DNA of 64,000 bases from Rivularia sp. PCC 7116 (GTDB taxonomy: Bacteria; Cyanobacteriota; Cyanobacteriia; Cyanobacteriales; Nostocaceae). A program made the position numbers and the translations under genes. The DNA is taken from NCBI RefSeq assembly GCF_000316665.1, contig NC_019678.1, forward strand, positions 7,163,001 through 7,227,000, given 5' to 3'. Of the stretch, positions 1 to 64,000 are shown in pieces (the first letter of the stretch is position 1; every line of letters starts with the position of its first letter). The notes under the pieces were generated by a model. The model worked only from the letters and a program-made list of their open reading frames with translations, did not search any database and was not told the origin of the DNA.

Positions 1-777
1 CCCTTTGTCATATACCAGATTATCTCGTTCGTCAAAATGAGGAGATGTAACGCAACATCCGGTTATTTGGCTTTCAGGTAAATGATTGGAAAAATTATAG
101 CTAGGTATTTCCGACCGCATCACCATATAGTTAAGGATTGTTTGGTCGGGAGCATTTTTGTATAATATTTCTGCTTCCCCAGCCTGTAATTTTGATAATA
201 AATATTTCCGTTTTTCTGCGTCAAATAAACCTTTATTGGCAGCATAAAAACCAGCACAGAATATTTCGCTATCGAGTCGAGATTGAGGAAAAACATCTCG
301 TAATTGATTGGAATTAGCGTTGTATACGTGATTCAAGTCCTTATGCTGAAAATCATACACTACGAAGTCATTTTGATTTAGTTGCTCAAATATATAATCT
401 AGTGAATTTAATACTAGAATATCGGCATCCAAATAGATAAATTTATCAAAAGCACCATCAAAACCGCAAAATCTGCGATGCATCCCCAAGCGATAAACTC
501 CCGGAATACCTTGTTCTTGCCAAATTTTATAGGCATCCGGATGTGCTTTCCATATTTGGGCAGAAAATTCTTCCCAAAGCTTAATTGCAGAAGTATCTGC
601 AAATATTTCAACATTACTTCTATGTTTTATTTCCTCTCTGACTCTTTCTAAACGGTCATCATAGGGAATAATAGAAACAGCATACTTATTACCAATATTT
701 GCTTCAATAGAATTGAGTAAAGCTACTAATTGGTCATAAACTATATCATTAGCAAGTATGTAAATACCTTCAGTCAT
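1..777 (-). CDS. Glycosyltransferase, Npun_R2821/R2823-like (3' end outside window)
   Basis: The reading frame is open for 259 codons from an ATG at 777 and runs off the left edge, so the C-terminus is missing. The N-terminus (MTEGIYILAND) and a central YLDADILVL segment with a DAD motif resemble GT8-like nucleotide-sugar transferases; the cyanobacterial family often named Npun_R2821/Npun_R2823 has this look. The DAD acidic cluster would bind the metal-sugar-nucleotide. It is the last visible gene of a leftward glycan cluster, 36 bp downstream of the GT10-like gene, and probably adds a sugar to the same extracellular polysaccharide. The family is fairly clear; donor and acceptor are unknown. 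Confidence 0.75.
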   Translation of the reverse strand, partial: MTEGIYILANDIVYDQLVALLNSIEANIGNKYAVSIIPYDDRLERVREEIKHRSNVEIFADTSAIKLWEEFSAQIWKAHPDAYKIWQEQGIPGVYRLGMHRRFCGFDGAFDKFIYLDADILVLNSLDYIFEQLNQNDFVVYDFQHKDLNHVYNANSNQLRDVFPQSRLDSEIFCAGFYAANKGLFDAEKRKYLLSKLQAGEAEILYKNAPDQTILNYMVMRSEIPSYNFSNHLPESQITGCCVTSPHFDERDNLVYDKG

Positions 778-813
778 TCAAGCCTCCTTAACCTCTCAAA
801 CTACTGTTGATTA

Positions 814-1791
814 TTAGGAAAATTTCTTTACATAATTTGAGAGCCACGATACCAAATTAAGCTTGTGTAAAATAATTTGTCTGGCTTCGGCAATTGCCTC
901 TTTCGCTTCATACCAAGCATCTGGTGTAGATGTGACTTCTTTTATATAAGCCAATCCTTTTTCATCCATACTTGGTAATCTTAAAAAGCTACCGGGAGGT
1001 AATAATTTATCAGCAGCAGGACCACCATAATAAATAGGTAAACACCAAGCGAGTAGAGAATCCCAAAGTTTTTCGCTTACATACCAATCATTATCGATAT
1101 AGTTCTCGACTGATAAGTTGTAATAGTAAGGTGCCATACCATACCATTTATTACCAAGTTCTCCGCCTCCTTGCGCCCAATCAGGTAAACCGCGTCCGTA
1201 CAAATCAAGTTCTAATTCACTATCACGTAGCATCTTTAAAAATGCTAAACGCTTGCGATGATTCTCGGTACGATTGATACCGGATGTAACCCAACTTAGA
1301 GGTTTCGCTTTAATCGGTGGCGGCATTTCATTTAACTCTCGAAATGAGTTAGAGTAATACCAAATTGCGGGCATATAATCGGGATTGGGTGCATAATCAT
1401 CAGGCCCTGAAACATAGCTACAATAGTTTTGGGCTGCTTGATAAAATTTTTTGTTCTTTTCAACAACTTCTTCTAAAGGTGGTTCTCGCAACAAATAAAT
1501 TACCTTGTCTTTAGGCATTCCTCGAAGCTTTTCCTTGAAGGTTTTTTGTACTTTTTCGTAATGATTTTGTCGCTTTCTGTTCTTCCAGAATAATAAATGT
1601 TTCTGCGGTGGTTTGGGGAAACTCGTGTAATTATACATCAACAGAAAATCCGGTTTTGGATCTGTCGAAACTAGTTGAATATTATCCCAAATGCCAAAAT
1701 GTTCGGGAGTTTGTTGCCACAACCAATCGCTTGCGTTATCCAAAGCGCTATAGCTGCTCATCATGCCAATTTTAATTTTATTTGTAGTCAT
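814..1791 (-). CDS. Glycosyltransferase family 10 (alpha-1,3-fucosyltransferase-like)
   Basis: The protein has 325 residues from the ATG at 1791. The C-terminal half carries the GT10 donor-binding signature: SVEN near residue 227, then YVSEKLWDSLL (about 237-247) and a PIYYGG turn, matching the (F/V)EN...(Y)(V/T)(S/T)EK block that binds GDP-fucose in fucosyltransferases. No signal peptide or membrane segment is evident. An upstream start at 1851 would add 20 residues, but most of that extension is encoded by a short tandem repeat (PIPYSLIN from an agggaat-type repeat), so I prefer 1791. It lies between a GT4 gene and a GT8-like gene in one leftward cluster. The acceptor is unknown, and the donor is inferred from the family only. 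Confidence 0.8.
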   Translation of the reverse strand: MTTNKIKIGMMSSYSALDNASDWLWQQTPEHFGIWDNIQLVSTDPKPDFLLMYNYTSFPKPPQKHLLFWKNRKRQNHYEKVQKTFKEKLRGMPKDKVIYLLREPPLEEVVEKNKKFYQAAQNYCSYVSGPDDYAPNPDYMPAIWYYSNSFRELNEMPPPIKAKPLSWVTSGINRTENHRKRLAFLKMLRDSELELDLYGRGLPDWAQGGGELGNKWYGMAPYYYNLSVENYIDNDWYVSEKLWDSLLAWCLPIYYGGPAADKLLPPGSFLRLPSMDEKGLAYIKEVTSTPDAWYEAKEAIAEARQIILHKLNLVSWLSNYVKKFS

Positions 1792-1810
1792 ATGATTATT
1801 TGTATTAATT

Positions 1811-1833
1811 AGGGAGTAGGGAATAGGGAATAG
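1811..1833. repeat. Short tandem repeat (agggaat-type, about 3 units)
   Basis: Three degenerate 7-bp units (agggagt, agggaat, agggaat) lie just upstream of the GT10-like gene. If translated on the minus strand they give the PIPYSLIN extension that I consider non-coding. This is one of many 7-bp repeats in the window. Confidence 0.7.
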
Positions 1834-1878
1834 AATTTTTATAACTCTCAACTCTTAAGTCCTAACTCATAACTTTTA

Positions 1879-1903
1879 ACTGTTTACTGTTCACTGTTCA
1901 CTG
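1879..1903. repeat. Short tandem repeat (actgttc-type) entering a coding end
   Basis: Near-perfect 7-bp units (actgttt, actgttc, actgttc) overlap the 3' end of the GT4 gene. On the minus strand the repeat supplies its last codons and stop (Ile-Ser-Glu-Gln-stop). Confidence 0.7.
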
Positions 1904-3105
1904 ATAACTGGTTTCAGAGATTCATCAACATAACTGAGGATTTTCGCGGCTCGATTTTCCCAAGAAAACTGCTTGACGAAATCGATACTATTAGAATAAC
2001 CTTCGATTTTTCGGGGATGGGTTTCCAAAACTTGCGCTATTGATGCTCTAAATTCACTGGAACTATCAGGTTCGCACCAAGCGGCGATCGCCTTTGTATT
2101 CTCAAACTCGGTTAAAGAAGGAATTTTTGTAGATACGATAGGTGTTCCAGAAGCAAAGTAGTCAAATAGCTTCAGAGGAGACGTAAAAGTTGCAGCTTTT
2201 CCAGAGCAGTGAGGATGAGCTAAGATATCGGCAGCTTGTAATAATGATGCTAATTCTTGTTGCAAGATAAAGCCGAGAAAGGTAATATTATCAACTCCTT
2301 TCTCTTGGGCTAATTGCTGATAATGTTTTACCTGCTTTTCCTTGCCTCCAGCACATACAAATTGAACCTGAGGTAACTGCTTAGCCACATCGATTAAAAT
2401 ATCGATGCCTTTAAATTGTTCTAATGCGCCGGAATAAACTATTAATTTTTCTCTGCCATTTTGTAGTAACTGATTTCGCCATTCCTTAGCTGCTTGAGAA
2501 TGTCTTTCCATAAACAAGCGATTATAACCATTATGCAGTTTAATTACTTTTTCTGGTGGCATTCCATTTGCAATCATGCTTTGACGCACCGTATCGCCTA
2601 CAGTTACGGCAATTTGAAATAATGGATTGTTGACTATTGCTTGTGCAAACGGTTTGTCTTCGTGGTGGTGATGTTCGTAAATTGCAGGAACACCATTTTT
2701 TACCGCAGCTTCGATAAAATTCCAGTCTCGACTGTGAACAATTTTAGTTTTAGGAAGAATATGGAAAGGAAAATAATATTTTGAGGCAATAGTATTTGAG
2801 CTAGTGAATTTACTTTTTACATAGTCGATGGGAAAAGGCATCGGTAAAGGAGAAACTTTCAGCTTATCGTGCAGGTTATAATATTTTTTGAGTTTATCGG
2901 GTGTTTTTCTAGGTCGAAAGGGACTGATTAAATCAATCGGGTTTAAAGCTTCCTTTCCTTTGGAAGGATATACCAATACTGTAGAGTAACCCAAGTTAGC
3001 AACAGCATTTGCTGCATTAGTAGACTGGACTAAATGAGCCTCTGGTTTCGGGATTTCTTCTTTAATAAAATAAATATAGTGTTTTTTTGAATTATTATTT
3101 TTCAT
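1891..3105 (-). CDS. Glycosyltransferase family 4
   Basis: A 404-residue GT-B fold glycosyltransferase. The C-terminal Rossmann half opens with KLIVYSGALEQFKG (about 220-233). It contains VQFVCAGG and the donor-phosphate/sugar-binding region SPLKLFDYFASGTPIV (309-324), which is typical of GT4 retaining transferases, although the usual second acidic residue context is loose. A run of four histidines (YEHHHHED, about 144-151) is unusual and could bind metal. It lies downstream of the HepA-like exporter gene (50 bp gap) and is probably co-transcribed with it. The last residues (VISEQ) come from a short tandem repeat that overlaps the stop. Substrate unknown. Confidence 0.85.
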   Translation of the reverse strand: MKNNNSKKHYIYFIKEEIPKPEAHLVQSTNAANAVANLGYSTVLVYPSKGKEALNPIDLISPFRPRKTPDKLKKYYNLHDKLKVSPLPMPFPIDYVKSKFTSSNTIASKYYFPFHILPKTKIVHSRDWNFIEAAVKNGVPAIYEHHHHEDKPFAQAIVNNPLFQIAVTVGDTVRQSMIANGMPPEKVIKLHNGYNRLFMERHSQAAKEWRNQLLQNGREKLIVYSGALEQFKGIDILIDVAKQLPQVQFVCAGGKEKQVKHYQQLAQEKGVDNITFLGFILQQELASLLQAADILAHPHCSGKAATFTSPLKLFDYFASGTPIVSTKIPSLTEFENTKAIAAWCEPDSSSEFRASIAQVLETHPRKIEGYSNSIDFVKQFSWENRAAKILSYVDESLKPVISEQ

Positions 3106-3155
3106 ATAAATAAATTGATGATTCTATATTATCCATTTATTGATGATAGCTACTT

Positions 3156-5402
3156 TTAAGCTTTAATATTGTCTTCAAAGTGCTTTAGTTCATTGAGTAA
3201 GTGCAAAGCTGATTGATAAGCTTGAGAAACTATTTCATCTTCCGATTGAGTCTTATCTTCTTCTTGTTTAATTAATAAGTTGAGCGAAGTCATTATTGAT
3301 TCTGTATTTTTGCGGAAATCTTTAGAAATCTCTTTTAAGTTATTTTCTGGAGTTATTTCGTCGTGACTTTCTCCTGCTGTTGAAACTAATTGCCAGTTTT
3401 TTTGTAAGCTGAAAATATCCTCAAAAACATCAACAAAGCTCAAAATTTTCCAAGCTGATTTATAAGATTCTTCTAATAATTGATGCTTTTCTTGAGAATT
3501 CTCTGGGGAATTATCGATTAATAAAAGCAGATAACCAATCATAGAGTTGAGTCGAGTCCGCATTTCGTAAGATACTTTCACCAAACTTTGCTGACGATTA
3601 TTTTCTGTTTCTCCTTGGGAACCAAACTGCATCGAATAAAGCCTTTTGTAGTAGCCGCCCTTTTGCAACAGTTCTTTATGGGTTCCCACTTCTACTACCC
3701 TTCCTTGCTCTAAAACCGCTATTTGGTCGGCTTTTTGTACCGTAGAAAGACGGTGAGCGACTACCAATGTAGTTCTATCTCGGCTCAAATCATCGATAGC
3801 TTCTTGTACTAAACGCTCGGAAACAGTATCTAATGCAGAAGTGGCTTCATCCAGTATCAAAATTTCGGGATTTTGCAACAAAGCTCTTGCTATTGCTAAT
3901 CTTTGCCTTTGTCCTCCAGACAACATTACACCGCGATCGCCGATTGTGGTTTCAAAACCTTGAGGCAGTTTAATAATAAATTCGTAAGCATTAGCACGTT
4001 TGGCTGCGGAAATCACTTCTTCATCATCAGCTTCGGGTTTTCCATAAGCAATGTTGTTTCTTACCGAATCATTGAAAAGGAAAGTGTCTTGGGAAACGAT
4101 TCCCATTGCTTGTCGCAGCGATTGTAAATTGAATTCTTTTAAATCTGTATCGTCAATAGCGATTTTACCGGAATTGGGGTCGTAAAATCTTGGTAAAAGG
4201 TCGGCTAAAGTTGATTTACCCGCACCCGATCCACCTACTAAAGCTAGGGTAGTGCCCCGAGGTAAATATAAATCGACATCTTGAAGAATTAATTTGTCGT
4301 GATTGGGATAGCTAAAGGAAATTGAATTGAAATGTATTCCTTTATCTAAATTTGTAAAATTAATATCACCGCTACCCATAAACGGTTTGTTTTGGATGTC
4401 TAAAAAATCTGCAATTACACTAACGCTAGCAGATGTATTGGCAAAATTACTACGTACCGTATTTAACTGAGACAATAATGGCAGCGTTCTTAAAAGAAGT
4501 AATAAATATGTTAGTAGTACTGCTGAAAGCGAAGATATCTGGTCGCTAAAAATAGAACGACTGATAAAAACAATACCTAATAAAGCTGAGATACCCATTA
4601 CTTCACTAAGCGGTGCAATTAATTCGGAGTTAGCCTGAGATTTAAAATCTGCTTTTTCTCGATTTAGAATTAATTCCTTAATGCGTCGAAATTCTTTGTT
4701 TTCGTTACCAGTGGATTTTACTAAACGTATACCATTTAGAGTTTCTAGCATCGCGATGGAATATCCTTTAGATATTTCGCTTAATTCCTTACCAAATTTT
4801 TTAGAACGGATAATTGCATACTGATTTACTACCATCACTAAAGATAATAATAGGACTGCTGCAATCGTTAACTGCCAAGAAAGCAACATTAATATGCCAG
4901 CAAAAACAAAAATAGTAATTCCCAGAATTATTAGTTTTGTGATGTTGCGTATTGCAGAAGCTGCGCGACCACTTTCTACTCCTAGACGGTTGATTAAATC
5001 ACCGACTTTCATCTTGGAATAATAATCAATATCAACTTCTAATAACAGCTTGACACCAGCTTGGCGAATATCTGAAGTTAAACGACGGGTTAAAGTACTA
5101 GATGTCAAACTACTCGCATAATTAGCTGCATTTTTTAATAAAATAGTTAGTATAATACCTAACGCCATCAATAATAAACGATAGTTCTCTGGAACATTAT
5201 CGAATGGATACATAATGGCTTTAAGAAGTACAGGGGCACCCTCTAAATCTACTTCTTGACCTACAATTCTGAGAATTACTGGCACAATTAATGTAGCACT
5301 AACCCCATTAAATAAAGCTCCTGAAAAGCCCAAAACAACTGTGAGGATAATCCAGCCTGGATAGGGTTTAGCAAATCGATAAATTAGCTTTTTCGTAGAC
5401 AT
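3156..5402 (-). CDS. hepA: HepA-like ABC exporter with C-terminal DHp-like extension
   Basis: A 748-residue half-transporter with a six-helix ABC exporter membrane domain (about 1-330), then a full nucleotide-binding domain: Walker A GGSGAGKST (390-398), signature LSGGQRQRLAIARAL (494-508), Walker B ILILDEATSALD (514-525) and H-loop His550. In Anabaena, HepA exports or deposits heterocyst envelope polysaccharide and lies among glycosyltransferase genes as here, so hepA is the likely but unproven name. Residues 600-748 are an addition: two similar helical hairpins (about 607-664 and 690-746), each resembling a histidine-kinase dimerisation helix. The first starts SYEMRTRLNSMIGY, with Tyr612 where a kinase has His; the second has Lys694 there. 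No kinase catalytic domain follows. Confidence 0.85.
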   Translation of the reverse strand: MSTKKLIYRFAKPYPGWIILTVVLGFSGALFNGVSATLIVPVILRIVGQEVDLEGAPVLLKAIMYPFDNVPENYRLLLMALGIILTILLKNAANYASSLTSSTLTRRLTSDIRQAGVKLLLEVDIDYYSKMKVGDLINRLGVESGRAASAIRNITKLIILGITIFVFAGILMLLSWQLTIAAVLLLSLVMVVNQYAIIRSKKFGKELSEISKGYSIAMLETLNGIRLVKSTGNENKEFRRIKELILNREKADFKSQANSELIAPLSEVMGISALLGIVFISRSIFSDQISSLSAVLLTYLLLLLRTLPLLSQLNTVRSNFANTSASVSVIADFLDIQNKPFMGSGDINFTNLDKGIHFNSISFSYPNHDKLILQDVDLYLPRGTTLALVGGSGAGKSTLADLLPRFYDPNSGKIAIDDTDLKEFNLQSLRQAMGIVSQDTFLFNDSVRNNIAYGKPEADDEEVISAAKRANAYEFIIKLPQGFETTIGDRGVMLSGGQRQRLAIARALLQNPEILILDEATSALDTVSERLVQEAIDDLSRDRTTLVVAHRLSTVQKADQIAVLEQGRVVEVGTHKELLQKGGYYKRLYSMQFGSQGETENNRQQSLVKVSYEMRTRLNSMIGYLLLLIDNSPENSQEKHQLLEESYKSAWKILSFVDVFEDIFSLQKNWQLVSTAGESHDEITPENNLKEISKDFRKNTESIMTSLNLLIKQEEDKTQSEDEIVSQAYQSALHLLNELKHFEDNIKA

Positions 5403-5493
5403 GAAGCTTTTTACTTAAATTTTATAACTTGAGATGAGACAACAATCATTTAAATGTCTTTTAAAGAAATAGTTTATAACTCAAAAATATAGC

Positions 5494-6684
5494 TTATAAA
5501 CGAGAAATAACTTTAGATAAAGTCGATGCCATCGCGTCTATACTATAATTTTCAATGCATCTTTCTCTAGCTCTTTTACCTTTTTCAATAGCTGATTCAA
5601 AATTCTGGAAAATATATTCTATTGTGTTCGCAATGTCCTCGGGATTACTTGAATCTACAATATAACCGGTGTCTGCTAAAATTTCTGGAATATCTCCTAC
5701 TCTTGTTGCCAAAATTGGCTTTGCCATAGACATTCCATCTGTTAATTTTAAAGGAAATTGGGCTAAAGCGGCAGGAGTGTTTCGTTGAGGAACAACGATT
5801 ACATCTGCACCCGCAACAATTTCTGGCATTTTATCGGCTGACTGTTTTGGTAATTGAATTATCCAACGTCCCCATTTTTCAATTAACTGAGCATCATAAT
5901 TATCATAAGGACTACCACCAACAATAACTAGCTTTATAGTAGAATCATTTAGCTTATCCAAAGCCATTAAAACATCTTCTACTCCTTTGTAGGGTCTTGG
6001 GGCACCGGGGAACATTAAAATTTTATAGTCGGAAAATCCATATCTCTTTTTACTTTCTTGAGAGTTATAAAGCTCGGGATTGAAAAGTGATGTATCTTTT
6101 CCATTTGGTACGAATATCCCACCGAAGCGTTTTCTCAAAAATTCAGTATGAATAGTAATTACATCCGCTTTATGGGACATATTTTCTAACCATTTTAAAT
6201 AAAGTGGATGGTCTGGATATCTCAGCACACCTTCGGACTTCAAAACATCTCTACCAAATTGCTTTAAAGAAGGACGATACTTCCATTTTTCCCCACCAAA
6301 CCAACTTAATTCCCAATCATCAATATCTAAAATTATTGGCTTCCGAGAATTCATTCTTTTTATCAACGACAACCCCAAAGTAGTAGGTTTAGGTCTCATT
6401 GCATAAATTATATCGCCATCTAATTTTTTTAAAAGCTGAGAAGCACTGGAGATAAATCCTGGATAATTATAACCCTTAAATGTCGTAATTTTAATTTCAG
6501 ATTGGGGAATTACCGCTGCTTGATTGCCGAACACAAATCCTAAAATTTCCACTTGGTATTCAAGCTTTTGCAGTGCTTGTGCAAGTAAAAAACAACGTAC
6601 TCCACCACCTCCCCATCGACCTTCTCCAGAGGCTGATAGATCGCTAACAACTATAGAAACTTTTAGTTGTTTTTTGCTTTGCAT
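5494..6684 (-). CDS. Glycosyltransferase family 4, first gene of the glycan cluster
   Basis: A GT-B glycosyltransferase of 396 residues from the ATG at 6684. That start follows a GGGGA ribosome-binding-like run and is preferred over a TTG five codons upstream (6699). The N-terminal domain has the glycine-rich RWGGGGVRCF loop. The C-terminal half has FPGAPRPYKG and QFPLKLTDGMSMAKPILAT followed by VGDIPEIL, the GT4 donor-binding block with its E/D-x7-E-like spacing. It is transcribed leftward, 91 bp upstream of the HepA-like gene, and appears to head the cluster. Role inferred: building the sugar repeat exported by the ABC protein. Confidence 0.85.
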   Translation of the reverse strand: MQSKKQLKVSIVVSDLSASGEGRWGGGGVRCFLLAQALQKLEYQVEILGFVFGNQAAVIPQSEIKITTFKGYNYPGFISSASQLLKKLDGDIIYAMRPKPTTLGLSLIKRMNSRKPIILDIDDWELSWFGGEKWKYRPSLKQFGRDVLKSEGVLRYPDHPLYLKWLENMSHKADVITIHTEFLRKRFGGIFVPNGKDTSLFNPELYNSQESKKRYGFSDYKILMFPGAPRPYKGVEDVLMALDKLNDSTIKLVIVGGSPYDNYDAQLIEKWGRWIIQLPKQSADKMPEIVAGADVIVVPQRNTPAALAQFPLKLTDGMSMAKPILATRVGDIPEILADTGYIVDSSNPEDIANTIEYIFQNFESAIEKGKRARERCIENYSIDAMASTLSKVISRL

Positions 6685-7061
6685 ACTTCCCCACAACAAT
6701 TAAGTTCTGCTAATTGACAATAAAAAATATTAGTAGAAACCCCGATGCCTATTTAAGTGATGTTTTAAATCTTCTTATAAAACGGCATTTACTCAATGTT
6801 TATTGTATAAAAACACGAGTCATAGTCTAACTCTGTATCTACTAGTTATCCTAGAGCGAATTTACTGATAGTTATAGAGAAACCTAAATAATTATATCTA
6901 TGAGTAAGTACTATTACGGTTTGGATTGAATTTGTCAATGTTAATATAGAAACTTAAATATATGCGTTTTAGCAAAAGAAAGCCGGTTCTTTTTACGATC
7001 CATAGTCAATTTCGCTAAACTGGTTCTGGGTTGAACAAATATAGATTAGGAAGGCTAAATT
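6685..7061. other. Divergent intergenic region between the glycan cluster and gloB
   Basis: This AT-rich stretch must hold promoters for both the leftward glycan cluster and the rightward gloB gene. Apart from a GTA-N8-TAC palindrome at 6904-6917 I see no repeats or reading frames worth calling. Confidence 0.6.
6904..6917 (+). promoter_or_regulatory. Candidate NtcA-type box GTA-N8-TAC
   Basis: The sequence GTAAGTACTATTAC fits the NtcA consensus GTA-N8-TAC exactly. On the plus strand a TAATAT (TAN3T) -10-like hexamer follows at 6942-6947, 24 bp further on, close to the 22-23 bp of class II NtcA promoters, and points toward gloB. The palindrome could also act toward the leftward glycan cluster, but no equally well-placed -10 was found there. 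About 15 such matches are expected by chance in 64 kb, so this rests on position only. Confidence 0.3.
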
Positions 7062-7835
7062 ATGCAGGTGTTTCGCTTACCGGCACTTTCAGATAATTAT
7101 ATATTTTTGCTTTACGACAATAAACAAAATATTGCTGCTGTAGTCGATCCAGCCCAAGCGGAACCTGTTTTAGCAAAACTCAGAGAACTCAATGCTGAAT
7201 TAATCGCTATTTTTAATACCCATCATCATTACGATCATGTAGGTGGTAATCAAAAATTAATAGAGAAATTTCCCCAACTCACAGTTTATGGTGGAAGCTG
7301 CGATAAAGGCAGAATTCCCGGACAACAAGTTTTTCTAGAAGATGGCGATCGCGTTTCTTTTTCTAATCGCACTGGTGAGGTTTTATTCGTTCCCGGACAT
7401 ACCCGCGCTCACATAGCTTACTATTTTCCTCCCGAGAATCACGGAGAAACGGGAGAACTATTCTGTGGAGACACTTTATTCGCTGGTGGTTGCGGTAGGC
7501 TCTTTGAAGGTACACCAGCACAAATGGTAAATTCACTGAGTAAAATCCGTGTTTTACCGGATAATACGCGGGTTTGGTGCGCTCACGAGTATACTTTAAA
7601 GAATTTAAAATTCGCCATTGCAGTAGATGGTGAAAACCCCGAACTTCAAAAGCGATTTGAGGAAGTTAAAGCATATCGCAACCGAAATCAAGCTACCGTT
7701 CCCTCTTTGTTGGGAATTGAAAAACATACCAATCCCTTTCTCAGATGGGAAGAGCCTGCATTACAATCGGCTGTCAACAGTAGCGATGCGGTGGAAACTT
7801 TCGGGCGTTTGCGGGGGATGAAAGATAATTTTTAA
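7062..7835 (+). CDS. gloB: Hydroxyacylglutathione hydrolase (glyoxalase II)
   Basis: A 257-residue metallo-beta-lactamase-fold enzyme that hydrolyses S-D-lactoylglutathione to D-lactate and glutathione, the second step of methylglyoxal detoxification in the cytoplasm. The dinuclear metal site is clear: T-H-H-H-Y-D-H at 53-59, then a [11 protein letters not shown] His, the [13 protein letters not shown] segment with the bridging Asp, and CAHEYT. The start [17 protein letters not shown] and the C-terminal NPFLRW motif are typical of GloB, as is the length. It is monocistronic, with a possible NtcA-type box upstream. Confidence 0.95.
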
Positions 7836-7920
7836 ATGGGAATTTGTACTAATGGCTTTTCCTTAAGTTGGGAATGATTTATCTCCCCCTAGGATTGGGG
7901 GTTGGGGGCAAATCATACTT

Positions 7921-8097
7921 TTAATCAGCAACGCCAAATATGACATGTACTGCATCATGCTGTTCTAATAGTTGCGTTATTTCTGCTGACATTTGATTTG
8001 TCATGTCGTCTTCATGCTCTAAGGTACGAAGTTTTTGAATTGCTTCACCCAAGGTTATTGAAGCATCAGAATCAGAATATTGATTTGGAGTGTATAT
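7921..8097 (-). pseudogene. Possible small gene or remnant, unrecognised
   Basis: A leftward frame of 58 codons reads IYTPNQYSDSDASITLGE... and ends in HVIFGVAD-stop. It has no ATG start: the nearest ATG (8101) is in another frame and meets a stop after nine codons, so an upstream frameshift is possible. The composition is protein-like (acidic, amphipathic helix), but I recognise no family. It could instead be chance coding or use a TTG start in the middle. Confidence 0.25.
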
Positions 8098-8360
8098 TCA
8101 TTTTGTATTTAATTTATACAAGTAAGCACTTACTTATTTTAGAAATATACAATTCCAATAATAAATAAGCAAATACTCACTTATTTATTATCGGAGTAAA
8201 TTTAGAGTTAAAAAAATCTCAGAGACGTAAAGAACCTCAAATCTTGCATCATTGTCGTTAATCCCAAATACCCGCCTTGTAAGCCGGAGGCTTTCTCACA
8301 GAGAAATCAATTTCAAGGCTGATATACAAAGTACGTTGAAACGCACTAAAAGCATTACCT

Positions 8361-8378
8361 AGTCGTCTTTAGACGACT
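8361..8378. repeat. Perfect 8-bp stem hairpin
   Basis: AGTCGTCT-TT-AGACGACT is an exact inverted repeat followed by a TTTG run, and lies 10 bp before a second hairpin. It could act as a terminator or mark the end of a mobile or dispersed palindromic repeat. Confidence 0.6.
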
Positions 8379-8388
8379 TTGTTTTTGA

Positions 8389-8410
8389 GCCTGGGAATTT
8401 ATTCCTAGGC
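8389..8410. repeat. 10-bp stem hairpin with one wobble pair
   Basis: GCCTGGGAAT and ATTCCTAGGC flank a two-base loop. Paired hairpins in this layout recur between cyanobacterial genes. It may also act on the 3' end of the leftward spondin-type gene, whose stop lies at 8534. Confidence 0.55.
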
Positions 8411-8533
8411 GGTTGTTGAGAATGGCGCAAGATTTGATGAATGCGGAAAGATAAGAAGTAGAGAGATTTAATTAGGAAGGAAAAGAAGCACTTAATACTC
8501 CTATCCCCTTTCCCCTATGATATTGTTTGCTAA

Positions 8534-10996
8534 TTAAGCAACTTCAAATTCAGCTCGGAAAAATAAATCATCGAAGTCATTATCGCCGCCACCAAATAAA
8601 TCTTCAAAACCGAAAGTATTGTTATCTACTAAGCGAATATGCTCTACTCCATCGGGGTTTGCTCCCAGGAATGAAAAGTAAGCAAGTGGATCGTCTCCTC
8701 CTTGATTGCTGGGGTTTTGAGACAGAAATTCTTCTGCTGTTCCATTGGCGATAATAAACGGAGCTAATAATTCTCCTCCGGCAAACTGTTGAGCTTCGGT
8801 GGTGTTACGATTTAATTCAAAAGCTCTTCTTGCGACAGCAGCTTCAGCATAACCTTCATCACCGGGGCTTAAAGCGTTACCAAACTCATCCAACACGGTT
8901 CCCTGAGTATCTTCAATAATGTAGAAACCAACTAGATTATTAAAAGCTGCTTCGCTGGTAACTTCTAATAAATTAGCCGTTACTTGTTGATTACCTATCG
9001 ATCTAAAGTCAAGCAGCGCTTCTCCCTGCCCGTTATCTTGAAAAGCAGCACCTAGAGGAGTCTGTGGTAGATCGTTAGTTGTAACCGTAATCCGGGCAAC
9101 TTCATAACCATCAGCAGTAAAATCAGCATTCGCAAATCTGGGTTCGCTTAAAATTCGTCCGTCTGCTTGAAAACCTTGATGAAGTTCAACTACACCATTT
9201 TCGTCAGTTCCAGTATTTGGGGTACTTTGACCAAAAAACGCAGTACTGTCTTCTGCTTCGTCATTGACTTCGGTTCCTGCATCTAAAACTTGATTTCCTC
9301 TGACAACAAAATCAGCGCCCAAGAAATTACCATTTTGATCAAAAATCTCGAATGCTTCAGGATTCCCATTGGCAATAAAAGCATCGTTAGACGGAAGAAG
9401 CATCGCAGCATAATTAAGAAAACGGCTGCTTGCTAAAGAACGGTCTACAGTAAAAGTAAGACTGGTAGTTTCACCGATATCAATTGGACCTGGTGTTGCT
9501 CCTCCAGGAGCGGTAATTGTGCCATCTACTAAACCAGCACCGCTACTAATAAACTCGCGAGAAATAAGACTGGTATTTCCATCTTCTGCTAAGCTTTCCA
9601 AACCAGCAGATGCGGGTCTACCACTGTCATAAGTATCAAAAGTCCCATCATGAAAACCAACCCATAACGGTGTTAACAATGTTCCATTATCGGGAGCTAG
9701 GTTTTCAACAGTTACAGTCACTTCCACTAAATCGGGTGCTGGAGGTGTATTGTTATTTTCATCACCAACAACTAGCTGACCGCGAATTGCACCACCAGGA
9801 AATTCTTCAGTATGAACGTTAAAGTATAAATCTAAATCTTCGCTTTCTTGAGTATCGCGAATTTCAGCGACTAATTCACTTAAATCATCATTAGCAGAAT
9901 CCGTCTCTTCCCAAATCCCCGCTAAAGTGACCGAACCATTTTCGTTGAGAGTTACATTTAAATCTTCGTCTTGATTTCCTTGGATGTTTAGCTGATTACC
10001 AAGTTCTGGAGCAACGGTATCAAATAAACTAAAGACAACTCCTCCATTTTCTCCCCGTGATGCGTTGTGAATGTGAAGTCTAGTAACATCATCGCTGGTA
10101 TCGTCAGGAGTTTGCGCTCCACCTGCGACTAAACCATTGGCTCCAAAATCTAACCCAGAGACGGTCAAACTATACTCTAGACTATCTCCAGTGTCATTAA
10201 GAGTGAGAACAGAAGTTCCTTGAGCATCTGAATCCCCAGCGGTAACTTCTTGAGAACCATCTAAATTGGAAGTAATTCTAACTGGATCTGCAATTGGAAG
10301 GGGCTTGTCTTCGGTAGAGATAGTAATACGAGCAACCTGATAATCTGGAGAGGTAAAATCGCCATTAGTAAAAGCTGTAAGAGCTAAGGGAGAACTCCCG
10401 TCTTCGCTCAAAATTCTTCCACCAGTCACAAAGCCAGGGTGTAGCTGTACGACTCCATTTTGGTCAATCCCAGTATCAGGGCTACTTTGACCAAAAAAAG
10501 CAGTACTATTTTCTGCTTCATCGTTAACTTCCGTACCAGCATCTAATACCTGCTTACCCGCAATAATAAAGTCTGCTCCAATAAAATTTCCCTCTTCATC
10601 AAAAATCTGAATCGCTTCAGGATTTCCGTTAGCGACAAATGCATCATTGGAAGGAAGAATCATTGAAGCATAGGAAAAAAACTGGCTATTTAAGTCATCG
10701 CTGTCCAGAGTAAAAGTAGCAGTCGCAACTTCACCAGGGTCAATTGGACCTGCTGCATCTCCTTCAGGACCTAGAATCCTACCATCAACCGTACCATCCC
10801 CACTTTGAAGAAACTCTTGAGAAATTAAAGTCGTACTACCATCTTCGGCAAGACTTTCCAAACCTGGAGATGCAGGTCTGCCCCGGTCATATGTATCGAA
10901 ATTGCCGTTGTGGAAACCAACCCAAAAAGGAGTAAGGAAAGTTCCTTGCTGTGGTGCGAGATTTTCAATAGTGACTGTTATCTCTTTACGTGCCAT
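8534..10996 (-). CDS. Spondin / CHRD / spondin / DUF4114 repeat protein
   Basis: An 820-residue acidic protein made of recognisable modules. A spondin_N-like domain (about 1-235) opens with VTIENLAPQQGTFLTPFWVG. A CHRD domain (about 238-410) has the LHIHNA and FNVHTEEFPGGAIRGQL signatures. A second spondin-like domain (about 420-640) repeats the first almost motif for motif, for example GRPAS.GLESLAEDG and GTEVNDEAE.STAFFGQS. The C-terminal DUF4114 domain (about 645-820) ends in a calcium-binding-like GGGDNDFDDLFF. No Sec signal peptide is visible, so type I secretion or cell-surface attachment is possible but unproven. A good ribosome-binding site (AAGGTGA) precedes the ATG. Function unknown; adhesion is a guess from the domains. 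Confidence 0.85.
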   Translation of the reverse strand: MARKEITVTIENLAPQQGTFLTPFWVGFHNGNFDTYDRGRPASPGLESLAEDGSTTLISQEFLQSGDGTVDGRILGPEGDAAGPIDPGEVATATFTLDSDDLNSQFFSYASMILPSNDAFVANGNPEAIQIFDEEGNFIGADFIIAGKQVLDAGTEVNDEAENSTAFFGQSSPDTGIDQNGVVQLHPGFVTGGRILSEDGSSPLALTAFTNGDFTSPDYQVARITISTEDKPLPIADPVRITSNLDGSQEVTAGDSDAQGTSVLTLNDTGDSLEYSLTVSGLDFGANGLVAGGAQTPDDTSDDVTRLHIHNASRGENGGVVFSLFDTVAPELGNQLNIQGNQDEDLNVTLNENGSVTLAGIWEETDSANDDLSELVAEIRDTQESEDLDLYFNVHTEEFPGGAIRGQLVVGDENNNTPPAPDLVEVTVTVENLAPDNGTLLTPLWVGFHDGTFDTYDSGRPASAGLESLAEDGNTSLISREFISSGAGLVDGTITAPGGATPGPIDIGETTSLTFTVDRSLASSRFLNYAAMLLPSNDAFIANGNPEAFEIFDQNGNFLGADFVVRGNQVLDAGTEVNDEAEDSTAFFGQSTPNTGTDENGVVELHQGFQADGRILSEPRFANADFTADGYEVARITVTTNDLPQTPLGAAFQDNGQGEALLDFRSIGNQQVTANLLEVTSEAAFNNLVGFYIIEDTQGTVLDEFGNALSPGDEGYAEAAVARRAFELNRNTTEAQQFAGGELLAPFIIANGTAEEFLSQNPSNQGGDDPLAYFSFLGANPDGVEHIRLVDNNTFGFEDLFGGGDNDFDDLFFRAEFEVA

Positions 10997-11114
10997 TTTT
11001 TACTATCACCTTGAATATATTCAGTAATAGCAATGAAAATCTAGGCAGATGAAATATTACTGAGAATCAGATAAGAATTTGCTGAACGAACTGTAAATCA
11101 GAACTTACAAGATA

Positions 11115-12233
11115 TTAATTTCTTTGATATCGCATTCCTGGAAGCTGCGAAACCAAACCCATTAATTCTAACTGTAATAAAGCGCTAGATACTTCTGCTG
11201 CTGGCATTTGGGTTTGTTGAATTATAAAATCAAAAGGCAAAGATTCCGAGGAAATTGCTTTCATTACCTGATGCAATTCGGGGGGTAAATCTGGTAAAGG
11301 CTTTTCTGGTTCAGATGTAAAATTGCTCACATTATTCACTTGAGGAATCGCACCCAACATTTTTAATAAGTCATCTAATTCCTTAAGAATGGGAGTAGCG
11401 CCTTGAGAAACTAATTTTAAGCATCCCTGAGAAGAAAAATCATCGAGTCTTCCCGGTAATGCGTAAACATCTCTACCAAATTCGTTTGCATAGTCGGCGG
11501 TAATTAACGCACCGGATTTTTGAGGTGCTTCCATCACCAATACAGCACGAGATAAACCTGCAATAATTCGATTGCGTCGAGGAAAGTGAGTTCTATGGGG
11601 TTGAGTTTTTGTGGGATATTCGCTGACAACAAAACCTTGATTTAAAATCTGTTCGTATAATTTGCGATTTTTTGCGGGATACACCATATCAACACCCGTG
11701 CCTAAAGCTGCAATGGTGCGTCCACCGGCCTTGATTGCAGCCGCATGTGAAGCGGTATCGATTCCTTCAGCTAAACCAGAAACTACTGTAAAACCATTTT
11801 GTACTAAAGCAGCGCTAATGCGACGAGTCCAACGGACACCGTATTCTGTAGGTTGTCGCGTTCCAACTATGGCAACGAGGGGTTTTTGCGCCAAATTTTC
11901 TGATAACTCCACCTTGCCATGATAGTAAAGTACGGGTGGTGGGCTGGGGATTTCTAATAATAAACGGGGATATTCTGCATCTGCTGGAGTCCAGAAATTA
12001 GGATTTTCTTGTTCGTGCTGTTCTAGTAATTTTTCTGGATTTATTTGAGAGCGTTGTTTAGTTACTTTTTGTAAAGTTTGTAAACCAAAACCTTCAACTT
12101 CTCCTAAATCAGAAGAATTTGCTTCCCAAGAGGTTTTCGGCGAACCAAAATGTTGGTTTAATCTTTGCAATAGTACCGGTCCAATTCCCGAAACTCGCGA
12201 CCAAGCTAACCAGTACGCACGTTCTTGCGTCAA
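11115..12233 (-). CDS. dprA: DNA-processing protein A
   Basis: A 372-residue DprA/Smf protein that loads RecA on incoming single-stranded DNA during natural transformation. It has an N-terminal helix-hairpin region (WSRVSGIGPVLLQRL). The Rossmann-like DprA domain follows, with VAIVGTRQPTEYG, VSGLAEGIDTASHAAA, the FPRRNRIIAGLS loop and SGALITADYA. A C-terminal winged-helix (DprA_WH-like) ends the protein. The start is a TTG at 12233, since no in-frame ATG fits. Natural transformation genes are widespread in cyanobacteria. The gene is flanked on its 5' side by a 7-bp tandem repeat and the IS605-type element. Confidence 0.93.
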   Translation of the reverse strand: MTQERAYWLAWSRVSGIGPVLLQRLNQHFGSPKTSWEANSSDLGEVEGFGLQTLQKVTKQRSQINPEKLLEQHEQENPNFWTPADAEYPRLLLEIPSPPPVLYYHGKVELSENLAQKPLVAIVGTRQPTEYGVRWTRRISAALVQNGFTVVSGLAEGIDTASHAAAIKAGGRTIAALGTGVDMVYPAKNRKLYEQILNQGFVVSEYPTKTQPHRTHFPRRNRIIAGLSRAVLVMEAPQKSGALITADYANEFGRDVYALPGRLDDFSSQGCLKLVSQGATPILKELDDLLKMLGAIPQVNNVSNFTSEPEKPLPDLPPELHQVMKAISSESLPFDFIIQQTQMPAAEVSSALLQLELMGLVSQLPGMRYQRN

Positions 12234-12286
12234 TGTTTTATCCTCATCCCTACTGGTTTAGTATTCCCAAAAGTTGGATGAGGATT

Positions 12287-12310
12287 GGGCATGGGGCATG
12301 GGGCATGGGG
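12287..12310. repeat. STRR, unit catgggg (about 3.4 copies)
   Basis: A 7-bp unit (catgggg) is tandemly repeated without error upstream of dprA and ends about 85 bp before the IS605-type left hairpin. Confidence 0.85.
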
Positions 12311-12395
12311 AGTTAAGGTTTAAGGATTAAGTCGCAACTAGCAAGTAATAAGCACACTGACTTCTCTGTGTTTTGATAATGTTGGTTAATGAACT

Positions 12396-12425
12396 ACGTG
12401 TATCCGCTATCGCTGAGATACACGT
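12396..12425. repeat. Left-end subterminal hairpin of the IS605-type element
   Basis: ACGTGTATC and GATACACGT form a perfect 9-bp stem around a 12-base loop. The tnpB stop codon (12407-12409) lies in the loop. The tnpB-proximal end is also where the guide (omega) RNA scaffold of such elements is transcribed. Confidence 0.75.
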
Positions 12426-13648
12426 TTCTGACTCTTCACTTGAGCAACTTGCTTGAAGCTTCCGCACCAAGTAGAGGTCAACTCATCTGAGTCTGTAGAG
12501 GCACATTCCATACCCCTTGCATGATTAAGCATTACCATTGCTGCGGCTACATCTCTGTCGCATCGGTAACCGCATTTCTCACAATAGTGTTCTCTTTGTG
12601 CTAACGTTTTCTTTTTTTGATGACCGCAGTTAGGGCAAGTTTGAGAAGGTTTTACTTTTTTGGTTGGAACCTCAATGTAAAATCCTCCAGCCTCGGTAAC
12701 TTTATATTTTATTAAATCTTTTAAATTACCGATTCCAACATCAAGAAGTGACCGATTGAGTCCTGATTTTTGACGTTTATTTTTACCTTTTGATTTACGA
12801 GTCATCCCTTTAAGGTTTAACTTCTCAGTCGCTACCAAGCTATTACAGCTAACTATTTGTGTAGAAACTTTATGCTGCCAGTCTTGCCTTTGACGAGCAA
12901 CTTTAGATTGTATTTTGGCTACAGCTTTATTGGCTTTTTTCCAACGTCGTGAGGCTTTAACCTTCCTTCTGAAATTAGGTGGACGTTTACGACGACTAGT
13001 TTTAGCAATTTTATTGATTTTGACTTGAGCAGTTTTAACAAATCTAGGATTATCGATTACCCCACCGTTAGAATCAGCAATTGCATGGTGAGTACCAAAG
13101 TCCAAACCAATAGCACCTGTATCGGTAGTCGGTCTAGTTGGAATACAATCTACAGTAATTGAGGCGTACCATTTACCTTGTTTAAACATAATTGTGCAAG
13201 TTTTTGGTGTTCCCCAATCACGCGCTTGACCGCGCACTTTGATGTTACCTAGATTGGATATTTTTAAATAACCATTCTTGCCATTAGTACAAGCTTTCCA
13301 GCCCGATTTACAAGGATAAGTCCATCCTTTATATCTACGGCTAGCTTTGAATTTTGGATACCCAGACTTAAGTTTAAAAAACCATTTGAATGCAAAATCA
13401 ACACGCTTGATAGTGTCTTGTAATGCATGGCTACCAAGTTCTTTGTACTCTCCCCACTCTTCTTTAAAATCAGGCAAGCAATTTTGTTGGTCATAATAAC
13501 TAATTGGTTTGCCAAACTTCTTATAAGAAATTTTACGATGTTCGATACAAGCGTTATACAAGTCTTTATGCAATCTACGCCAGTAGTGCATCTTATCGTT
13601 TTGCGTCTTTGACGGATAAAGTCTAAAAGTAATTCTTTTGGTAGCCAT
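12407..13648 (-). CDS. tnpB: TnpB, RNA-guided endonuclease of IS605 family
   Basis: 413 residues, full length for TnpB. It has an N-terminal helix-turn-helix region (ITFRLYPSKTQ) and the OrfB central domain. The RuvC-like nuclease carries acidic residues at Asp183 (GAIGLDFG), Glu275 (VATEKL) and Asp366 (RCDRDVAAA), with a four-cysteine zinc finger (C338, C341, C356, C359) inserted. The usual RD.NAA motif reads RDVAAA, so the conserved Asn is Ala. TnpB cuts donor or target DNA guided by an RNA made from the element's end and favours retention of the element. It is divergent from tnpA with a 45-bp spacer. Confidence 0.93.
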   Translation of the reverse strand: MATKRITFRLYPSKTQNDKMHYWRRLHKDLYNACIEHRKISYKKFGKPISYYDQQNCLPDFKEEWGEYKELGSHALQDTIKRVDFAFKWFFKLKSGYPKFKASRRYKGWTYPCKSGWKACTNGKNGYLKISNLGNIKVRGQARDWGTPKTCTIMFKQGKWYASITVDCIPTRPTTDTGAIGLDFGTHHAIADSNGGVIDNPRFVKTAQVKINKIAKTSRRKRPPNFRRKVKASRRWKKANKAVAKIQSKVARQRQDWQHKVSTQIVSCNSLVATEKLNLKGMTRKSKGKNKRQKSGLNRSLLDVGIGNLKDLIKYKVTEAGGFYIEVPTKKVKPSQTCPNCGHQKKKTLAQREHYCEKCGYRCDRDVAAAMVMLNHARGMECASTDSDELTSTWCGSFKQVAQVKSQKRVSQR

Positions 13649-13693
13649 AACAACTCGACCTATCTGTTATATTAACGATTATACCCTGTCAAC

Positions 13694-14098
13694 ATGAAAG
13701 CTAGAAAAAGTTCTCATAGCGTTTTTAGTGTGCGATTGCACTTTGTATTTGTGACTCATTATCGACGTAAAGTGTTAGATACTAAAATGCTTGACCGCCT
13801 CAAAGAAATGGTCAAGCAAGTGTCAGAAAAGATGAGTTGTGAATTAATTGAGTTTAACGGCGAAGCAGACCATATCCATATACTGCTAAACTTCCATCCT
13901 AAAAACTCAATTGCTGCTGTGGTAGGAAGTTTAAAAAGCTCTACTGCCCGTATGCTAAAAAAAGAATTTCCTGAAGAAGTGAAAAAATATTACTGGGGTA
14001 AGGTTTCTTTTTGGTCGAACTCCTATTACGTGGCATCTTGCGGTGGTGCGCCAATTGATGTTTTAAAGAAATATATCCAAAACCAAGCAACACCCTGA
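13694..14098 (+). CDS. tnpA: TnpA, Y1 HUH transposase of IS200/IS605 family
   Basis: 134 residues, normal for a Y1 transposase. It has the HUH metal-binding motif His60-Ile-His62 in EADHIHILLNF and the nucleophilic tyrosine candidate Tyr127 in KKYIQNQ near the C-terminus. The enzyme cuts and rejoins single-stranded ends at subterminal hairpins, and candidates for these flank the element. The gene appears intact, so the element could be active. Confidence 0.95.
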   Translation: MKARKSSHSVFSVRLHFVFVTHYRRKVLDTKMLDRLKEMVKQVSEKMSCELIEFNGEADHIHILLNFHPKNSIAAVVGSLKSSTARMLKKEFPEEVKKYYWGKVSFWSNSYYVASCGGAPIDVLKKYIQNQATP

Positions 14099-14110
14099 CG
14101 CGCTATCCTT

Positions 14111-14137
14111 CCCTAATCCGCTTCGCTGAGATTAGGG
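14111..14137. repeat. Right-end subterminal hairpin of the IS605-type element
   Basis: CCCTAATC and GATTAGGG form a perfect 8-bp stem around CGCTTCGCTGA, 13 bp after the tnpA stop. The loop matches the left-end hairpin loop except for one base, which supports pairing of the two as element ends. Confidence 0.75.
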
Positions 14138-14220
14138 ACTGTCGCGCTGTGCGTTCAACCGTTGATTTTCTACTCACTACTCATAACTTGCTACTTTAAG
14201 AATCTCCCCTTCTTCGCAAT

Positions 14221-14248
14221 GCCCTATGCCCTATGCCCTATGCCCTAT
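14221..14248. repeat. STRR, unit gccctat (4 copies) entering a coding end
   Basis: Four exact copies of a 7-bp unit overlap the 3' end of the DUF2301 gene. On the minus strand they encode its last residues and stop (Ile-Gly-His-Arg-Ala-stop). Confidence 0.9.
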
Positions 14249-14890
14249 TTTCTTTTGATTTTTTAGATATTCAAATACAGATTTGTCTCCAATATCAGGA
14301 GGAATTGCCTGTATAGCTTTACGGATTGCGAAGATTATAAAAAATACTGCCCAAACTGCTAATAAACCTTTTTCTACTTCTACAGGAAGAATTTTGGTCA
14401 TATGTCCTAAAAGCAGCAGTGGAACTATCGGGGTTAGCAGTTTAGTTTCTAAACGGTTGAAACAAAAAGCTTCTTTAAAATAAATACCCGTCAAGGCTGC
14501 GAAGGTAAAACCAATTCCGAATATAGTAAGGGGATAATTGTAAATTGTTTCTGCTAAAGTTTGCTTGTTAGAGAAAGCAAAAACAATCGCGGAAATACTG
14601 CCAATTGCCCAAAAAACTTGTAATGCTCGATGCAACTCTACCATATAGATATGAATGGTTAACAAGCTCACTCCCAGAGCAAGACTAAAACCAGCATACA
14701 AAAATGTTATGAGTTGTAAATTGGGATTATTGCTGAATAATACCAAACCCGTACCGATAGCAAAGCAGAGTGCGGCGATCGCCAAACCTGCACGGTAGAT
14801 AACTACGCCCGATCGGTCATCTTTAGTAATTGTAAATTCGCCAAATTGACCTTGATAGATTTCTGGTATCGATGCTGTTTGTGTTGTCAT
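14231..14890 (-). CDS. DUF2301 integral membrane protein
   Basis: 219 residues with about six hydrophobic segments after a soluble N-terminus (EIYQGQFGEFTITKDDRSGVVIYRAG), which I recognise as the DUF2301 family conserved in cyanobacteria and plastid-bearing lineages. No enzymatic motif is visible, and the function is unknown. It probably sits in the thylakoid or cytoplasmic membrane. The C-terminal IGHRA tail is made by a short tandem repeat and is probably not functionally conserved. It is flanked by the IS605-type element on one side and another 7-bp repeat on the other. Confidence 0.75.
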   Translation of the reverse strand: MTTQTASIPEIYQGQFGEFTITKDDRSGVVIYRAGLAIAALCFAIGTGLVLFSNNPNLQLITFLYAGFSLALGVSLLTIHIYMVELHRALQVFWAIGSISAIVFAFSNKQTLAETIYNYPLTIFGIGFTFAALTGIYFKEAFCFNRLETKLLTPIVPLLLLGHMTKILPVEVEKGLLAVWAVFFIIFAIRKAIQAIPPDIGDKSVFEYLKNQKKIGHRA

Positions 14891-14902
14891 AATATGGGAA
14901 TG

Positions 14903-14945
14903 GGTAATTGGTAATTGGTAATTGGTAATTGGTAATCGGTAATTA
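14903..14945. repeat. STRR, unit ggtaatt (about 6 copies)
   Basis: Six nearly perfect 7-bp units (one with atcggt) lie just upstream of the DUF2301 start. The same unit, in either orientation, recurs at 40891-40965 and 47486-47525. Confidence 0.9.
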
Positions 14946-15095
14946 AGAATACTGTTGAGCGATTATTTGTAATTTTATTAATTATCTTAATTAAACAAAA
15001 TTAAATTAATTTTATTTTGATATACAGATGCTGCGATTGCTGCGGAATTTAAATTTAAATTTACATTTGTAAACCTATCCCCCATGCCCTATTGC

Positions 15096-17450
15096 CTATT
15101 CCCTATTCCCTACTTCCCTACTCCCCATCAATAAGTAAGTAGTCATTAAACCTTTTCCTTTGACTAAAATTTCTCCCCGTTTTTCTAAAATAAATTTGTG
15201 TTGCAATCTCTTACAAGTATCTTCAGTTACTTGAATTTTTCCAGGTAAACCATGAGATTCCATCCGGCTGGCAATATTCACAGTATTTCCCCATAAATCG
15301 TATGAAAATTTTTGCAGTCCAATAACTCCAGCGACTACGGAACCAGTATGAATCCCAATGCGAATACTTAAGTTTAAATTATTTCTTTTGTTAAAGGTTT
15401 CAATAGCATTTTGCATCTCTAATGCCATTGCAGCAATCGCTTGGGGATGATTTGAATTTCGCGTAGGCAAACCACCGACAACCATATAGGCATCACCTAT
15501 GGTTTTTATCTTTTCTAAGTCATATTTCAGCGAAAGACGGTCAAATAACGAAAAAATTTGATTTAATAAGTTTACCAAAGTTTTAGCAGTCACCGAAGCT
15601 GCAATTTGAGTAAAACCGACAATATCTGCAAACATCACCGTTACATCTTCAAAATGCTCGGCGATAGTACCAGGCTCCTGTTTCAAACGATTGGCGATGC
15701 TGACTGGTAGAATATTAAGCAACAATTTTTCTGTTTGCTCTTGCTGGTGGCGTAATGCCTTTTCTGCGGAGATTCTAGCGGTAACGTCTCGAAAAATAGC
15801 CCGTGTCGCGGCGGGTTTTCCTTCGACAAATTTACAGTTAAGGTTTCCTTCTAAAAAGATAGTTTGACCGTTTTTAGTCATAAATGCGGCTTGAAGTTGC
15901 TCAAACTTACCGCTTGACATGACTCGATAAAAAACATCTCGGCAGCGTATTCTAAAATCCGGATGTACAATGTCAAATACGGTTATACCATCGAGATCGG
16001 ACTTGCTATATCCCAAAGTTTCTTCCCAAGCACGATTGGTATACAAAAATCTTCCGTAAGGATTAACCGATTGAATTAAATCGTTGGCATTTTCAAATAG
16101 ATCGCGGTATCTTTCTTCACTTTCTAAAAGTGCTGATTCGGCTTGTTTTCTTTGCAAAAATTGCGCGATTTGACTGCCAATAGAAACCATCATTTGCAGC
16201 AAATCCTCATCTCTAAATAATACTTCTCGGCTAAAGAAAATCATCACTCCCAAAATTCTATTCTCGTTAATAATGGGAAACCCGAAAGCCGCATGTAATT
16301 CTGTTTCTTCTACTCGATTGAATCGCGGGCAAATATCATCATTAGCTATGTCTTCACACCATACCGGAGCAAGACTTTCCCAAACTTTACCTGCTAATCC
16401 AACTCCAGGGCTTAAAGTTGTTAACCAAGTAATCGCTTCAAATGCTCGCACTTCCACCCTACGAGAAGACCACATTTCTACACATCTTAAGACTGGATTA
16501 CTTACATTTTTCTGTTTGACACTAAGGTATTGATTGGGAGTCCATAATTCTCCTACATCCCATCCCAAACTTTCACAAATTGCTTGTAAAATTTGCGGTA
16601 TAGCTTGTTTGACTGTAACTGATTCGGATAATATATTTGTAATTGTATATTGGGCGCTTTTACGCTGCTGACGGCGCTTTTTTGCAGTAATATCTCTACC
16701 AATATAAACAATATCTTCTACTCCATTAATTTTCTTGCTAATCACCGAACAAGAGAAAGCAATCAATTTTCTTTCTTTTGATTTAGTTCGACAAACAACT
16801 TCTACATTCTGAAAATATTGTTTATATAAAGAACGTTGTTGAATCGCTTTTTGTAACAACTTGTTATCATCGATAATTAGAGAAATTTGTTTATCAATTA
16901 TTTCTTCTTCTGTATAACCTAATAATTCTACTGTTGCTTTATTGACTCTTTTAATTTGTCCGGATTTAGTTGTCACAATCAAGGCATCTGCCATTGAAGC
17001 GATTACCTTATCCATATAATTCTTATAAGCAACTAAAGTACTTGAAAGTAAATTAGTTTCATTCACTCTTTGATTCAATTTCTGCTCTAGAAGCATCCGA
17101 TTCGTGACATCTTCAAACAAAATTATTAACCGATTTTCAGTCGGTTCGCTGACAATATATATATCTATATAAAAATCACCTTTTTCTTCATTGAAGCGGT
17201 GGACACCTTCTAACTCAAATAGTTCCTGTTTTTCCTCTAATATAGATGTCATCACATTTTCAAGTCCCACAAATTCTGGGAAACCTAAACGGACATCTCT
17301 TTCCAAAATGACTTCTTGAGGATAATAAGCAAAATACCGTACATGCTTAGATACACGTAAAATAGAAAAACTACTATTTAACTCCAAGCTTTCAAATTTG
17401 CGTGGTGTATTATGTTTATTAAAAATTTTCTCTAACACATGATATTTCAT
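15096..17450 (-). CDS. PAS/GAF sensor adenylate cyclase (class III)
   Basis: 784 residues making cyclic AMP in response to an unknown cue. Order: a divergent PAS-like N-terminus (about 20-120), a PAS (145-255), a GAF (265-435), a second PAS (445-560) and a class III cyclase domain (595-775). Metal-binding aspartates are Asp609 (FADIVGF) and Asp653 (IGDAYM). The substrate-specifying pair looks like adenylate cyclase: Lys in EKIKT (647-649) and Asp718 in YDLWGNTVN. Transition-state Asn725 and Arg729 are present. No membrane helices, so it is cytoplasmic. The last residues (GSREVGNRE) come from a short tandem repeat (about 15084-15127) crossing the stop. Confidence 0.9.
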   Translation of the reverse strand: MKYHVLEKIFNKHNTPRKFESLELNSSFSILRVSKHVRYFAYYPQEVILERDVRLGFPEFVGLENVMTSILEEKQELFELEGVHRFNEEKGDFYIDIYIVSEPTENRLIILFEDVTNRMLLEQKLNQRVNETNLLSSTLVAYKNYMDKVIASMADALIVTTKSGQIKRVNKATVELLGYTEEEIIDKQISLIIDDNKLLQKAIQQRSLYKQYFQNVEVVCRTKSKERKLIAFSCSVISKKINGVEDIVYIGRDITAKKRRQQRKSAQYTITNILSESVTVKQAIPQILQAICESLGWDVGELWTPNQYLSVKQKNVSNPVLRCVEMWSSRRVEVRAFEAITWLTTLSPGVGLAGKVWESLAPVWCEDIANDDICPRFNRVEETELHAAFGFPIINENRILGVMIFFSREVLFRDEDLLQMMVSIGSQIAQFLQRKQAESALLESEERYRDLFENANDLIQSVNPYGRFLYTNRAWEETLGYSKSDLDGITVFDIVHPDFRIRCRDVFYRVMSSGKFEQLQAAFMTKNGQTIFLEGNLNCKFVEGKPAATRAIFRDVTARISAEKALRHQQEQTEKLLLNILPVSIANRLKQEPGTIAEHFEDVTVMFADIVGFTQIAASVTAKTLVNLLNQIFSLFDRLSLKYDLEKIKTIGDAYMVVGGLPTRNSNHPQAIAAMALEMQNAIETFNKRNNLNLSIRIGIHTGSVVAGVIGLQKFSYDLWGNTVNIASRMESHGLPGKIQVTEDTCKRLQHKFILEKRGEILVKGKGLMTTYLLMGSREVGNRE

Positions 17451-17731
17451 TGTGGCGCTTTAAAGTAAGTAAAAAGGAGAAAGAAGAAAAAAATTAAAGG
17501 AGAAACAGTAATTTAAATTTAATTTTTTGTTAATCCTGTCTTCCTACTCTTAACCTTGTCAGTTAAATGTAGGCACCACTGATAATTTTATATGTACGCG
17601 ATCTACTCAAACATTTATCTTAGAAACTAAAATTGAAATTTGGCTGCGATATTTCATATTCCCGATCGCAATAATTAGCTTTTTGCTTGTTCGCGCTGGA
17701 TTTACAAGTAGTAGATATACCAAGTATTCTT

Positions 17732-18427
17732 TTAAATATTACCGTAAACAGGAATTGCTGCTCCTCGAATATCTTGTGCGGTTTCGTCAGCTAGAAAACA
17801 GATGGCTTCAGCTAGAGATTTTGGTTTTACCCATTTATCGCTATCTTCAGTGCCCATCGCTTTCCGATTAGCTTCGGTATCAATTACGCTAGGGAGGACG
17901 CTGTTTGCGGTAATATTAGTACCTTTAGTTTCATCGGCAATAGCTTTAGTTAAAGCTACAACCCCAGCTTTTGAGGCACAGTAAGCAGCTAAGCCACCTA
18001 CAGGTTCTACAGCACCACGAGAACCTATTGTAACAATACGACCGTAGTTATTTTGTAGCATCTTGATCAAACAATACTTACAAGTTAGAAAAGTAGTATT
18101 TAAATTTAAATCAAAATCATTTTTCCAATCTTCAAAACTATACTCATCTGTTTTTCCCATGGAAAAACCACCTACTAGATGAATTAAAACGTCTACCTTC
18201 ACCATCGAATCAACAATGTTTTTTACAGAAGATTCGGACTTTAAATCCGCAGAAACAAATTTCACTCTATTTAAATCGGATGGCGGAATAATTTGCTTTA
18301 AATTTTCTACATCTTCAGGTTTGCGGTAAGGGATTGTAACGAAAGCACCTTGAGCCAAAACTATCGGTGTCACACCTACACCCAGCCCACCGGTAGCTCC
18401 AGTGAGCAAGACTTGTTTATCTTTCAT
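17732..18427 (-). CDS. Short-chain dehydrogenase/reductase
   Basis: 231 residues, a classical-length SDR. The NAD(P)-binding TGATGGLG motif (about 10-17) is followed by the NAG-like VGG segment. A catalytic Ser in IGSRGA precedes the AYCASKAG motif, which gives the Tyr and Lys. The Arg in the PYRKPED loop after the second strand hints at NADP, as inference only. The C-terminus (IRGAAIPVYGNI) is a usual SDR end. The gene stands alone between divergent and convergent neighbours, so the substrate cannot be inferred. Confidence 0.85.
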   Translation of the reverse strand: MKDKQVLLTGATGGLGVGVTPIVLAQGAFVTIPYRKPEDVENLKQIIPPSDLNRVKFVSADLKSESSVKNIVDSMVKVDVLIHLVGGFSMGKTDEYSFEDWKNDFDLNLNTTFLTCKYCLIKMLQNNYGRIVTIGSRGAVEPVGGLAAYCASKAGVVALTKAIADETKGTNITANSVLPSVIDTEANRKAMGTEDSDKWVKPKSLAEAICFLADETAQDIRGAAIPVYGNI

Positions 18428-18674
18428 GAATTATTTTCCCCAAAAGCCTAATTTTAAGATACCGCTTTTTTGCTCCATACATGAGCTTGTACCTATTTTT
18501 GATCGCGGTTACTAACTAGCACACTTTTGGTGTATAGCTGATGAGAAGAAAGAATATTGAGTCGCCTTTGTTAAGTGTAGGTTAAATTAATAATTTCGTT
18601 GTCGGATACTGGCAAAAAATATAACCTGCGTTTATGTTTAATGTAAATCGAGTACTTAGTTAAATTACAAACAA

Positions 18675-19310
18675 GTGGATATCAATAAGTATAAATTCTC
18701 AAATCCAATTTTGAGTTTTATTGCTGGGATTATACTTTTATTATTGTGTTTTCCGCTACGTGCTGAAGCCGACAATCCTAACGGTATCGAGAATAAACCA
18801 GAACCGGGCTGGAGTTTATGGTTAGAACAAGATAAAGCTAAATATGCAGATTTTGATTCTGGCTTCTCGAATATAGAATTGGGAGGATATTTAGAATTTG
18901 AAAACGCTTGCAAAACATCTTCTGGGCTGCCAGAATCTCAAATCGAATATTGGTTTAGACTAAGCAATCGGGTAAATCGTATTGGTACCGGCAAGGTTGA
19001 ATACGCTTGCTGGAATGGAAAGCGTTTTTTGCATACTCATACTAATACTGCTATTAAAAGTAGTGCGGGATTTGTTGATTGTCTGCGCGTTAAATCTCCT
19101 GCTGGTGGTGTACTAATTATGTCTGAGCCAACAAAACAGTCAACACTTTTAAGAGTAATTGCTAATGGTAAAACTGTGAAACCTAGCTATCATCCGGCAA
19201 CAATTAGCTATCAACAAAATCGCAGTTGGGTTAGTTTAAGTTCTCCTGTAGAAGGGTGGGTTTCTGATGGAGCGTTTTTTAGTGAAGGTAATTTAAGTTT
19301 TTGCAATTAA
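18675..19310 (+). CDS. Predicted secreted protein of unknown function
   Basis: 211 residues from a GTG at 18675. Residues 8-30 form a Sec signal peptide (FIAGIILLLLCFPLRAEA) with an AEA cleavage site. The mature part holds four cysteines (in ENACK, YACWNG, VDCLR, SFCN), which suggests two disulfides and a periplasmic or extracellular location. The protein is rich in beta-type segments (LEFENA, WFRLSNRV, VSLSSPVEGW). I do not recognise the family. It has its own promoter region and no obvious operon partner. Confidence 0.7.
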   Translation: MDINKYKFSNPILSFIAGIILLLLCFPLRAEADNPNGIENKPEPGWSLWLEQDKAKYADFDSGFSNIELGGYLEFENACKTSSGLPESQIEYWFRLSNRVNRIGTGKVEYACWNGKRFLHTHTNTAIKSSAGFVDCLRVKSPAGGVLIMSEPTKQSTLLRVIANGKTVKPSYHPATISYQQNRSWVSLSSPVEGWVSDGAFFSEGNLSFCN

Positions 19311-19595
19311 TTTTTGAAATTAATCGGAATCCGGTTTGATTCATGAAAATAATAATTAACAAAGGCGAACGAGAAAATTTAATTAGATGTAACCCCCAAG
19401 AGTAATAAATATTGACATCTAAAACCACAGATTTTTTATGAGAAAATAAATAATTAACATCGCCCATCTTGTGACAGGGGCGCTCGGATAAAAGATGATA
19501 AGCCCGAGTCTACAAATAGGGGGAGCGCAATTTATCAATCGAATCTACTCACAAAGCAAGATAAACTGGGATGGGAATTAATGATTTAATTCTTA
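19311..19595. other. Leader region with mutually exclusive stems upstream of the AbrB-type gene
   Basis: Between the secreted protein and the AbrB-type gene lies a GC-richer island. CTCGG (19483-19487) can pair with CCGAG (19504-19508), while overlapping GCGCTC (19480-19485) can pair with GAGCGC (19523-19528). The two pairings exclude each other, which is the layout of an attenuator or riboswitch, but no known class was recognised and both stems are short. Confidence 0.3.
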
Positions 19596-20771
19596 TTGTC
19601 AATATTTATCTTAATAAATAGCTTCGTGATTTATAAAATTCGATTTTTACAAAAATATGATTCTGAGCAATGGCAGCAGCAGTTAGTTTCCTATATCCCT
19701 CAAATAACAACAATAGCCTCTCAACTAGCTTTAGGAATTTTTGTCGGTTTTATATTTAAATTGTTGCAAATTCCTGTAGGTTGGCTTTTAGGTTCGATGA
19801 TTGGGGGAATTATCTATTCGACTATTCAAGGTAATCCCCAGCCATTGCCAAAATTTTTCATTACTTTAGGTAAAGCTTTTATTGCCCTTGCTACTGCCGC
19901 ACGTTTTTCTTGGGACACTATAAATGTTGCTGCTACTTACGCAGTACCTCTGCTGTTATGCGTATTTATTTCTGGGATTTTAAGCTTATTTCACGGATAT
20001 CTATTATCTCGCTGGTCTGGTATAGATCGGGTTACGGGCTTAGTGGCGTTTATTCCTGGTGCTGCTTCTAGTATTGTCCCCATCGCTGAAGAAATGGGAG
20101 CAGATGCTGTGGCTGTCGCGGTGTTTCAATATTTACGTTTATTATTAGTAGTACTGCTGATACCGAGTGCTGCCGGTTTTTTCTTTCCAGTCGATTTGAA
20201 TGATTCTATATCAACCGCGATCGCAACAACAGCGACAGCAACAAATAATTCTGCGATTCCCTTGTGGTTGAATTTAATCGTATTGGCTGGATGCTGTTTT
20301 GTGGGAGTTTGGGGTGGAAATCGTCTGGGTTTACCTGCCTCTGGGTTTTTAGGTACTTTTTTAATTGGTTTAGCAGTATTTTGGAGTTGCCCCTACGATT
20401 TAGTTGTTCCTCGATGGTTATTTGCTACGGGATTGTTATGTGTAGGGCTTTCGATTGGAGTTAAATTCGATATTAAAACCGCAACTAAGCTTTTAAAAGC
20501 GGTATTAATCGAAATCGTTTTAGTAATTTCGTTGATTCTTTTGTGTCTTGGTGTAGGTTACGAGTTTCATGCATTTACCCATGTTGACATCATTACTTCT
20601 TTATTAGGATTTACTCCAGGGGGATTAGAAGCGATGGTTGCGACTGTAATGCAGTTGGGTGGTGACACGGGTTTAGTATTAGCAATGCAGTTAACGCGAA
20701 TGTTGATTATTATCGCTTTTGGTCCTTGGTTGGTAAATTTTGCGATGAAAACTGCTAAAAGCGAGCAGTGA
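19596..20771 (+). CDS. AbrB-family (PF05145-type) integral membrane protein
   Basis: 391 residues with about ten hydrophobic helices and an internal repeat. The two halves share the GW(L)LGSMIGG/ASGFLGTFLIG and FIPGAASS/FTPGGLEAM elements characteristic of the duplicated membrane family called AbrB or 'putative ammonia monooxygenase' in databases. Neither name is proven; it is probably a transporter. The start is a TTG at 19596, as no ATG fits the first helix. The protein ends Lys-Ser-Glu-Gln-stop, from a gagcagtga repeat-type sequence. A structured leader may lie upstream. Confidence 0.8.
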   Translation: MSIFILINSFVIYKIRFLQKYDSEQWQQQLVSYIPQITTIASQLALGIFVGFIFKLLQIPVGWLLGSMIGGIIYSTIQGNPQPLPKFFITLGKAFIALATAARFSWDTINVAATYAVPLLLCVFISGILSLFHGYLLSRWSGIDRVTGLVAFIPGAASSIVPIAEEMGADAVAVAVFQYLRLLLVVLLIPSAAGFFFPVDLNDSISTAIATTATATNNSAIPLWLNLIVLAGCCFVGVWGGNRLGLPASGFLGTFLIGLAVFWSCPYDLVVPRWLFATGLLCVGLSIGVKFDIKTATKLLKAVLIEIVLVISLILLCLGVGYEFHAFTHVDIITSLLGFTPGGLEAMVATVMQLGGDTGLVLAMQLTRMLIIIAFGPWLVNFAMKTAKSEQ

Positions 20772-21098
20772 GCAGTTGAAATTAACAAGTTGAAATTAGA
20801 AAGCAACATTATTATTATCTCTGTGTTGTTTAACTTTCATTCCTACTAATTACTCGCTACCTTTAAAATGTCTTTGCCCTCTGCTTATGCCAAGCATAGG
20901 TATAATTTCCCTCTACTTTTTCAAAATTTATAAAGCTAGTACCGCTTCGCGGAAGTAAGAAGTAAGAAGTAAGAAGTAAGAAGTAAGAAGTTTGATTTTC
21001 TAAGCTTTTCAGCCATTTTTAATGGTTGGTTTATTTACGCCGTGTTGTACTAGACTGGTGAAAATATATTCTGATTAATGTAAATCACCTTTATCAAA
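20772..21098. other. Intergenic region with a tandem repeat
   Basis: About 330 bp separate the AbrB-type gene from the ethylene-receptor-like kinase. The first part is repeat-derived (agcagttgaaattaacaagttg...), and a perfect heptamer array lies at 20952-20990. The last 100 bp before the kinase are AT-rich and presumably hold its promoter. No gene is seen. Confidence 0.6.
20952..20990. repeat. STRR, unit gaagtaa (5.6 copies)
   Basis: Exact tandem copies of the heptamer gaagtaa lie 108 bp before the ethylene-receptor-like kinase. Confidence 0.95.
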
Positions 21099-22391
21099 AT
21101 GCTATCTACTATATTTATTCCTCACGGACATTGTTATTTATGGAAAACTGGGTTAGTTTCTCTGCATCTAATTTCAGATTCTTTGATTACAGTTGCTTAT
21201 TTTTTAATTCCTATGATGCTTGTTTATATAGTTAATAAACGAGATGATGTCCCTTTTGATTGGATATTTCTTTGTTTTGGTGCTTTCATTATTTTGTGTG
21301 GATTTACACATTTAGCGGAAGTTTGGACTTTATGGCATCCGAATTATTGGGTTTCTGGTTGGTTGAAGGCTTCGACTGCGGCAATTTCTTTAGGTACAGC
21401 GATTTTACTTTTTTGGTTAACCCCAAAGTTAGTTGCAATTCCTAATGTTCCAAAGTTGGAAGCATTAAATATAGCTTTAGAAACAGAAATTATTGAAAGA
21501 AAACAGATAGAAACAAAGTTAAGTTTGCAAACTCAGCATTTAGAAGAAACTTTATTAGAACTTCAGCGAACTCAAGCTCAGATGATTCATACGGAGAAAA
21601 TGTCTGGGTTGGGACAAATGGTAGCGGGAGTTGCTCACGAAATCAATAATCCAGTTAGCTTTGTTTATAGTAATCTTGTTCCTGCAAGAGAATATGCTCG
21701 CGATTTTATCGAATTATTAGAACTTTACCAGCAAGAATATTCTCAACCTCTTCCCAAAATTGAAGAGAAAATAGAAGAAATAGAATTAGATTTTATTAAA
21801 GAAGATTTTATAAAATTACTCGATTCAATGCAGGTAGGAACCGAGCGTATTTATAAAATCGTTTTATCGCTGCGTAATTTTTCTCGTCTGGATGAAGCTG
21901 AATTTAAACGAGTTGATATTCATGAAGGTATTGATAGTACTTTGATGATTTTAGGGAATCAATTAAAAGCAAATGTAGAACATTCTGAAATCCAAGTTAT
22001 TAAAGAATATGCTCATATTCCTAATGTGGAATGCTATCCCAGTCAGCTAAATCAGGTATTTATGAATATTATTGCTAATGCTATCGATGCTTTTGAAGAA
22101 AAGCCAGATAATCAAAAACAGAAGCAAAATAAAATTATGATTTCTACTCATCAAGTTGATAATAATTATATAAAAATCATTATTGCTGATAATGCTTGCG
22201 GCATTCCTCCTGAAATACATGGAAAAGTATTTGACCCATTTTTCACAACTAAACAAGTAGGAAAAGGTACGGGTTTGGGTTTGTCCATTAGCTATGAAAT
22301 TGTTACAGATAAACATGGTGGAAAATTATCTTTTGATTCTACTCCTTCGGAAGGAACGAAATTTGTGATTGAAATTCCTATTAAGCATTAG
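21099..22391 (+). CDS. Ethylene-receptor-like histidine kinase
   Basis: 430 residues. The first 125 contain three membrane helices closely resembling the ethylene-binding domain of plant ETR1 and Synechocystis Slr1212. The key residues fall in ETR1 spacing with an offset of two: Asp27, Tyr34, Pro38, Cys67 and His71 (ETR1 D25, Y32, P36, C65, H69), the last two within LCGFTH, the copper ligands. A short coiled-coil (about 130-165) leads directly to a HisKA domain (His180 in GVAHEINNP) and a full HATPase with N, G1 and G2 boxes. The PAS and GAF domains of Slr1212 are absent and no response regulator is adjacent. Copper-dependent ethylene sensing is inferred, not shown. Confidence 0.9.
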   Translation: MLSTIFIPHGHCYLWKTGLVSLHLISDSLITVAYFLIPMMLVYIVNKRDDVPFDWIFLCFGAFIILCGFTHLAEVWTLWHPNYWVSGWLKASTAAISLGTAILLFWLTPKLVAIPNVPKLEALNIALETEIIERKQIETKLSLQTQHLEETLLELQRTQAQMIHTEKMSGLGQMVAGVAHEINNPVSFVYSNLVPAREYARDFIELLELYQQEYSQPLPKIEEKIEEIELDFIKEDFIKLLDSMQVGTERIYKIVLSLRNFSRLDEAEFKRVDIHEGIDSTLMILGNQLKANVEHSEIQVIKEYAHIPNVECYPSQLNQVFMNIIANAIDAFEEKPDNQKQKQNKIMISTHQVDNNYIKIIIADNACGIPPEIHGKVFDPFFTTKQVGKGTGLGLSISYEIVTDKHGGKLSFDSTPSEGTKFVIEIPIKH

Positions 22392-22701
22392 GAAATAGTG
22401 GAAAGTGCGGTTTTGGGGGTTTCCACGCCAGTTACAACAACGCAAGAAACCCGCGCAACAGACTGGCTGCCCAAGAGTCCAAGAGTAACTTTTCAAGCTA
22501 GAGAAAAAAATTAATTTATAAATAAGCTTGGTATTTAGGCAATATTAAATTGCTGGGTTTTACTTAAGTAAATTTACTTTTTAGAAGAATTAATTAATAG
22601 CGAAATCACAATTACGAAATTGGTAATAGTTTATAAATTCGATGCTGATCTGGGAACAATAAACTTAACTTTGATAAATCAATATAGTTTTAATAATTTC
22701 C
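22392..22701. other. Intergenic region between two kinase genes
   Basis: The first 100 bp hold a hairpin and the widespread cyanobacterial intergenic sequence around gtttccacgccagttacaacaa. The rest is AT-rich, presumably with the promoter of the four-GAF kinase. No gene is seen. Confidence 0.6.
22398..22426 (+). terminator. Hairpin just after the ethylene-receptor-like kinase
   Basis: GTGGAAA and TTTCCAC form a perfect 7-bp stem starting 7 bp after the stop codon. There is no T-tract after it, so it may be a dispersed repeat rather than a true terminator. Confidence 0.35.
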
Positions 22702-25700
22702 ATGACAGAAAGCATCCACCATTCAACATATATATCTGCTGGAGAATGCCAACAGCAGTTGGAGCGCAATAGGCAGTATCAAAAGTTGCTTAACCGCATT
22801 CTCAGTAGAATACGTGTATCGGTAAATTTAGAATCTCTTTGTTCCGATACTAGTCAAGATATTTGCTGGCTTTTAGGTATTGAAAGAGTTGCAATTTATA
22901 AATTTAACGAAGACTGGAGTGGAAGCTTTGTTGATAATTTCGGGTTTGCACGCACTCCTTGGAATGATATTCGCACTTTTGGAAAAAACTTGGTTTGGGA
23001 AGATACCCATTTACAAGAAACTAAGGGTGGAAGGTATATAAAAAATGAACCTTATGCTGTAGAAGACATTTACGCTGGGGGGCATTCTCGCTGTCATATA
23101 GAAGCACTCGAACAATTTCAGATTCGCGCTTATGCTATTACACCTATTTTTGTCGGTACTAAAATATGGGGTTTGTTAGCTGCCTACCAACATTCTCAAC
23201 CCCGTCATTGGTTAGCTGATGAAGTCGAATTTTTACATCAAGCTGGTAGCCATTTAGGAATAGCCATGCAGCAGGCTGAAACTTTCGCACGGGGAGAGCA
23301 ACAAACTAGAGAATTACAAAATTCTGTTGTACGTCAGCGCGCTTTGATGGAAGTAGTAGGTAATATTCGCTCATCTTTGGATACTCAATTTATCTTTGAT
23401 ACCACCTGTAAAGAACTTTGCAAGCTGCTAAATTTGGAAAGAGCGGCGATTTTTCAATTTAATCAAGACTGGAGTGGTGAATTTATTAGCCATTTTGGTA
23501 CGGTGGAATCTGAATGGGGAACTACCAATCCTTTTGGTAAGAATTTAGTTTGGCAAGATACTCATTTACAAGAAACTAAAGGTGGACGTTACCGTAATAA
23601 TGAAAGCTTTGCGGTTAATGATATTTACGAAGCGGGACATGCTCGCTGTCATCTAGATATTTTAGAACAATTTAAAATTCGGGCTTATGCTCTAGTACCA
23701 ATTTTTATTGGTCCGAAATTATGGGGTTTGTTGGCAGCTTATCAGCATTCCTCGCCACGCCAATGGCTTGATTATGAAGTAGAATTTTTGTCTCAGGTAG
23801 GCGGGCAGCTTGGGGTTGCAATTCAACAAGCGGAATTTTTGCAGCAGTCAAAACAACAGGCGATCGCCCTAGAAAAATCCATTGCACGACAGCGGACTTT
23901 AACGGATGTCGTCACAAAAATTCGCTCTTTTTCTAATACCGATTTAATTTTAGAAACCACCTGTCAGGAAGTTTGTAAACTGCTGCAAGTGGAAAGAGTT
24001 GGTGTTTATCGGTTTAATGCTGATTGGAGTGGCGAATTTGTCAGCAATTTTGGTATTCGGGAAGTTAGTTGGGCTAATGTCAATCCTTTTGGAAAAGATT
24101 TGTATTGGCAAGATACTCATTTACAAGAAACTAAAGGCGGCAGGTATCGTCACAACGAAAGTTTTGCGGTTAACGATATTTATCAAGCTGGGCATGTACG
24201 CTGTCATTTAGATATTTTAGAACAGTTCAAAATCCGTGCTTATGCTTTAACTCCGATTTTTGTCGGACAAAAGTTATGGGGTTTATTAGCAGCTTATCAA
24301 CATACGGCACCGCGTCAGTGGCAAAACTTGGAAGTAGAGTTTTTAGCTCAAGTTGCCAATCAATTAGGGGTAGCAATTCAAAGTGCGGATTTACTTTCAC
24401 AGACTCAATCTCGGGCTGACGAACAACGTCAATATGCACAACAGCAGCAAATTTTATTTGATGTAGTTGCCAAGATTCGGGAATCTCTCGATTTAGAAAC
24501 TATTTTTAAAACAACCGCTCAAGAAATTAGACGCAGTATTAGAGCCGATAGAGTTGCTGTTTTTCGTTTTAACGAAAGCGATAAATATCAAAAAGGTAAA
24601 TTTATTGCAGAAGATGTATTAAGTGAATTTAAACCGGCTAACGGTACTTTATTTGAAGACTACTGTTTTGGTGAAAATTACGTTCCTGAGTATACTCAAG
24701 GAAAAGTTCTTACTATTCCTAATATTTACAAAGCTGGTTACGATAATTGCTATATAGAAAGCTTAGAAAACTTACAAATCAAAGCATATATTCTCATTCC
24801 GTTGATGCAAGGTACAAAATTATGGGGGCTTTTATGCGTTCATCAATGCAGTCGTTATCGCAATTGGAAAGACGAGGAAATTAAATTTGCGACACAGGTT
24901 GCAGCCCAGTTAAGCGTGGCTTTGAGGCAAGCAAATTTATTAGGAAAAACCCGCGAACAAGCCGAACAGCTAACTCAAACTTTGAAAGACTTACAAAAGG
25001 CTCAGATTCAAATGATTCAATCTGAGAAAATGGCTTCTTTAGGGCAGTTAGTCGCTGGTATTGCTCACGAAATTAATAACCCAGTTGGTTTTATTCACGG
25101 CAATTTACAACACGCCGACCAATATACTAAAGAATTAATTAAATGCTTGAAGCTTTATCAGGAAAATTATCCCCAACCAGCATCCGAAATTCAAGAATAT
25201 TTAAAAGAAGCAGAGATTGAATTCTTATTTGAAGATATTCCCAACTTATTTCAATCAATGCAGGTAGGAACTGATAGAATCCGCGAAATTGTTTTGTCTT
25301 TACGCAATTTTTCACGTCTGGATGAAGCTGAGGTCAAAGAAGTTGATGTTCATGACGGTATTGATAGTACTTTAATGATTCTCCAAAATCGACTCAAGCC
25401 AGAATTGAATACGGTACAGATAAAAATCGTTAAAGATTACGAAGTACTACCAAAAGTAAATTGTTATCCAGGACCATTAAATCAAGTATTTATGAATTTA
25501 CTTACAAATGCTATAGATGCTTTAGAAGAATATAACAAGCAGCGTACACCCCAAGATGTAAAAACTAATCCCAGCATTATCAATATATCAACATCAGCTA
25601 TCGATAAAGATTGGATAACTGTTGCAATTGCAGATAATGGTCCCGGTATACCGACAGAAATTCAAGACCAAATATTTAACCCATTTTTTACTACTAAACC

Positions 25701-25839
25701 AGTAGGAAAAGGTACGGGTTTGGGACTTTCAATTAGCTATCAAATTATCACCGAAAAGCATGGAGGTAAGCTATATTTTCATTCAACACCTGGTAGAGGA
25801 GCCGAGTTTGTAGTGGAAATTCCGGTTAAGAAAAAATAA
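22702..25839 (+). CDS. Histidine kinase with four tandem GAF domains
   Basis: 1045 soluble residues. Four GAF domains occur at a regular pitch, followed by HisKA (His789 in GIAHEINNP) and HATPase. GAF1-3 are close copies with DWSG, DTHLQETKGGRY and a Cys-His pair at C131-H132, C316-H317 and C501-H502; GAF4 has Cys683-Tyr684. The spacing of the cysteines is 185, 185 and 182 residues. The motifs DWSG(E), (R)CH..LEQF.IRAY and LWGLLA are related to cyanobacteriochrome and phytochrome GAF domains, where that Cys binds a bilin, but the AYQHS ending differs from the usual AHQC. Bilin binding is possible but unproven. The transmitter is very similar to the kinases at 21099 and 53330. Confidence 0.9.
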   Translation: MTESIHHSTYISAGECQQQLERNRQYQKLLNRILSRIRVSVNLESLCSDTSQDICWLLGIERVAIYKFNEDWSGSFVDNFGFARTPWNDIRTFGKNLVWEDTHLQETKGGRYIKNEPYAVEDIYAGGHSRCHIEALEQFQIRAYAITPIFVGTKIWGLLAAYQHSQPRHWLADEVEFLHQAGSHLGIAMQQAETFARGEQQTRELQNSVVRQRALMEVVGNIRSSLDTQFIFDTTCKELCKLLNLERAAIFQFNQDWSGEFISHFGTVESEWGTTNPFGKNLVWQDTHLQETKGGRYRNNESFAVNDIYEAGHARCHLDILEQFKIRAYALVPIFIGPKLWGLLAAYQHSSPRQWLDYEVEFLSQVGGQLGVAIQQAEFLQQSKQQAIALEKSIARQRTLTDVVTKIRSFSNTDLILETTCQEVCKLLQVERVGVYRFNADWSGEFVSNFGIREVSWANVNPFGKDLYWQDTHLQETKGGRYRHNESFAVNDIYQAGHVRCHLDILEQFKIRAYALTPIFVGQKLWGLLAAYQHTAPRQWQNLEVEFLAQVANQLGVAIQSADLLSQTQSRADEQRQYAQQQQILFDVVAKIRESLDLETIFKTTAQEIRRSIRADRVAVFRFNESDKYQKGKFIAEDVLSEFKPANGTLFEDYCFGENYVPEYTQGKVLTIPNIYKAGYDNCYIESLENLQIKAYILIPLMQGTKLWGLLCVHQCSRYRNWKDEEIKFATQVAAQLSVALRQANLLGKTREQAEQLTQTLKDLQKAQIQMIQSEKMASLGQLVAGIAHEINNPVGFIHGNLQHADQYTKELIKCLKLYQENYPQPASEIQEYLKEAEIEFLFEDIPNLFQSMQVGTDRIREIVLSLRNFSRLDEAEVKEVDVHDGIDSTLMILQNRLKPELNTVQIKIVKDYEVLPKVNCYPGPLNQVFMNLLTNAIDALEEYNKQRTPQDVKTNPSIINISTSAIDKDWITVAIADNGPGIPTEIQDQIFNPFFTTKPVGKGTGLGLSISYQIITEKHGGKLYFHSTPGRGAEFVVEIPVKKK

Positions 25840-25975
25840 ATAAGCCACAGGGCATTGTTGAGCACTAGGTTGGGCTAGACAGGAAAATCTTCTTCCTGTC
25901 GTAACCCAGGATTAAACATAAACGAGAAAACCCATTCCTAATATTGATTAAAGATAATTTTGGCTCGAATTTGGA

Positions 25976-26599
25976 TTATCCCTTATTTAACGGTAGGGGA
26001 ATAGTTGACTTTACAGATTCGCGCTCGTGCAATAGATTAAACCAATTAGCAATTTTGGGATACTCTACAAGCCAATCTTCATTTAAGCGAAAGCTATAAT
26101 AACCGAAGGAACATAATGCAGCTATATCTGCTGCGTTCCACGTATCATTTCCTGATAAGTATTTAGTTTGAGTTAATTGTTGCTCAAAAACTGTTGCCAG
26201 ACGATGAATTGAATTTTCTAATCTAGTTCGATAAGGATTTGGCACTTGATTATTTTTAAAATTTAGTATCCACAAATTGATAATATTATCGCCTAAATTA
26301 TCTGCTAATTCTTCCCATTTTCTACACTTTAGCTTTTCTCCAGGATTGCTAGGGTAAAAACTAGGTTCTGGATAAGTTTCATCTATATATTCTGCAATTA
26401 ATGTAGAATCCCAAATTACGGTACCATCTTGCTCGACAAATACGGGCACTTTTCCAATGGGAGATATGCTTAAAAATTCAGCAGATTTATCCATTAAATT
26501 AACTTCTTTTAGTTCGTAATCTAGGTTTTTTTCTGCTAGCAGAATGCGAATTTTGCGAGAAAAGTTTGATTGCTGGTGATAGTACAATATTCTATTCAT
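25976..26599 (-). CDS. Glutathione S-transferase family protein
   Basis: 207 residues with the thioredoxin-like N-terminal GST domain (LYYHQQSNFSRKIRILLAEK; Ser13 is a candidate glutathione-activating residue). The cis-Pro appears in GKVPVF, and (W)DSTLIAEYIDE contacts glutathione. An all-helical C-terminal domain follows, with the AADIAALCSFGY N-capping motif. It is cytoplasmic. It is the second gene after the Rieske oxygenase, with a 49-bp gap and the same strand, so the two are probably co-transcribed, and glutathione conjugation or isomerisation may act on the oxygenase product. Substrate unknown. Confidence 0.88.
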   Translation of the reverse strand: MNRILYYHQQSNFSRKIRILLAEKNLDYELKEVNLMDKSAEFLSISPIGKVPVFVEQDGTVIWDSTLIAEYIDETYPEPSFYPSNPGEKLKCRKWEELADNLGDNIINLWILNFKNNQVPNPYRTRLENSIHRLATVFEQQLTQTKYLSGNDTWNAADIAALCSFGYYSFRLNEDWLVEYPKIANWFNLLHERESVKSTIPLPLNKG

Positions 26600-26648
26600 G
26601 AGATTTTTGGTTAGAGAAAATGGAATAAATTTTTGAAAGCTAATATTG

Positions 26649-28040
26649 CTAATATAATTTAACTGCGGGTAAGCCTTTTGTTGGAATACTATTAAGAAAG
26701 CGTTCTCGAATCGAGTTTAATCTATAGAAACAAATTAAGCTCAAGATACTGAGTAAAACTGGGATAAAAATTATTTTTAATGGTAAATTGATAATTATTA
26801 ACACCAGAGCTAAAATTACTAAAGCTGCTGTTAAACTTTGACATAAATCTTTGACTTTATCTATAAAAACTAAAGATTGCCGACAGCTAGGACAATGCTT
26901 CGTATGTCTATGCCATATGTCGTATAATTTTTCGTCACTCAATTCTTGAAAAGGTGTTTCCTTTACTTGCTGCCATTCAGGTTTACCGCCAGCAAATTCA
27001 TCTAACCATTTGCGAAAAGTCACAATCCCTGTATCTGCAAGTGAAGGCATAAAATAAGATTTTTGCCATATTTTATCTCCCATAGATTCGTTGACAGCTT
27101 GGGAATGCATCATTGATAAATCTTGGTTAGCTAGCTTATAGCTGGCAGAGTGTTTTAAGCCTGTTTGTAAATATTTTGGTAATAATTCCATCCAAAAGTT
27201 ACCCTTCTGTGGAGGAATTGCATCAGAAATAAACTTCCCAATATGTCTACAATAACCTGGTTTAATGGGAACAAAATACAGATGAAATAAAGCTGACTTA
27301 CCGTTCGGATATTCGTAAATTGTTGTATTAGAACAGGGTGGATGAAAATTTCGCGTAGCATCCATATCTTTATTAAAGATATTATAACCAGAATGCTTTA
27401 AAGTAAAACCATCTTCGGCAGATATCCCTCCAACAGCTTCAAATTCTTTCATTGCTATAGCTCTTGCTGGAGAAAATCCAGCAATACCTTCATGCAAAAA
27501 TTGGGCGTGGGAAGGGTCAAAAGTACTCTCAACTGAGACAGTATAGCCAACCGGAACTTCTGACATGAACCAATCATTTGATGAAGTATCAAGCTTGTAT
27601 TCGGGTATAGTTGCTGGCTGCTTTAAAGTACAATCTTCAAAAGCTGTAGAGCTATTATCTGCCCACACCCAAAGCAATCCTTGTAACTCTTGAGTGGGAT
27701 AAGTAGTTACTTTTGATTTTTCGCTATTACAAGCAGTTTCTAAAGCTTTTTCATCGCTCAACATGGGAATATTTGTACATTTTCCCATGCCATCAAAACA
27801 CCAACCATGATGACGACACATCAGGTTTCCATCTTCATTAATACTTCCTAAAGATAACTGCGCTAATTTATGAGGGCAAGCATCATCCATGACTATCCAT
27901 TGTTGATGTTTATCTCTCCAAATAACTAGCTTTTTCCCAAGTAAAGTAATTGGTGTCGGTTTTAAAAGTTCCAAATAGCTTACGGGGGTTATTGGATACC
28001 ATTGTTTCGTCCAAGAAAAGTTATTCATCATCCAACTCAC
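26649..28040 (-). CDS. Rieske oxygenase of the PaO/Tic55/PTC52 type, membrane anchored
   Basis: 463 residues. An N-terminal Rieske [2Fe-2S] domain has CPH (about 54-56) and CRHHGWCFDG (about 74-83). The mononuclear iron site appears in VESTFDPSHAQFLHEG. The PaO-type C-terminal domain ends with HCPSCRQ, the CxxC seen in pheophorbide a oxygenase, Tic55 and PTC52, followed by two membrane helices. Such enzymes oxygenate tetrapyrrole-type substrates with ferredoxin as donor; the actual substrate is unknown. Reading starts at GTG 28040, with ATGs at 28031 and 28028 as alternatives. It heads a pair with the GST gene. A 37-bp element shared with the DUF3598 gene lies 78 bp upstream. Confidence 0.88.
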   Translation of the reverse strand: MSWMMNNFSWTKQWYPITPVSYLELLKPTPITLLGKKLVIWRDKHQQWIVMDDACPHKLAQLSLGSINEDGNLMCRHHGWCFDGMGKCTNIPMLSDEKALETACNSEKSKVTTYPTQELQGLLWVWADNSSTAFEDCTLKQPATIPEYKLDTSSNDWFMSEVPVGYTVSVESTFDPSHAQFLHEGIAGFSPARAIAMKEFEAVGGISAEDGFTLKHSGYNIFNKDMDATRNFHPPCSNTTIYEYPNGKSALFHLYFVPIKPGYCRHIGKFISDAIPPQKGNFWMELLPKYLQTGLKHSASYKLANQDLSMMHSQAVNESMGDKIWQKSYFMPSLADTGIVTFRKWLDEFAGGKPEWQQVKETPFQELSDEKLYDIWHRHTKHCPSCRQSLVFIDKVKDLCQSLTAALVILALVLIIINLPLKIIFIPVLLSILSLICFYRLNSIRERFLNSIPTKGLPAVKLY

Positions 28041-28073
28041 TCATTTATTTAACTTCTTAAGGTTCTCATGTTG

Positions 28074-28156
28074 ACAGATATGATGTGAGCTTAAACTTCA
28101 ATCACATCTATAAGTATAGGTAATATCATGTCCGGTTAAACAGTTATCATATCTGT
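28074..28156. repeat. 11-bp inverted repeat around the Rieske upstream region
   Basis: ACAGATATGAT (28074-28084) and ATCATATCTGT (28146-28156) are exact inverted copies 61 bp apart. The right arm is part of the 37-bp element shared with the DUF3598 gene, so the two arms may be paired regulator sites. Confidence 0.6.
28119..28155 (-). promoter_or_regulatory. 37-bp element upstream of the Rieske oxygenase gene (copy 1)
   Basis: Read on the minus strand, this 37-bp sequence matches 35011-35047 at 33 of 37 positions and lies 78 bp before the Rieske start. It contains two direct ATGATA half-sites 21 bp apart (two helical turns), which suggests a DNA-binding dimer site. No known regulator consensus was recognised. 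Confidence 0.5.
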
Positions 28157-28255
28157 GAGGGCTAATACCAATTCTGTATGAGGCTGCGCTTAATCGCCCA
28201 TGTCCTTACGGACACGCTCCGCTAACAGCCTGGAAGGCTGGGGCTACTGAAACTA

Positions 28256-28273
28256 AGCCCGCCTACGCGGGCT
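28256..28273. repeat. Dispersed palindromic repeat (agcccgc-ctac-gcgggct)
   Basis: A perfect 7-bp stem with a CTAC loop, preceded by GGCTAC and aaacta. A closely similar unit is at 48015-48034. Such GC-rich palindromes are scattered between cyanobacterial genes. Confidence 0.7.
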
Positions 28274-28307
28274 AAATTAGGCGCATCTTTATAAAGAAAT
28301 GGTATAA

Positions 28308-28346
28308 GTAATGAGTAATGAGTAATGAGTAATGAGTAATGAGTAG
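28308..28346. repeat. STRR, unit gtaatga (about 5.5 copies)
   Basis: Exact heptamer copies, ending in gagtag, between the palindromic repeat and the MITE-like element. Confidence 0.95.
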
Positions 28347-28568
28347 TAGATAATAACCGCCATCTTTTAACTAGGGTTATATCGTAAGTAATTAGCCGGA
28401 CTTGATATAATTGGTAATTGTCAAAAAACTTCTGACACTTCTCTACAGTTGGCACTATACTGGGCGATTTATTGTATATGTTAGATATTTAATATTAAGG
28501 ATACAAGTAATTTAAACTGCACTTAAATATTTATTTATACTTCTCGTAACAGGTTTGGTTGCTTACAG

Positions 28569-28732
28569 TAAGTAAGTGGATCAAATTAAATATAAAACCT
28601 CACCCTGCCTCCGGCTTCCCTCTCCTTACTAAGGAGAGGGATTGAGAAGCCACTGCGTTGGGCGGGTTCCCCGACTTATAGCAAGTGGCGTGGTGAGGTT
28701 TTATCTTATATTTAATTATGCCTACCTACTTA
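28569..28732. mobile_element. MITE-like element, family 2 (164 bp, copy 1)
   Basis: The ends are inverted repeats of about 35 bp: TAAGTAAGTGG... followed by aaatataaaacctcacc on the left, and ggtgaggtttta... TGCCTACCTACTTA on the right. The last 22 bp match the end of the element at 39561-39711 except for one base. It has no coding capacity. Confidence 0.65.
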
Positions 28733-28777
28733 AATTCAATTATCAAAGAGAACTTTTGACTTTTAAATTGCAATTGT

Positions 28778-31700
28778 TCATTGATAATTATTAATAATTC
28801 TCTCTAAATTCTCCATCATCACTGGCTTACTTAAATAATTATCCATTCCCGCATTTAAACATTTTTCCCTATCGTCATACATGGCATTGGCGGTTAAGCC
28901 GATAATTAAGGTATGACGCTGTTCTCCTTCACGTTGACGCAATTGACGAGTGGCTTCGTAACCGTCCATGACTGGCATTTGGCAGTCCATAAAAACTATA
29001 TCAAAATCGCTTTCGGCTAATTTATCGAGTGCTTGTTCTCCGTTGCTAACGGCTTCTGCTTGATATCCCAATTCTTCTAACATGAAAACTACTATTTCGC
29101 GACTATCAACATAATCTTCTACTATTAATATTTTGAGGTTTTTAGCTGATGAAGAATCGATGATTGTGGCGGTTGATTGTAAGTCAGATTCAACCTCGGT
29201 TTCCGATCTATCTAAGCTAACTGTAAACCAAAATGTTGCACCTTCTCCAGGATTACTTTGGACGGCGATTTCTCCACCCATTAAGTCTATAATCCGCCTG
29301 CAAATAGTTAATCCCAATCCCGTACCGCCATATTTACGGGTTGTGGAACCATCGGCTTGGGTAAATGGTTTAAACAGATTTTCTTTAACTTCTGGGTCAA
29401 TACCGATACCAGTATCGCTAACTCTAAAATGCAGTTTTACTGAATTTTGAAAAGTATCTTGAGTTTCGCTACTGATATGAACTGAGACTTCTCCATTATC
29501 GGTAAACTTGATGGCGTTGCCGATTAAATTACTCAATACCTGTTGCAAGCGAAAATCATCGCCAATTAAGTTTTTTGGCATATCAGGTGCAATATTTATT
29601 GTGAATTGAATGCCTTTTTCTTCTGCTTGAATGGCAAACAAGTGAAGTAAGTTATCGCCTAATTTATCTATATTAAAGTTGTTTCGGTTTAACCGTAGTT
29701 CCCTAGCTTCAATTTTGGATAGATCGAGAACATCGTTGATTATTTCTAATAATCTTTCACCATTACTTCTGAGTTTTATTAACAAGCCACTTTGTCTGGA
29801 ACTTAATTCGGTGTACTGTAATAATTGACTGACTCCTAATACTGCATTCATCGGCGTGCGGATTTCGTGGCTGACATTTGCTAGAAATTCACTTTTAGCT
29901 TGATTGGCTGAATCTGCCGCTTGAGCTACAGCGATCGCATCTTCTAAGGCTTGATTTTGACGCAATAATTCTTGTTGAGTACGCTTTCTATCGGTAATTT
30001 CTGTAATTACGGTTCCGACTCCGCGAGTACCATCAAGCAATTTTACAGGATAATAACTAGCAGTCCAACATCTTTCTATATCGGGTTTCTGTATTGTTTT
30101 ACCCGTAATTTCGACATCGCAAATTGCCCTACCCGTTTCACTGACATTTTTTAAACTTGGTTCTATTGCTTGCGCTAAGTCAGATGATATTTCCGCCACT
30201 GTCTTACCAATATGCTCGGAAATAGATATACCGTTGATATCGGCTAAAGTTTTGTTAACTCGTAAATATCTTAAATCTTGGTCGTGTAAACTCAAACCTA
30301 CGGGACTTGTAACGTATAAATTCTCTAATAAAACATTAGCTTGATGTAGCTGCTGCTGTACTTTTTTGAGTTCGTTGATATTGACAAATGTCAGCACTAT
30401 TCCGTCGTTTCTACCATCTTCCCGAAGATACAAATTGACTCGCATCAACAGTTTTTCGGAACTCTGAGAAATACTGACTTCATGTTCGGTTGCTTCTCCG
30501 GTATCTACAACTTGTTGGAGAATTTCAATTAAATTAGGACAATCTAAATTATGGGTAAAATGCGCTAAAGGACGTTCAACATCGTTTGCTCTAATATTTA
30601 TAGCGCGGGTTGCTGCGGGTGTAAATTTACGAATATTTAGCTGACAATCTAGAAATACTACACCAATATCGGTTGAGCGCAGTAAATTATCAATATCGTT
30701 ATTAAGTTGAGTTAATTCTTGAATTTTTGATTGGTATTCGGCATTTATTGTATATAATTCTTCGTTAACTGACTGTAGTTCTTCGTTGGTACTTTGCAAT
30801 TCTTCATTAGAAGCTAGAAGTTCTTCGTTAGTGGCTTGCTGTTCTTCGTTGGTGGTTTCAAGTTCTTCGATGGTAACTTGAAGATTTTCCCGAGTTTGCT
30901 GCAATTCGTATTCAAGTTCGTTGATTTGCTGTGCTGCTTCGGTATCAATTTCAAAACGCAGTGATGGAGTTTTTGTTATAGATAATTGGGTTTCAATTTC
31001 TAATACAATAATAAACAATTCCTCAATAGAAATATTTGTGCTATCTAAACCTACTTTTAAGCTAACGTTTTCTTCTAATTCATCTCGTTTGAGTTTGATT
31101 CCGGTATATAAAACTTCTTTTTTATCGCGTTTAGCGCGGTGTAATGCTGTAGATAAAGGTAATCTTAAAGCGGGATGAACAATTTCGGTGATATCTAACA
31201 TCGCTTCACCTAGCGGATAATCTAGTAACCGGGCTGAGTTATGAAATACCCTTACCATTTGATTTTCGCCATTAACCAGCACGCAGGTTAGTTGTCTTTC
31301 ACCCAAACATTGCTTAAATACTTCCCCCAATACCCGATCGAATTGATTTTGTCTGGTTTTTGTTCTAGCGTTGGCAGGGATTGGTGTAATTATAGGTTGT
31401 CGCGATAAAGGTGCTAAAGATAAGGGAATATCTCTTTTTTTGCGAAAAATTTTCCATTTGGAATCGAGTGGAACAAATTCTTCATTTAAATCTCCTAAAG
31501 TTTCGGAACTACCTGCAAATAAGATACCTTGAGGAGCAATAGCAAAATGTAGCAGTCGCAATACTTGCTGCTGTAGATGCGGCTGCATGTAAATTAATAC
31601 GTTGCGACAGCTAACCAGATGCATTTTAGAAAAACCAGCATTCTTGGTTAAATCGTGCGGTGCGATAATTAGCATTTCTCGCAAAAAATGCTTTACTTGA

Positions 31701-32857
31701 TAGCGATCGCCGTTACGGACAAAATATTTTTCTAAAAGGTAAGGAGAAATATCATGAATGATGCTTTCAGGATAGCTACCTCTGGCTGCATTTTCTAGGG
31801 CATTAGTATCTACGTCGGTAGCAAATACTTTTACATGTAATGTTTTACCGCTTTTTTCTACGGCTTCGTTTACCAGCATCGCCATTGTGTAGGCTTCTTC
31901 CCCGGTGGCACAAGCCGATACCCAAATTCTTAGATGTTGCTGCGGCTCTATTTGGGCAGTAATTTGCGGTAAAACATGCTGTTGTAAATATTCCCATGCA
32001 GGACGATCTCTAAAAAAGCAGGTAGCACCGATTAGCAAATCTTGACGTAATAATTTTTGCTCTTCTTCTGAAGTTTCTAATAAAGCAGTATAGTTTTCCA
32101 GATTAATGCTGCTAGTTAAGGCGCAACGTCGATGTATTCTTCTGGCAAGAGTACTAATTTTATAATGCGAAAAATCAATTTCTTCGTTTTCGGCAAGGAT
32201 ATTTAATATTTGCTGTAATATATCGGTATCAATTAAAGTAATATCTTGCGGTGAGATAGAAGGATTTTTTTGTGAAAAGCTAATTAATTCAAAAACAGTA
32301 CGGGCTAAATCCTGGGGAGAAAGAATTTCATCGACTAAACCGCTAGGAATTGCGCTACTGGGCATAGAGTTAAATTGAGCAGTTTCTGGAGACTGCACCA
32401 AGCCAATTCCCCCCCATTGGCTAATTGCTTTTAAACCCTCGGTACCATCATTTCCCGTTCCCGACAACACAATTCCCACAACTTTTTCACCCCAGTCTTG
32501 GGCTGCGGATTTAAAAAATTTATTCACGGGATAACCAAAAGAACGATTTCTTTTTTGTAAACGTAATTGTCCGTCTTTGATAATTACGAGTTTACCTGGT
32601 GGTAAAACGTAAGCATGACTTGGTTCAATTTTGACTCCATCTACAATCTCATGTACCGGCAGTTGAGTTTTCCTTTGAATTATTTCTGCCATCATGCTTT
32701 TATAGTCAGGAGACAAATGCTGAATGATTACAAAAGCAGCAGAAGGATGATCTGGTAAATTGCTAAAAAATGCTTCTAAAGCCTGTACTCCTCCAGCAGA
32801 AGCTCCAATACCGATGATAAAAAAATCTCTAGACTCAGAGGATGGATTAGTCATCAA
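28778..32857 (-). CDS. CheB/CheR fusion hybrid histidine kinase
   Basis: 1359 residues with many modules. A CheB methylesterase domain (about 10-195; Ser20 in [16 protein letters not shown]) is followed by a CheR methyltransferase (about 215-480; [11 protein letters not shown]). A long Glu/Asn-rich coiled coil (about 650-735, repeating TNEELQS) leads to two PAS domains (about 745-985), HisKA (His997 in SHEIRTPMN), HATPase and a C-terminal receiver with phospho-acceptor Asp1291. This is the known bacterial CheB-CheR-PAS kinase architecture, thought to couple methylation-type modification to signalling. No N-terminal membrane segment. It lies alone, without chemoreceptor genes nearby. Inputs and partner regulators are unknown. 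Confidence 0.93.
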
Positions 32858-33478
32858 ATTTTTACAATATTTGTTTAACGCCTTACGCTTTACTCAACCG
32901 GCAAAGATTTTTTATCGGATTAAAACTCTTGCAAAGAGAATGCTATTCAATATATTCAATAGGTTCATTAATTAAATAGCAATTTTTGTAAAGCGCAATC
33001 AAATTGTGTTTTTGATATTTTTTAATCGGCTAAATTCATTGGAGACAATTTAATAAATTCTTCAGCAGAAATTTAGGCGCTAATTTTTCTTTTAATTTAA
33101 GCCAAGATTCCCTGTTGGATTAAATTAAACTGATATTGATAAATTTACTATATCCATCGAATAAATTCAATTTTATCGAATAAAGAAAATTTAAATCTTA
33201 GCCGCGAGCTAAAAAAAAATGTGCGGAATCCCACACAAGAGTGAATAATTTGTAATTGCTAAATATTAAATCTTGCCTGCTAGCCACTAACAGGGAAGCT
33301 ACAAGATGTTGTAATTGAAGCCAATGTCTGGTCAAATAACAGCAGCATTGATGATTTATATTAACTACATTAATCGGCATGGTAGCCAACCCAACTTAAA
33401 CTAATAATTGGAAACGGGTAAAAGAAGTTCGGAGTTAGCAATGCCCAATGCCCTTTCTGTCTAATGCCTTAATATCTT
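32858..33478. other. Divergent intergenic region with nothing recognised
   Basis: About 620 bp of very AT-rich sequence lie between the leftward CheB/CheR kinase and the rightward aldehyde dehydrogenase. Promoters for both must lie here. I see no gene, strong hairpin or tandem repeat; short frames inside are not protein-like. Confidence 0.6.
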
Positions 33479-34894
33479 ATGTCTAAGCCAATCGAAATCC
33501 GCAACCCCCGCACCGGAAAATATGATTACGTGATTGTACCTCCACCAGAGAAGCTTTTGGTACAGCAATGCAATCGGCTGCGGAGATCGCAGCAAAGTTG
33601 GTTTGATTTGGGTTTAGCTGGGAGAATTGATGCTTTATTAGAATTGAAAGATACTATATATTCAACGCGGGATAAATTAACGGAAGCTTTAGTAATTGAT
33701 ACGGGTAGATTATCGAGTTCCAAATTTGAAGTAGAAAGCTTTCTTAGCAGCATTGAAAAATGGTGTCGCTTAGGTTCAAAATTGCTACAAGACACAGAAA
33801 AGGGAACATCCCAACCGTTTATTAATTTACAGCAAACGGCAGTACCTTATTCTTTAGTTGGGATTATCAGCCCTTGGAATTTTCCTTTATTACTATCAAC
33901 TATTAACTTAATTCCTGCACTGTTAGCAGGTTGCGCGGTAATTGTTAAACCTAGCGAACTTACGCCAAGATTTATGGCTCCTCTGATGAATGCAATTAAT
34001 AATATCCCCAAGTTGCGGGATATATTAACTTTTATTGAAGGCAATGGTAAAACAGGAGCAACTTTGATCGATAATGTCGATTTAGTATGCTTTACAGGTA
34101 ACATCGAGACGGGACAACAAGTTGCGATCGCGGCAGCGAGTCGTTTTATTCCAGCTTATTTAGAATTAGGAGGAAAAGATCCAGCAATTGTTTTAGAATC
34201 AGCAGATATCGAGTTAGCAACTTCTGCTTTATTATGGGGTTCTACAAATAATAGCGGACAATCATGTCATGCCATCGAGAGAATTTATGTAGCTAAAGCA
34301 ATTTTTGAAGATTTTTATCACAAGCTTGTAGGCAAGGCGCATAAATTAAACCTTGCTTATCCTACATTAGAAAGTGGAGAAATTGGCCCGATTATTTCTG
34401 AAAAACAAGCTGCAATTATTAACGAACATCTAGAAGATGCTGTAGATAAGGGTGCCACAATTCATTGTGGTGGTGAAGTAGAAGAAATTAATGGCGGTTG
34501 GTGGTGTCACCCTACAGTCATGACCGAAGTTAATCATGATATGAAGGTAATGAATGAAGAAACATTTGGTCCAATTATGCCAATTATGCCTTTTTCTACA
34601 GTAGAAGAAGCTATTGAATTAGCAAACGATACTTACTATGGATTAAGTGCCGCAGTTTTTTCTGAATCCCTAGACGAAGCATTAGAAATAGCCCGTCAGA
34701 TTGATGCAGGTGCGATTTGTATTAACGATGCAGGTTTAACAAACATGATACCAGAAGCAGAGGTAAATACTTTTAAATTTTCCGGTTTAGGAGCTTCTCG
34801 CATGGGTGCATCAGGATTAACAAGATTTATGCGGAAAAAAGCATTTTTGATTAAGACTGACGATAATTACAATTCCTGGTGGTTTAATCAGTAA
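33479..34894 (+). CDS. Aldehyde dehydrogenase family protein (1)
   Basis: 471 residues of the NAD(P)-dependent aldehyde dehydrogenase superfamily. The cofactor-site segment ISPWNFPLLLS is followed by the Lys of VKPSE and FTGNIETGQQ. The catalytic Glu lies in LELGGKDPAIV, and the nucleophilic Cys in NNSGQSCHAIERIYV. EETFGPIMP and the C-terminal motif complete the fold. It oxidises an aldehyde to an acid; the substrate is unknown. The next gene on the same strand (238 bp away, across a heptamer array) encodes a DUF3598 protein, and a second ALDH in the window is also followed by a DUF3598 gene. Confidence 0.93.
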   Translation: MSKPIEIRNPRTGKYDYVIVPPPEKLLVQQCNRLRRSQQSWFDLGLAGRIDALLELKDTIYSTRDKLTEALVIDTGRLSSSKFEVESFLSSIEKWCRLGSKLLQDTEKGTSQPFINLQQTAVPYSLVGIISPWNFPLLLSTINLIPALLAGCAVIVKPSELTPRFMAPLMNAINNIPKLRDILTFIEGNGKTGATLIDNVDLVCFTGNIETGQQVAIAAASRFIPAYLELGGKDPAIVLESADIELATSALLWGSTNNSGQSCHAIERIYVAKAIFEDFYHKLVGKAHKLNLAYPTLESGEIGPIISEKQAAIINEHLEDAVDKGATIHCGGEVEEINGGWWCHPTVMTEVNHDMKVMNEETFGPIMPIMPFSTVEEAIELANDTYYGLSAAVFSESLDEALEIARQIDAGAICINDAGLTNMIPEAEVNTFKFSGLGASRMGASGLTRFMRKKAFLIKTDDNYNSWWFNQ

Positions 34895-35010
34895 ACAGTA
34901 AACAGTTACCAGTTACCTCTTACCTGTTATATAAAGTTCTGCTTCACTACTTACTATATCTTGAAAGATTTGATAGTTGTTTATTGCCAATTATCTATTA
35001 CCAACTCTCG

Positions 35011-35047
35011 CAGATATGATAACTATTTCATCGAACATGATATTACC
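35011..35047 (+). promoter_or_regulatory. 37-bp element upstream of the DUF3598 gene (copy 2)
   Basis: 33 of 37 bases match the element upstream of the Rieske oxygenase, in the same orientation relative to the gene and at similar distance (85 bp before the start here, 78 bp there). Direct ATGATA half-sites 21 bp apart are conserved in both copies, while the four differences lie between them. Confidence 0.5.
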
Positions 35048-35063
35048 AGTTACTAGGAAGCAG

Positions 35064-35121
35064 CTAATAACTAATAACTAATAACTAATAACTAATAACT
35101 AATAACTAATAACTAATAACT
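35064..35121. repeat. STRR, unit ctaataa (about 8 copies)
   Basis: An exact heptamer array ends 11 bp before the DUF3598 start codon, so it occupies the leader between the 37-bp element and the gene. Confidence 0.95.
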
Positions 35122-35132
35122 AGTAGCTAATC

Positions 35133-35654
35133 ATGTCCAAAATACAAGAAAAAATGCCTGTACTTTTTCGTCATCAAGGAGAATGGGAGGGTATTTGCAC
35201 GGTATTTGACATCAAAGGAAAAATTATTGATGAGCATGAATCCTATTTAAGCTGTGAGTTTCCGGAAGCGGGTGATTATTCTTATAGCCAAATTAATCGT
35301 TATACTTGGGCAGATGGGAAACAGAAAGAACATCATTTTACTGGCATATATGAAGATAAAAAGCTGATATTCAATACTGAGAGTATTGTAGGTAAAGCTT
35401 GGGAGGTTGATGATTCAACTATTCTTTTGTGGCTTTCTTACAAAAGACTATCTAATACTTACTTGTATGAAATGATTAATATTAGTCCGTGCAGCCAATA
35501 CCGTTTTCGCACGTGGAAATGGTATAAAGACAACCAGGTATTTAAAATAACTTCGGCTCAAGAGAAAAGAACAAGCAACGGAAAACTTATAATTGAGAAT
35601 CGAGTAGTAGATTCTTCTCAAGCCAGCTACCGAAATTGTCCATTCACAATTTAG
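35133..35654 (+). CDS. DUF3598-like (lipocalin-fold) protein (1)
   Basis: 173 residues. The start (VLFRHQGEWEGICTVFD), NRYTWADGKQKEHHF and the alternating beta-strand pattern resemble DUF3598, a cyanobacterial/algal family with a predicted lipocalin-like barrel. The longer protein at 50745 shares the NRY.(W/Y)ADG..KE signature. There is no signal peptide, so it is probably cytoplasmic; a ligand is expected from the fold but unknown. The gene follows an aldehyde dehydrogenase gene and is preceded by a heptamer array and by the 37-bp element also found upstream of the Rieske oxygenase. Confidence 0.7.
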   Translation: MSKIQEKMPVLFRHQGEWEGICTVFDIKGKIIDEHESYLSCEFPEAGDYSYSQINRYTWADGKQKEHHFTGIYEDKKLIFNTESIVGKAWEVDDSTILLWLSYKRLSNTYLYEMINISPCSQYRFRTWKWYKDNQVFKITSAQEKRTSNGKLIIENRVVDSSQASYRNCPFTI

Positions 35655-35667
35655 TTAATAGATTGTT

Positions 35668-35823
35668 TTAGAGGATGCGCGGGAAAGCTATTAATCAAAC
35701 TCGAAATTTTTTAGTTCTCCTAAATCTCTCCTAAATAAGCACACTTCACCACCTTAAAAAAGGGAGGAGGGGAGATAATCCAATGATTTTGCTAAAAACT
35801 ATACTTTTTAAACATTCTCTAAG
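35668..35823. mobile_element. MITE-like element, family 1 (copy A)
   Basis: Begins TTAGAGGATG and ends AAACATTCTCTAAG, inverted ends of about 10 bp. Inside are polypurine and polypyrimidine stretches (cctaaa..., aaaaaagggagg). The inner end aaaactatactttttaaacattctct is repeated almost exactly at the end of copy B. Confidence 0.6.
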
Positions 35824-35978
35824 AGTATGTTTGGAAAGTCTCAGACAATACCATAAATCTTCAGATACCCCTCAATTCACCGCTAAATTGGGGGACTTCA
35901 ACCCCCCCTTTTTAAGGGGGGAAGGGGGGATAATCTAGCTATTGGGATAAAAACTATACTTTTTAAACATTCTCTTAG
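35817..35978. mobile_element. MITE-like element, family 1 (copy B)
   Basis: Begins CTCTAAGAGTATGTTTGG, sharing its end with copy A, and closes with AAACATTCTCTTAG. It contains a long palindrome around cccccctttttaagggggg. No coding capacity; probably mobilised by a transposase elsewhere. Confidence 0.6.
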
Positions 35979-36090
35979 CCAAGCTGGGCTATATTTTTAA
36001 TTTAAAATACTTTTAGCTTAAAATACTATGGCTTATCCATGAGTTATTTTCAATTACTGAATAACTGTTAATTATTAACTAAAGACTAAA

Positions 36091-37494
36091 ATGGCAAAAT
36101 CTGAAAAAATAAATTACTCAAATCCTAGCGGTTTTCCGGAATTTTTACCTGGTGAAAAGCGTTTAGAATCTTATTTGATGGATACTATCCGTAAAGTATA
36201 CGAAAGCTACGGCTTTACGCCGATTGAAACTCCTGCTGTAGAACGTTTAGAGGTTTTGCAAGCGAAGGGAAACCAAGGTGATAATATTATCTACGGTATT
36301 AGTCCAATTTTACCGCCGAATAAACAAGCTGAAAAAGAAGAATCTGGTAAAAGTAAATCCGATGATAATAATTCAGAAGCAAGAGCTTTAAAATTTGACC
36401 AAACCGTTCCTTTAGCTGCTTATATTGCTCGTAATTTAAACAATCTGACTTTTCCTTTTGCTCGCTATCAAATGGATGTAGTATTCCGTGGCGAAAGAGC
36501 AAAGGATGGACGTTTCAGACAGTTTCGTCAATGCGATATTGATGTTATTGCACGCAGAGAATTAAGTTTGCTCTATGATGCCCAAATGCCTGCAATTATC
36601 TCGGAGATATTTGAAGCTGTTAATATTGGCGATTTTCTGATTAGGATTAATAACCGCAAAATTTTAACTGGTTTCTTTCAATCGGTTGGTGTCGTGGAAG
36701 AAAAAATCAAAACCTGTGTGGGGATAATTGATAACTTAGAGAAAATTGGCGAAGCTAAAGTCAAAAAGGAGTTAGAAAAAGAAAGTATTTCGGCGGAACA
36801 AACTGATAAAATTATTGAATTTGTCAATATAAAGGGTTCGGTAGATGAGGTTTTGAGTAAACTCAAACATCTAACAGATAAGATGCCAGAAGCAGAACAA
36901 TTTAAGCTAGGTGTAAATGAATTAGAAACCGTGATTGCAGGAGTTCGCGATTTAGGAGTTGCTGATAATCGCTACTGTATTGATTTATCAATTGCTCGCG
37001 GTTTAGATTATTATACCGGTACGGTTTACGAAACTACTTTATTAGGACATGAAGCGTTAGGAAGTATATGTTCTGGTGGTAGATATGAAGAGTTAGTAGG
37101 AACTTTTTTAGGCGAAAAAATGCCTGGTGTTGGTATTTCTATTGGCTTAACTCGCTTAATGAGTAGATTATTAAAAGCAGATATATTAAAGAGTTTATCG
37201 GCGACACCGGCACAGGTGATGGTGGTTAATTTACAAACCGACTTAATGCCACTTTATTTAAAGATTTCTCAACAATTGCGTCAAGCAGGAATTAACGTAA
37301 TTACCAGCTTTGATAAACGCGGCTTGGGTAAGCAGTTTCAATCGGCAGACAAACAAGGAATTCAATTTTGTGTAATTATCGGTGCTGATGAAGCTGCTGC
37401 ACAGAAGTCTAGTTTGAAAGATTTGAAATCGGGAGAACAAATAGAAGTTTCGCTAGATAAATTAGCAGAAGAAATAAAGCAAAGATTGGGATAG
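36091..37494 (+). CDS. hisS: Histidyl-tRNA synthetase
   Basis: 467 residues of a class II aminoacyl-tRNA synthetase that charges tRNA-His. Motif 1 (YGFTPIETPAVE) is followed by motif 2 (RGERAKDGRFRQFRQCDID), the HisRS-specific IARGLDYYTGTVYE, and motif 3 (GVGISIGLTRLM). The C-terminal anticodon-binding domain runs from about 370 to 467. An insertion of about 18 acidic/polar residues (near 80-98, EKEESGKSKSDDNN) between motifs 1 and 2 is longer than in most bacterial HisRS and is probably a surface loop. Single gene with its own promoter after the MITE-like pair. Confidence 0.96.
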   Translation: MAKSEKINYSNPSGFPEFLPGEKRLESYLMDTIRKVYESYGFTPIETPAVERLEVLQAKGNQGDNIIYGISPILPPNKQAEKEESGKSKSDDNNSEARALKFDQTVPLAAYIARNLNNLTFPFARYQMDVVFRGERAKDGRFRQFRQCDIDVIARRELSLLYDAQMPAIISEIFEAVNIGDFLIRINNRKILTGFFQSVGVVEEKIKTCVGIIDNLEKIGEAKVKKELEKESISAEQTDKIIEFVNIKGSVDEVLSKLKHLTDKMPEAEQFKLGVNELETVIAGVRDLGVADNRYCIDLSIARGLDYYTGTVYETTLLGHEALGSICSGGRYEELVGTFLGEKMPGVGISIGLTRLMSRLLKADILKSLSATPAQVMVVNLQTDLMPLYLKISQQLRQAGINVITSFDKRGLGKQFQSADKQGIQFCVIIGADEAAAQKSSLKDLKSGEQIEVSLDKLAEEIKQRLG

Positions 37495-37570
37495 TTAACT
37501 ATAATTTATCTTTCCTAGAGGCTCTGCCTCGTCAATTATGCTCAACGCAGTTAATGTACGAGGTAAAAGC

Positions 37571-38476
37571 CTAATTCATCAGTAAATTAACTAACTTCTC
37601 TGTAATCGGAAAACCAGTCTGACGTTCAAAATGTACGAACATTGGACTGGGATTAGCTTCTAAAAAGACATACTCGCCATTTGGTTTAACGCGCCAATCA
37701 ATAGCCGTCCACTTTAGCATAAATGCCTTGGCGATCGCTAAAGATTGTTTTTGAATCGATTCTGGCAATTCTATCGGAATTAACTCAGCATCCAAGTCTT
37801 CTCGAAAGTCTACAGATGAACTACGAATTTCGGCAGAATAAACCGAATCTGCAATTACGTAACTACGAATATTTGTGCCGGGAATATATTCTTGTATCGT
37901 CACAGGAGAAAGGCTCAAAGTTATATTTAGTCGCTGCGGCTCCAAATGAGCCTCTGTAATAAATTGGGTATGGGCACCACCGTAAACAGGTTTAAAAATG
38001 GCTTTTTTATAAGTTTGACAAAACTCTATAACTTGCTTGGGATTATTACTAATCAAAGTTGCAGGAATTGCAGTTCCTATTTGTTTTGCCTTACTTAGTT
38101 GTAAAGGTTTTTCTTTATGAAACTGGAATGCTTCCCAGGAATTAACCCATTTTGCTGGGCAAGCTTGCATAAACGTTCTCAATGTACTCATGGAATCGTT
38201 ATATGCTAATTTCTTTTGATAGGAATCTTTAAACTCGGGAATATAAACACCAGAAAAATTACGCCAATATACGCTATGAATATCTTGGATGTTTAATTCT
38301 TCTCCTGTCGGTAAAGTTAAATATCCTAACTGCTTCTGTGGCTGCCAAGATATCCCTAGCTGCTTAGGAAATAAGCTCGTATCTAAATAATTGACTGTCG
38401 CACCTGCTTGGGTAAGAGTATTGTAAATATGAGCTGCATGAGCATCCTTAGCATTACCCAAAATTAAAATATTCAT
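37571..38476 (-). CDS. ATP-grasp ligase, candidate peptide (graspetide-type) maturase
   Basis: 301 residues of the RimK/MvdD-like ATP-grasp fold. The N-terminal domain (MNILILGNAKDAHAAHIYNT...) has the VYWRN segment. The ATP-grasp core includes KPVYGGAH, QEYIPGTNIRSYVI, DWRVKPNG and the metal-binding EANPSPMF near 280. Enzymes of this group form ester or amide cross-links between side chains of a ribosomal peptide, as in microviridins. The inference here comes from the fold and from the small precursor-like gene upstream on the same strand (348 bp away). A MITE-like element fills about half of that gap. No transporter or protease gene is adjacent. A RimK-like role on another protein remains possible. 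Confidence 0.75.
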   Translation of the reverse strand: MNILILGNAKDAHAAHIYNTLTQAGATVNYLDTSLFPKQLGISWQPQKQLGYLTLPTGEELNIQDIHSVYWRNFSGVYIPEFKDSYQKKLAYNDSMSTLRTFMQACPAKWVNSWEAFQFHKEKPLQLSKAKQIGTAIPATLISNNPKQVIEFCQTYKKAIFKPVYGGAHTQFITEAHLEPQRLNITLSLSPVTIQEYIPGTNIRSYVIADSVYSAEIRSSSVDFREDLDAELIPIELPESIQKQSLAIAKAFMLKWTAIDWRVKPNGEYVFLEANPSPMFVHFERQTGFPITEKLVNLLMN

Positions 38477-38824
38477 TTAATTAATAAACATTTAAAAATA
38501 AAAAATATTAGATTTATTTTGCAAATAAACACCTCCGAAAAAGAATATACAAGCCTTCAGATGAAATTGATATATCATTTCCGGAGAAGTTAAATGAAGC
38601 CGAGTTCAGAATAAGTCAATGCCTTGGGTAAATTCTTAGCAATTTCATCTTAGAGGATGTTTGGCAAGTCATAAATAAAACTCGTAAATCTTAAGAACCC
38701 CCCAAATCCACGCCACTTACTACAACGGAGGGAACCTCCGCAACGTAGTGGCTCCCCTTTTTAAGGCGGAAGGGGGGATCTCAGCAATAAGCACGTTAAG
38801 AACGATACTTTTCCGCCCATCCTC
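38477..38824. other. Gap between precursor and ATP-grasp gene, with a MITE-like element
   Basis: 348 bp, of which about 180 bp (38649-38828) are a family 1 MITE-like element. The remaining 170 bp next to the ATP-grasp start are AT-rich and contain a GGAGGTG sequence 50 bp before its ATG. Without the element the two genes would be about 170 bp apart. Confidence 0.65.
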
Positions 38825-38828
38825 TTAG
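38649..38828. mobile_element. MITE-like element, family 1 (copy C) at the precursor 3' end
   Basis: Begins CTTAGAGGATGTTTGG and ends CCATCCTCTTAG, with an internal palindrome region (cccctttttaaggcgg) like copies A and B. Its right end overlaps the stop codon of the peptide precursor (38825-38827). TCTAAGA occurs at both ends on the minus strand and may include a target duplication. Confidence 0.65.
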
Positions 38829-39115
38829 ATAAAATAGCAACCACCCTCTTCACCCAATGCCAGAGTTGTATATACTGGAGGCTTTGGTTTTACAGGTTCG
38901 CAGGGATAAGGTTTGGGTTTTGGCAGGGGTAACGGATAAATACAGGGCTCGGGGTAAGGTAGGCAGAAATCACCACTTTCTTTGTCTATTTTAGTGTAAA
39001 TACTAAGACCTCCAGCACACTTTTCTGATTCCTCTTCTCCTACTTCTTCGAGCAAATCTTGTCCAGATAGTTGAGATTCTAAGTCAGCGATTTCCAGCGC
39101 AAATGGGTGTTTCAT
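38825..39115 (-). CDS. Candidate ribosomal peptide precursor (graspetide-like, two-module core)
   Basis: 96 residues. The first 36 look like a leader: KHPFALEIADLESQL, an acidic stretch (EEVGEEESE) and a double-glycine end (C33-A-G35-G36). The remainder has two 13-residue modules, each beginning [I/V]-Tyr-Thr and ending in Cys (39-51 and 81-93). Between them is a spacer (52-80) with 13 prolines and Cys58 and Cys72. Module 2 contains TTLALGEEGG, with Thr and Glu placed as in graspetide cores. The ATP-grasp gene lies downstream on the same strand. Established: ATP-grasp enzymes join Thr/Ser/Lys to Asp/Glu in such cores. Inferred: that this is the substrate. The stop codon overlaps a MITE-like end. 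Confidence 0.7.
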   Translation of the reverse strand: MKHPFALEIADLESQLSGQDLLEEVGEEESEKCAGGLSIYTKIDKESGDFCLPYPEPCIYPLPLPKPKPYPCEPVKPKPPVYTTLALGEEGGCYFI

Positions 39116-39325
39116 TATACAATTAGAACTCTTAATATTCTATAGGCTTGCAAGATTTTTAGCCTTGTTCCAAATCCTATATTTTTTTTAAAATAATTTC
39201 TAGGTACTTTTGGTAGTAACAATGGTTCTAAATGAATGTAATATCTTTTGCGTTTGTATCGGAATTATTTAAAGTTCCTGCTTTGCTGAGCCTCCAAACT
39301 TAGTTACCAGATTCAACCTGGGAAC

Positions 39326-39556
39326 TTGATCGAGAGTCTCCGGCTCTTTTTGCGAATGATGCAAGTTATTATTAACTATGTCATTGGTATGAATCAAGCA
39401 ATTCCCGATAAAGCAGCAATAGAATTTGCCATTGGTTTTTATGATGCTTTGGGTGCCGGTAAATCTGTAGATTTTGCCCATAAATTGGGTTGTAATTTAA
39501 TAAAAAGGGCTGGTGTTTCCGGTGCGATGATACCCCAGTTACTAATTAGAAGTTAG
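39326..39556 (+). pseudogene. C-terminal remnant of a CHAT-domain protein
   Basis: The 76-codon frame contains VIGMNQAIPDKAAIEFAIGF, YDALGAGKSVDFAHKLGC and GVSGAMIPQLL, which match the C-terminal end of CHAT (caspase-like protease) domains of large cyanobacterial proteins. The catalytic His and Cys region and everything upstream are missing, and the first codons (MIESLRLFLRMM) do not fit the family. It is best read as a decayed gene fragment. It sits between the peptide precursor and the carbonic anhydrase gene and next to a MITE-like element. Confidence 0.65.
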
Positions 39557-39560
39557 AAGT

Positions 39561-39711
39561 TAAGTAGGTGGGTGAGAAAATTTATAACTATGCCATTACG
39601 AGCGAAATGGAATGAAGCGAAGCATTCACCCGAAGGGTGTGTATCATCTCAAGGGTTTTGGCTAATTTACATTTCGTTACTTAGTTAGTTTTATTTATGC
39701 CTACCTACTTA
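39561..39711. mobile_element. MITE-like element, family 2 (151 bp, copy 2)
   Basis: TAAGTAGGTGG at the left and CC(T)ACCTACTTA at the right form the inverted ends. The right 22 bp match those of the element at 28569-28732 with one difference. The interior differs and is rich in short palindromes (cacccgaagggtg). Confidence 0.6.
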
Positions 39712-39734
39712 TTGAACCTCTAACCTAATCAACT

Positions 39735-40514
39735 CTATTCCAACAAAAATCTTCGCTTAACCAATTGTACTGGTCTTGCATTCATTGGAAATACCTTAGC
39801 AAACTGCTGTACTTGTTGGGAAGAAATTATCACAGGTTCTTTTAAGACAATCCAGTTTACCGTTTCCGAGCAAGGTGGCGTAGTTAAGGAACCAAAATAA
39901 CGATAATAATCTTGATTTTCTGGTAATAACTCAGAAGCATTAATACTTACATTAGATATGATTTTTTCTCTACCTTGTTTTCGCGGCATTGCTTTCCACA
40001 CTTTTTGTAGAGTTGGATTTGCTTTTCCTTCTTTTAAGAAAACACCAACTACAGCCAAAGCACCTTTTTCGTTTTTATGAACTAAATGCAATTCCATCGG
40101 TAAAGCTTCTCCCTTTACCTTATGTTCGCTGGGGTGATGGAAATGAAATTGTAATAATTCATAAGTTTCACCATCAAGATTTAAAGTACTTCCCTGCTGG
40201 TAATTCACCTGGATCGTATGACCGTTATTAATGATACGAAGAGGACTCTCTTTATAATCAATTTTTAGTGGGGGTAAATTCGCATCAACAGCTGACTCAA
40301 GGTTAAGCGGAGATTGAGTTTTACCTAACTGACAAACTTCAAAATCAGAAGAAAGATTTCCCCAATTTTCAGGCCCTTCTTTACCAATATAGCCCCAATT
40401 GGTCTTGCTTTTTTCTTTAGTGGCTGAGGTAAAAGAACTACAGCCAAACAGAGAACTTGTTGCGACTCCAGCAGTAGCGATTAAGCCCTTTCTTAGTAAC
40501 TGTCTTCTATCCAT
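39735..40514 (-). CDS. ecaA: Alpha-type carbonic anhydrase, exported
   Basis: 259 residues. Zinc ligands are His124 and His126 (QFHFHHPSEH) and His143 (MELHLVH), the invariant alpha-CA triad, with the LTTPPCSE motif and Cys61/Cys216-like cysteines placed for the usual disulfide. The enzyme interconverts CO2 and bicarbonate. The N-terminus has twin arginines (DRRQLLRKG) and a hydrophobic stretch ending LFGC (Cys25), so it may be exported by the Tat route and anchored as a lipoprotein in the periplasm, like EcaA of Anabaena. Monocistronic. The ecaA symbol is by analogy. Confidence 0.9.
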   Translation of the reverse strand: MDRRQLLRKGLIATAGVATSSLFGCSSFTSATKEKSKTNWGYIGKEGPENWGNLSSDFEVCQLGKTQSPLNLESAVDANLPPLKIDYKESPLRIINNGHTIQVNYQQGSTLNLDGETYELLQFHFHHPSEHKVKGEALPMELHLVHKNEKGALAVVGVFLKEGKANPTLQKVWKAMPRKQGREKIISNVSINASELLPENQDYYRYFGSLTTPPCSETVNWIVLKEPVIISSQQVQQFAKVFPMNARPVQLVKRRFLLE

Positions 40515-40965
40515 AAGTCTTTGCTACAACAAATCCAAATCTTCTATATGGCTCAGATACTAAATAATCAATTATGTCAAGTATCTAGCAAAACATTATA
40601 TGTCATAGAAATCAAATTGTCATACCTATTTAATGTTGGTAGATTTTTATTATTATTTACTCACAAATTTTCGTTGTTCTTTGTTTACTTCAAATTTAAG
40701 CATTTTGTCATTACGCTTACAAAATGTGTTTTTATGGCACTAAATATTCTAAGTAATTATTAAATACTGCTACAAAGATGTTTTAGAAAATCAAGGAGAA
40801 AGTATAGTGACAAAAACTTGGTAAACTGTGATTAATTTTACAAAATAATAGACAAAAATAATCAACTAATTATGTATATTAAATCTTTAGTTACCAATTA
40901 CCAATTACCAATTACCAATTACCAATTACCAATTACCAATTACCAATTACCAATTACCAATTACC
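40515..40965. other. AT-rich intergenic region ending in a heptamer array
   Basis: 450 bp between the carbonic anhydrase and a small unknown gene. The first 350 bp are unremarkable and AT-rich and must hold the carbonic anhydrase promoter. The last 75 bp are a perfect heptamer array. No gene is supported. Confidence 0.6.
40891..40965. repeat. STRR, unit ttaccaa (10.7 copies)
   Basis: The longest repeat in the window: 75 bp of exact heptamers directly abutting the stop codon of the next leftward gene (40966). Length polymorphism between strains would be expected. Confidence 0.97.
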
Positions 40966-41430
40966 TTAATTATTTTCAACATTAGATTGATTTAATTCTT
41001 CATATTTAGCTGCTGCTAATTCGTAAGCTGATAAATACTCTTTACCGCCTAACATCACCTCACCATAATATTCGTAAGGAGCATCACCATAAATTGGTAA
41101 TGGATCGTCTTCCGGATAATCTTCTTTTGACTCTTCAACTATTCTTTTTAGCTTTTTAACAGTAAAAGTTTGTGCCGTAAAATACCACATTTGATAGGGT
41201 TCCTTAGTTAAATGCGGTAAATTAGGATCTAGTATTTTTGAATCTGTTTCTATCCAAGCATGTTCGAGAAGTTGATAAGACTTGCGTTTAATAACCAGAA
41301 AACCTTGAGCATAAATAGCACCTTCAGTAACCAATACCGCTTTATAGGCATTGTCAAAAGGCTTTTTAGCTTTACTTCCGACTTGAGTTGCAATTTCTAG
41401 CGAACCAGCTTCATCCAGTAACTTATCCAT
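40966..41430 (-). CDS. Conserved-looking small protein, function unknown
   Basis: 154 residues from the ATG at 41430 (MDKLLDEAG); an upstream TTG would add only seven hydrophobic residues. The protein is acidic, with aromatic-rich segments (HAWIETDSK, YQMWYFTAQTF, YGDAPYEYYGEVMLGG) and an alanine-rich C-terminal helix (YELAAAKYEEL). I do not recognise the family. There is no signal peptide, and it is probably cytoplasmic. It is the third gene of a leftward run after the two ATPase genes (95 bp from the STAND gene) and may belong with them. The stop codon abuts a heptamer array. Confidence 0.6.
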   Translation of the reverse strand: MDKLLDEAGSLEIATQVGSKAKKPFDNAYKAVLVTEGAIYAQGFLVIKRKSYQLLEHAWIETDSKILDPNLPHLTKEPYQMWYFTAQTFTVKKLKRIVEESKEDYPEDDPLPIYGDAPYEYYGEVMLGGKEYLSAYELAAAKYEELNQSNVENN

Positions 41431-41546
41431 CAGTAGCAAGGATAAAAGCAAAAACTACAGTTAACAGTGTACAGTGACCGGTGACCGGTGACTAGTTATC
41501 GGTTAGCAAAATTCTAATATTTTTGTTCGCTTACTTGTAAATGGCA

Positions 41547-44480
41547 TTACTCCCAAGCAAATCCAATCACAACTGCTGCTAATAGGATAAATATTCCTAA
41601 AGCAATAAGCGTAGTAAATAATACTTTTTGGTAAATGCGATTAAGTTTGTCTTCGCTAAGTTTTCTTTGACTTCTCTCTTTCTTTAATTCTGCTATTAGT
41701 TCGTTAATTCTTGGTTTCTGCTGTTTCTGAATAAAGGCTGCTAAATAATCGTGAACTAGCTGATATCTATCGGCAGGTTTTTCAGGTATTAATACAACAA
41801 TTCCAGCTTCTACAAAAATACGTAAAACTAAATCTAATTGATTTGTTTCTTTACTTAATTCTTCCAAAGAGAGCGCGCGTAAGTCTCTTTCTAATTCCGA
41901 ACGAGTTTTTAAGGGACGAGTACCTTTTTCATCTGTTAGTAAATATAGGATTAGTTCTGCGACTTGACGATTAATGTCGCCGCAATCTTCTACTACTTCT
42001 TTCATGTAGCGTTTTACTAATTCTTGTTTTGGTCCACGGTTTTCATATTCAATTAATGTAGTAATATTTTCGGTTTGTAACTGCGCTCCGACTACTTGTA
42101 ATTCAATTGGACGTACTTCTCCATATTTTGCCGATAAATCTTGCACTAACTGCTCTATAAAACTAGCTTCTAAATGAAAATTAGAATGTTGTGTCAAACG
42201 TTGAATTAGAGATTTTGCGTCTGATGAGGCAAAATTATCTAGTTTATATAAAATATTTTTGCTCAAAATATCATTATTAATTATATTCATACTCGATAAG
42301 CGATTGCATTCTAATAAATAATGCAGGTAATCTTCCCTTAAAGATAAGATGACTTTGACGCTTAAAATATTTAAACATTCTCCCATAAATTCAAAAAACT
42401 GTTTCCTTTTTGTGGTTGAATCATAAACAAAGAAAAATTCTTCAAATTGGTCAAAAATTAAGACTATTCGTAAATTACGCCATTCACTCTGCCGCAGTAA
42501 ATCTAGAATTTGCTCTGGTGATTCGGGAGTCAAAAATGGAAACTGATAATTGTTTTTACCAATCTTTTCTTCTGTTTCTATTTGAATACCTTTGATATTT
42601 AAAGCTTTCACTAATAGTTTTCCAAGCTCATATACCCAGTTAGTGTAAGTTCTGACTTTAACTGGTACTATTTCTTGCAAACCAATAGAACTATGTTTTA
42701 ATGCCGGTACTAATCCAGCTTGAACTAAAGAACTTTTACCTACGCCTGAATATCCATGAATAACTATCATTTTACAGTCCGGACGAGCAATTTTTTCTAA
42801 TAGTCTTTCAACATCTTTTCCTCTCCCCGATGCAGTCATTTCTGGTGCGACTGTTTCTAATACAGACGCTGCCTGTAGGGAAGAAGTATGTAAAGTTTCT
42901 ACAATTAGTTTTGCTTGTCTTTGTGGTTGGATTATTCCTGCTCCTATAAAGGCTCTAAAACCATATTGCTGCTCGATAGAACGCTGTTCTAATTTGACTA
43001 GAAATGCTTCTAAGTAACGGTATTGTTCCCAATATACTTCTCGTAAAGCTTGTAAAATACGAATATATTGATGTGGATTATCTAAAGAACCAATATCCCG
43101 AGCCATTTGCAAATGTTTAACGGCTCTTGGTTTTTGATCTAAATGTCTTTCTGCTATGGCTAACAATAGCAAATATAAAGCCCGATGTTGTAATTGTCCT
43201 GAAGGTGCTTTAGCAATATTGTGTAATGCTTGATAAGCATATTGTTTCGTTCTAGCGTATTGATTTTGACTTGATGCAACTTCTGCTAAAAAGCCGTAAG
43301 CTTGTGCGACTCTTAGCGGATTTCCATATAATTGTTGTAAATCTAAAGACTGTTGAGCAATATTTTTTAACTCGCTCCAATCTTCTAAACGCTGCAAAAC
43401 TTCACCTAATGGATTGATGAATTTTGCAACTAAATTAGGGCGATTTGCTGTCACAAAAATATCAATGCTCTGCTGGAAGTATTTTTTTGCTTTTTGTAAA
43501 AAGATGACTGATTTTAAACGATATCTTTGAGCTTGTTGGAAATAGCATAATCCGATATAAAACAAAATTACTCCCATACGAAATTTTGAATTAGGGAGAA
43601 GGGGAGGAGACGAAAGGATAGGAGGTGAACAAGGAGTATTGGAAGAATAGATTTTGGGTTTTTTGATCGATAGCTGATTGGTATCAATTGAATTATGCCA
43701 ATAAGACAAACTTTGATGATAATATTTCAAAGCTTGTTCTATCTGATTGTTTAAATAAGCATCTTGCCCTAAAACAAACTCTACACTAGCTTTAAGTACT
43801 GGTTCTAATTCATATCCCCTACCCTGTAAATCTTGCAGTGCAGTAATCACCTCTCGACGACGCAGATATCCCATTTGCCAACCTAAACAATAAGCATCTG
43901 CGGCTAATGATGTTGCAAATAATGCATCGGTATCTTCCTTTAAAGTTGCAGTTAACTCGTTTGTTGCGATCGCAAACTGTGTAGTAGTTGCCCAACTCTC
44001 GAAATCGCTTGCAGAGCGCACTAGTTGAGGTAAAACATCATCCGTTACCCACAACACCACGGGAAAGGGAAATCGTTTACGAAATTCCTCTCGCACCTGA
44101 TTGGTGGCACTCAGCATTTGTTTTAAATTATCCACCGTCTCTAAGTAAAAAACCATTAAAGCATCGGTTGGATTGTCCTTAACTTCCTCAGCAATCATGC
44201 CATACAGACTTTTATCAGTACGCTTCAAATTAACAATCCGTACATCAATATCTGTAAGCTGCCATAACCGTTTCACCAAACGCGATCGCAACCTTAAATA
44301 ATTACAGCGAGCCAAAATTAACTTAAATTCTCCCACCGAAGCTTCCAAAGACCAAGCCAATTCCTCTAAACCCTCTTCGTTTGAAGAATGGGGAAGAGTG
44401 GGGGGAGAGGGGAGAGAGGGGTTAGAAATATCTAACTTGTCTACTTGAAATCTTTTACTATCTTCTAACTCGTCACTCAT
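41547..44480 (-). CDS. STAND-type ATPase with TPR region and C-terminal membrane helix
   Basis: 977 residues. The N-terminal domain (about 40-180; EFKLILARCNYLRLR, FPFPVVLWVTDDVL) is a type often found on large cyanobacterial STAND proteins. Tetratricopeptide-like helices follow (about 240-500). The nucleotide-binding domain has Walker A GYSGVGKSS (575-583) and Walker B RIVLIFDQFEEFF (671-683), typical of nSTAND1. A winged-helix-like segment follows, then a basic coil and one membrane helix near the C-terminus. STAND proteins switch from ADP to ATP forms on sensing a trigger, often in signalling or phage defence. A low-complexity Ser/Pro linker (about 275-297) is partly repeat-derived. The second ATPase gene is 147 bp upstream. 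Confidence 0.8.
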   Translation of the reverse strand: MSDELEDSKRFQVDKLDISNPSLPSPPTLPHSSNEEGLEELAWSLEASVGEFKLILARCNYLRLRSRLVKRLWQLTDIDVRIVNLKRTDKSLYGMIAEEVKDNPTDALMVFYLETVDNLKQMLSATNQVREEFRKRFPFPVVLWVTDDVLPQLVRSASDFESWATTTQFAIATNELTATLKEDTDALFATSLAADAYCLGWQMGYLRRREVITALQDLQGRGYELEPVLKASVEFVLGQDAYLNNQIEQALKYYHQSLSYWHNSIDTNQLSIKKPKIYSSNTPCSPPILSSPPLLPNSKFRMGVILFYIGLCYFQQAQRYRLKSVIFLQKAKKYFQQSIDIFVTANRPNLVAKFINPLGEVLQRLEDWSELKNIAQQSLDLQQLYGNPLRVAQAYGFLAEVASSQNQYARTKQYAYQALHNIAKAPSGQLQHRALYLLLLAIAERHLDQKPRAVKHLQMARDIGSLDNPHQYIRILQALREVYWEQYRYLEAFLVKLEQRSIEQQYGFRAFIGAGIIQPQRQAKLIVETLHTSSLQAASVLETVAPEMTASGRGKDVERLLEKIARPDCKMIVIHGYSGVGKSSLVQAGLVPALKHSSIGLQEIVPVKVRTYTNWVYELGKLLVKALNIKGIQIETEEKIGKNNYQFPFLTPESPEQILDLLRQSEWRNLRIVLIFDQFEEFFFVYDSTTKRKQFFEFMGECLNILSVKVILSLREDYLHYLLECNRLSSMNIINNDILSKNILYKLDNFASSDAKSLIQRLTQHSNFHLEASFIEQLVQDLSAKYGEVRPIELQVVGAQLQTENITTLIEYENRGPKQELVKRYMKEVVEDCGDINRQVAELILYLLTDEKGTRPLKTRSELERDLRALSLEELSKETNQLDLVLRIFVEAGIVVLIPEKPADRYQLVHDYLAAFIQKQQKPRINELIAELKKERSQRKLSEDKLNRIYQKVLFTTLIALGIFILLAAVVIGFAWE

Positions 44481-44627
44481 AACTGTTAACTCCTAATTTT
44501 TATTAACCAATTTCCAGTAAAAAGCGAACAGCGAGCAGTTATGAGTAGTAAGTAGCAAGTAAAAAATTACCGATTACCAACGCTCAATCCCCCATGCCCA
44601 ATGCCCCATGCCCAATTCCCAATTTTT

Positions 44628-45983
44628 TCATTCTTCCAACTCACTTGCTTCTGCCAAAATCGGGTTGATATCAAACCATGATTCCCCAGCAGCATCCCGA
44701 TATTCAAATACCAAACGACTGTGAACTAATGCTTGATACTCCAAATCCCCCCTCACCTTCTTCCGCTTCTTCACCTGACGCAATAATTCCCATTCATCAT
44801 CAGAAATTTGCATTATCATTTCATTGCGACGATAGCGAATCAGAGCTTCTAAAGTTTTACGAGACAAAGGCAGTTTTCTTTCTTTCTGAATCCAGTTATT
44901 CAACAACCGCAACAAATCTCGTACATGTCCCCCACTCACCTGACACAATCGATCTAAACTTTTAGCATCATCAAAAACTTCAGGAATTTTATTCAGACGC
45001 TGTTGTGGATTCAAATCGGGGAAAGCTCTTGCTAACACCATTTGTCGTAACAATACCATTCCCGGTTGAAAAATATTTCCATTCGGTAATTGTACTGATA
45101 CCATTGGTAATACTTTTGGGTCTTCTGGAAATCTTTGAGTTAAATTTCCATAATCGTTAGAGAATTTTAGTGCCAGAGGCATTGTATAAACAACATGACA
45201 CTGTAACTTAGTTAAATACTCGCTCTGGTCGATAAATAGATACTCTTGCTGGGGTCTTCCCCAAGATTTGGCGCGAGAATCGACCCTATCCAGATTATCT
45301 ACAATTACTACCAGTCCTTTTTTTCCCTGCCGTTTTAATGCTTCCACAGCAGGCTGGAGTAATTCAGAATTAATCGCTTCTAATAACTTAGTCTTTTGAG
45401 GACCTAAATATTGATTGAGCCTGCCTCTTAAGGTGGCATCATCTTTAGTTTTGGCAGTTATTTCCCCAATACCAAAGGCTAGAGAAAACTTATCAGAATC
45501 GGAACTTACACCAATATCTCCAATACCCGGAAGTTTGGCTTTCATTCCTACAACTTCAGCATTAAGAACCCGCCAAGCTCCCTCTAATAAATCTTTGAGC
45601 AGACTAGGTTCACCCAAACTCATATCATCCAGACTCTGACTAACCCGACGAGCGACACTTAGCAAAAAGTCACCAATATCAACATCAGCCATTTCCATAT
45701 CTTCACTAGACTCGAAATACACTACATAAAATCCTTCTTCCTCCAACTCCGTCTTTAAACGCAATAACTCTGTAGACTTACCGCACCCAATATGTCCCGT
45801 GAATAAAACGCAAGTTGGTTCCTCCGGCGAGAAAAATGTAATATTGTCCCGTAACTCCTGAATAATCTTGCCGCCTCTGACAGAAGAAAAATCAATATAA
45901 TACTTTTCATCTTCAGCATTATTGATAACCAGAGTTTTACTAGGATTCGTAGCTTGGAAAAACTTTCGTAAATCTATTGTCAT
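44628..45983 (-). CDS. AAA/P-loop ATPase, partner of the STAND gene
   Basis: 451 residues. Walker A is GHIGCGKST (63-71), preceded by an N-terminal region (FFQATNPSKTLVINN) that recurs in related ATPases. LVVIVDNLDRVD is the Walker B and DxxD-type segment. A sensor-like region and a C-terminal winged-helix portion (SDDEWELLRQVKKRKKVRG) follow. It is cytoplasmic. Such ATPases occur next to STAND proteins in cyanobacteria, but I know no proven function. The gene is transcribed leftward with the STAND gene after a 147-bp gap containing repeat-type sequence (cccatgcccaatg), so co-transcription is possible. Confidence 0.8.
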   Translation of the reverse strand: MTIDLRKFFQATNPSKTLVINNAEDEKYYIDFSSVRGGKIIQELRDNITFFSPEEPTCVLFTGHIGCGKSTELLRLKTELEEEGFYVVYFESSEDMEMADVDIGDFLLSVARRVSQSLDDMSLGEPSLLKDLLEGAWRVLNAEVVGMKAKLPGIGDIGVSSDSDKFSLAFGIGEITAKTKDDATLRGRLNQYLGPQKTKLLEAINSELLQPAVEALKRQGKKGLVVIVDNLDRVDSRAKSWGRPQQEYLFIDQSEYLTKLQCHVVYTMPLALKFSNDYGNLTQRFPEDPKVLPMVSVQLPNGNIFQPGMVLLRQMVLARAFPDLNPQQRLNKIPEVFDDAKSLDRLCQVSGGHVRDLLRLLNNWIQKERKLPLSRKTLEALIRYRRNEMIMQISDDEWELLRQVKKRKKVRGDLEYQALVHSRLVFEYRDAAGESWFDINPILAEASELEE

Positions 45984-46367
45984 AGTAAAAAAACCGTATC
46001 TATTTCATCTTTTTATAGATATCCCTTTAACCCTAATGGATATACCAGCCACCAAAATTCAAATACACAAGCTAGAAATAATACTTAGCTAATCTGCAAT
46101 CAACATCAAACTTATACAATGGTATAGTCCAGTTTAACGAAGTGTTAAGTGATAAAATATACTTTTTAAAATAAACTTACGACTAGATTACAATTTCAGC
46201 GACCAGTTAAAAACGAGTAGCAAGTAAAATACGAATTTATTTTTAATTCCTTCCCAAGCAACAGCGATTACCTATACAATTTCTCCCCCACTCCCCTCTA
46301 TCCCCTAATTCCCTAATGTGGCAAAATAAAAACGGTAATAAGTGAAATATATAAAGGTAATTTATCA
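45984..46367. other. Divergent intergenic region upstream of chlI
   Basis: 384 bp with promoters for the leftward ATPase gene and the rightward chlI. A pyrimidine-rich stretch (ttctcccccactcccctctatcccc, 46281-46305) and AAAGGTAA at 46353-46360 (chlI ribosome-binding site) are visible. Nothing else is recognised. Confidence 0.6.
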
Positions 46368-47489
46368 GTGAGTCCTACTAATCAAAAGACTTCTACAGCA
46401 CGACGTGTGGTATTTCCTTTTACCGCCATTGTAGGTCAGGAAGAAATGAAGCTGGCTCTGATTCTAAATGTGATTGACCCCAAAGTTGGCGGTGTAATGA
46501 TAATGGGAGATCGGGGAACCGGCAAATCAACCACGATTCGAGCGCTTGCTGACTTACTTCCAGAGGTTTCAGTAGTCAGGGATGACCCCTTCAATTCTCA
46601 TCCGAGCGATCCCGATGTTATGGGTGATGAAGCTCGTCAAAAACTGGAACAAGGTGAAGAAATTGCTGTAGAACAAATGAAGGTGCCAATGGTAGATTTA
46701 CCTTTGGGAGCGACAGAAGACCGAGTTTGTGGCACCATCGATATTGAAAAGGCTTTATCGGAAGGTGTTAAAGCTTTTGAACCGGGACTTTTAGCTAAAG
46801 CGAACCGAGGCATTCTTTACGTTGATGAAGTCAACTTGCTAGATGACCATTTAGTAGACGTATTGCTAGACTCAGCAGCTAGCGGTTGGAACACCGTCGA
46901 ACGTGAAGGCATTTCCATTCGCCACCCAGCCCGTTTCGTTTTGGTTGGCTCAGGAAACCCAGAAGAAGGTGAATTACGACCCCAGTTACTTGATAGATTT
47001 GGAATGCACGCTGAAATTCGTACCGTTAGAGAACCAGCTTTGAGGGTGCAAATTGTAGAACAAAGGTCGGAATTTGACCAAAATCCCCCAGAATTCTTGG
47101 AAAAGTATCAACAGCAGCAGCAAGAATTGCAAGAGCGCATCGTTAAAGCCCAGAAACTTTTACCTTCCGTTAATATGGAATACGACTACCGGGTCAAAAT
47201 TTCCGAAGTATGTTCTGAGCTAGACGTAGACGGGTTGCGGGGTGATATCGTTAGTAATCGCGCTGCCAAAGCTTTAACTGCATTTGAAGGACGTAACGAA
47301 GTTACAGTAGACGACATTCGCCGCGTTATTGCTTTGTGTTTGCGTCACAGACTGCGGAAAGACCCCTTAGAATCAATCGATACCGGCTACAAAGTAGAGA
47401 AAACCTTTTCCCGCGTCTTTGGCGTAGAGCTTCCAGAAGACACAGCCAACGTTAACGGAACTTCTGAGAAAGTCGGAGCAAAAAGGTAG
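46368..47489 (+). CDS. chlI: Magnesium chelatase ATPase subunit I
   Basis: 373 residues of the AAA+ subunit that, with ChlD and ChlH, inserts Mg2+ into protoporphyrin IX, the first committed step of chlorophyll synthesis. [16 protein letters not shown] is followed by Walker [10 protein letters not shown], the ChlI insertion with [11 protein letters not shown], Walker [35 protein letters not shown], and an Arg finger region in the sensor 2 domain ([12 protein letters not shown]). The start is a GTG at 46368 after AAAGGTAA. Length is normal. The ChlD and ChlH genes are not in the window. Confidence 0.97.
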
Positions 47490-47525
47490 TTGGTAATTGG
47501 TAATTGGTAGTTGGTAATTGGTAAT
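47486..47525. repeat. STRR, unit ggtaatt (about 5.5 copies)
   Basis: Heptamer copies with one variant (gtagttg) begin at the chlI stop codon and fill the gap to the next gene. The same unit is seen at 14903-14945. Confidence 0.9.
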
Positions 47526-47631
47526 AGTTGTTTGATATCAACTAATTACTCATTTATTATGATTGCCATTACCTTTTAATTTCTATATAGTCGATGTCCT
47601 TATCCGCTTTTCCAATCTTTCTTCTTCAATC

Positions 47632-47943
47632 ATGATAAGAACCTGTTATTCCTGGATACATACCTTAATATTGGCAAGTCAATATAATCCACCGAGATTT
47701 GTAGAGTTGATCATGCTCGGTATGGCATTAATAATGTTGACTATTTCGACTTTTATCGCCGATTTGCCTTATTTGGTTTTAGGTTTAAGTTTCGTAGTTG
47801 GCGCGTCAGCTTCAATTTTAGTCAGAGAAGCAATTGCACCGACACCTCAATCACGAGTTACTAAAATTACGGCATTACTTTTACTTGTTGTTAGCATTTA
47901 TGGTTTCGCCGATTTATTTAAATTATTTATTAGTTTTACGTAA
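47632..47943 (+). CDS. Small membrane protein, function unknown
   Basis: 103 residues from the ATG at 47632; a longer reading from a TTG at 47563 adds an unlikely 23-residue N-terminus. There are three hydrophobic segments: FVELIMLGMALIMLTISTFI, LVLGLSFVVGASASIL and ITALLLLVVSIYGFADLF. No motif identifies a family. The gene lies 140 bp after chlI across a heptamer repeat on the same strand. A link to chlorophyll synthesis is possible from position only. Confidence 0.55.
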   Translation: MIRTCYSWIHTLILASQYNPPRFVELIMLGMALIMLTISTFIADLPYLVLGLSFVVGASASILVREAIAPTPQSRVTKITALLLLVVSIYGFADLFKLFISFT

Positions 47944-48444
47944 ATATTTAGGTTTATAGATTTTTTGAATAAATATTTTATCCGACACCCTAGAAGGGTG
48001 CGGCTACAAAAACAAAGCCCACCTGCGTGGGCTTGGAAACTCTCATAACTCACCTTACGGTGGTGAGTCTAGTTGGGGGTGTCGGTTTGCGTCCCCCAAA
48101 AAGCGGGTTAGAGGAGCGTCTCCCGGAGGGAGAGACCCGTTTACGAAGTGCGGCTCAGGGGCTTTGTAGTATTAGCCCCAGGCTTATATGCGGGCTTTTT
48201 GCAAAATTGGGATGCTCCCGATTTGAGTTATTAAATCTTAATGTAAATAAAATGTAACTAGAAAATTAATTTAATCTTAAATAAGTTAACTAAAATACTC
48301 TATATCATCAAACATATTAGTAGGCTTGTCAAGAAATTTGAAAATTAAGTCTAAGTAAAAGTATTTGGGGAAATTTCTCGATCGGTGCGATAAATAAAAT
48401 TTCTTTTTTGAGAAAAACTGAAAATAAAGCTTCAGGAGGACGAA
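47944..48444. other. Intergenic region with several GC-rich palindromes
   Basis: 500 bp. From 47985 to 48205 it holds a chain of hairpins and the words caccctagaagggtgcggct, tctcccggagggaga and gcggctcaggggctttg, including the repeat at 48015-48034. After it comes an AT-rich promoter region. The frames within the palindromes are not protein-like. Confidence 0.65.
48015..48034. repeat. Dispersed palindromic repeat (aagcccac-ctgc-gtgggctt)
   Basis: A perfect 8-bp stem preceded by GGCTACAAAAACA. It is similar in layout to 28256-28273 (AAGCCCGC-type stem after GGCTAC). It may also act as a terminator for the small membrane protein gene, since the stem ends in TT. Confidence 0.7.
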
Positions 48445-49914
48445 ATGGTAACAGCAACCAGTCCGGAACAAAAAGTAAAAATCGGTCAAACTAAGCTGCT
48501 GATTAATAACGAATGGGTAGAAAGTGTCAGCGGTAAAAGGTTTGAAACAATTAACCCCACTACTGGGGAAGTGATTTGTGATGTTGCAGAAGCAGATGCG
48601 GCTGATGTTGATAAGGCTGTAAAAGCGGCGAAAAGAGCTTTTGAAGGTGGAGAATGGCGGAATATGTCGGCAACTCGTCGCGGTGAATTACTTTACAAGT
48701 TAGCTGACTTGATTGAGCAAAATATCGATGAGTTGGCGCGCTTGGAAACTTTAGATAACGGTAAAACTTTAAAGGATGCCTACGGAGACTTGCATTTAGT
48801 TCTCCGTTGCTATCGTTATTATGCAGGTTGGGCAGATAAGGTACACGGTAAAACCATTCCGATTAATGGCCCATATCTATGCTATACACGTCACGAACCC
48901 GTGGGGGTAGTTGGTCAAATTATTCCTTGGAACTTTCCACTGTTAATGCAAGCATGGAAATTATCGCCAGCTTTGGCAACGGGTAATGTGGTGGTGATGA
49001 AAACAGCCGAACAAACACCTCTTTCGGCATTACGAGTCGGAGAATTAATCGTTGAAGCAGGCTTTCCACCCGGTGTAGTTAATATACTTTCGGGATATGG
49101 GCCTACCGCAGGAGCGGCGATCGCCCGTCACATGGACGTAGACAAGTTAGCGTTTACGGGTTCGACTGAGGTAGGACATTTGGTTATGGAAGCCGCCGCT
49201 AGAAGCAACCTCAAGCGGGTAACTCTGGAACTTGGTGGTAAAAGTCCTAACATCGTTTTTGCTGATGCCGATATGGATGCAGCAATAGAAGGTGCCCATA
49301 AAAGCTTGTTCTTTAACCAAGGGCAATGCTGTAATGCGGGTTCGCGGTTGTTTGTAGAAGAAAAATGTTACGACGAATTTGTTGCAAAAAGCGTCGAGAA
49401 AGCCAAAAACCGTTTAGTTGGCGACCCCTTTGACTCCAAAACCCAACAGGGACCCCAGGTTGATCGCGATCAATTCGATAGAGTCATGAACTATATCGAA
49501 GCGGGAATGCGCGAAGGTGCAAACATGATGTGCGGTGGACATCGAGTCGGCGATCGCGGTTACTTTATCGAACCAACTGTATTTGCTAATGTCACAAACG
49601 ACATGACAATTGCTCAAGAGGAGATTTTTGGGCCGGTAATGAGTATTATCAAATTCAAAGACATTGAAGAAGCAATTCATCTAGCAAATACTACTATGTA
49701 TGGACTTGCTGCTGGAGTCTGGACAAAAGATATTACCAAAGCTCATAGAGTAGCAAATAGTGTCCGTGCCGGTACGGTATGGGTAAATTGCTATCACGTT
49801 TTTGATGCTGCTGCACCCTTCGGTGGTTTCAAGCAATCGGGTATGGGTAGAGAACTCGGCGAGTACTGCTTGGAACATTATACGGAAGTTAAAACTGTCA
49901 CCGTACAGTTGTAA
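48445..49914 (+). CDS. Aldehyde dehydrogenase family protein (2)
   Basis: 489 residues of the ALDH1/2-like group. The cofactor-site [12 protein letters not shown] is followed by [11 protein letters not shown], the catalytic Glu in [16 protein letters not shown], the nucleophilic Cys in [14 protein letters not shown], and EEIFGPVMS. It ends [20 protein letters not shown], which is typical of tetrameric retinal-/acetaldehyde-type enzymes. A strong ribosome-binding site (AGGAGGA) precedes the ATG. Substrate unknown. The following genes on the same strand encode a lipocalin-like protein, a DUF3598 protein and a RidA-like protein, 290 bp away. Confidence 0.95.
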
Positions 49915-50204
49915 GCTTTTAGTTGCAATTGAAACCTCACTCCTTTTTATTAATCGCTGGGATAATGGGGTGAGGTTTGTTAGTGATTAGCTGTAAGGTT
50001 TTTTATTTAATGCAATACAAAGCATATTTTTGAATAGATGTTAAGTCGTAACCTTAACTGTTGATTTTTGAAAGCGCTTAGGTAATATTTACACATGGCT
50101 CTCGTCAAAATGTCGCTTTAATTCTACCAATTGAGTAAGGCGTAAAATTTGATGTTTTCTAAGTAAACTCTTAGCAGGGAATGTTGAGATTATAGGGGGA
50201 AAAA

Positions 50205-50708
50205 ATGAACGGAGTAGAGTTGTTTAAAAAGTCAATGGGAAATTGGGAAGGTCGTCGTTGGTATGTCTATGACAATGGTGACAAGGTAGTCCGTTACACC
50301 CAATTTAGCAATGAAGTCATACCAAAAGAAAAATTCCTCTTCCCAGAGGGGATTTCAGTACACCATAAATTCAAGGTGTGGAATGTCAATGAGAATAAGC
50401 TAGAGAATGAAATGGAAACTATTCTACATGCTTGTCCGGAACATATTGTACGTGCGGTGGGTTACTTAGGGGAAGAAAGTATTGAATGTCCAATTACATC
50501 TGTTGGTAATGATATGTGCCGCATGATTACGGAATACAAGAATGGTTGGACGCACATGGAATTTTTCCATTTTCTAACTGCCGATGTACGGGCAAGGAAT
50601 ATCCGGTACGATGGTATTAATTGTAGCGGCACTTTTCTAGAAAACCGAGTTGATGAGTTCTCAGAGGTAAATCCTGAAAACTTGGTTCAATATTTACTTA
50701 AGCAATGA
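50205..50708 (+). CDS. Unrecognised small protein, lipocalin-like appearance
   Basis: 167 residues. The start GVELFKKSMGNWEGRRWYVYD and a series of beta-strand-like segments recall lipocalin-fold families of cyanobacteria (CpcS/DUF3598), but no specific family is certain. ECPITSVGNDMCRM and FHFLTADVRARNIRYDG are distinctive segments. There is no signal peptide. It heads a tight three-gene run: the DUF3598 gene starts 36 bp later and the RidA gene 67 bp after that. A G-rich ribosome-binding site (AGGGGG) precedes the ATG. Confidence 0.6.
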   Translation: MNGVELFKKSMGNWEGRRWYVYDNGDKVVRYTQFSNEVIPKEKFLFPEGISVHHKFKVWNVNENKLENEMETILHACPEHIVRAVGYLGEESIECPITSVGNDMCRMITEYKNGWTHMEFFHFLTADVRARNIRYDGINCSGTFLENRVDEFSEVNPENLVQYLLKQ

Positions 50709-50744
50709 GCCAAAATTAAAAGAAGTTTTATACCCAAATAACTT

Positions 50745-51530
50745 ATGTCTATCGACCTTAAGGAAAAAAACTGGCAGAATTTATGTAACAAACATATACG
50801 GGATTGGCACGGTGTTTGGACAAGGTATTCTCCCCAAAAAGCAGTTACAGAATCGTTTCGCAGTTTAAGAAGCTTTGAGAGTAATCAAGGGCAAACAGAA
50901 ATAGCTCACACCAATCGCTATATGTATGCTGACGGCACAACAAAAGAAGAAAGTTGGCAATATAATCTGCATTCTAATGGTTTATCGGATGGACTCTTTC
51001 ATCCAGCCCGAGATTATATGAGGGGGTTTAACTTTGAACCAGGTGCAGCGGCATGGGTAACAACACAGTTAAAGCCCGAATCATATTTTGCAGTTGAATT
51101 ATTTTTTATATACGAAAACTTACGACATAGCGTAGGTATTGTTTATGACCAAAAAGGCAATCTTTTGCGAACGGCAAATATTCGCGAAGATAGCAATGGT
51201 TTTCCAAGTAAATACTGGTCAACTGACATCAATCAATTACCCGAACGAAAAATAAGTGGGAATTGGCAAGGAACTTCACTGACTATGACACCAGATTTAA
51301 AGGTTTCTGAACCTTCACCAACACAATTGCAACTTAGTTGGCAAGGACATCAAACTTTCTTTTTACCTGACGGAGTTTCTATCAGTTGTCCGGAAAAAGT
51401 TACTCTGGGCACGCCCTTTGTTTTAGCAGCTAATTGGCTAGTGACACCTTCTCAACTGCAACAGATCAGCGCTAAGTATGATAAGTGTGGAACTTTTTCG
51501 GCTTTAGTCTTTGAATGCTTTACCCAGTAG
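50745..51530 (+). CDS. DUF3598 (lipocalin-fold) family protein (2)
   Basis: 261 residues with two successive barrel-like halves, as in full-length DUF3598. The first opens NLCNKHIRDWHGVWTRYSP and contains TNRYMYADGTTKEESW. The second runs from about 165 with GNWQGTSLTMTPDLK to a C-terminal LVTPSQLQQISAKYDKCGTF. It is about 90 residues longer than the protein at 35133 and shares NRY.(W/Y)ADG..KE with it. Probably cytoplasmic and ligand-binding by fold; no ligand is known to me. It lies within the run 50205-51993 behind an aldehyde dehydrogenase, as its relative does. Confidence 0.75.
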   Translation: MSIDLKEKNWQNLCNKHIRDWHGVWTRYSPQKAVTESFRSLRSFESNQGQTEIAHTNRYMYADGTTKEESWQYNLHSNGLSDGLFHPARDYMRGFNFEPGAAAWVTTQLKPESYFAVELFFIYENLRHSVGIVYDQKGNLLRTANIREDSNGFPSKYWSTDINQLPERKISGNWQGTSLTMTPDLKVSEPSPTQLQLSWQGHQTFFLPDGVSISCPEKVTLGTPFVLAANWLVTPSQLQQISAKYDKCGTFSALVFECFTQ

Positions 51531-51597
51531 CTAAAAACGAACGGGATAACTGACTCGAATCAAAAAATACAATGATTTTACAAATCACAAAAGTCCT

Positions 51598-51993
51598 ATG
51601 AACAGGGAAAATATCATCTCCTCTCAATTATTTGAAGCTCGCGGACCGTTTTCACATGCTGTAAAAGTAAGTGGATTTAGTAACTTGATTTTCACTTCTA
51701 CGGTTGCAGCTATTGATAAAAATTGGCAGGTTATTGGTGAAGGAGACATCCGCAAACAAACAGAAGCAACTATTGTTAATCTGAAGAAAGCTTTACAAGA
51801 AGCAGGAGCGACTATCAAAGATGTAGTGAAAGTGAACTGGTATCTTACCGATATCAGCCATTTTCAAACAGTGCTAGAGGTAAGAGAGCAAATGTTTGAA
51901 GGCAACAAACCAGCAAGTGCTACAATTCCTATCGGTCCCCTTGTGATTCCCGAACTTTTACTCGAAGCTGATGCGATCGCCATCATAAATTAG
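51598..51993 (+). CDS. RidA/YjgF-family protein lacking the usual arginine
   Basis: 131 residues, normal for the trimeric RidA (Rid/YER057c/UK114) fold, with FEARGPFSHAVKVSGF, an LKKALQEAGATIKDVVKVNWYLTD helix-strand unit and LLEADAIAI at the end. Canonical RidA hydrolyses reactive enamines and imines with an Arg in the VARLP-type loop. Here the corresponding loop reads TIPIGPLVIPELLLEAD without an Arg, so the deaminase activity is doubtful and a different Rid subfamily role is likely. It is the last gene of the run after the DUF3598 gene and converges with the epimerase gene (10 bp gap). Confidence 0.85.
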   Translation: MNRENIISSQLFEARGPFSHAVKVSGFSNLIFTSTVAAIDKNWQVIGEGDIRKQTEATIVNLKKALQEAGATIKDVVKVNWYLTDISHFQTVLEVREQMFEGNKPASATIPIGPLVIPELLLEADAIAIIN

Positions 51994-52003
51994 GATTTTT
52001 AAC

Positions 52004-52894
52004 TTATGAAATCGTCTGGGGATGAATCAACTTGTAACCTGCGGCTTTAATCTTCTCGTTGCTGATACGAGCATTGAGGGAGCGATAGCTGGGTTTGGTA
52101 TCATCCCAAATAATCTTTTCCAAATTTCCGAGTTGGCAAATTTCATCGGATAATTCGCGGATAGTCATATCAAAGTCATTCACAAGGTTATAGATACCGC
52201 CTAACCTTCTTTGACTAAGATAATCCATAGCCGCAATAACATCGTCGAGGTGAATCCAACTGGTAAAAGTTTCGCCGCTTCCATCAATATTTTTACCAGC
52301 AAGTCTCCCAAAACGCTTTATCAATGCTCTTTGAGCGCCATAAATTCCACCCAAACGCAAGATAGTAACTTGCACATCTTCACTGGCTGAATTTAATAAA
52401 AGCTGCTCCGCCTCACATAGCACCTGATTATATTCGCTCTCTGTATCAACCGGAGAAGCTTCATCTACCCACTCACCATTTTTATTTCCATATACCGAAA
52501 CACTACTGAGGTAAATTAGCTGTTTAACGCTTTTGTTTTCCTGCAATGCTGCTACCAGATTTTTCGCTGTGGGAATATAAGTTTCCCGATATACCTCAGC
52601 ATCAACTTGTTTATTGCTAATCGGAGCAATGCTCAAAACTACAGTGTCTCGATCTTGCAACAGCGATTTTACAGCTTGAGAATCTTGCCCTTTCATAACT
52701 ACCACTTTGGTGGCAATGTTCTCTAATTCTGCAACCCGCTCTTGTCTAGTTGTGGTTACTGTTACCGAGTAACCTTGTTTATACCAGTAGCTTGAAGCAG
52801 CAGTTCCGACATAACCGCAACCAAGAATGGCAATTTTTTCTAAATTGCTGTTATTTTGCTGCTGAATTTCAGTTTCAGTTGATTTTATATCCAT
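52004..52894 (-). CDS. NAD(P)-dependent epimerase/dehydratase-like protein
   Basis: 296 residues from the ATG at 52894 (a TTG lies one codon earlier). It is an extended/atypical SDR: the Rossmann motif AILGCGYVGTAA gives GxGxxG near 27-32. LIYLSSVSVYGNKNG supplies the usual Ser-Tyr region, although the strict YxxxK is not obvious (EYNQVLCEAE has no Lys). RLGGIYG and WIHLDDVIAAM are typical of the NAD-dependent epimerase group. An N-terminal tail (STETEIQQQNN) is low complexity. Cytoplasmic. Its 3' end lies 10 bp from the RidA gene. Substrate unknown. Confidence 0.8.
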   Translation of the reverse strand: MDIKSTETEIQQQNNSNLEKIAILGCGYVGTAASSYWYKQGYSVTVTTTRQERVAELENIATKVVVMKGQDSQAVKSLLQDRDTVVLSIAPISNKQVDAEVYRETYIPTAKNLVAALQENKSVKQLIYLSSVSVYGNKNGEWVDEASPVDTESEYNQVLCEAEQLLLNSASEDVQVTILRLGGIYGAQRALIKRFGRLAGKNIDGSGETFTSWIHLDDVIAAMDYLSQRRLGGIYNLVNDFDMTIRELSDEICQLGNLEKIIWDDTKPSYRSLNARISNEKIKAAGYKLIHPQTIS

Positions 52895-53329
52895 CAAATC
52901 ATTTGCCTAATAAATAAAGAATTATAAACAATATTGAGTCAGCTAGTTAAATATGTGACTTGAAGAATTTATTCTAGCTAAGAGCAGTAATTATTTCCAA
53001 AATATTACTTAGGTATTGAAGATTTTTATATGACTACTTGTAAAGTCTGTTAATTGCCTTGGAAATGCATCGTTTTAAATTTAATTGCAAACTAATCAGC
53101 ACTTACGCACGGACTACGTGTTTACGTCATTATGAGCTAAGCGAAGTATTCAGCGTTCACCGTAGGTGCGGCTCAGATGTGGATCATCGCAAAGCTCTAT
53201 TTTCCGTTACGAATGCGTAAGTCTTACTAATGATAAAACATCCCTGATTCTAACAATTCTATGCCTAATGTAGGGAAATATAAGTTTAGGGGATAAAAAT
53301 TGAGTGCTTGATTGATTGAGCTTTATTTC
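52895..53329. other. Divergent intergenic region containing a MITE-like element
   Basis: 435 bp between the leftward epimerase-like gene and the rightward histidine kinase. The palindromic element at 53101-53222 occupies the middle, and the flanks are AT-rich promoter sequence. No gene is seen. Confidence 0.6.
53101..53222. mobile_element. MITE-like element, family 3 (122 bp)
   Basis: ACTTACGCA at the left and TGCGTAAGT at the right are exact 9-bp inverted ends. The interior has words such as tacggtgaacgctgaatact-type palindromes and no coding capacity. Only one copy lies in the window, so mobility is inferred from structure alone. Confidence 0.5.
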
Positions 53330-55444
53330 ATGAATAATAATAAAATTTTGAGATGGTGGTTTAATTTATCGATTCAGGGAAAACAATTAATTGGATTATT
53401 TGCATCAGAAGTAATTTCTGTATTCGGACTTGTGGGTGTTGGTGCTTTTTTGATTGTTATCGGAGGACGCAGTGTTTTAGTTAATCAAGCAAAATCAGAA
53501 CTTGCCGTTACCGAGATTAATTATAATATTAAAATTGACCAGATGGGCTTTGGTTTTCGCGGACAATCGGATAATGCAGCAATCATCGCAGCGGCGAAAG
53601 CACATAAGAACTCTCAATTTTTAAACTCGGATTTACAAAAACGAGTCAAAAAAATTCTTGAAAATGAGATCGAAGCCAGAAACATTGAATATGCAACTTT
53701 GGTAGGTAAAGACTTACGAATTATTACCAATGCCAACAACAATCGGAATGGAGAAATTTTTAATCCGAATAATTTAGTAAGTGAAGCATTCAAAACAGCC
53801 GAGCAGATAAAAAGCAGTGAAATTGTTAGTTGGAAAGAATTAAATAAAGAATCTCCTCCGCTTCTATCAGGATTAGAAAAGCAGGAAGCGCTGATTCGCT
53901 ATACAATCACCCCTGTATCAGATCCTAAAACCAAGGAAATATTAGGAGCATTGATATCTGGTGATATTGTTAATTATAAATTACCAATTGTCAATAAAAC
54001 TTTAGCAGCGATAAATGGTGGTTATAGTGCAGTTTATTCGCGTTCTAATTCTGATATATTTAAACTTGCGACATCAGCATTAAATGTTAAAAACAAGTCT
54101 GGAGATGAACTACAGCCGACAAACAAAAATAAATATTTAGAACGTGTCGCTTTACCAAAAAATACTATATTGAGTAACGCAGTTAAAGCACGGGGTAAAG
54201 CTGTTACTCAGCGAATTAAAATCAAAGAAAAAAATTATACTATAGCAGCAAAATCTATTAAAAACTTTAAAGGTGAACCTGTCGCAATTCTAGTTCAAGG
54301 AACTCCAGAAACAGCATTAAATATTCTGCTACAGGAAAATTTGATGTTGCAGTTTGTCATTGCAGCTTTAGCTTTATTAATAGATATAGGTTTAGCAATT
54401 TTATTAGGAAGAACAATTGCAAATCCGATTAAAAAGCTGCAAATAACAACTCACTCCTTTACTGAAGGAAACCTGGAAGTACGGGTTGATATATCTTCCA
54501 AAGATGAAATTGGGGAATTAGCCAGCAGTTTTAATTCAATGGCACAACAACTGGCTTTACGGGAAAAGACTAATAAAGAGCAAATGCAGCAACTCGAAGC
54601 TGCTTTAGCAAAGATAAAACAGAATCAAACTCATTTAATTCAAACAGAAAAAATGTCAGCATTGGGACAAATGGTTGCTGGGGTTGCTCATGAAATCAAT
54701 AATCCTGTCAGTTTTGTTTATGGAAATATAAATTATGCCAAAGAATATATTCAAGACTTGCTAGGATTATTGCAACTGTATCAGCAAGAGTATCCAAATC
54801 CAACATCTTCTATAAAAACAGAAATAGAAGCAATCGACCTCGAATTTTTGCAGGAAGATTTACCAAAAATGTTAGATTCTATGGAAATAGGAGCAGAACG
54901 CATCATTCAAATAGTCAATTCATTACGTAACTTTTCACGACTTGACGAAGCTGAAATTAAAGCTGTTGATATTCATGAAGGAATAGACAGCACGCTAGTT
55001 ATTTTAGCTAATAAATTAAAAAATATAAAACACAAATCAGCTATTCAAATAATTAAAGAATATCAGGAATTACCTTTAGTGGAATGCTATGCCAACCAGC
55101 TAAATCAGGTGTTTATGAATATTCTTAGTAACGCTATTGATGCACTCGAAGATAGTGCGAAAGACAACTTACAAATTTTCATCCGTACTCAAATACAAGA
55201 AAATAACGTCATCATCGGCATCAGCGATAATGGTTCGGGAATTGATCGAGAAGCAATTGAAAATATCTTCAATCCCTTCTTTACCACCAAAGCTGTGGGT
55301 AAAGGAACCGGATTGGGTTTGTCAATCAGCCATCAAATTATTACAGAAAAGCATAAAGGTAAAATTAGTTGCACCTCAACATTAGGAGAAGGAACGGAGT
55401 TTTTGCTTACTATTCCGATTGAACAGCGAATAACTAACTCCTAG
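53330..55444 (+). CDS. Membrane sensor histidine kinase with HAMP
   Basis: 704 residues from the ATG at 53330; the longer reading from a TTG at 53312 adds six residues. One membrane helix (about 19-45) is followed by a large extracytoplasmic sensor (about 45-335, Cache-like by size and position), a second helix (about 340-362), HAMP ([17 protein letters not shown]..) and a coiled coil. HisKA follows with His454 (GVAHEINNP), then HATPase with all boxes. The transmitter is strongly similar to those at 21099 and 22702. No response regulator adjacent. Its TAG stop shares the palindrome CTAG with the stop of the convergent CHASE2 kinase gene. Confidence 0.9.
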
Positions 55445-57711
55445 CCGCTAACTGATTTAATATCTTCCAAGGCTTCCAGAGCAGATTTGTACCTTTCCGA
55501 AGCATGATAGCGCACCATTTTATCTAAAATTGCTGCAAGTTTCTCGCTGACTTGTGCCCATTCACGCCATTCAACATTACCGTCATCGGGGTTTGGTTGC
55601 AATTCGTGGGGAAGCAAACCGGTTAATGACTGGATGGCAATCATGCCTAAAGCATAAATATCGCTGCTCAAGCGGGGGTGTCCTGCAAATTGTTCTGGTG
55701 GTGTGTAGCCACGCGTACCGATGGCTACGGTGGCTAATTCTGTTTGTTCTTTTGATTGCGGTTGCATTAATTTTACCGCACCAAAATCAATTAGTACCAA
55801 GCGATTATCTTGATTACATCTAATAATATTTGCCGGTTTAATGTCGCGATGAATTACCTGTCGTTGATGAATAAATGCTAGCACTTCTAATAGCTCTTTG
55901 AGCATATTAATAACTTCGGATTCACTTTTTATGTCTTTATGGGGCGGCAATTCATCAGTTAAAGGTTGTCCGGGAATGAATTGCTGGACTAAATAAAATT
56001 CTCTTTCTTGTTCAAAAAATGCATATAATTCTGGTATTTGATTATGCTGTCCTAAAAGTTCAAGAATTTCTGCTTCCGAATCAAATAGTCTTCTGGCAAC
56101 TTGTAAAAATCTGGTATCTCTTCTAGCTGGCATTAATTGTTTTACTACACAAGTTGGCGAACCTGGACGTTGAATATCTTTGGCTAAATAAGTGCAGCCA
56201 AAACCACCTTGTGCGAGAACTCTGGTTACTTTATAACGATTGCTAAGTAAGGTAGACGAAGAAGTAGAAACAGCAGCAACAGAAGCTAAAGGCTGTATGC
56301 GAGGTGTATCTTGAATACCTGTAGTTTCGTTTAAAAGTGTATTTAATTGTTCTATAGCTTCCTTCTGTTTTTCAACTTGTAGAAGAATAACTTTTGTCTG
56401 TAATTGTGTTTGATAACTCGTGTAACCCAATACACCAATAGCAGTATAAAATAAAGCAAGCCCTGGAGGTACAATGGGTATCCAACCAGCTTGTAAAATC
56501 AGTAAATAACAAATTACCACTAAGCCAGCAACAGTAATACCAGACACTATTAACAAAAATACAGGTCTTCGTGCTTTCCAGGCTAAAGCACCACCAACTA
56601 GAGACCAACCCCATATCCAAGCAGCTTCCAACCATTCAGGAAAATACCAAATTAAAGGTCTATTATCTAATACTGCACTAATAAGTTGACTGGTTATTTG
56701 GGCGTGAATAAATACTGAAGAAATCATCCTCGAACCTTCTTCAGAATCACTATAGGGAGTAAGGAATTTATTCGGAATATTACGGGCAACAATTCCAACA
56801 ATTACCAAACGGTCTCTTATTAAATCCGGATTAAATTTATCTGTTAAAACTTCCGTAACAGTTACATTTTGAGCAAAATTTCGTAGCGGTTTGCGATAAT
56901 TAATTAAAATTTGAGAACCACCACTATCTTGATCCGATTTGACATAACTACCAGATTTACTATTTAAACTAGGAAAAGATACGTCACCCAAGTGAAAAAT
57001 CTTATTTGGAAAATCAATCTCTATATTTTGTTTTCTTAAATATTTTATCGCTAACAAATTAGCAAAAGAGAAATTAGTATTGCATTTACTATCTGGATAG
57101 GGTTCTTGAATTAACAAAGCTCGACGAACTACATTACCCCTATCCGAAACAAAATCTCTAAAACCAGTATTACCTAGATTAAAATTGAGCGGTGGTGGTA
57201 TTTCCGTTCCTGCTTGAATGTCATCTCTAAAAGCACAAACAGCAACAATATTATCTTTCTTTATACCTGCTGCTAAATTAGTTTGTTGGGGACGTTCAAT
57301 ATGTAAACCAATAACACGCGGTTCGTAAGACTGAATTTTTCTTAATAATTGATTAATCGTTTCGTCATCAACCAGATTATTGTACCTTTGTAAATCTTCC
57401 TCCGTAACCGTTACCAGCAAAATTCGTTTATCTACCGGTTCCGGAGGACGTAAAATCATCATTTGATCGTAAGCACGCAATTCCCAACGCTGCAGCCAAC
57501 CTAATTCCCGTGCCCCCAAAACCAAAACAGTAGCCCCCAAACTGGTAACAAGAATTGTTCTCCACCAGTTTGTTGGAGTTGAATCCTGAATAGAGTTATC
57601 GTGGGTGTTATCTGCTACTTGAGGAGCTAGAGTGTCATCCCTCTGCGATAAGTTACTCGGCTGGTTTCTTAAGAATGCAATACGGAAATTATTTAAAAGT
57701 TTCCTAATCAC
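55441..57711 (-). CDS. CHASE2-domain Ser/Thr protein kinase
   Basis: 756 residues. A membrane helix (about 50-70) is followed by an extracytoplasmic CHASE2 sensor (about 75-335; ILLVTVTEEDL, RLVIVGIVARNIPNKFLTPYS). Two or three further helices (about 360-435) precede a C-terminal eukaryotic-like kinase (about 495-756): glycine loop AQGGFGCTYLA, Lys in CVVKQL, catalytic Asp623 in VIHRDIKPANII, and Asp642 of DFG. The HRD and APE-type GYTPPEQF regions are complete, so an active kinase is expected. Known cyanobacterial architecture. Targets unknown. It is convergent with the HAMP histidine kinase gene, with 4 bp of overlap. Confidence 0.93.
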   Translation of the reverse strand: MIRKLLNNFRIAFLRNQPSNLSQRDDTLAPQVADNTHDNSIQDSTPTNWWRTILVTSLGATVLVLGARELGWLQRWELRAYDQMMILRPPEPVDKRILLVTVTEEDLQRYNNLVDDETINQLLRKIQSYEPRVIGLHIERPQQTNLAAGIKKDNIVAVCAFRDDIQAGTEIPPPLNFNLGNTGFRDFVSDRGNVVRRALLIQEPYPDSKCNTNFSFANLLAIKYLRKQNIEIDFPNKIFHLGDVSFPSLNSKSGSYVKSDQDSGGSQILINYRKPLRNFAQNVTVTEVLTDKFNPDLIRDRLVIVGIVARNIPNKFLTPYSDSEEGSRMISSVFIHAQITSQLISAVLDNRPLIWYFPEWLEAAWIWGWSLVGGALAWKARRPVFLLIVSGITVAGLVVICYLLILQAGWIPIVPPGLALFYTAIGVLGYTSYQTQLQTKVILLQVEKQKEAIEQLNTLLNETTGIQDTPRIQPLASVAAVSTSSSTLLSNRYKVTRVLAQGGFGCTYLAKDIQRPGSPTCVVKQLMPARRDTRFLQVARRLFDSEAEILELLGQHNQIPELYAFFEQEREFYLVQQFIPGQPLTDELPPHKDIKSESEVINMLKELLEVLAFIHQRQVIHRDIKPANIIRCNQDNRLVLIDFGAVKLMQPQSKEQTELATVAIGTRGYTPPEQFAGHPRLSSDIYALGMIAIQSLTGLLPHELQPNPDDGNVEWREWAQVSEKLAAILDKMVRYHASERYKSALEALEDIKSVSG

Positions 57712-57863
57712 GGTACGGTTAGAATAGCCTGAATTGGTAGATGTATTAAATATAGTTGACGATGGGCAATGAAGCTAAATATTCAGTTAAGAGTTATACA
57801 ATTTTACAATAATTGGCAACAGAGAGAGGGGGTTAAGAGTGATACTCATCAAAAATCCCCATT

Positions 57864-57887
57864 ACTCCATCACTCCATCACTCCATC
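57864..57887. repeat. Tandem repeat, unit actccatc (3 copies)
   Basis: Three exact 8-bp units just upstream of the DMT transporter; the period is 8, not 7. If translated they would form the N-terminal TPSLHHHS of a longer reading, which I do not accept as coding. Confidence 0.85.
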
Positions 57888-57910
57888 ACCATTCTCCTAC
57901 TTTTAATCAG

Positions 57911-58825
57911 ATGCATGAAACTTCCGGGCGCTGGCGTTACGGGCTAGCTTTGTCTTTATTGACAGTTCTTTTATGGGGTGTTTTACCGATTTCTTTGTCT
58001 ATAACACTACAAGGCTTAGATGTTTTTACTTTGACTTGGTTTCGATTTCTAGTATCTTTTTGCTTGCTGGCAATTTATTTAAAGTCCCGTGGAAATTTGC
58101 CAACTTTCTCGCAATTTAGCTCTACTTCCCCAAAGCTTGTATTTATTGCAACTATCTTTCTGGCAATTAACTACATATTATTTGTCAAAGGTTTAGATAT
58201 TACAACTCCTGCAAATGCTGAAGTTTTGATTCAGCTAGCTCCTTTATTAATGGGTTTTGGAGGATTATTCTTTTTTAAAGAACGCTATACCTTATTTCAG
58301 TGGATTGGCATAAGTATTCTTACTATTGGCTTTGTTTTGTTCTTTAACGAACAGTTTTCAAATTTGATTACCGCACAAACAACATATGTATATGGTAGTG
58401 GTTTAATTGTACTGGCTGCGATTGCTTGGTCAATTTATGCTTTAGCTCAAAAACAGCTTTTGCAAAGTTTATCTTCCCCTCATATAATGCTGGTGATTTA
58501 TGGAGGATGTGCTGTAATATTCGCATTTTTTGCCAATCCGATAAAAATTTTTACACTTAGTTTCTTGCAAGGTGGAATGCTAATTTTTTGTGCTTTGAAT
58601 ACTTTAATTGCTTATGGTGCTTTCGCTGAAGCATTAGAACATTGGCAAGCATCACGAGTTAGTGCGGTGTTAGCTTTGGCTCCTCTTGTAACATTATTAT
58701 CATCGTGGTTAGTATCAAAACTTTCACCAAATTTAATCGCTACCGAGCATTTTACAATGCTCGGAATCTTCGGAGCGATTTTAGTTGTATGTGGTTCTAC
58801 GGCTATTGCATTGGGGAAAAACTAA
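57911..58825 (+). CDS. EamA/DMT-family transporter
   Basis: 304 residues from the ATG at 57911, with about ten membrane helices in two EamA repeats. The first repeat opens LSLLTVLLWGVLPISLSI, and the second lies around YGSGLIVLAAIAWSIYALAQK. Drug/metabolite transporters of this kind export small metabolites such as amino acids. A start at GTG 57839 would prepend 24 residues encoded by a tandem repeat and is unlikely. It is transcribed divergently from the CHASE2 kinase, and its substrate is unknown. Confidence 0.88.
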   Translation: MHETSGRWRYGLALSLLTVLLWGVLPISLSITLQGLDVFTLTWFRFLVSFCLLAIYLKSRGNLPTFSQFSSTSPKLVFIATIFLAINYILFVKGLDITTPANAEVLIQLAPLLMGFGGLFFFKERYTLFQWIGISILTIGFVLFFNEQFSNLITAQTTYVYGSGLIVLAAIAWSIYALAQKQLLQSLSSPHIMLVIYGGCAVIFAFFANPIKIFTLSFLQGGMLIFCALNTLIAYGAFAEALEHWQASRVSAVLALAPLVTLLSSWLVSKLSPNLIATEHFTMLGIFGAILVVCGSTAIALGKN

Positions 58826-59158
58826 TAAGTTTCGATTTTGTCGCCGTATATCTACGTGTAATAAAAATTCAATTTATCGCTTTTTTAAAGTTTAACTTGA
58901 TGTACTGAAGCAGATGTTTGTTTTATCTGTTATCATGTCATGGTGAACATCGAGAAACTAATTCAATCAATTTATTAGTAAGTAATTTAACTTACCTGTA
59001 AATACGGTTGAGATGTAAAACAGCATTCTACCTATCTACCTTCGCCCGTTAATTTAATACGTTATTAGTAAGGCAAATAATATTTAATACCTTCCAGGGT
59101 GTCCGAGCTACCAAACTTTCTGCCTATTTGAAGCACATTTTTTTGACACTATCTAGTG
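58826..59158. other. Intergenic region, nothing recognised
   Basis: 333 bp of AT-rich sequence between the DMT transporter and the DUF1400 hydrolase, with a promoter expected near the 3' end. I see no repeat array, hairpin of note or reading frame. Confidence 0.6.
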
Positions 59159-60844
59159 ATGAACAGCTTGTTTGGTAAATGGACTGGCAACCTGAGAAAA
59201 TCTTGGCTGTTGTTGGTTTTATCTGTATTGCTATCAGTTTTCGGCATCAGTAATTATGCTTGGACTGCGGAGCGAATTTATGCATCTTATTCAGCTTTTC
59301 AACGTTCTATTTCTATAAATGCTTTAGAAGAATTCGCCGAAAATGGTGAAATTGGTGAAGAATTAGCAGTTTATACGCGCTATTTAAAGCCGGAACAAAT
59401 AGCAGATTTGAGGCAAGTTTTAACCAGTCAGATTAAAGTACATCCTGTAGCAGTCTCGCAGTTTCTTTACACTTCACAAGGTGAATTTATGCTGAGACGT
59501 TTAGGAGAAGTGATTCAAACTGAATCTGGCGAAACTAAACCGGGATTTCACGCTTTACGATCGGCTTTAATTTTAGCTGCCGCCGAGCCAGAGGGTTTGA
59601 CGTTATTAAATATATTACGGAAATATCCTAACTCCAGTATTAATGTTGATTTAGCACGCACTTTGCAAATAGCGGCACAATTAGAAACCCTCGTAAACGA
59701 AACAAATAAGGCTGTCGCGGCTGTTTCTGCTAAGTCTGATACAGAAGCTACAATTCAATCAGGAGTAACCTTTGAGAATTTACCTAGATTGAATCGTAGA
59801 GGAAAGTTTATAGCTAAAAAGCAGACTTTAAAATTCTTCGATGTTATAAGAGGAAGACAGTTATCAACAGACATTTATCTTCCTAATATTCGTTCTTCAG
59901 TGCCGGTAATCGTAATTTCTCATGGTATTGGTACCGACAGCAGTAATTTTCGATATTTAGCCAATCATTTAGCAACAAATGGGTTTGCGGTTATTGTTCC
60001 CAATCATCCCGGCAGCGATACTAAACAAATAAATTCTTTGTTGAATGGTAGTGCTTCGGAGGTAGCACGACCAGATGAATTTATCAACCGTCCTTTGGAT
60101 GTAAAGTTTGTTCTAAATGAATTAGAGGAACTAAGTAGTACCGATTCTCGTTTTAAGAAGCGTCTAGATTTAGAGCAAATAGGAGTATTCGGGCAATCTT
60201 TTGGTGGTTATACAGCCTTGGCTTTAGCTGGTGCAAAAATTAACTCAGAAAAAATAAAACAAGACTGCCGTCAGCAAGCTTTAAAACAAACATGGAATAT
60301 GTCTTTGTTGTTGCAATGTCGAATACAGGAATTGCAAATTAGCAAACCAGTACAGCAATATAATCTATACGATAAACGAGTTAAAGCTGTAATCGCTGTA
60401 AACCCAATAACCAGCACTATCTTTGGAAAAACTGGTTTGAGTAAAATAAAAACTCCCGTGATGATGGTTTCTAGCAGTGAAGATACTGTTGCACCAGCTT
60501 TATACGAACAAATTTTACCTTTCGCCTGGATTGCGAATGCTCAGAAATATTTAGTGCAAATGGAGAGTGCAACTCACTTTTCCGCTATCGGTGATGGTAA
60601 AGATACTTCCGAGCAAGTAGGATTACCCTCAAAATTAGTAGGTGATAATCCAAAACAAGCACAAAGCTATATGAAACTTTTGAGCTTACCTTTCTTTCAA
60701 AATTATGTATCTGGTAATTCGCAATACCGCCCTTATCTTACCGCAGCTTACGCAGAAAGCATTTCTACAAGTTCTATGAGTTTAAGTTTGCTTCAGAATT
60801 TAACTACTACAGAAATAGCAAGAGCAGTGAATAGCGAGCAGTGA
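59159..60844 (+). CDS. DUF1400 alpha/beta hydrolase
   Basis: 561 residues from the ATG at 59159 (a GTG lies one codon earlier). A signal peptide (KSWLLLVLSVLLSVFGIS...AWTAERI) is followed by the cyanobacterial DUF1400 domain (about 35-190) that introduces such hydrolases. The alpha/beta-hydrolase domain has the oxyanion segment VISHGIGTDSSNF, nucleophile Ser347 in GQSFGGYTA, an Asp in SSEDTVAP and a His in ATHFSAIG. It would act in the periplasm or outside the cell as a lipase or esterase; substrate unknown. It ends Asn-Ser-Glu-Gln-stop, from the same repeat-type sequence that ends two other proteins here. Confidence 0.88.
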   Translation: MNSLFGKWTGNLRKSWLLLVLSVLLSVFGISNYAWTAERIYASYSAFQRSISINALEEFAENGEIGEELAVYTRYLKPEQIADLRQVLTSQIKVHPVAVSQFLYTSQGEFMLRRLGEVIQTESGETKPGFHALRSALILAAAEPEGLTLLNILRKYPNSSINVDLARTLQIAAQLETLVNETNKAVAAVSAKSDTEATIQSGVTFENLPRLNRRGKFIAKKQTLKFFDVIRGRQLSTDIYLPNIRSSVPVIVISHGIGTDSSNFRYLANHLATNGFAVIVPNHPGSDTKQINSLLNGSASEVARPDEFINRPLDVKFVLNELEELSSTDSRFKKRLDLEQIGVFGQSFGGYTALALAGAKINSEKIKQDCRQQALKQTWNMSLLLQCRIQELQISKPVQQYNLYDKRVKAVIAVNPITSTIFGKTGLSKIKTPVMMVSSSEDTVAPALYEQILPFAWIANAQKYLVQMESATHFSAIGDGKDTSEQVGLPSKLVGDNPKQAQSYMKLLSLPFFQNYVSGNSQYRPYLTAAYAESISTSSMSLSLLQNLTTTEIARAVNSEQ

Positions 60845-60980
60845 ACAGTTAACAGTGAACAGTGTGTTAGTTAATTTGTTTCTAAGTACTCCTTTGCATT
60901 AAATATAATGGGAAGCTTGATTACTCGTTACAAGGCTCTGCCTTGTAATGCATCTTTAGAGGCTCTGCCTTCATGTAATG

Positions 60981-61005
60981 GGTTCCCAGTCTCTGGCTGG
61001 GAACC
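60981..61005. repeat. Hairpin repeat (ggttcccag...ctgggaacc)
   Basis: A perfect 9-bp stem with a TCTCTGG loop, flanked by aaggctctgcct words that are also seen near 37520. It is a common cyanobacterial intergenic palindrome and could terminate the DUF1400 gene. Confidence 0.7.
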
Positions 61006-61138
61006 AGCAAAAATCAACCAATCAATCTTCTTATTCCAGCTTGAAATCAATATTACGGCGAGACAGTAAAATGCTACAGTGAATATTGACGCTGGTCGCT
61101 AGTTACTGATAACTGCTCACTGTTTACTGATAACTAAT

Positions 61139-62017
61139 TTGCTTGGTTTCTTAAATCTCGATAAACCTTTTGATTGGACTTCTCATGATTGCGTGGCAAA
61201 GACACGCAGACTATTGGGTATAAAAAAAATAGGACATGCTGGAACATTAGATCCCGCAGCTACTGGTGTTTTACCTATCGCTATTGGTAAATCAACTCGA
61301 TTGTTGCAGTATCTCCCTAGCAATAAAGCTTATAAGGCTACTATTCGGTTAGGGATGCAAACTACCACTGATGATTTGCAAGGCGATGTAATTCAACAAG
61401 ATGCTATAAGCGAGTTGAATCTGGAAACTGTCGCAAGGGCGCTGAAGCAGTTTCAAGGTAAAATTGAGCAGATTCCTCCAAGCTATAGTGCGATTCAAGT
61501 TGATGGCAAGCGACTTTACGATTTAGCCCGTAAAGGTGAAAAAGTTGAAGCTCCCGTGCGGAGTGTGGAAATATTTAGTATTGATATTTTAGAATGGCGA
61601 GAAGGTAGCTTCCCCGAATTAGATGTGAATATAGCCTGCGGTGCGGGTACTTATATTAGAGCGATCGCCAGAGATTTAGGTGCAATATTAGAAACGGGAG
61701 GAACCTTAGCAGCCTTACAGCGTACTGTTAGCAGCGGTTTTAATTTAGCAGACAGTATTACTTTAACTGAGTTAGAAGCTAAGCTGAAAACCGATGACTT
61801 TCAACCAATGGCTGCTGATGCACCTTTAAAGCATCTTTCTGAGAGAACTTTAACTGGAAACGAGCCACGTAGATGGTGTCAGGGACAGAAAATTTCCCTG
61901 GATGAGCAAGTATCGGAGATAGTAAGAGTCTACAACGAGCAAAGGCTCTTTTTAGGTATTGGAGAATTAAAAGAGCAACTATTGATTCCACGAATGGTTT
62001 TGGAAGCCGCTTCTTGA
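61139..62017 (+). CDS. truB: tRNA pseudouridine-55 synthase
   Basis: 292 residues. TruB isomerises U55 in the T-arm of tRNAs. Start GFLNLDKPFDWTSHDCVA, catalytic Asp38 in GHAGTLDPAATG, IPPSYSAIQVDGKRLYDLAR and the GTYIRAIARDLG motif are all present. A C-terminal PUA-like tail (about 225-292) is included. The start is a TTG at 61139: it fits the family N-terminus and no in-frame ATG does. The 5' flank is made of repeat-type sequence (ctgataactg). Monocistronic. Confidence 0.95.
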   Translation: MLGFLNLDKPFDWTSHDCVAKTRRLLGIKKIGHAGTLDPAATGVLPIAIGKSTRLLQYLPSNKAYKATIRLGMQTTTDDLQGDVIQQDAISELNLETVARALKQFQGKIEQIPPSYSAIQVDGKRLYDLARKGEKVEAPVRSVEIFSIDILEWREGSFPELDVNIACGAGTYIRAIARDLGAILETGGTLAALQRTVSSGFNLADSITLTELEAKLKTDDFQPMAADAPLKHLSERTLTGNEPRRWCQGQKISLDEQVSEIVRVYNEQRLFLGIGELKEQLLIPRMVLEAAS

Positions 62018-62345
62018 AGTGTACCTATAAAAACATAGTCTACGTGTGTTCTGTAGATTTATCCTTAATCTAGAAGACTAGTACTTGAGCCCATAGGCTT
62101 TGAGGAGTTTGCAGTAAACATAAAAAATATTCTTCCCCACGCCATTTGCTACAACCGTCGTGTTCCTCGGCAACGCAATGGCTCCTCTCCCCCCTCCCTA
62201 TATTTACCCGTAAAATTAATATAGTGGAGTATTAACAGCGATTCTTTCTATAAAAAATCCAAAAACAAATTAGTAGCATAAACTACGTTTATTAGAAACA
62301 ATTATTAATTGATTGTTTCTAGAAAACTGTAGCTTTCAGAAATTA
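62018..62345. other. Intergenic region before the phosphoesterase
   Basis: 328 bp. Around 62145-62205 is a repeat-like stretch with cgtcgtgttcctcggcaacgcaatggctcc, similar in type to that at 38715-38760. The last 100 bp are AT-rich. No gene is seen. Confidence 0.55.
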
Positions 62346-64000
62346 ATGATGTTTATTAAGCGCTTCCGCAATCGTCCCGTATCATTAATAACTATATTTA
62401 TATGTGTTTTATGTGTAACTTTAGTATATGGGTGTTTACCGAATTCAGAACCTGCTGCTAAAACTTCATCGCTGCTAACAGAGCCTTTTCTACAATTACC
62501 AAGAAAAAATTCAGTCCGAGTTGTTTGGTTTACTGAGTTTCCCGGAAATCAAAATACTGTTGCTTACGGTAAAAATCTTAACCAAACTGTTGCAGCTAAA
62601 ACTATTAAATTAAGCCATACTCGGGAAGATCAAAAATCCAGAGTCGGGGAACAAACTGAAGACAAACAAGTTTACCAAAAACCAGTTCAGCGCGATATTT
62701 GGCGACATGAAGCTGAAGTTACTGACTTAGAGCCTGGTGAAGAAGTTGATTATCAAGTCATTAGTAAACTTAAAAATGGTGGTGAAGCCAAAAGTCAAGT
62801 TTATAATCTTTCACCCGCACCTCAAGCTGGTAAACCATTAAAAATTCTTCTTACTTCCGATCATCAGCTTAAACCAATGACGGCTGCAAATCTACAGAAA
62901 GCCAAAGAAACAGTCGATGATATTGATGCAGTGTTTATGGCTGGCGACTTAATCAATATACCAGACCGCGCCAGTGAATGGTTTGATGATAATCGCGGCG
63001 GTGCATTTTTTCCGGCTTTGCAAGGTAGAGCTAATTATGAGATAGATAAAAACGGGGTAAAAACAACTTATACTGGTGGTGAAATACTTCAAGAGGCTCC
63101 TATTTTTACCGCTCTTGGCAATCATGAAGTCATGGGAAGAAGAGGTAAAAGTAATAATTTGAACGGCGAATATGGTGATGCAATCCCCCGCGCAGTTGCG
63201 AAGAATTTGTATGATGAATCATCTATAAGAGCCAATTCTTTTAATACCGGCACCTACGAAGAAATTTTTAGTTTACCTGAGAGTAAGTCGGGAGGAGAAA
63301 AGTATTATGCAACAACTTTTGGTGATGTACGCTTAGTAGTACTTTATGCCACAAATATCTGGCGAGTTCCCAGTTTAGAACCAAATGCTAAAGGTAAATA
63401 TCGGGAAAAAGAAGCAGATTTTGATAAACCGGAAGAATGGGGTTACGGACAGCATATTTTTGAACCAATTGATAAAGGTAGTGTTCAGTACAAGTGGTTG
63501 GTTGAAGAACTTAATAGCGCTGAATTTAAAGAAGCAAAATACAAAGTTGTTATGCTGCATCATCCAGTTCATTCCTTGGGTGATAATATTGTTCCGGCTT
63601 ATACCAATCCCGTACAAACAATTGAAAAGGATGATAGCGGAAAAATTATAAACATACGCTACGAATATCCTTTAGAAGAAGATTATTTGATTCGAGATAT
63701 TGTACCTTTATTAGAAGAGAATAACGTCCAACTAGTTTTTTACGGGCATTCTCATTTATGGAATCGTTTTCAAAATGAATCGGGAGTTCATTTTCTGGAA
63801 TCATCTAATGTTGGTAATAGTTACGGTGCTTATTTAGGTGAAAAGAAACGTAACGTACCCAAAGGATATCAAGAGCAATATATTGAAGTTGGAGATCCAA
63901 ATGGTTTAGAACCAATAATGCCATCAATTAAACCATTGATAGGGGAAGATGGTAAACCTTTACCCTATATTGCAAGTAAGGAAATTACCGCATTTAGTAT
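62346..64000 (+). CDS. Lipoprotein metallophosphoesterase, purple-acid-phosphatase-like (3' end outside window)
   Basis: 551 codons are visible from an ATG at 62346 (a second ATG follows directly), open to the right edge. The N-terminus is a lipoprotein signal (ITIFICVLCVTLVYGC), with Cys36 as the likely lipidated residue. A fibronectin-like domain follows (SVRVVWFTE; DLEPGEEVDYQVI) as in purple acid phosphatases. The phosphoesterase then has Asp172 (SDHQ), Asp201 (AGDLIN), Asn259-His260 (GNHE), LHHPVHS and His468-x-His470 (GHSH), a complete dinuclear metal site. It is likely anchored in the membrane or periplasm to release phosphate from organic esters; substrate unknown. The C-terminus is missing. 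Confidence 0.9.
   Translation, partial: MMFIKRFRNRPVSLITIFICVLCVTLVYGCLPNSEPAAKTSSLLTEPFLQLPRKNSVRVVWFTEFPGNQNTVAYGKNLNQTVAAKTIKLSHTREDQKSRVGEQTEDKQVYQKPVQRDIWRHEAEVTDLEPGEEVDYQVISKLKNGGEAKSQVYNLSPAPQAGKPLKILLTSDHQLKPMTAANLQKAKETVDDIDAVFMAGDLINIPDRASEWFDDNRGGAFFPALQGRANYEIDKNGVKTTYTGGEILQEAPIFTALGNHEVMGRRGKSNNLNGEYGDAIPRAVAKNLYDESSIRANSFNTGTYEEIFSLPESKSGGEKYYATTFGDVRLVVLYATNIWRVPSLEPNAKGKYREKEADFDKPEEWGYGQHIFEPIDKGSVQYKWLVEELNSAEFKEAKYKVVMLHHPVHSLGDNIVPAYTNPVQTIEKDDSGKIINIRYEYPLEEDYLIRDIVPLLEENNVQLVFYGHSHLWNRFQNESGVHFLESSNVGNSYGAYLGEKKRNVPKGYQEQYIEVGDPNGLEPIMPSIKPLIGEDGKPLPYIASKEITAFS

Follow-up and report, generated by a model that had tools for sequence, protein, structure and literature searches.

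An open reading frame pair in Rivularia sp. PCC 7116 that probably encodes a plesiocin-like graspetide and its ligase

The genome of Rivularia sp. PCC 7116 contains, within the 64,000-nt stretch analysed here (termed the window), an open reading frame of 96 amino acids followed by one of 301 amino acids with similarity to ATP-grasp ligases. The original prediction, which paired the two by position, was that they form a graspetide precursor and its ligase, and that the product may be of a new kind, with two cysteine-ended modules joined by a polyproline rod and possibly with two rings and added disulfides. The question is whether this pair encodes a graspetide, of which kind, and how much of the precursor core can be cross-linked. 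The features of the locus are the following.

37571..38476, minus strand: 301-aa predicted graspetide ligase, a peptide macrocyclase of the ATP-grasp type; PF21068, PF08443; fold match to MdnC/PsnB
38477..38824, minus strand: intergenic gap of 348 bp, precursor to ligase, with a strong predicted RNA fold
38825..39115, minus strand: predicted graspetide precursor, 96-aa open reading frame; homologues have the same leader and core unit
38837..38875, minus strand: module 2, residues 81–93 (VYTTLALGEEGGC), canonical unit
38840–38869, minus strand: TTLALGEEGG, residues 83–92 of module 2
38876..38962, minus strand: proline-rich spacer, residues 52–80, with 13 Pro and 2 Cys
38963..39001, minus strand: module 1, residues 39–51 (IYTKIDKESGDFC), degenerate core unit retaining T41 and E46
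39008..39115, minus strand: leader, residues 1–36, with M.HPF.L start, acidic stretch and Gly-Gly at 35–36

Both open reading frames are present as originally described, and a script confirms the positions of the two modules and the Gly-Gly, as well as the composition of the spacer. The open reading frame list gives the order precursor, gap, ligase on the minus strand, with a single ligase gene at the locus. The fold energy of the gap has a z value of −4.85 relative to 100 shuffles, and a simple scan of the gap found no terminator-like site. The gap also has an element, CCCCCTT...CCTTAAAAAGGGG, at 38754–38777 on the minus strand; a second copy with 2–3 mismatches (35905–35929) is located upstream of a HisS-like gene. 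This element gave 0 matches in 100 shuffles, the pattern having been derived from the gap copy. The neighbours of the gene pair, named by eye, are the HisS-like gene and a carbonic-anhydrase-like gene; they display no evident link to peptide export, and no transporter was recognised among the open reading frames listed around the pair.

The precursor sequence was searched against 388 genomes of the order, sampled evenly from a larger group (E ≤ 0.01). This yielded 21 matches. Seventeen, the window's own included, are true by inspection, i.e. they have the M.HPF leader and a core unit, and four (L023–L026) are false. The precursor displays 35%–57% aa identity across the 16 other genomes, and leader, double Gly and core unit are retained in all of them. 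M1, H3, P4, F5, L7, G35 and G36 are invariant in the 17 aligned precursors, and T83, T84, E89, E90, G91 and G92 are conserved at 90% or more. Given this conservation in 16 other genomes, the 96-aa open reading frame is judged to be a real gene.

An intact ligase adjoins the precursor in 14 of the 17 precursor genomes. Homologues of the small protein without an intact ligase, a possible objection to the pairing, are confined to the other three, where the ligase is broken, a remnant or cut by a contig end. In G277 (L011) the ligase has an in-frame stop, and in G302 (L027) a contig end truncates it. G178 has two precursors: one (L016) adjoins only a short ligase remnant, and the other (L028) is near a contig end, on a stretch without a ligase. 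The ligases of L011/L037 (Microcoleus sp. FACHB-61) and L016 look broken next to intact precursors, and this may represent decay or sequencing error.

When GTDB species genomes were scanned with a profile of 14 ligase relatives (termed A1), 75 ligase loci were detected, of which 70 bear a cyanobacterial record title. A precursor was called where the leader profile matched at E < 0.05 or where an open reading frame contained TT....EEGG. By these criteria it is present in 61 of the 75 loci, 56 with the canonical unit and five with the leader only (L043, L047, L048, L055, L095). Precursor and ligase are on the same strand in 59 of the 61, and the gap between them is at most 700 bp in 57 (median 172 bp, measured on stop-to-stop frames with seven overlaps counted as zero). 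Five of the 75 loci end early at contig ends, and nine that are not cut short upstream have no precursor by the same criteria. Three of the nine are in Moorena, where HPFELAL- or LFELAL-like open reading frames are decayed or frameshifted; L101 consists of the C-terminal half of a ligase only, and L103 (Neobacillus) has a distant ligase. L042, L061, L065 and L091 are without such an explanation. The family ligases of L042, L061 and L091 adjoin another open reading frame, which we take to be PpiC/SurA-like, and L042 also has an open reading frame with RTX-like repeats.

At E ≤ 1e-60, 34 of the 217 genomes from the family to which the window belongs have the ligase, and among the eight genomes of the same genus in this set only the window's own has it. 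Thus the locus is patchy. Two other ligase matches are present in the same genome, about 2.9 Mb from the locus.

The description of the 301-aa protein as an MvdD/RimK-like ATP-grasp agrees with Pfam, where PF21068 (MvdD pre-ATP-grasp) and PF08443 (RimK domain) exceed the cut-off. In NCBIfam the ligase scores best with the ribosomal peptide maturase model TIGR04187 (ATP-grasp), at 162.3 bits and below the 350-bit cut-off; MvdD (119.6 bits) and MvdC (110.8 bits) are likewise below the cut-offs of the MvdC/MvdD equivalogs (425 and 475). When the A1 profile was compared with PDB chains, PsnB scored best (133 bits), with MdnC at 124 bits and RimK chains at about 33 bits. An AlphaFold2 model built from a 46-row alignment (A3) has a mean pLDDT of 93.4. 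Foldseek places MdnC (E = 9.5e-27) and PsnB (1.2e-26) level with each other, then PruB and AMdnB, with RimK at about 1e-16. The ligase and PsnB show an identity of 26%–27%. D260, R262, E273 and N275 are invariant in the 46-sequence alignment; presumably they are near the ATP-grasp active site. In a 50-row tree the window ligase joins two Calothrix ligases (support 100/99), and a split with 100/100 support separates the family, together with PsnB, from MdnC and the own-genome pair; the branch of PsnB is very long and its placement weak. The ligase is, as judged from sequence and model, nearer to the peptide macrocyclases MdnC and PsnB than to RimK.

The core motif of plesiocin (group 2) is TT....EE, i.e. 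two adjacent threonines and two adjacent glutamates. The core unit of the present family is TT.A.GEEGG, usually repeated, in a broad and mostly cyanobacterial family, and we take it to match this motif. The proposal of a new kind of graspetide is not supported, since the unit recurs across this broad family and agrees with the group 2 motif. Polyproline spacers and cysteines after Gly-Gly are also found in relatives.

In the window precursor, TT....EE is present once in complete form, at residues 83–90, and module 2 is on this alignment the single canonical core unit. When the two modules are aligned without gaps, the only common residues are Tyr, Thr and Cys. Two [IV]YT-x9-Cys windows occurred in 1 of 100,000 shuffles of residues 37–96, with a pattern that was picked post hoc. 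A register anchored on GG/GD aligns TT....EE of module 2 with YT....ES of module 1, so that Tyr and Ser occupy the positions of a second Thr and a second Glu. Module 1 thus appears as a degenerate unit in which a donor and an acceptor are missing, and the two-module description holds fully for module 2 only. Among relatives, the canonical module is conserved and the first module only loosely so. The slot right after the double Gly contains full units in L010 (YTTQAVGEEGGD) and L041 (FTSEAFGEEGGC), and YTDALHENGD in L040.

Core units were compared in 68 distinct precursor strings (some fragments were kept, and strings with N-runs were removed). The windows counted are 10-mers ending in GG or GD, leftmost per run, from about residue 27; donors are Thr/Ser at positions 1–2 and acceptors are Glu/Asp at positions 7–8. 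Both donors and both acceptors are present in 197 of 304 anchored windows, and the remainder include leader GG sites and C-terminal-domain stretches of Okeania proteins. Module 1 falls in the class with one donor and one acceptor. The 24 distinct windows of this class comprise 14 with T2-E1 (spacing 5), three with T1-E2 (spacing 7), five with T1-E1 and two with T2-E2. A nested pair is therefore retained in 17 of the 24, and seven are non-nested (one-sided binomial 0.032). The count is 16 of 23 when the window's own module is left out, and 20 of 27 (binomial 0.0096) when three GGG-run windows, with the register shifted by one, are added. It should be noted that a single CISAPC unit, spelled in two ways, accounts for two of the three outer-pair windows, that the third, TKARHGFEGG, is of doubtful register, and that the T1-E1 windows TKARFFESGG and SKGWFFESGG resemble inner-pair units with one extra residue. 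As the windows share descent, the count is suggestive only; within this limit, the retention of nested pairs agrees with the ring-within-ring hairpin given for plesiocin in an excerpt of PMC13097080.

Other variants are also seen. Units of the type CISAPCPGSEGG or SETGG recur beside canonical units, e.g. in L013, L015, L031, L080, L092 and L102. The SEGG form of CISAPCPGSEGG keeps the outer donor/acceptor pair and has two cysteines, so that the inner ester might be replaced by a disulfide here. In L043, L044, L047, L048 and L055 (Rhizonema, Scytonema, Brasilonema) the loops from the Thr pair to the Glu pair are enlarged, e.g. TTYAITARFGEVGEEGG, implying larger predicted rings.

Cysteines of the window precursor are at positions 33, 51, 58, 72 and 93 by script. 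Its 13 prolines in 29 aa tie with L009/L059 as the maximum among the 68 strings, and eight of the strings have at least 10 Pro in a 29-aa stretch. A cysteine within three residues after GG is found in 18 of 201 canonical units; eight of the 18 are from the window, L008/L029, L040 and L041. With cores delimited by a simple rule in a script, the number of core cysteines is odd in 21 strings and even in 15, and 32 strings have none. The proline rod and the Cys endings, as far as can be read from the sequences, recur among relatives. Odd counts outnumber even ones, so that the disulfides are unsupported; with no Cys pairing pattern in the family, the disulfide idea was dropped.

Three other readings of the locus can be set against a plesiocin-like graspetide. 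The enzyme could be a RimK-like amino acid ligase, or have some other substrate, with the small open reading frame a chance neighbour. The RimK-type ATP-grasp domain in Pfam and the nine ligase loci in which no precursor was recognised agree with this, but the pairing is conserved over 61 loci, the N-terminal domain is of the MvdD type, and profile scores and fold ranks, on which a RimK-like ligase was rejected, group the enzyme with MdnC/PsnB and away from non-peptide ligases. This reading is exceedingly improbable. A precursor with its cognate ligase, as first proposed, is now indicated beyond position alone, by pairing in 61 of 75 loci and by the peptide-macrocyclase fold. It is also very unlikely that both modules are fully cross-linked into a two-hairpin product with disulfides among four core cysteines. 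The mature region does have four Cys, and a Cys follows GG within three residues in every canonical unit of the window, L008/L029 and L041. However, only a single Thr and a single Glu are found at the unit positions of module 1, which makes two family-type esters there impossible, and neither the frequency of cysteines after GG nor the odd and even counts given above favour such pairing.

The remaining alternative, with a chance somewhat below even, is that module 1 is unmodified, a decayed core or a linker, and that the product is a single C-terminal bicyclic hairpin. The absence of one donor and one acceptor agrees with this, as does the likewise irregular module-1 slot, YTIEGKEEGDGC, in Calothrix rhizosoleniae (L008/L029), a nearest relative. 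In addition, a register anchored on Cys instead of GD puts T41 at the first Thr position, so that its partner is unclear and its homology uncertain. Against this, other precursors repeatedly contain half-units in which Thr and Glu have the same spacing of 5 (YTKAWFECGG, YTDALHENGD, ITSFNKEQGD), and this recurrence suggests retention and not decay. Since module 1 keeps a single Thr and a single Glu at the predicted inner-ring spacing, at most one ester is expected there, and the spacing favours a T41-E46 ring.

The preferred reading is that the gene pair makes a plesiocin-like (group 2) graspetide; this is very probable from sequence and fold model, the plesiocin precursor being compared by its core motif only. 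The analysis itself shows that the two genes are paired across genomes, that the ligase has a predicted macrocyclase fold, that the core unit is repeated in the family, and that a double Gly in the precursor and C39 peptidase genes in the genome are present. In the proposed mechanism, the ligase would dock on the precursor leader via the M.HPF.L motif, and ATP-driven activation of Glu side chains would lead to esters with Thr hydroxyls. Module 2 would acquire nested esters, T83-E90 (outer) and T84-E89 (inner), to form a hairpin, and module 1 would acquire one ester at most, T41-E46 being the likeliest. As there is one ligase gene at the locus, we infer that a single enzyme makes all the cross-links. 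A C39-type double-glycine peptidase encoded elsewhere in the genome would then cleave after Gly36, and the peptide would be exported, with a probable role as a serine-protease inhibitor. The double Gly would suit a C39 peptidase. The C39 peptidase domain exceeds the cut-off at 10 places in the genome, seven of them above 120 bits; no C39 match is inside the 64-kb window. According to an excerpt of PMC13039773, about half of the graspetide clusters predicted there have double-Gly motifs, and cleavage at the double Gly has been demonstrated for one C39 transporter of a graspetide.

The predicted peptide is very probably ring-locked, with one complete and one worn-down module and a proline-rich spacer between them. 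The family alignment yields exact predictions: two dehydrations, i.e. two waters, are expected with good confidence at T83, T84, E89 and E90 of module 2, and a possible third, with about an even chance, at T41/E46 of module 1. A more general and doubtful proposal is that the family has a grammar of complete units with two rings (TT....EE), units with the inner ring only (.T....E., as in module 1) and CISAPCPGSEGG units with the outer ring only, where a Cys pair may replace the inner ester, all mixed on proline-rich spacers within single precursors. If this were true, the window peptide would consist of a bicyclic and a monocyclic hairpin spaced by a polyproline rod. The family alignment suggests half-units as a regular device to vary ring number.

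The Okeania precursors (L066, L068, L070, L071, L073, L074; e.g. L073:3987–5258) are long, 405–488 aa with 7–11 core units. They have an HPF-type leader without a double Gly, and an added C-terminal domain. Residues 101–186 of the 198-aa piece of L070 are 41% identical (E = 5e-6) to an own-genome open reading frame with RTX-like repeats; such similarity was found at two places, of which one was inspected and its repeats judged by eye. No Pfam family exceeds the cut-off for the Okeania tail, and BLAST gave no convincing similarity between it and the RTX-containing open reading frame of L042 (E = 0.43). In the Okeania fusions, a type I secretion protein possibly serves as carrier for the graspetide cores. 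In the literature searched, graspetides and RTX occur together in one paper.

Two further loci of the Rivularia genome may be mentioned. Positions 4297251–4299173 (G000:C1; L006, L007) contain a pair of neighbouring ATP-grasps, placed with MdnC in the tree, and a C39 peptidase match is at 4290469, about 6 kb away; this is probably a second graspetide-type locus. At G000:C1:242554–243167 and adjoining (L002, L004) there are three tandem double-Gly open reading frames of 95–100 aa. Their C-termini are proline-rich (HPRLPVHPKEPVHPRQP and similar), unlike graspetide cores, and they are perhaps another peptide family.

Comparisons with annotated families and the literature gave the following. In Pfam the precursor has no match, and in NCBIfam its best match, the plantaricin C model, is below threshold (12.8 bits vs 29). 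None of seven small precursor relatives exceeds an NCBIfam cut-off, the best by E-value being the same model (L086, 16.9 bits vs 29). A PDB sequence search with the precursor and its alignment found no match, and when a relative with five units was used as query, the 12 matches (E = 0.026 at best) included no graspetide protein. Literature searches found nothing linking TTxxxxEE with ATP-grasp, although group surveys were outside the search and absence from print is not implied; graspetide with proline-rich returned microviridin only, graspetide with Calothrix returned nothing, and GEEGG strings gave no graspetide title among the matches listed.

Microviridins (MdnA/B/C, MvdC/D) resemble the window system in their leader-dependent ATP-grasp macrocyclases, and the fold of MdnC is as close as that of PsnB. 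They differ in having two ligases, a caged core, a TxKxPSD motif and a PFFARFL leader motif (PMC7823629, PMC8939145, in excerpt); neither motif is in the window precursor, and the locus has one ligase only.

Gra-5 of Glaciecola sp. KUL10 is a group 2 graspetide with one macrocycle and one dehydration, said in the excerpted text of PMC9576775 to be without one donor/acceptor set; it also appears there to be modified inefficiently. Aliiglaciecola relatives (L097, L098) with TTMAIGEEGG cores belong to the ligase family of the window. The source of Gra-5 is in the Pseudomonadota, in contrast to the window, and it is likened to the latter by this partial description only; as an analogy, Gra-5 is a possible precedent for the half-unit.

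The closest likeness is to plesiocin (PsnA/PsnB), a ring-within-ring hairpin peptide with repeated motifs that inhibits serine proteases (PMC13097080, in excerpt), with two esters per repeat (PMC12291112, in excerpt). Both systems have a single ATP-grasp ligase and a precursor with leader and core units, and PsnB is the top-scoring PDB chain for the ligase profile. The class feature of graspetides, an MvdD/RimK-type ATP-grasp ligase adjoining the precursor, is present. The difference is in the core: plesiocin has four repeat units (PMC12291112, same excerpt), whereas the window precursor has one regular and one degenerate unit and a Pro/Cys spacer. What was a guess from position is now placed in a definite, testable class, plesiocin-like graspetides made by one ligase. 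The locus is ordinary in kind, and the interest lies in the idea of half-units and in the fusions seen in Okeania; from the sequence comparisons, the pair probably belongs to the known plesiocin-like graspetides, of which the locus itself would be a new member.
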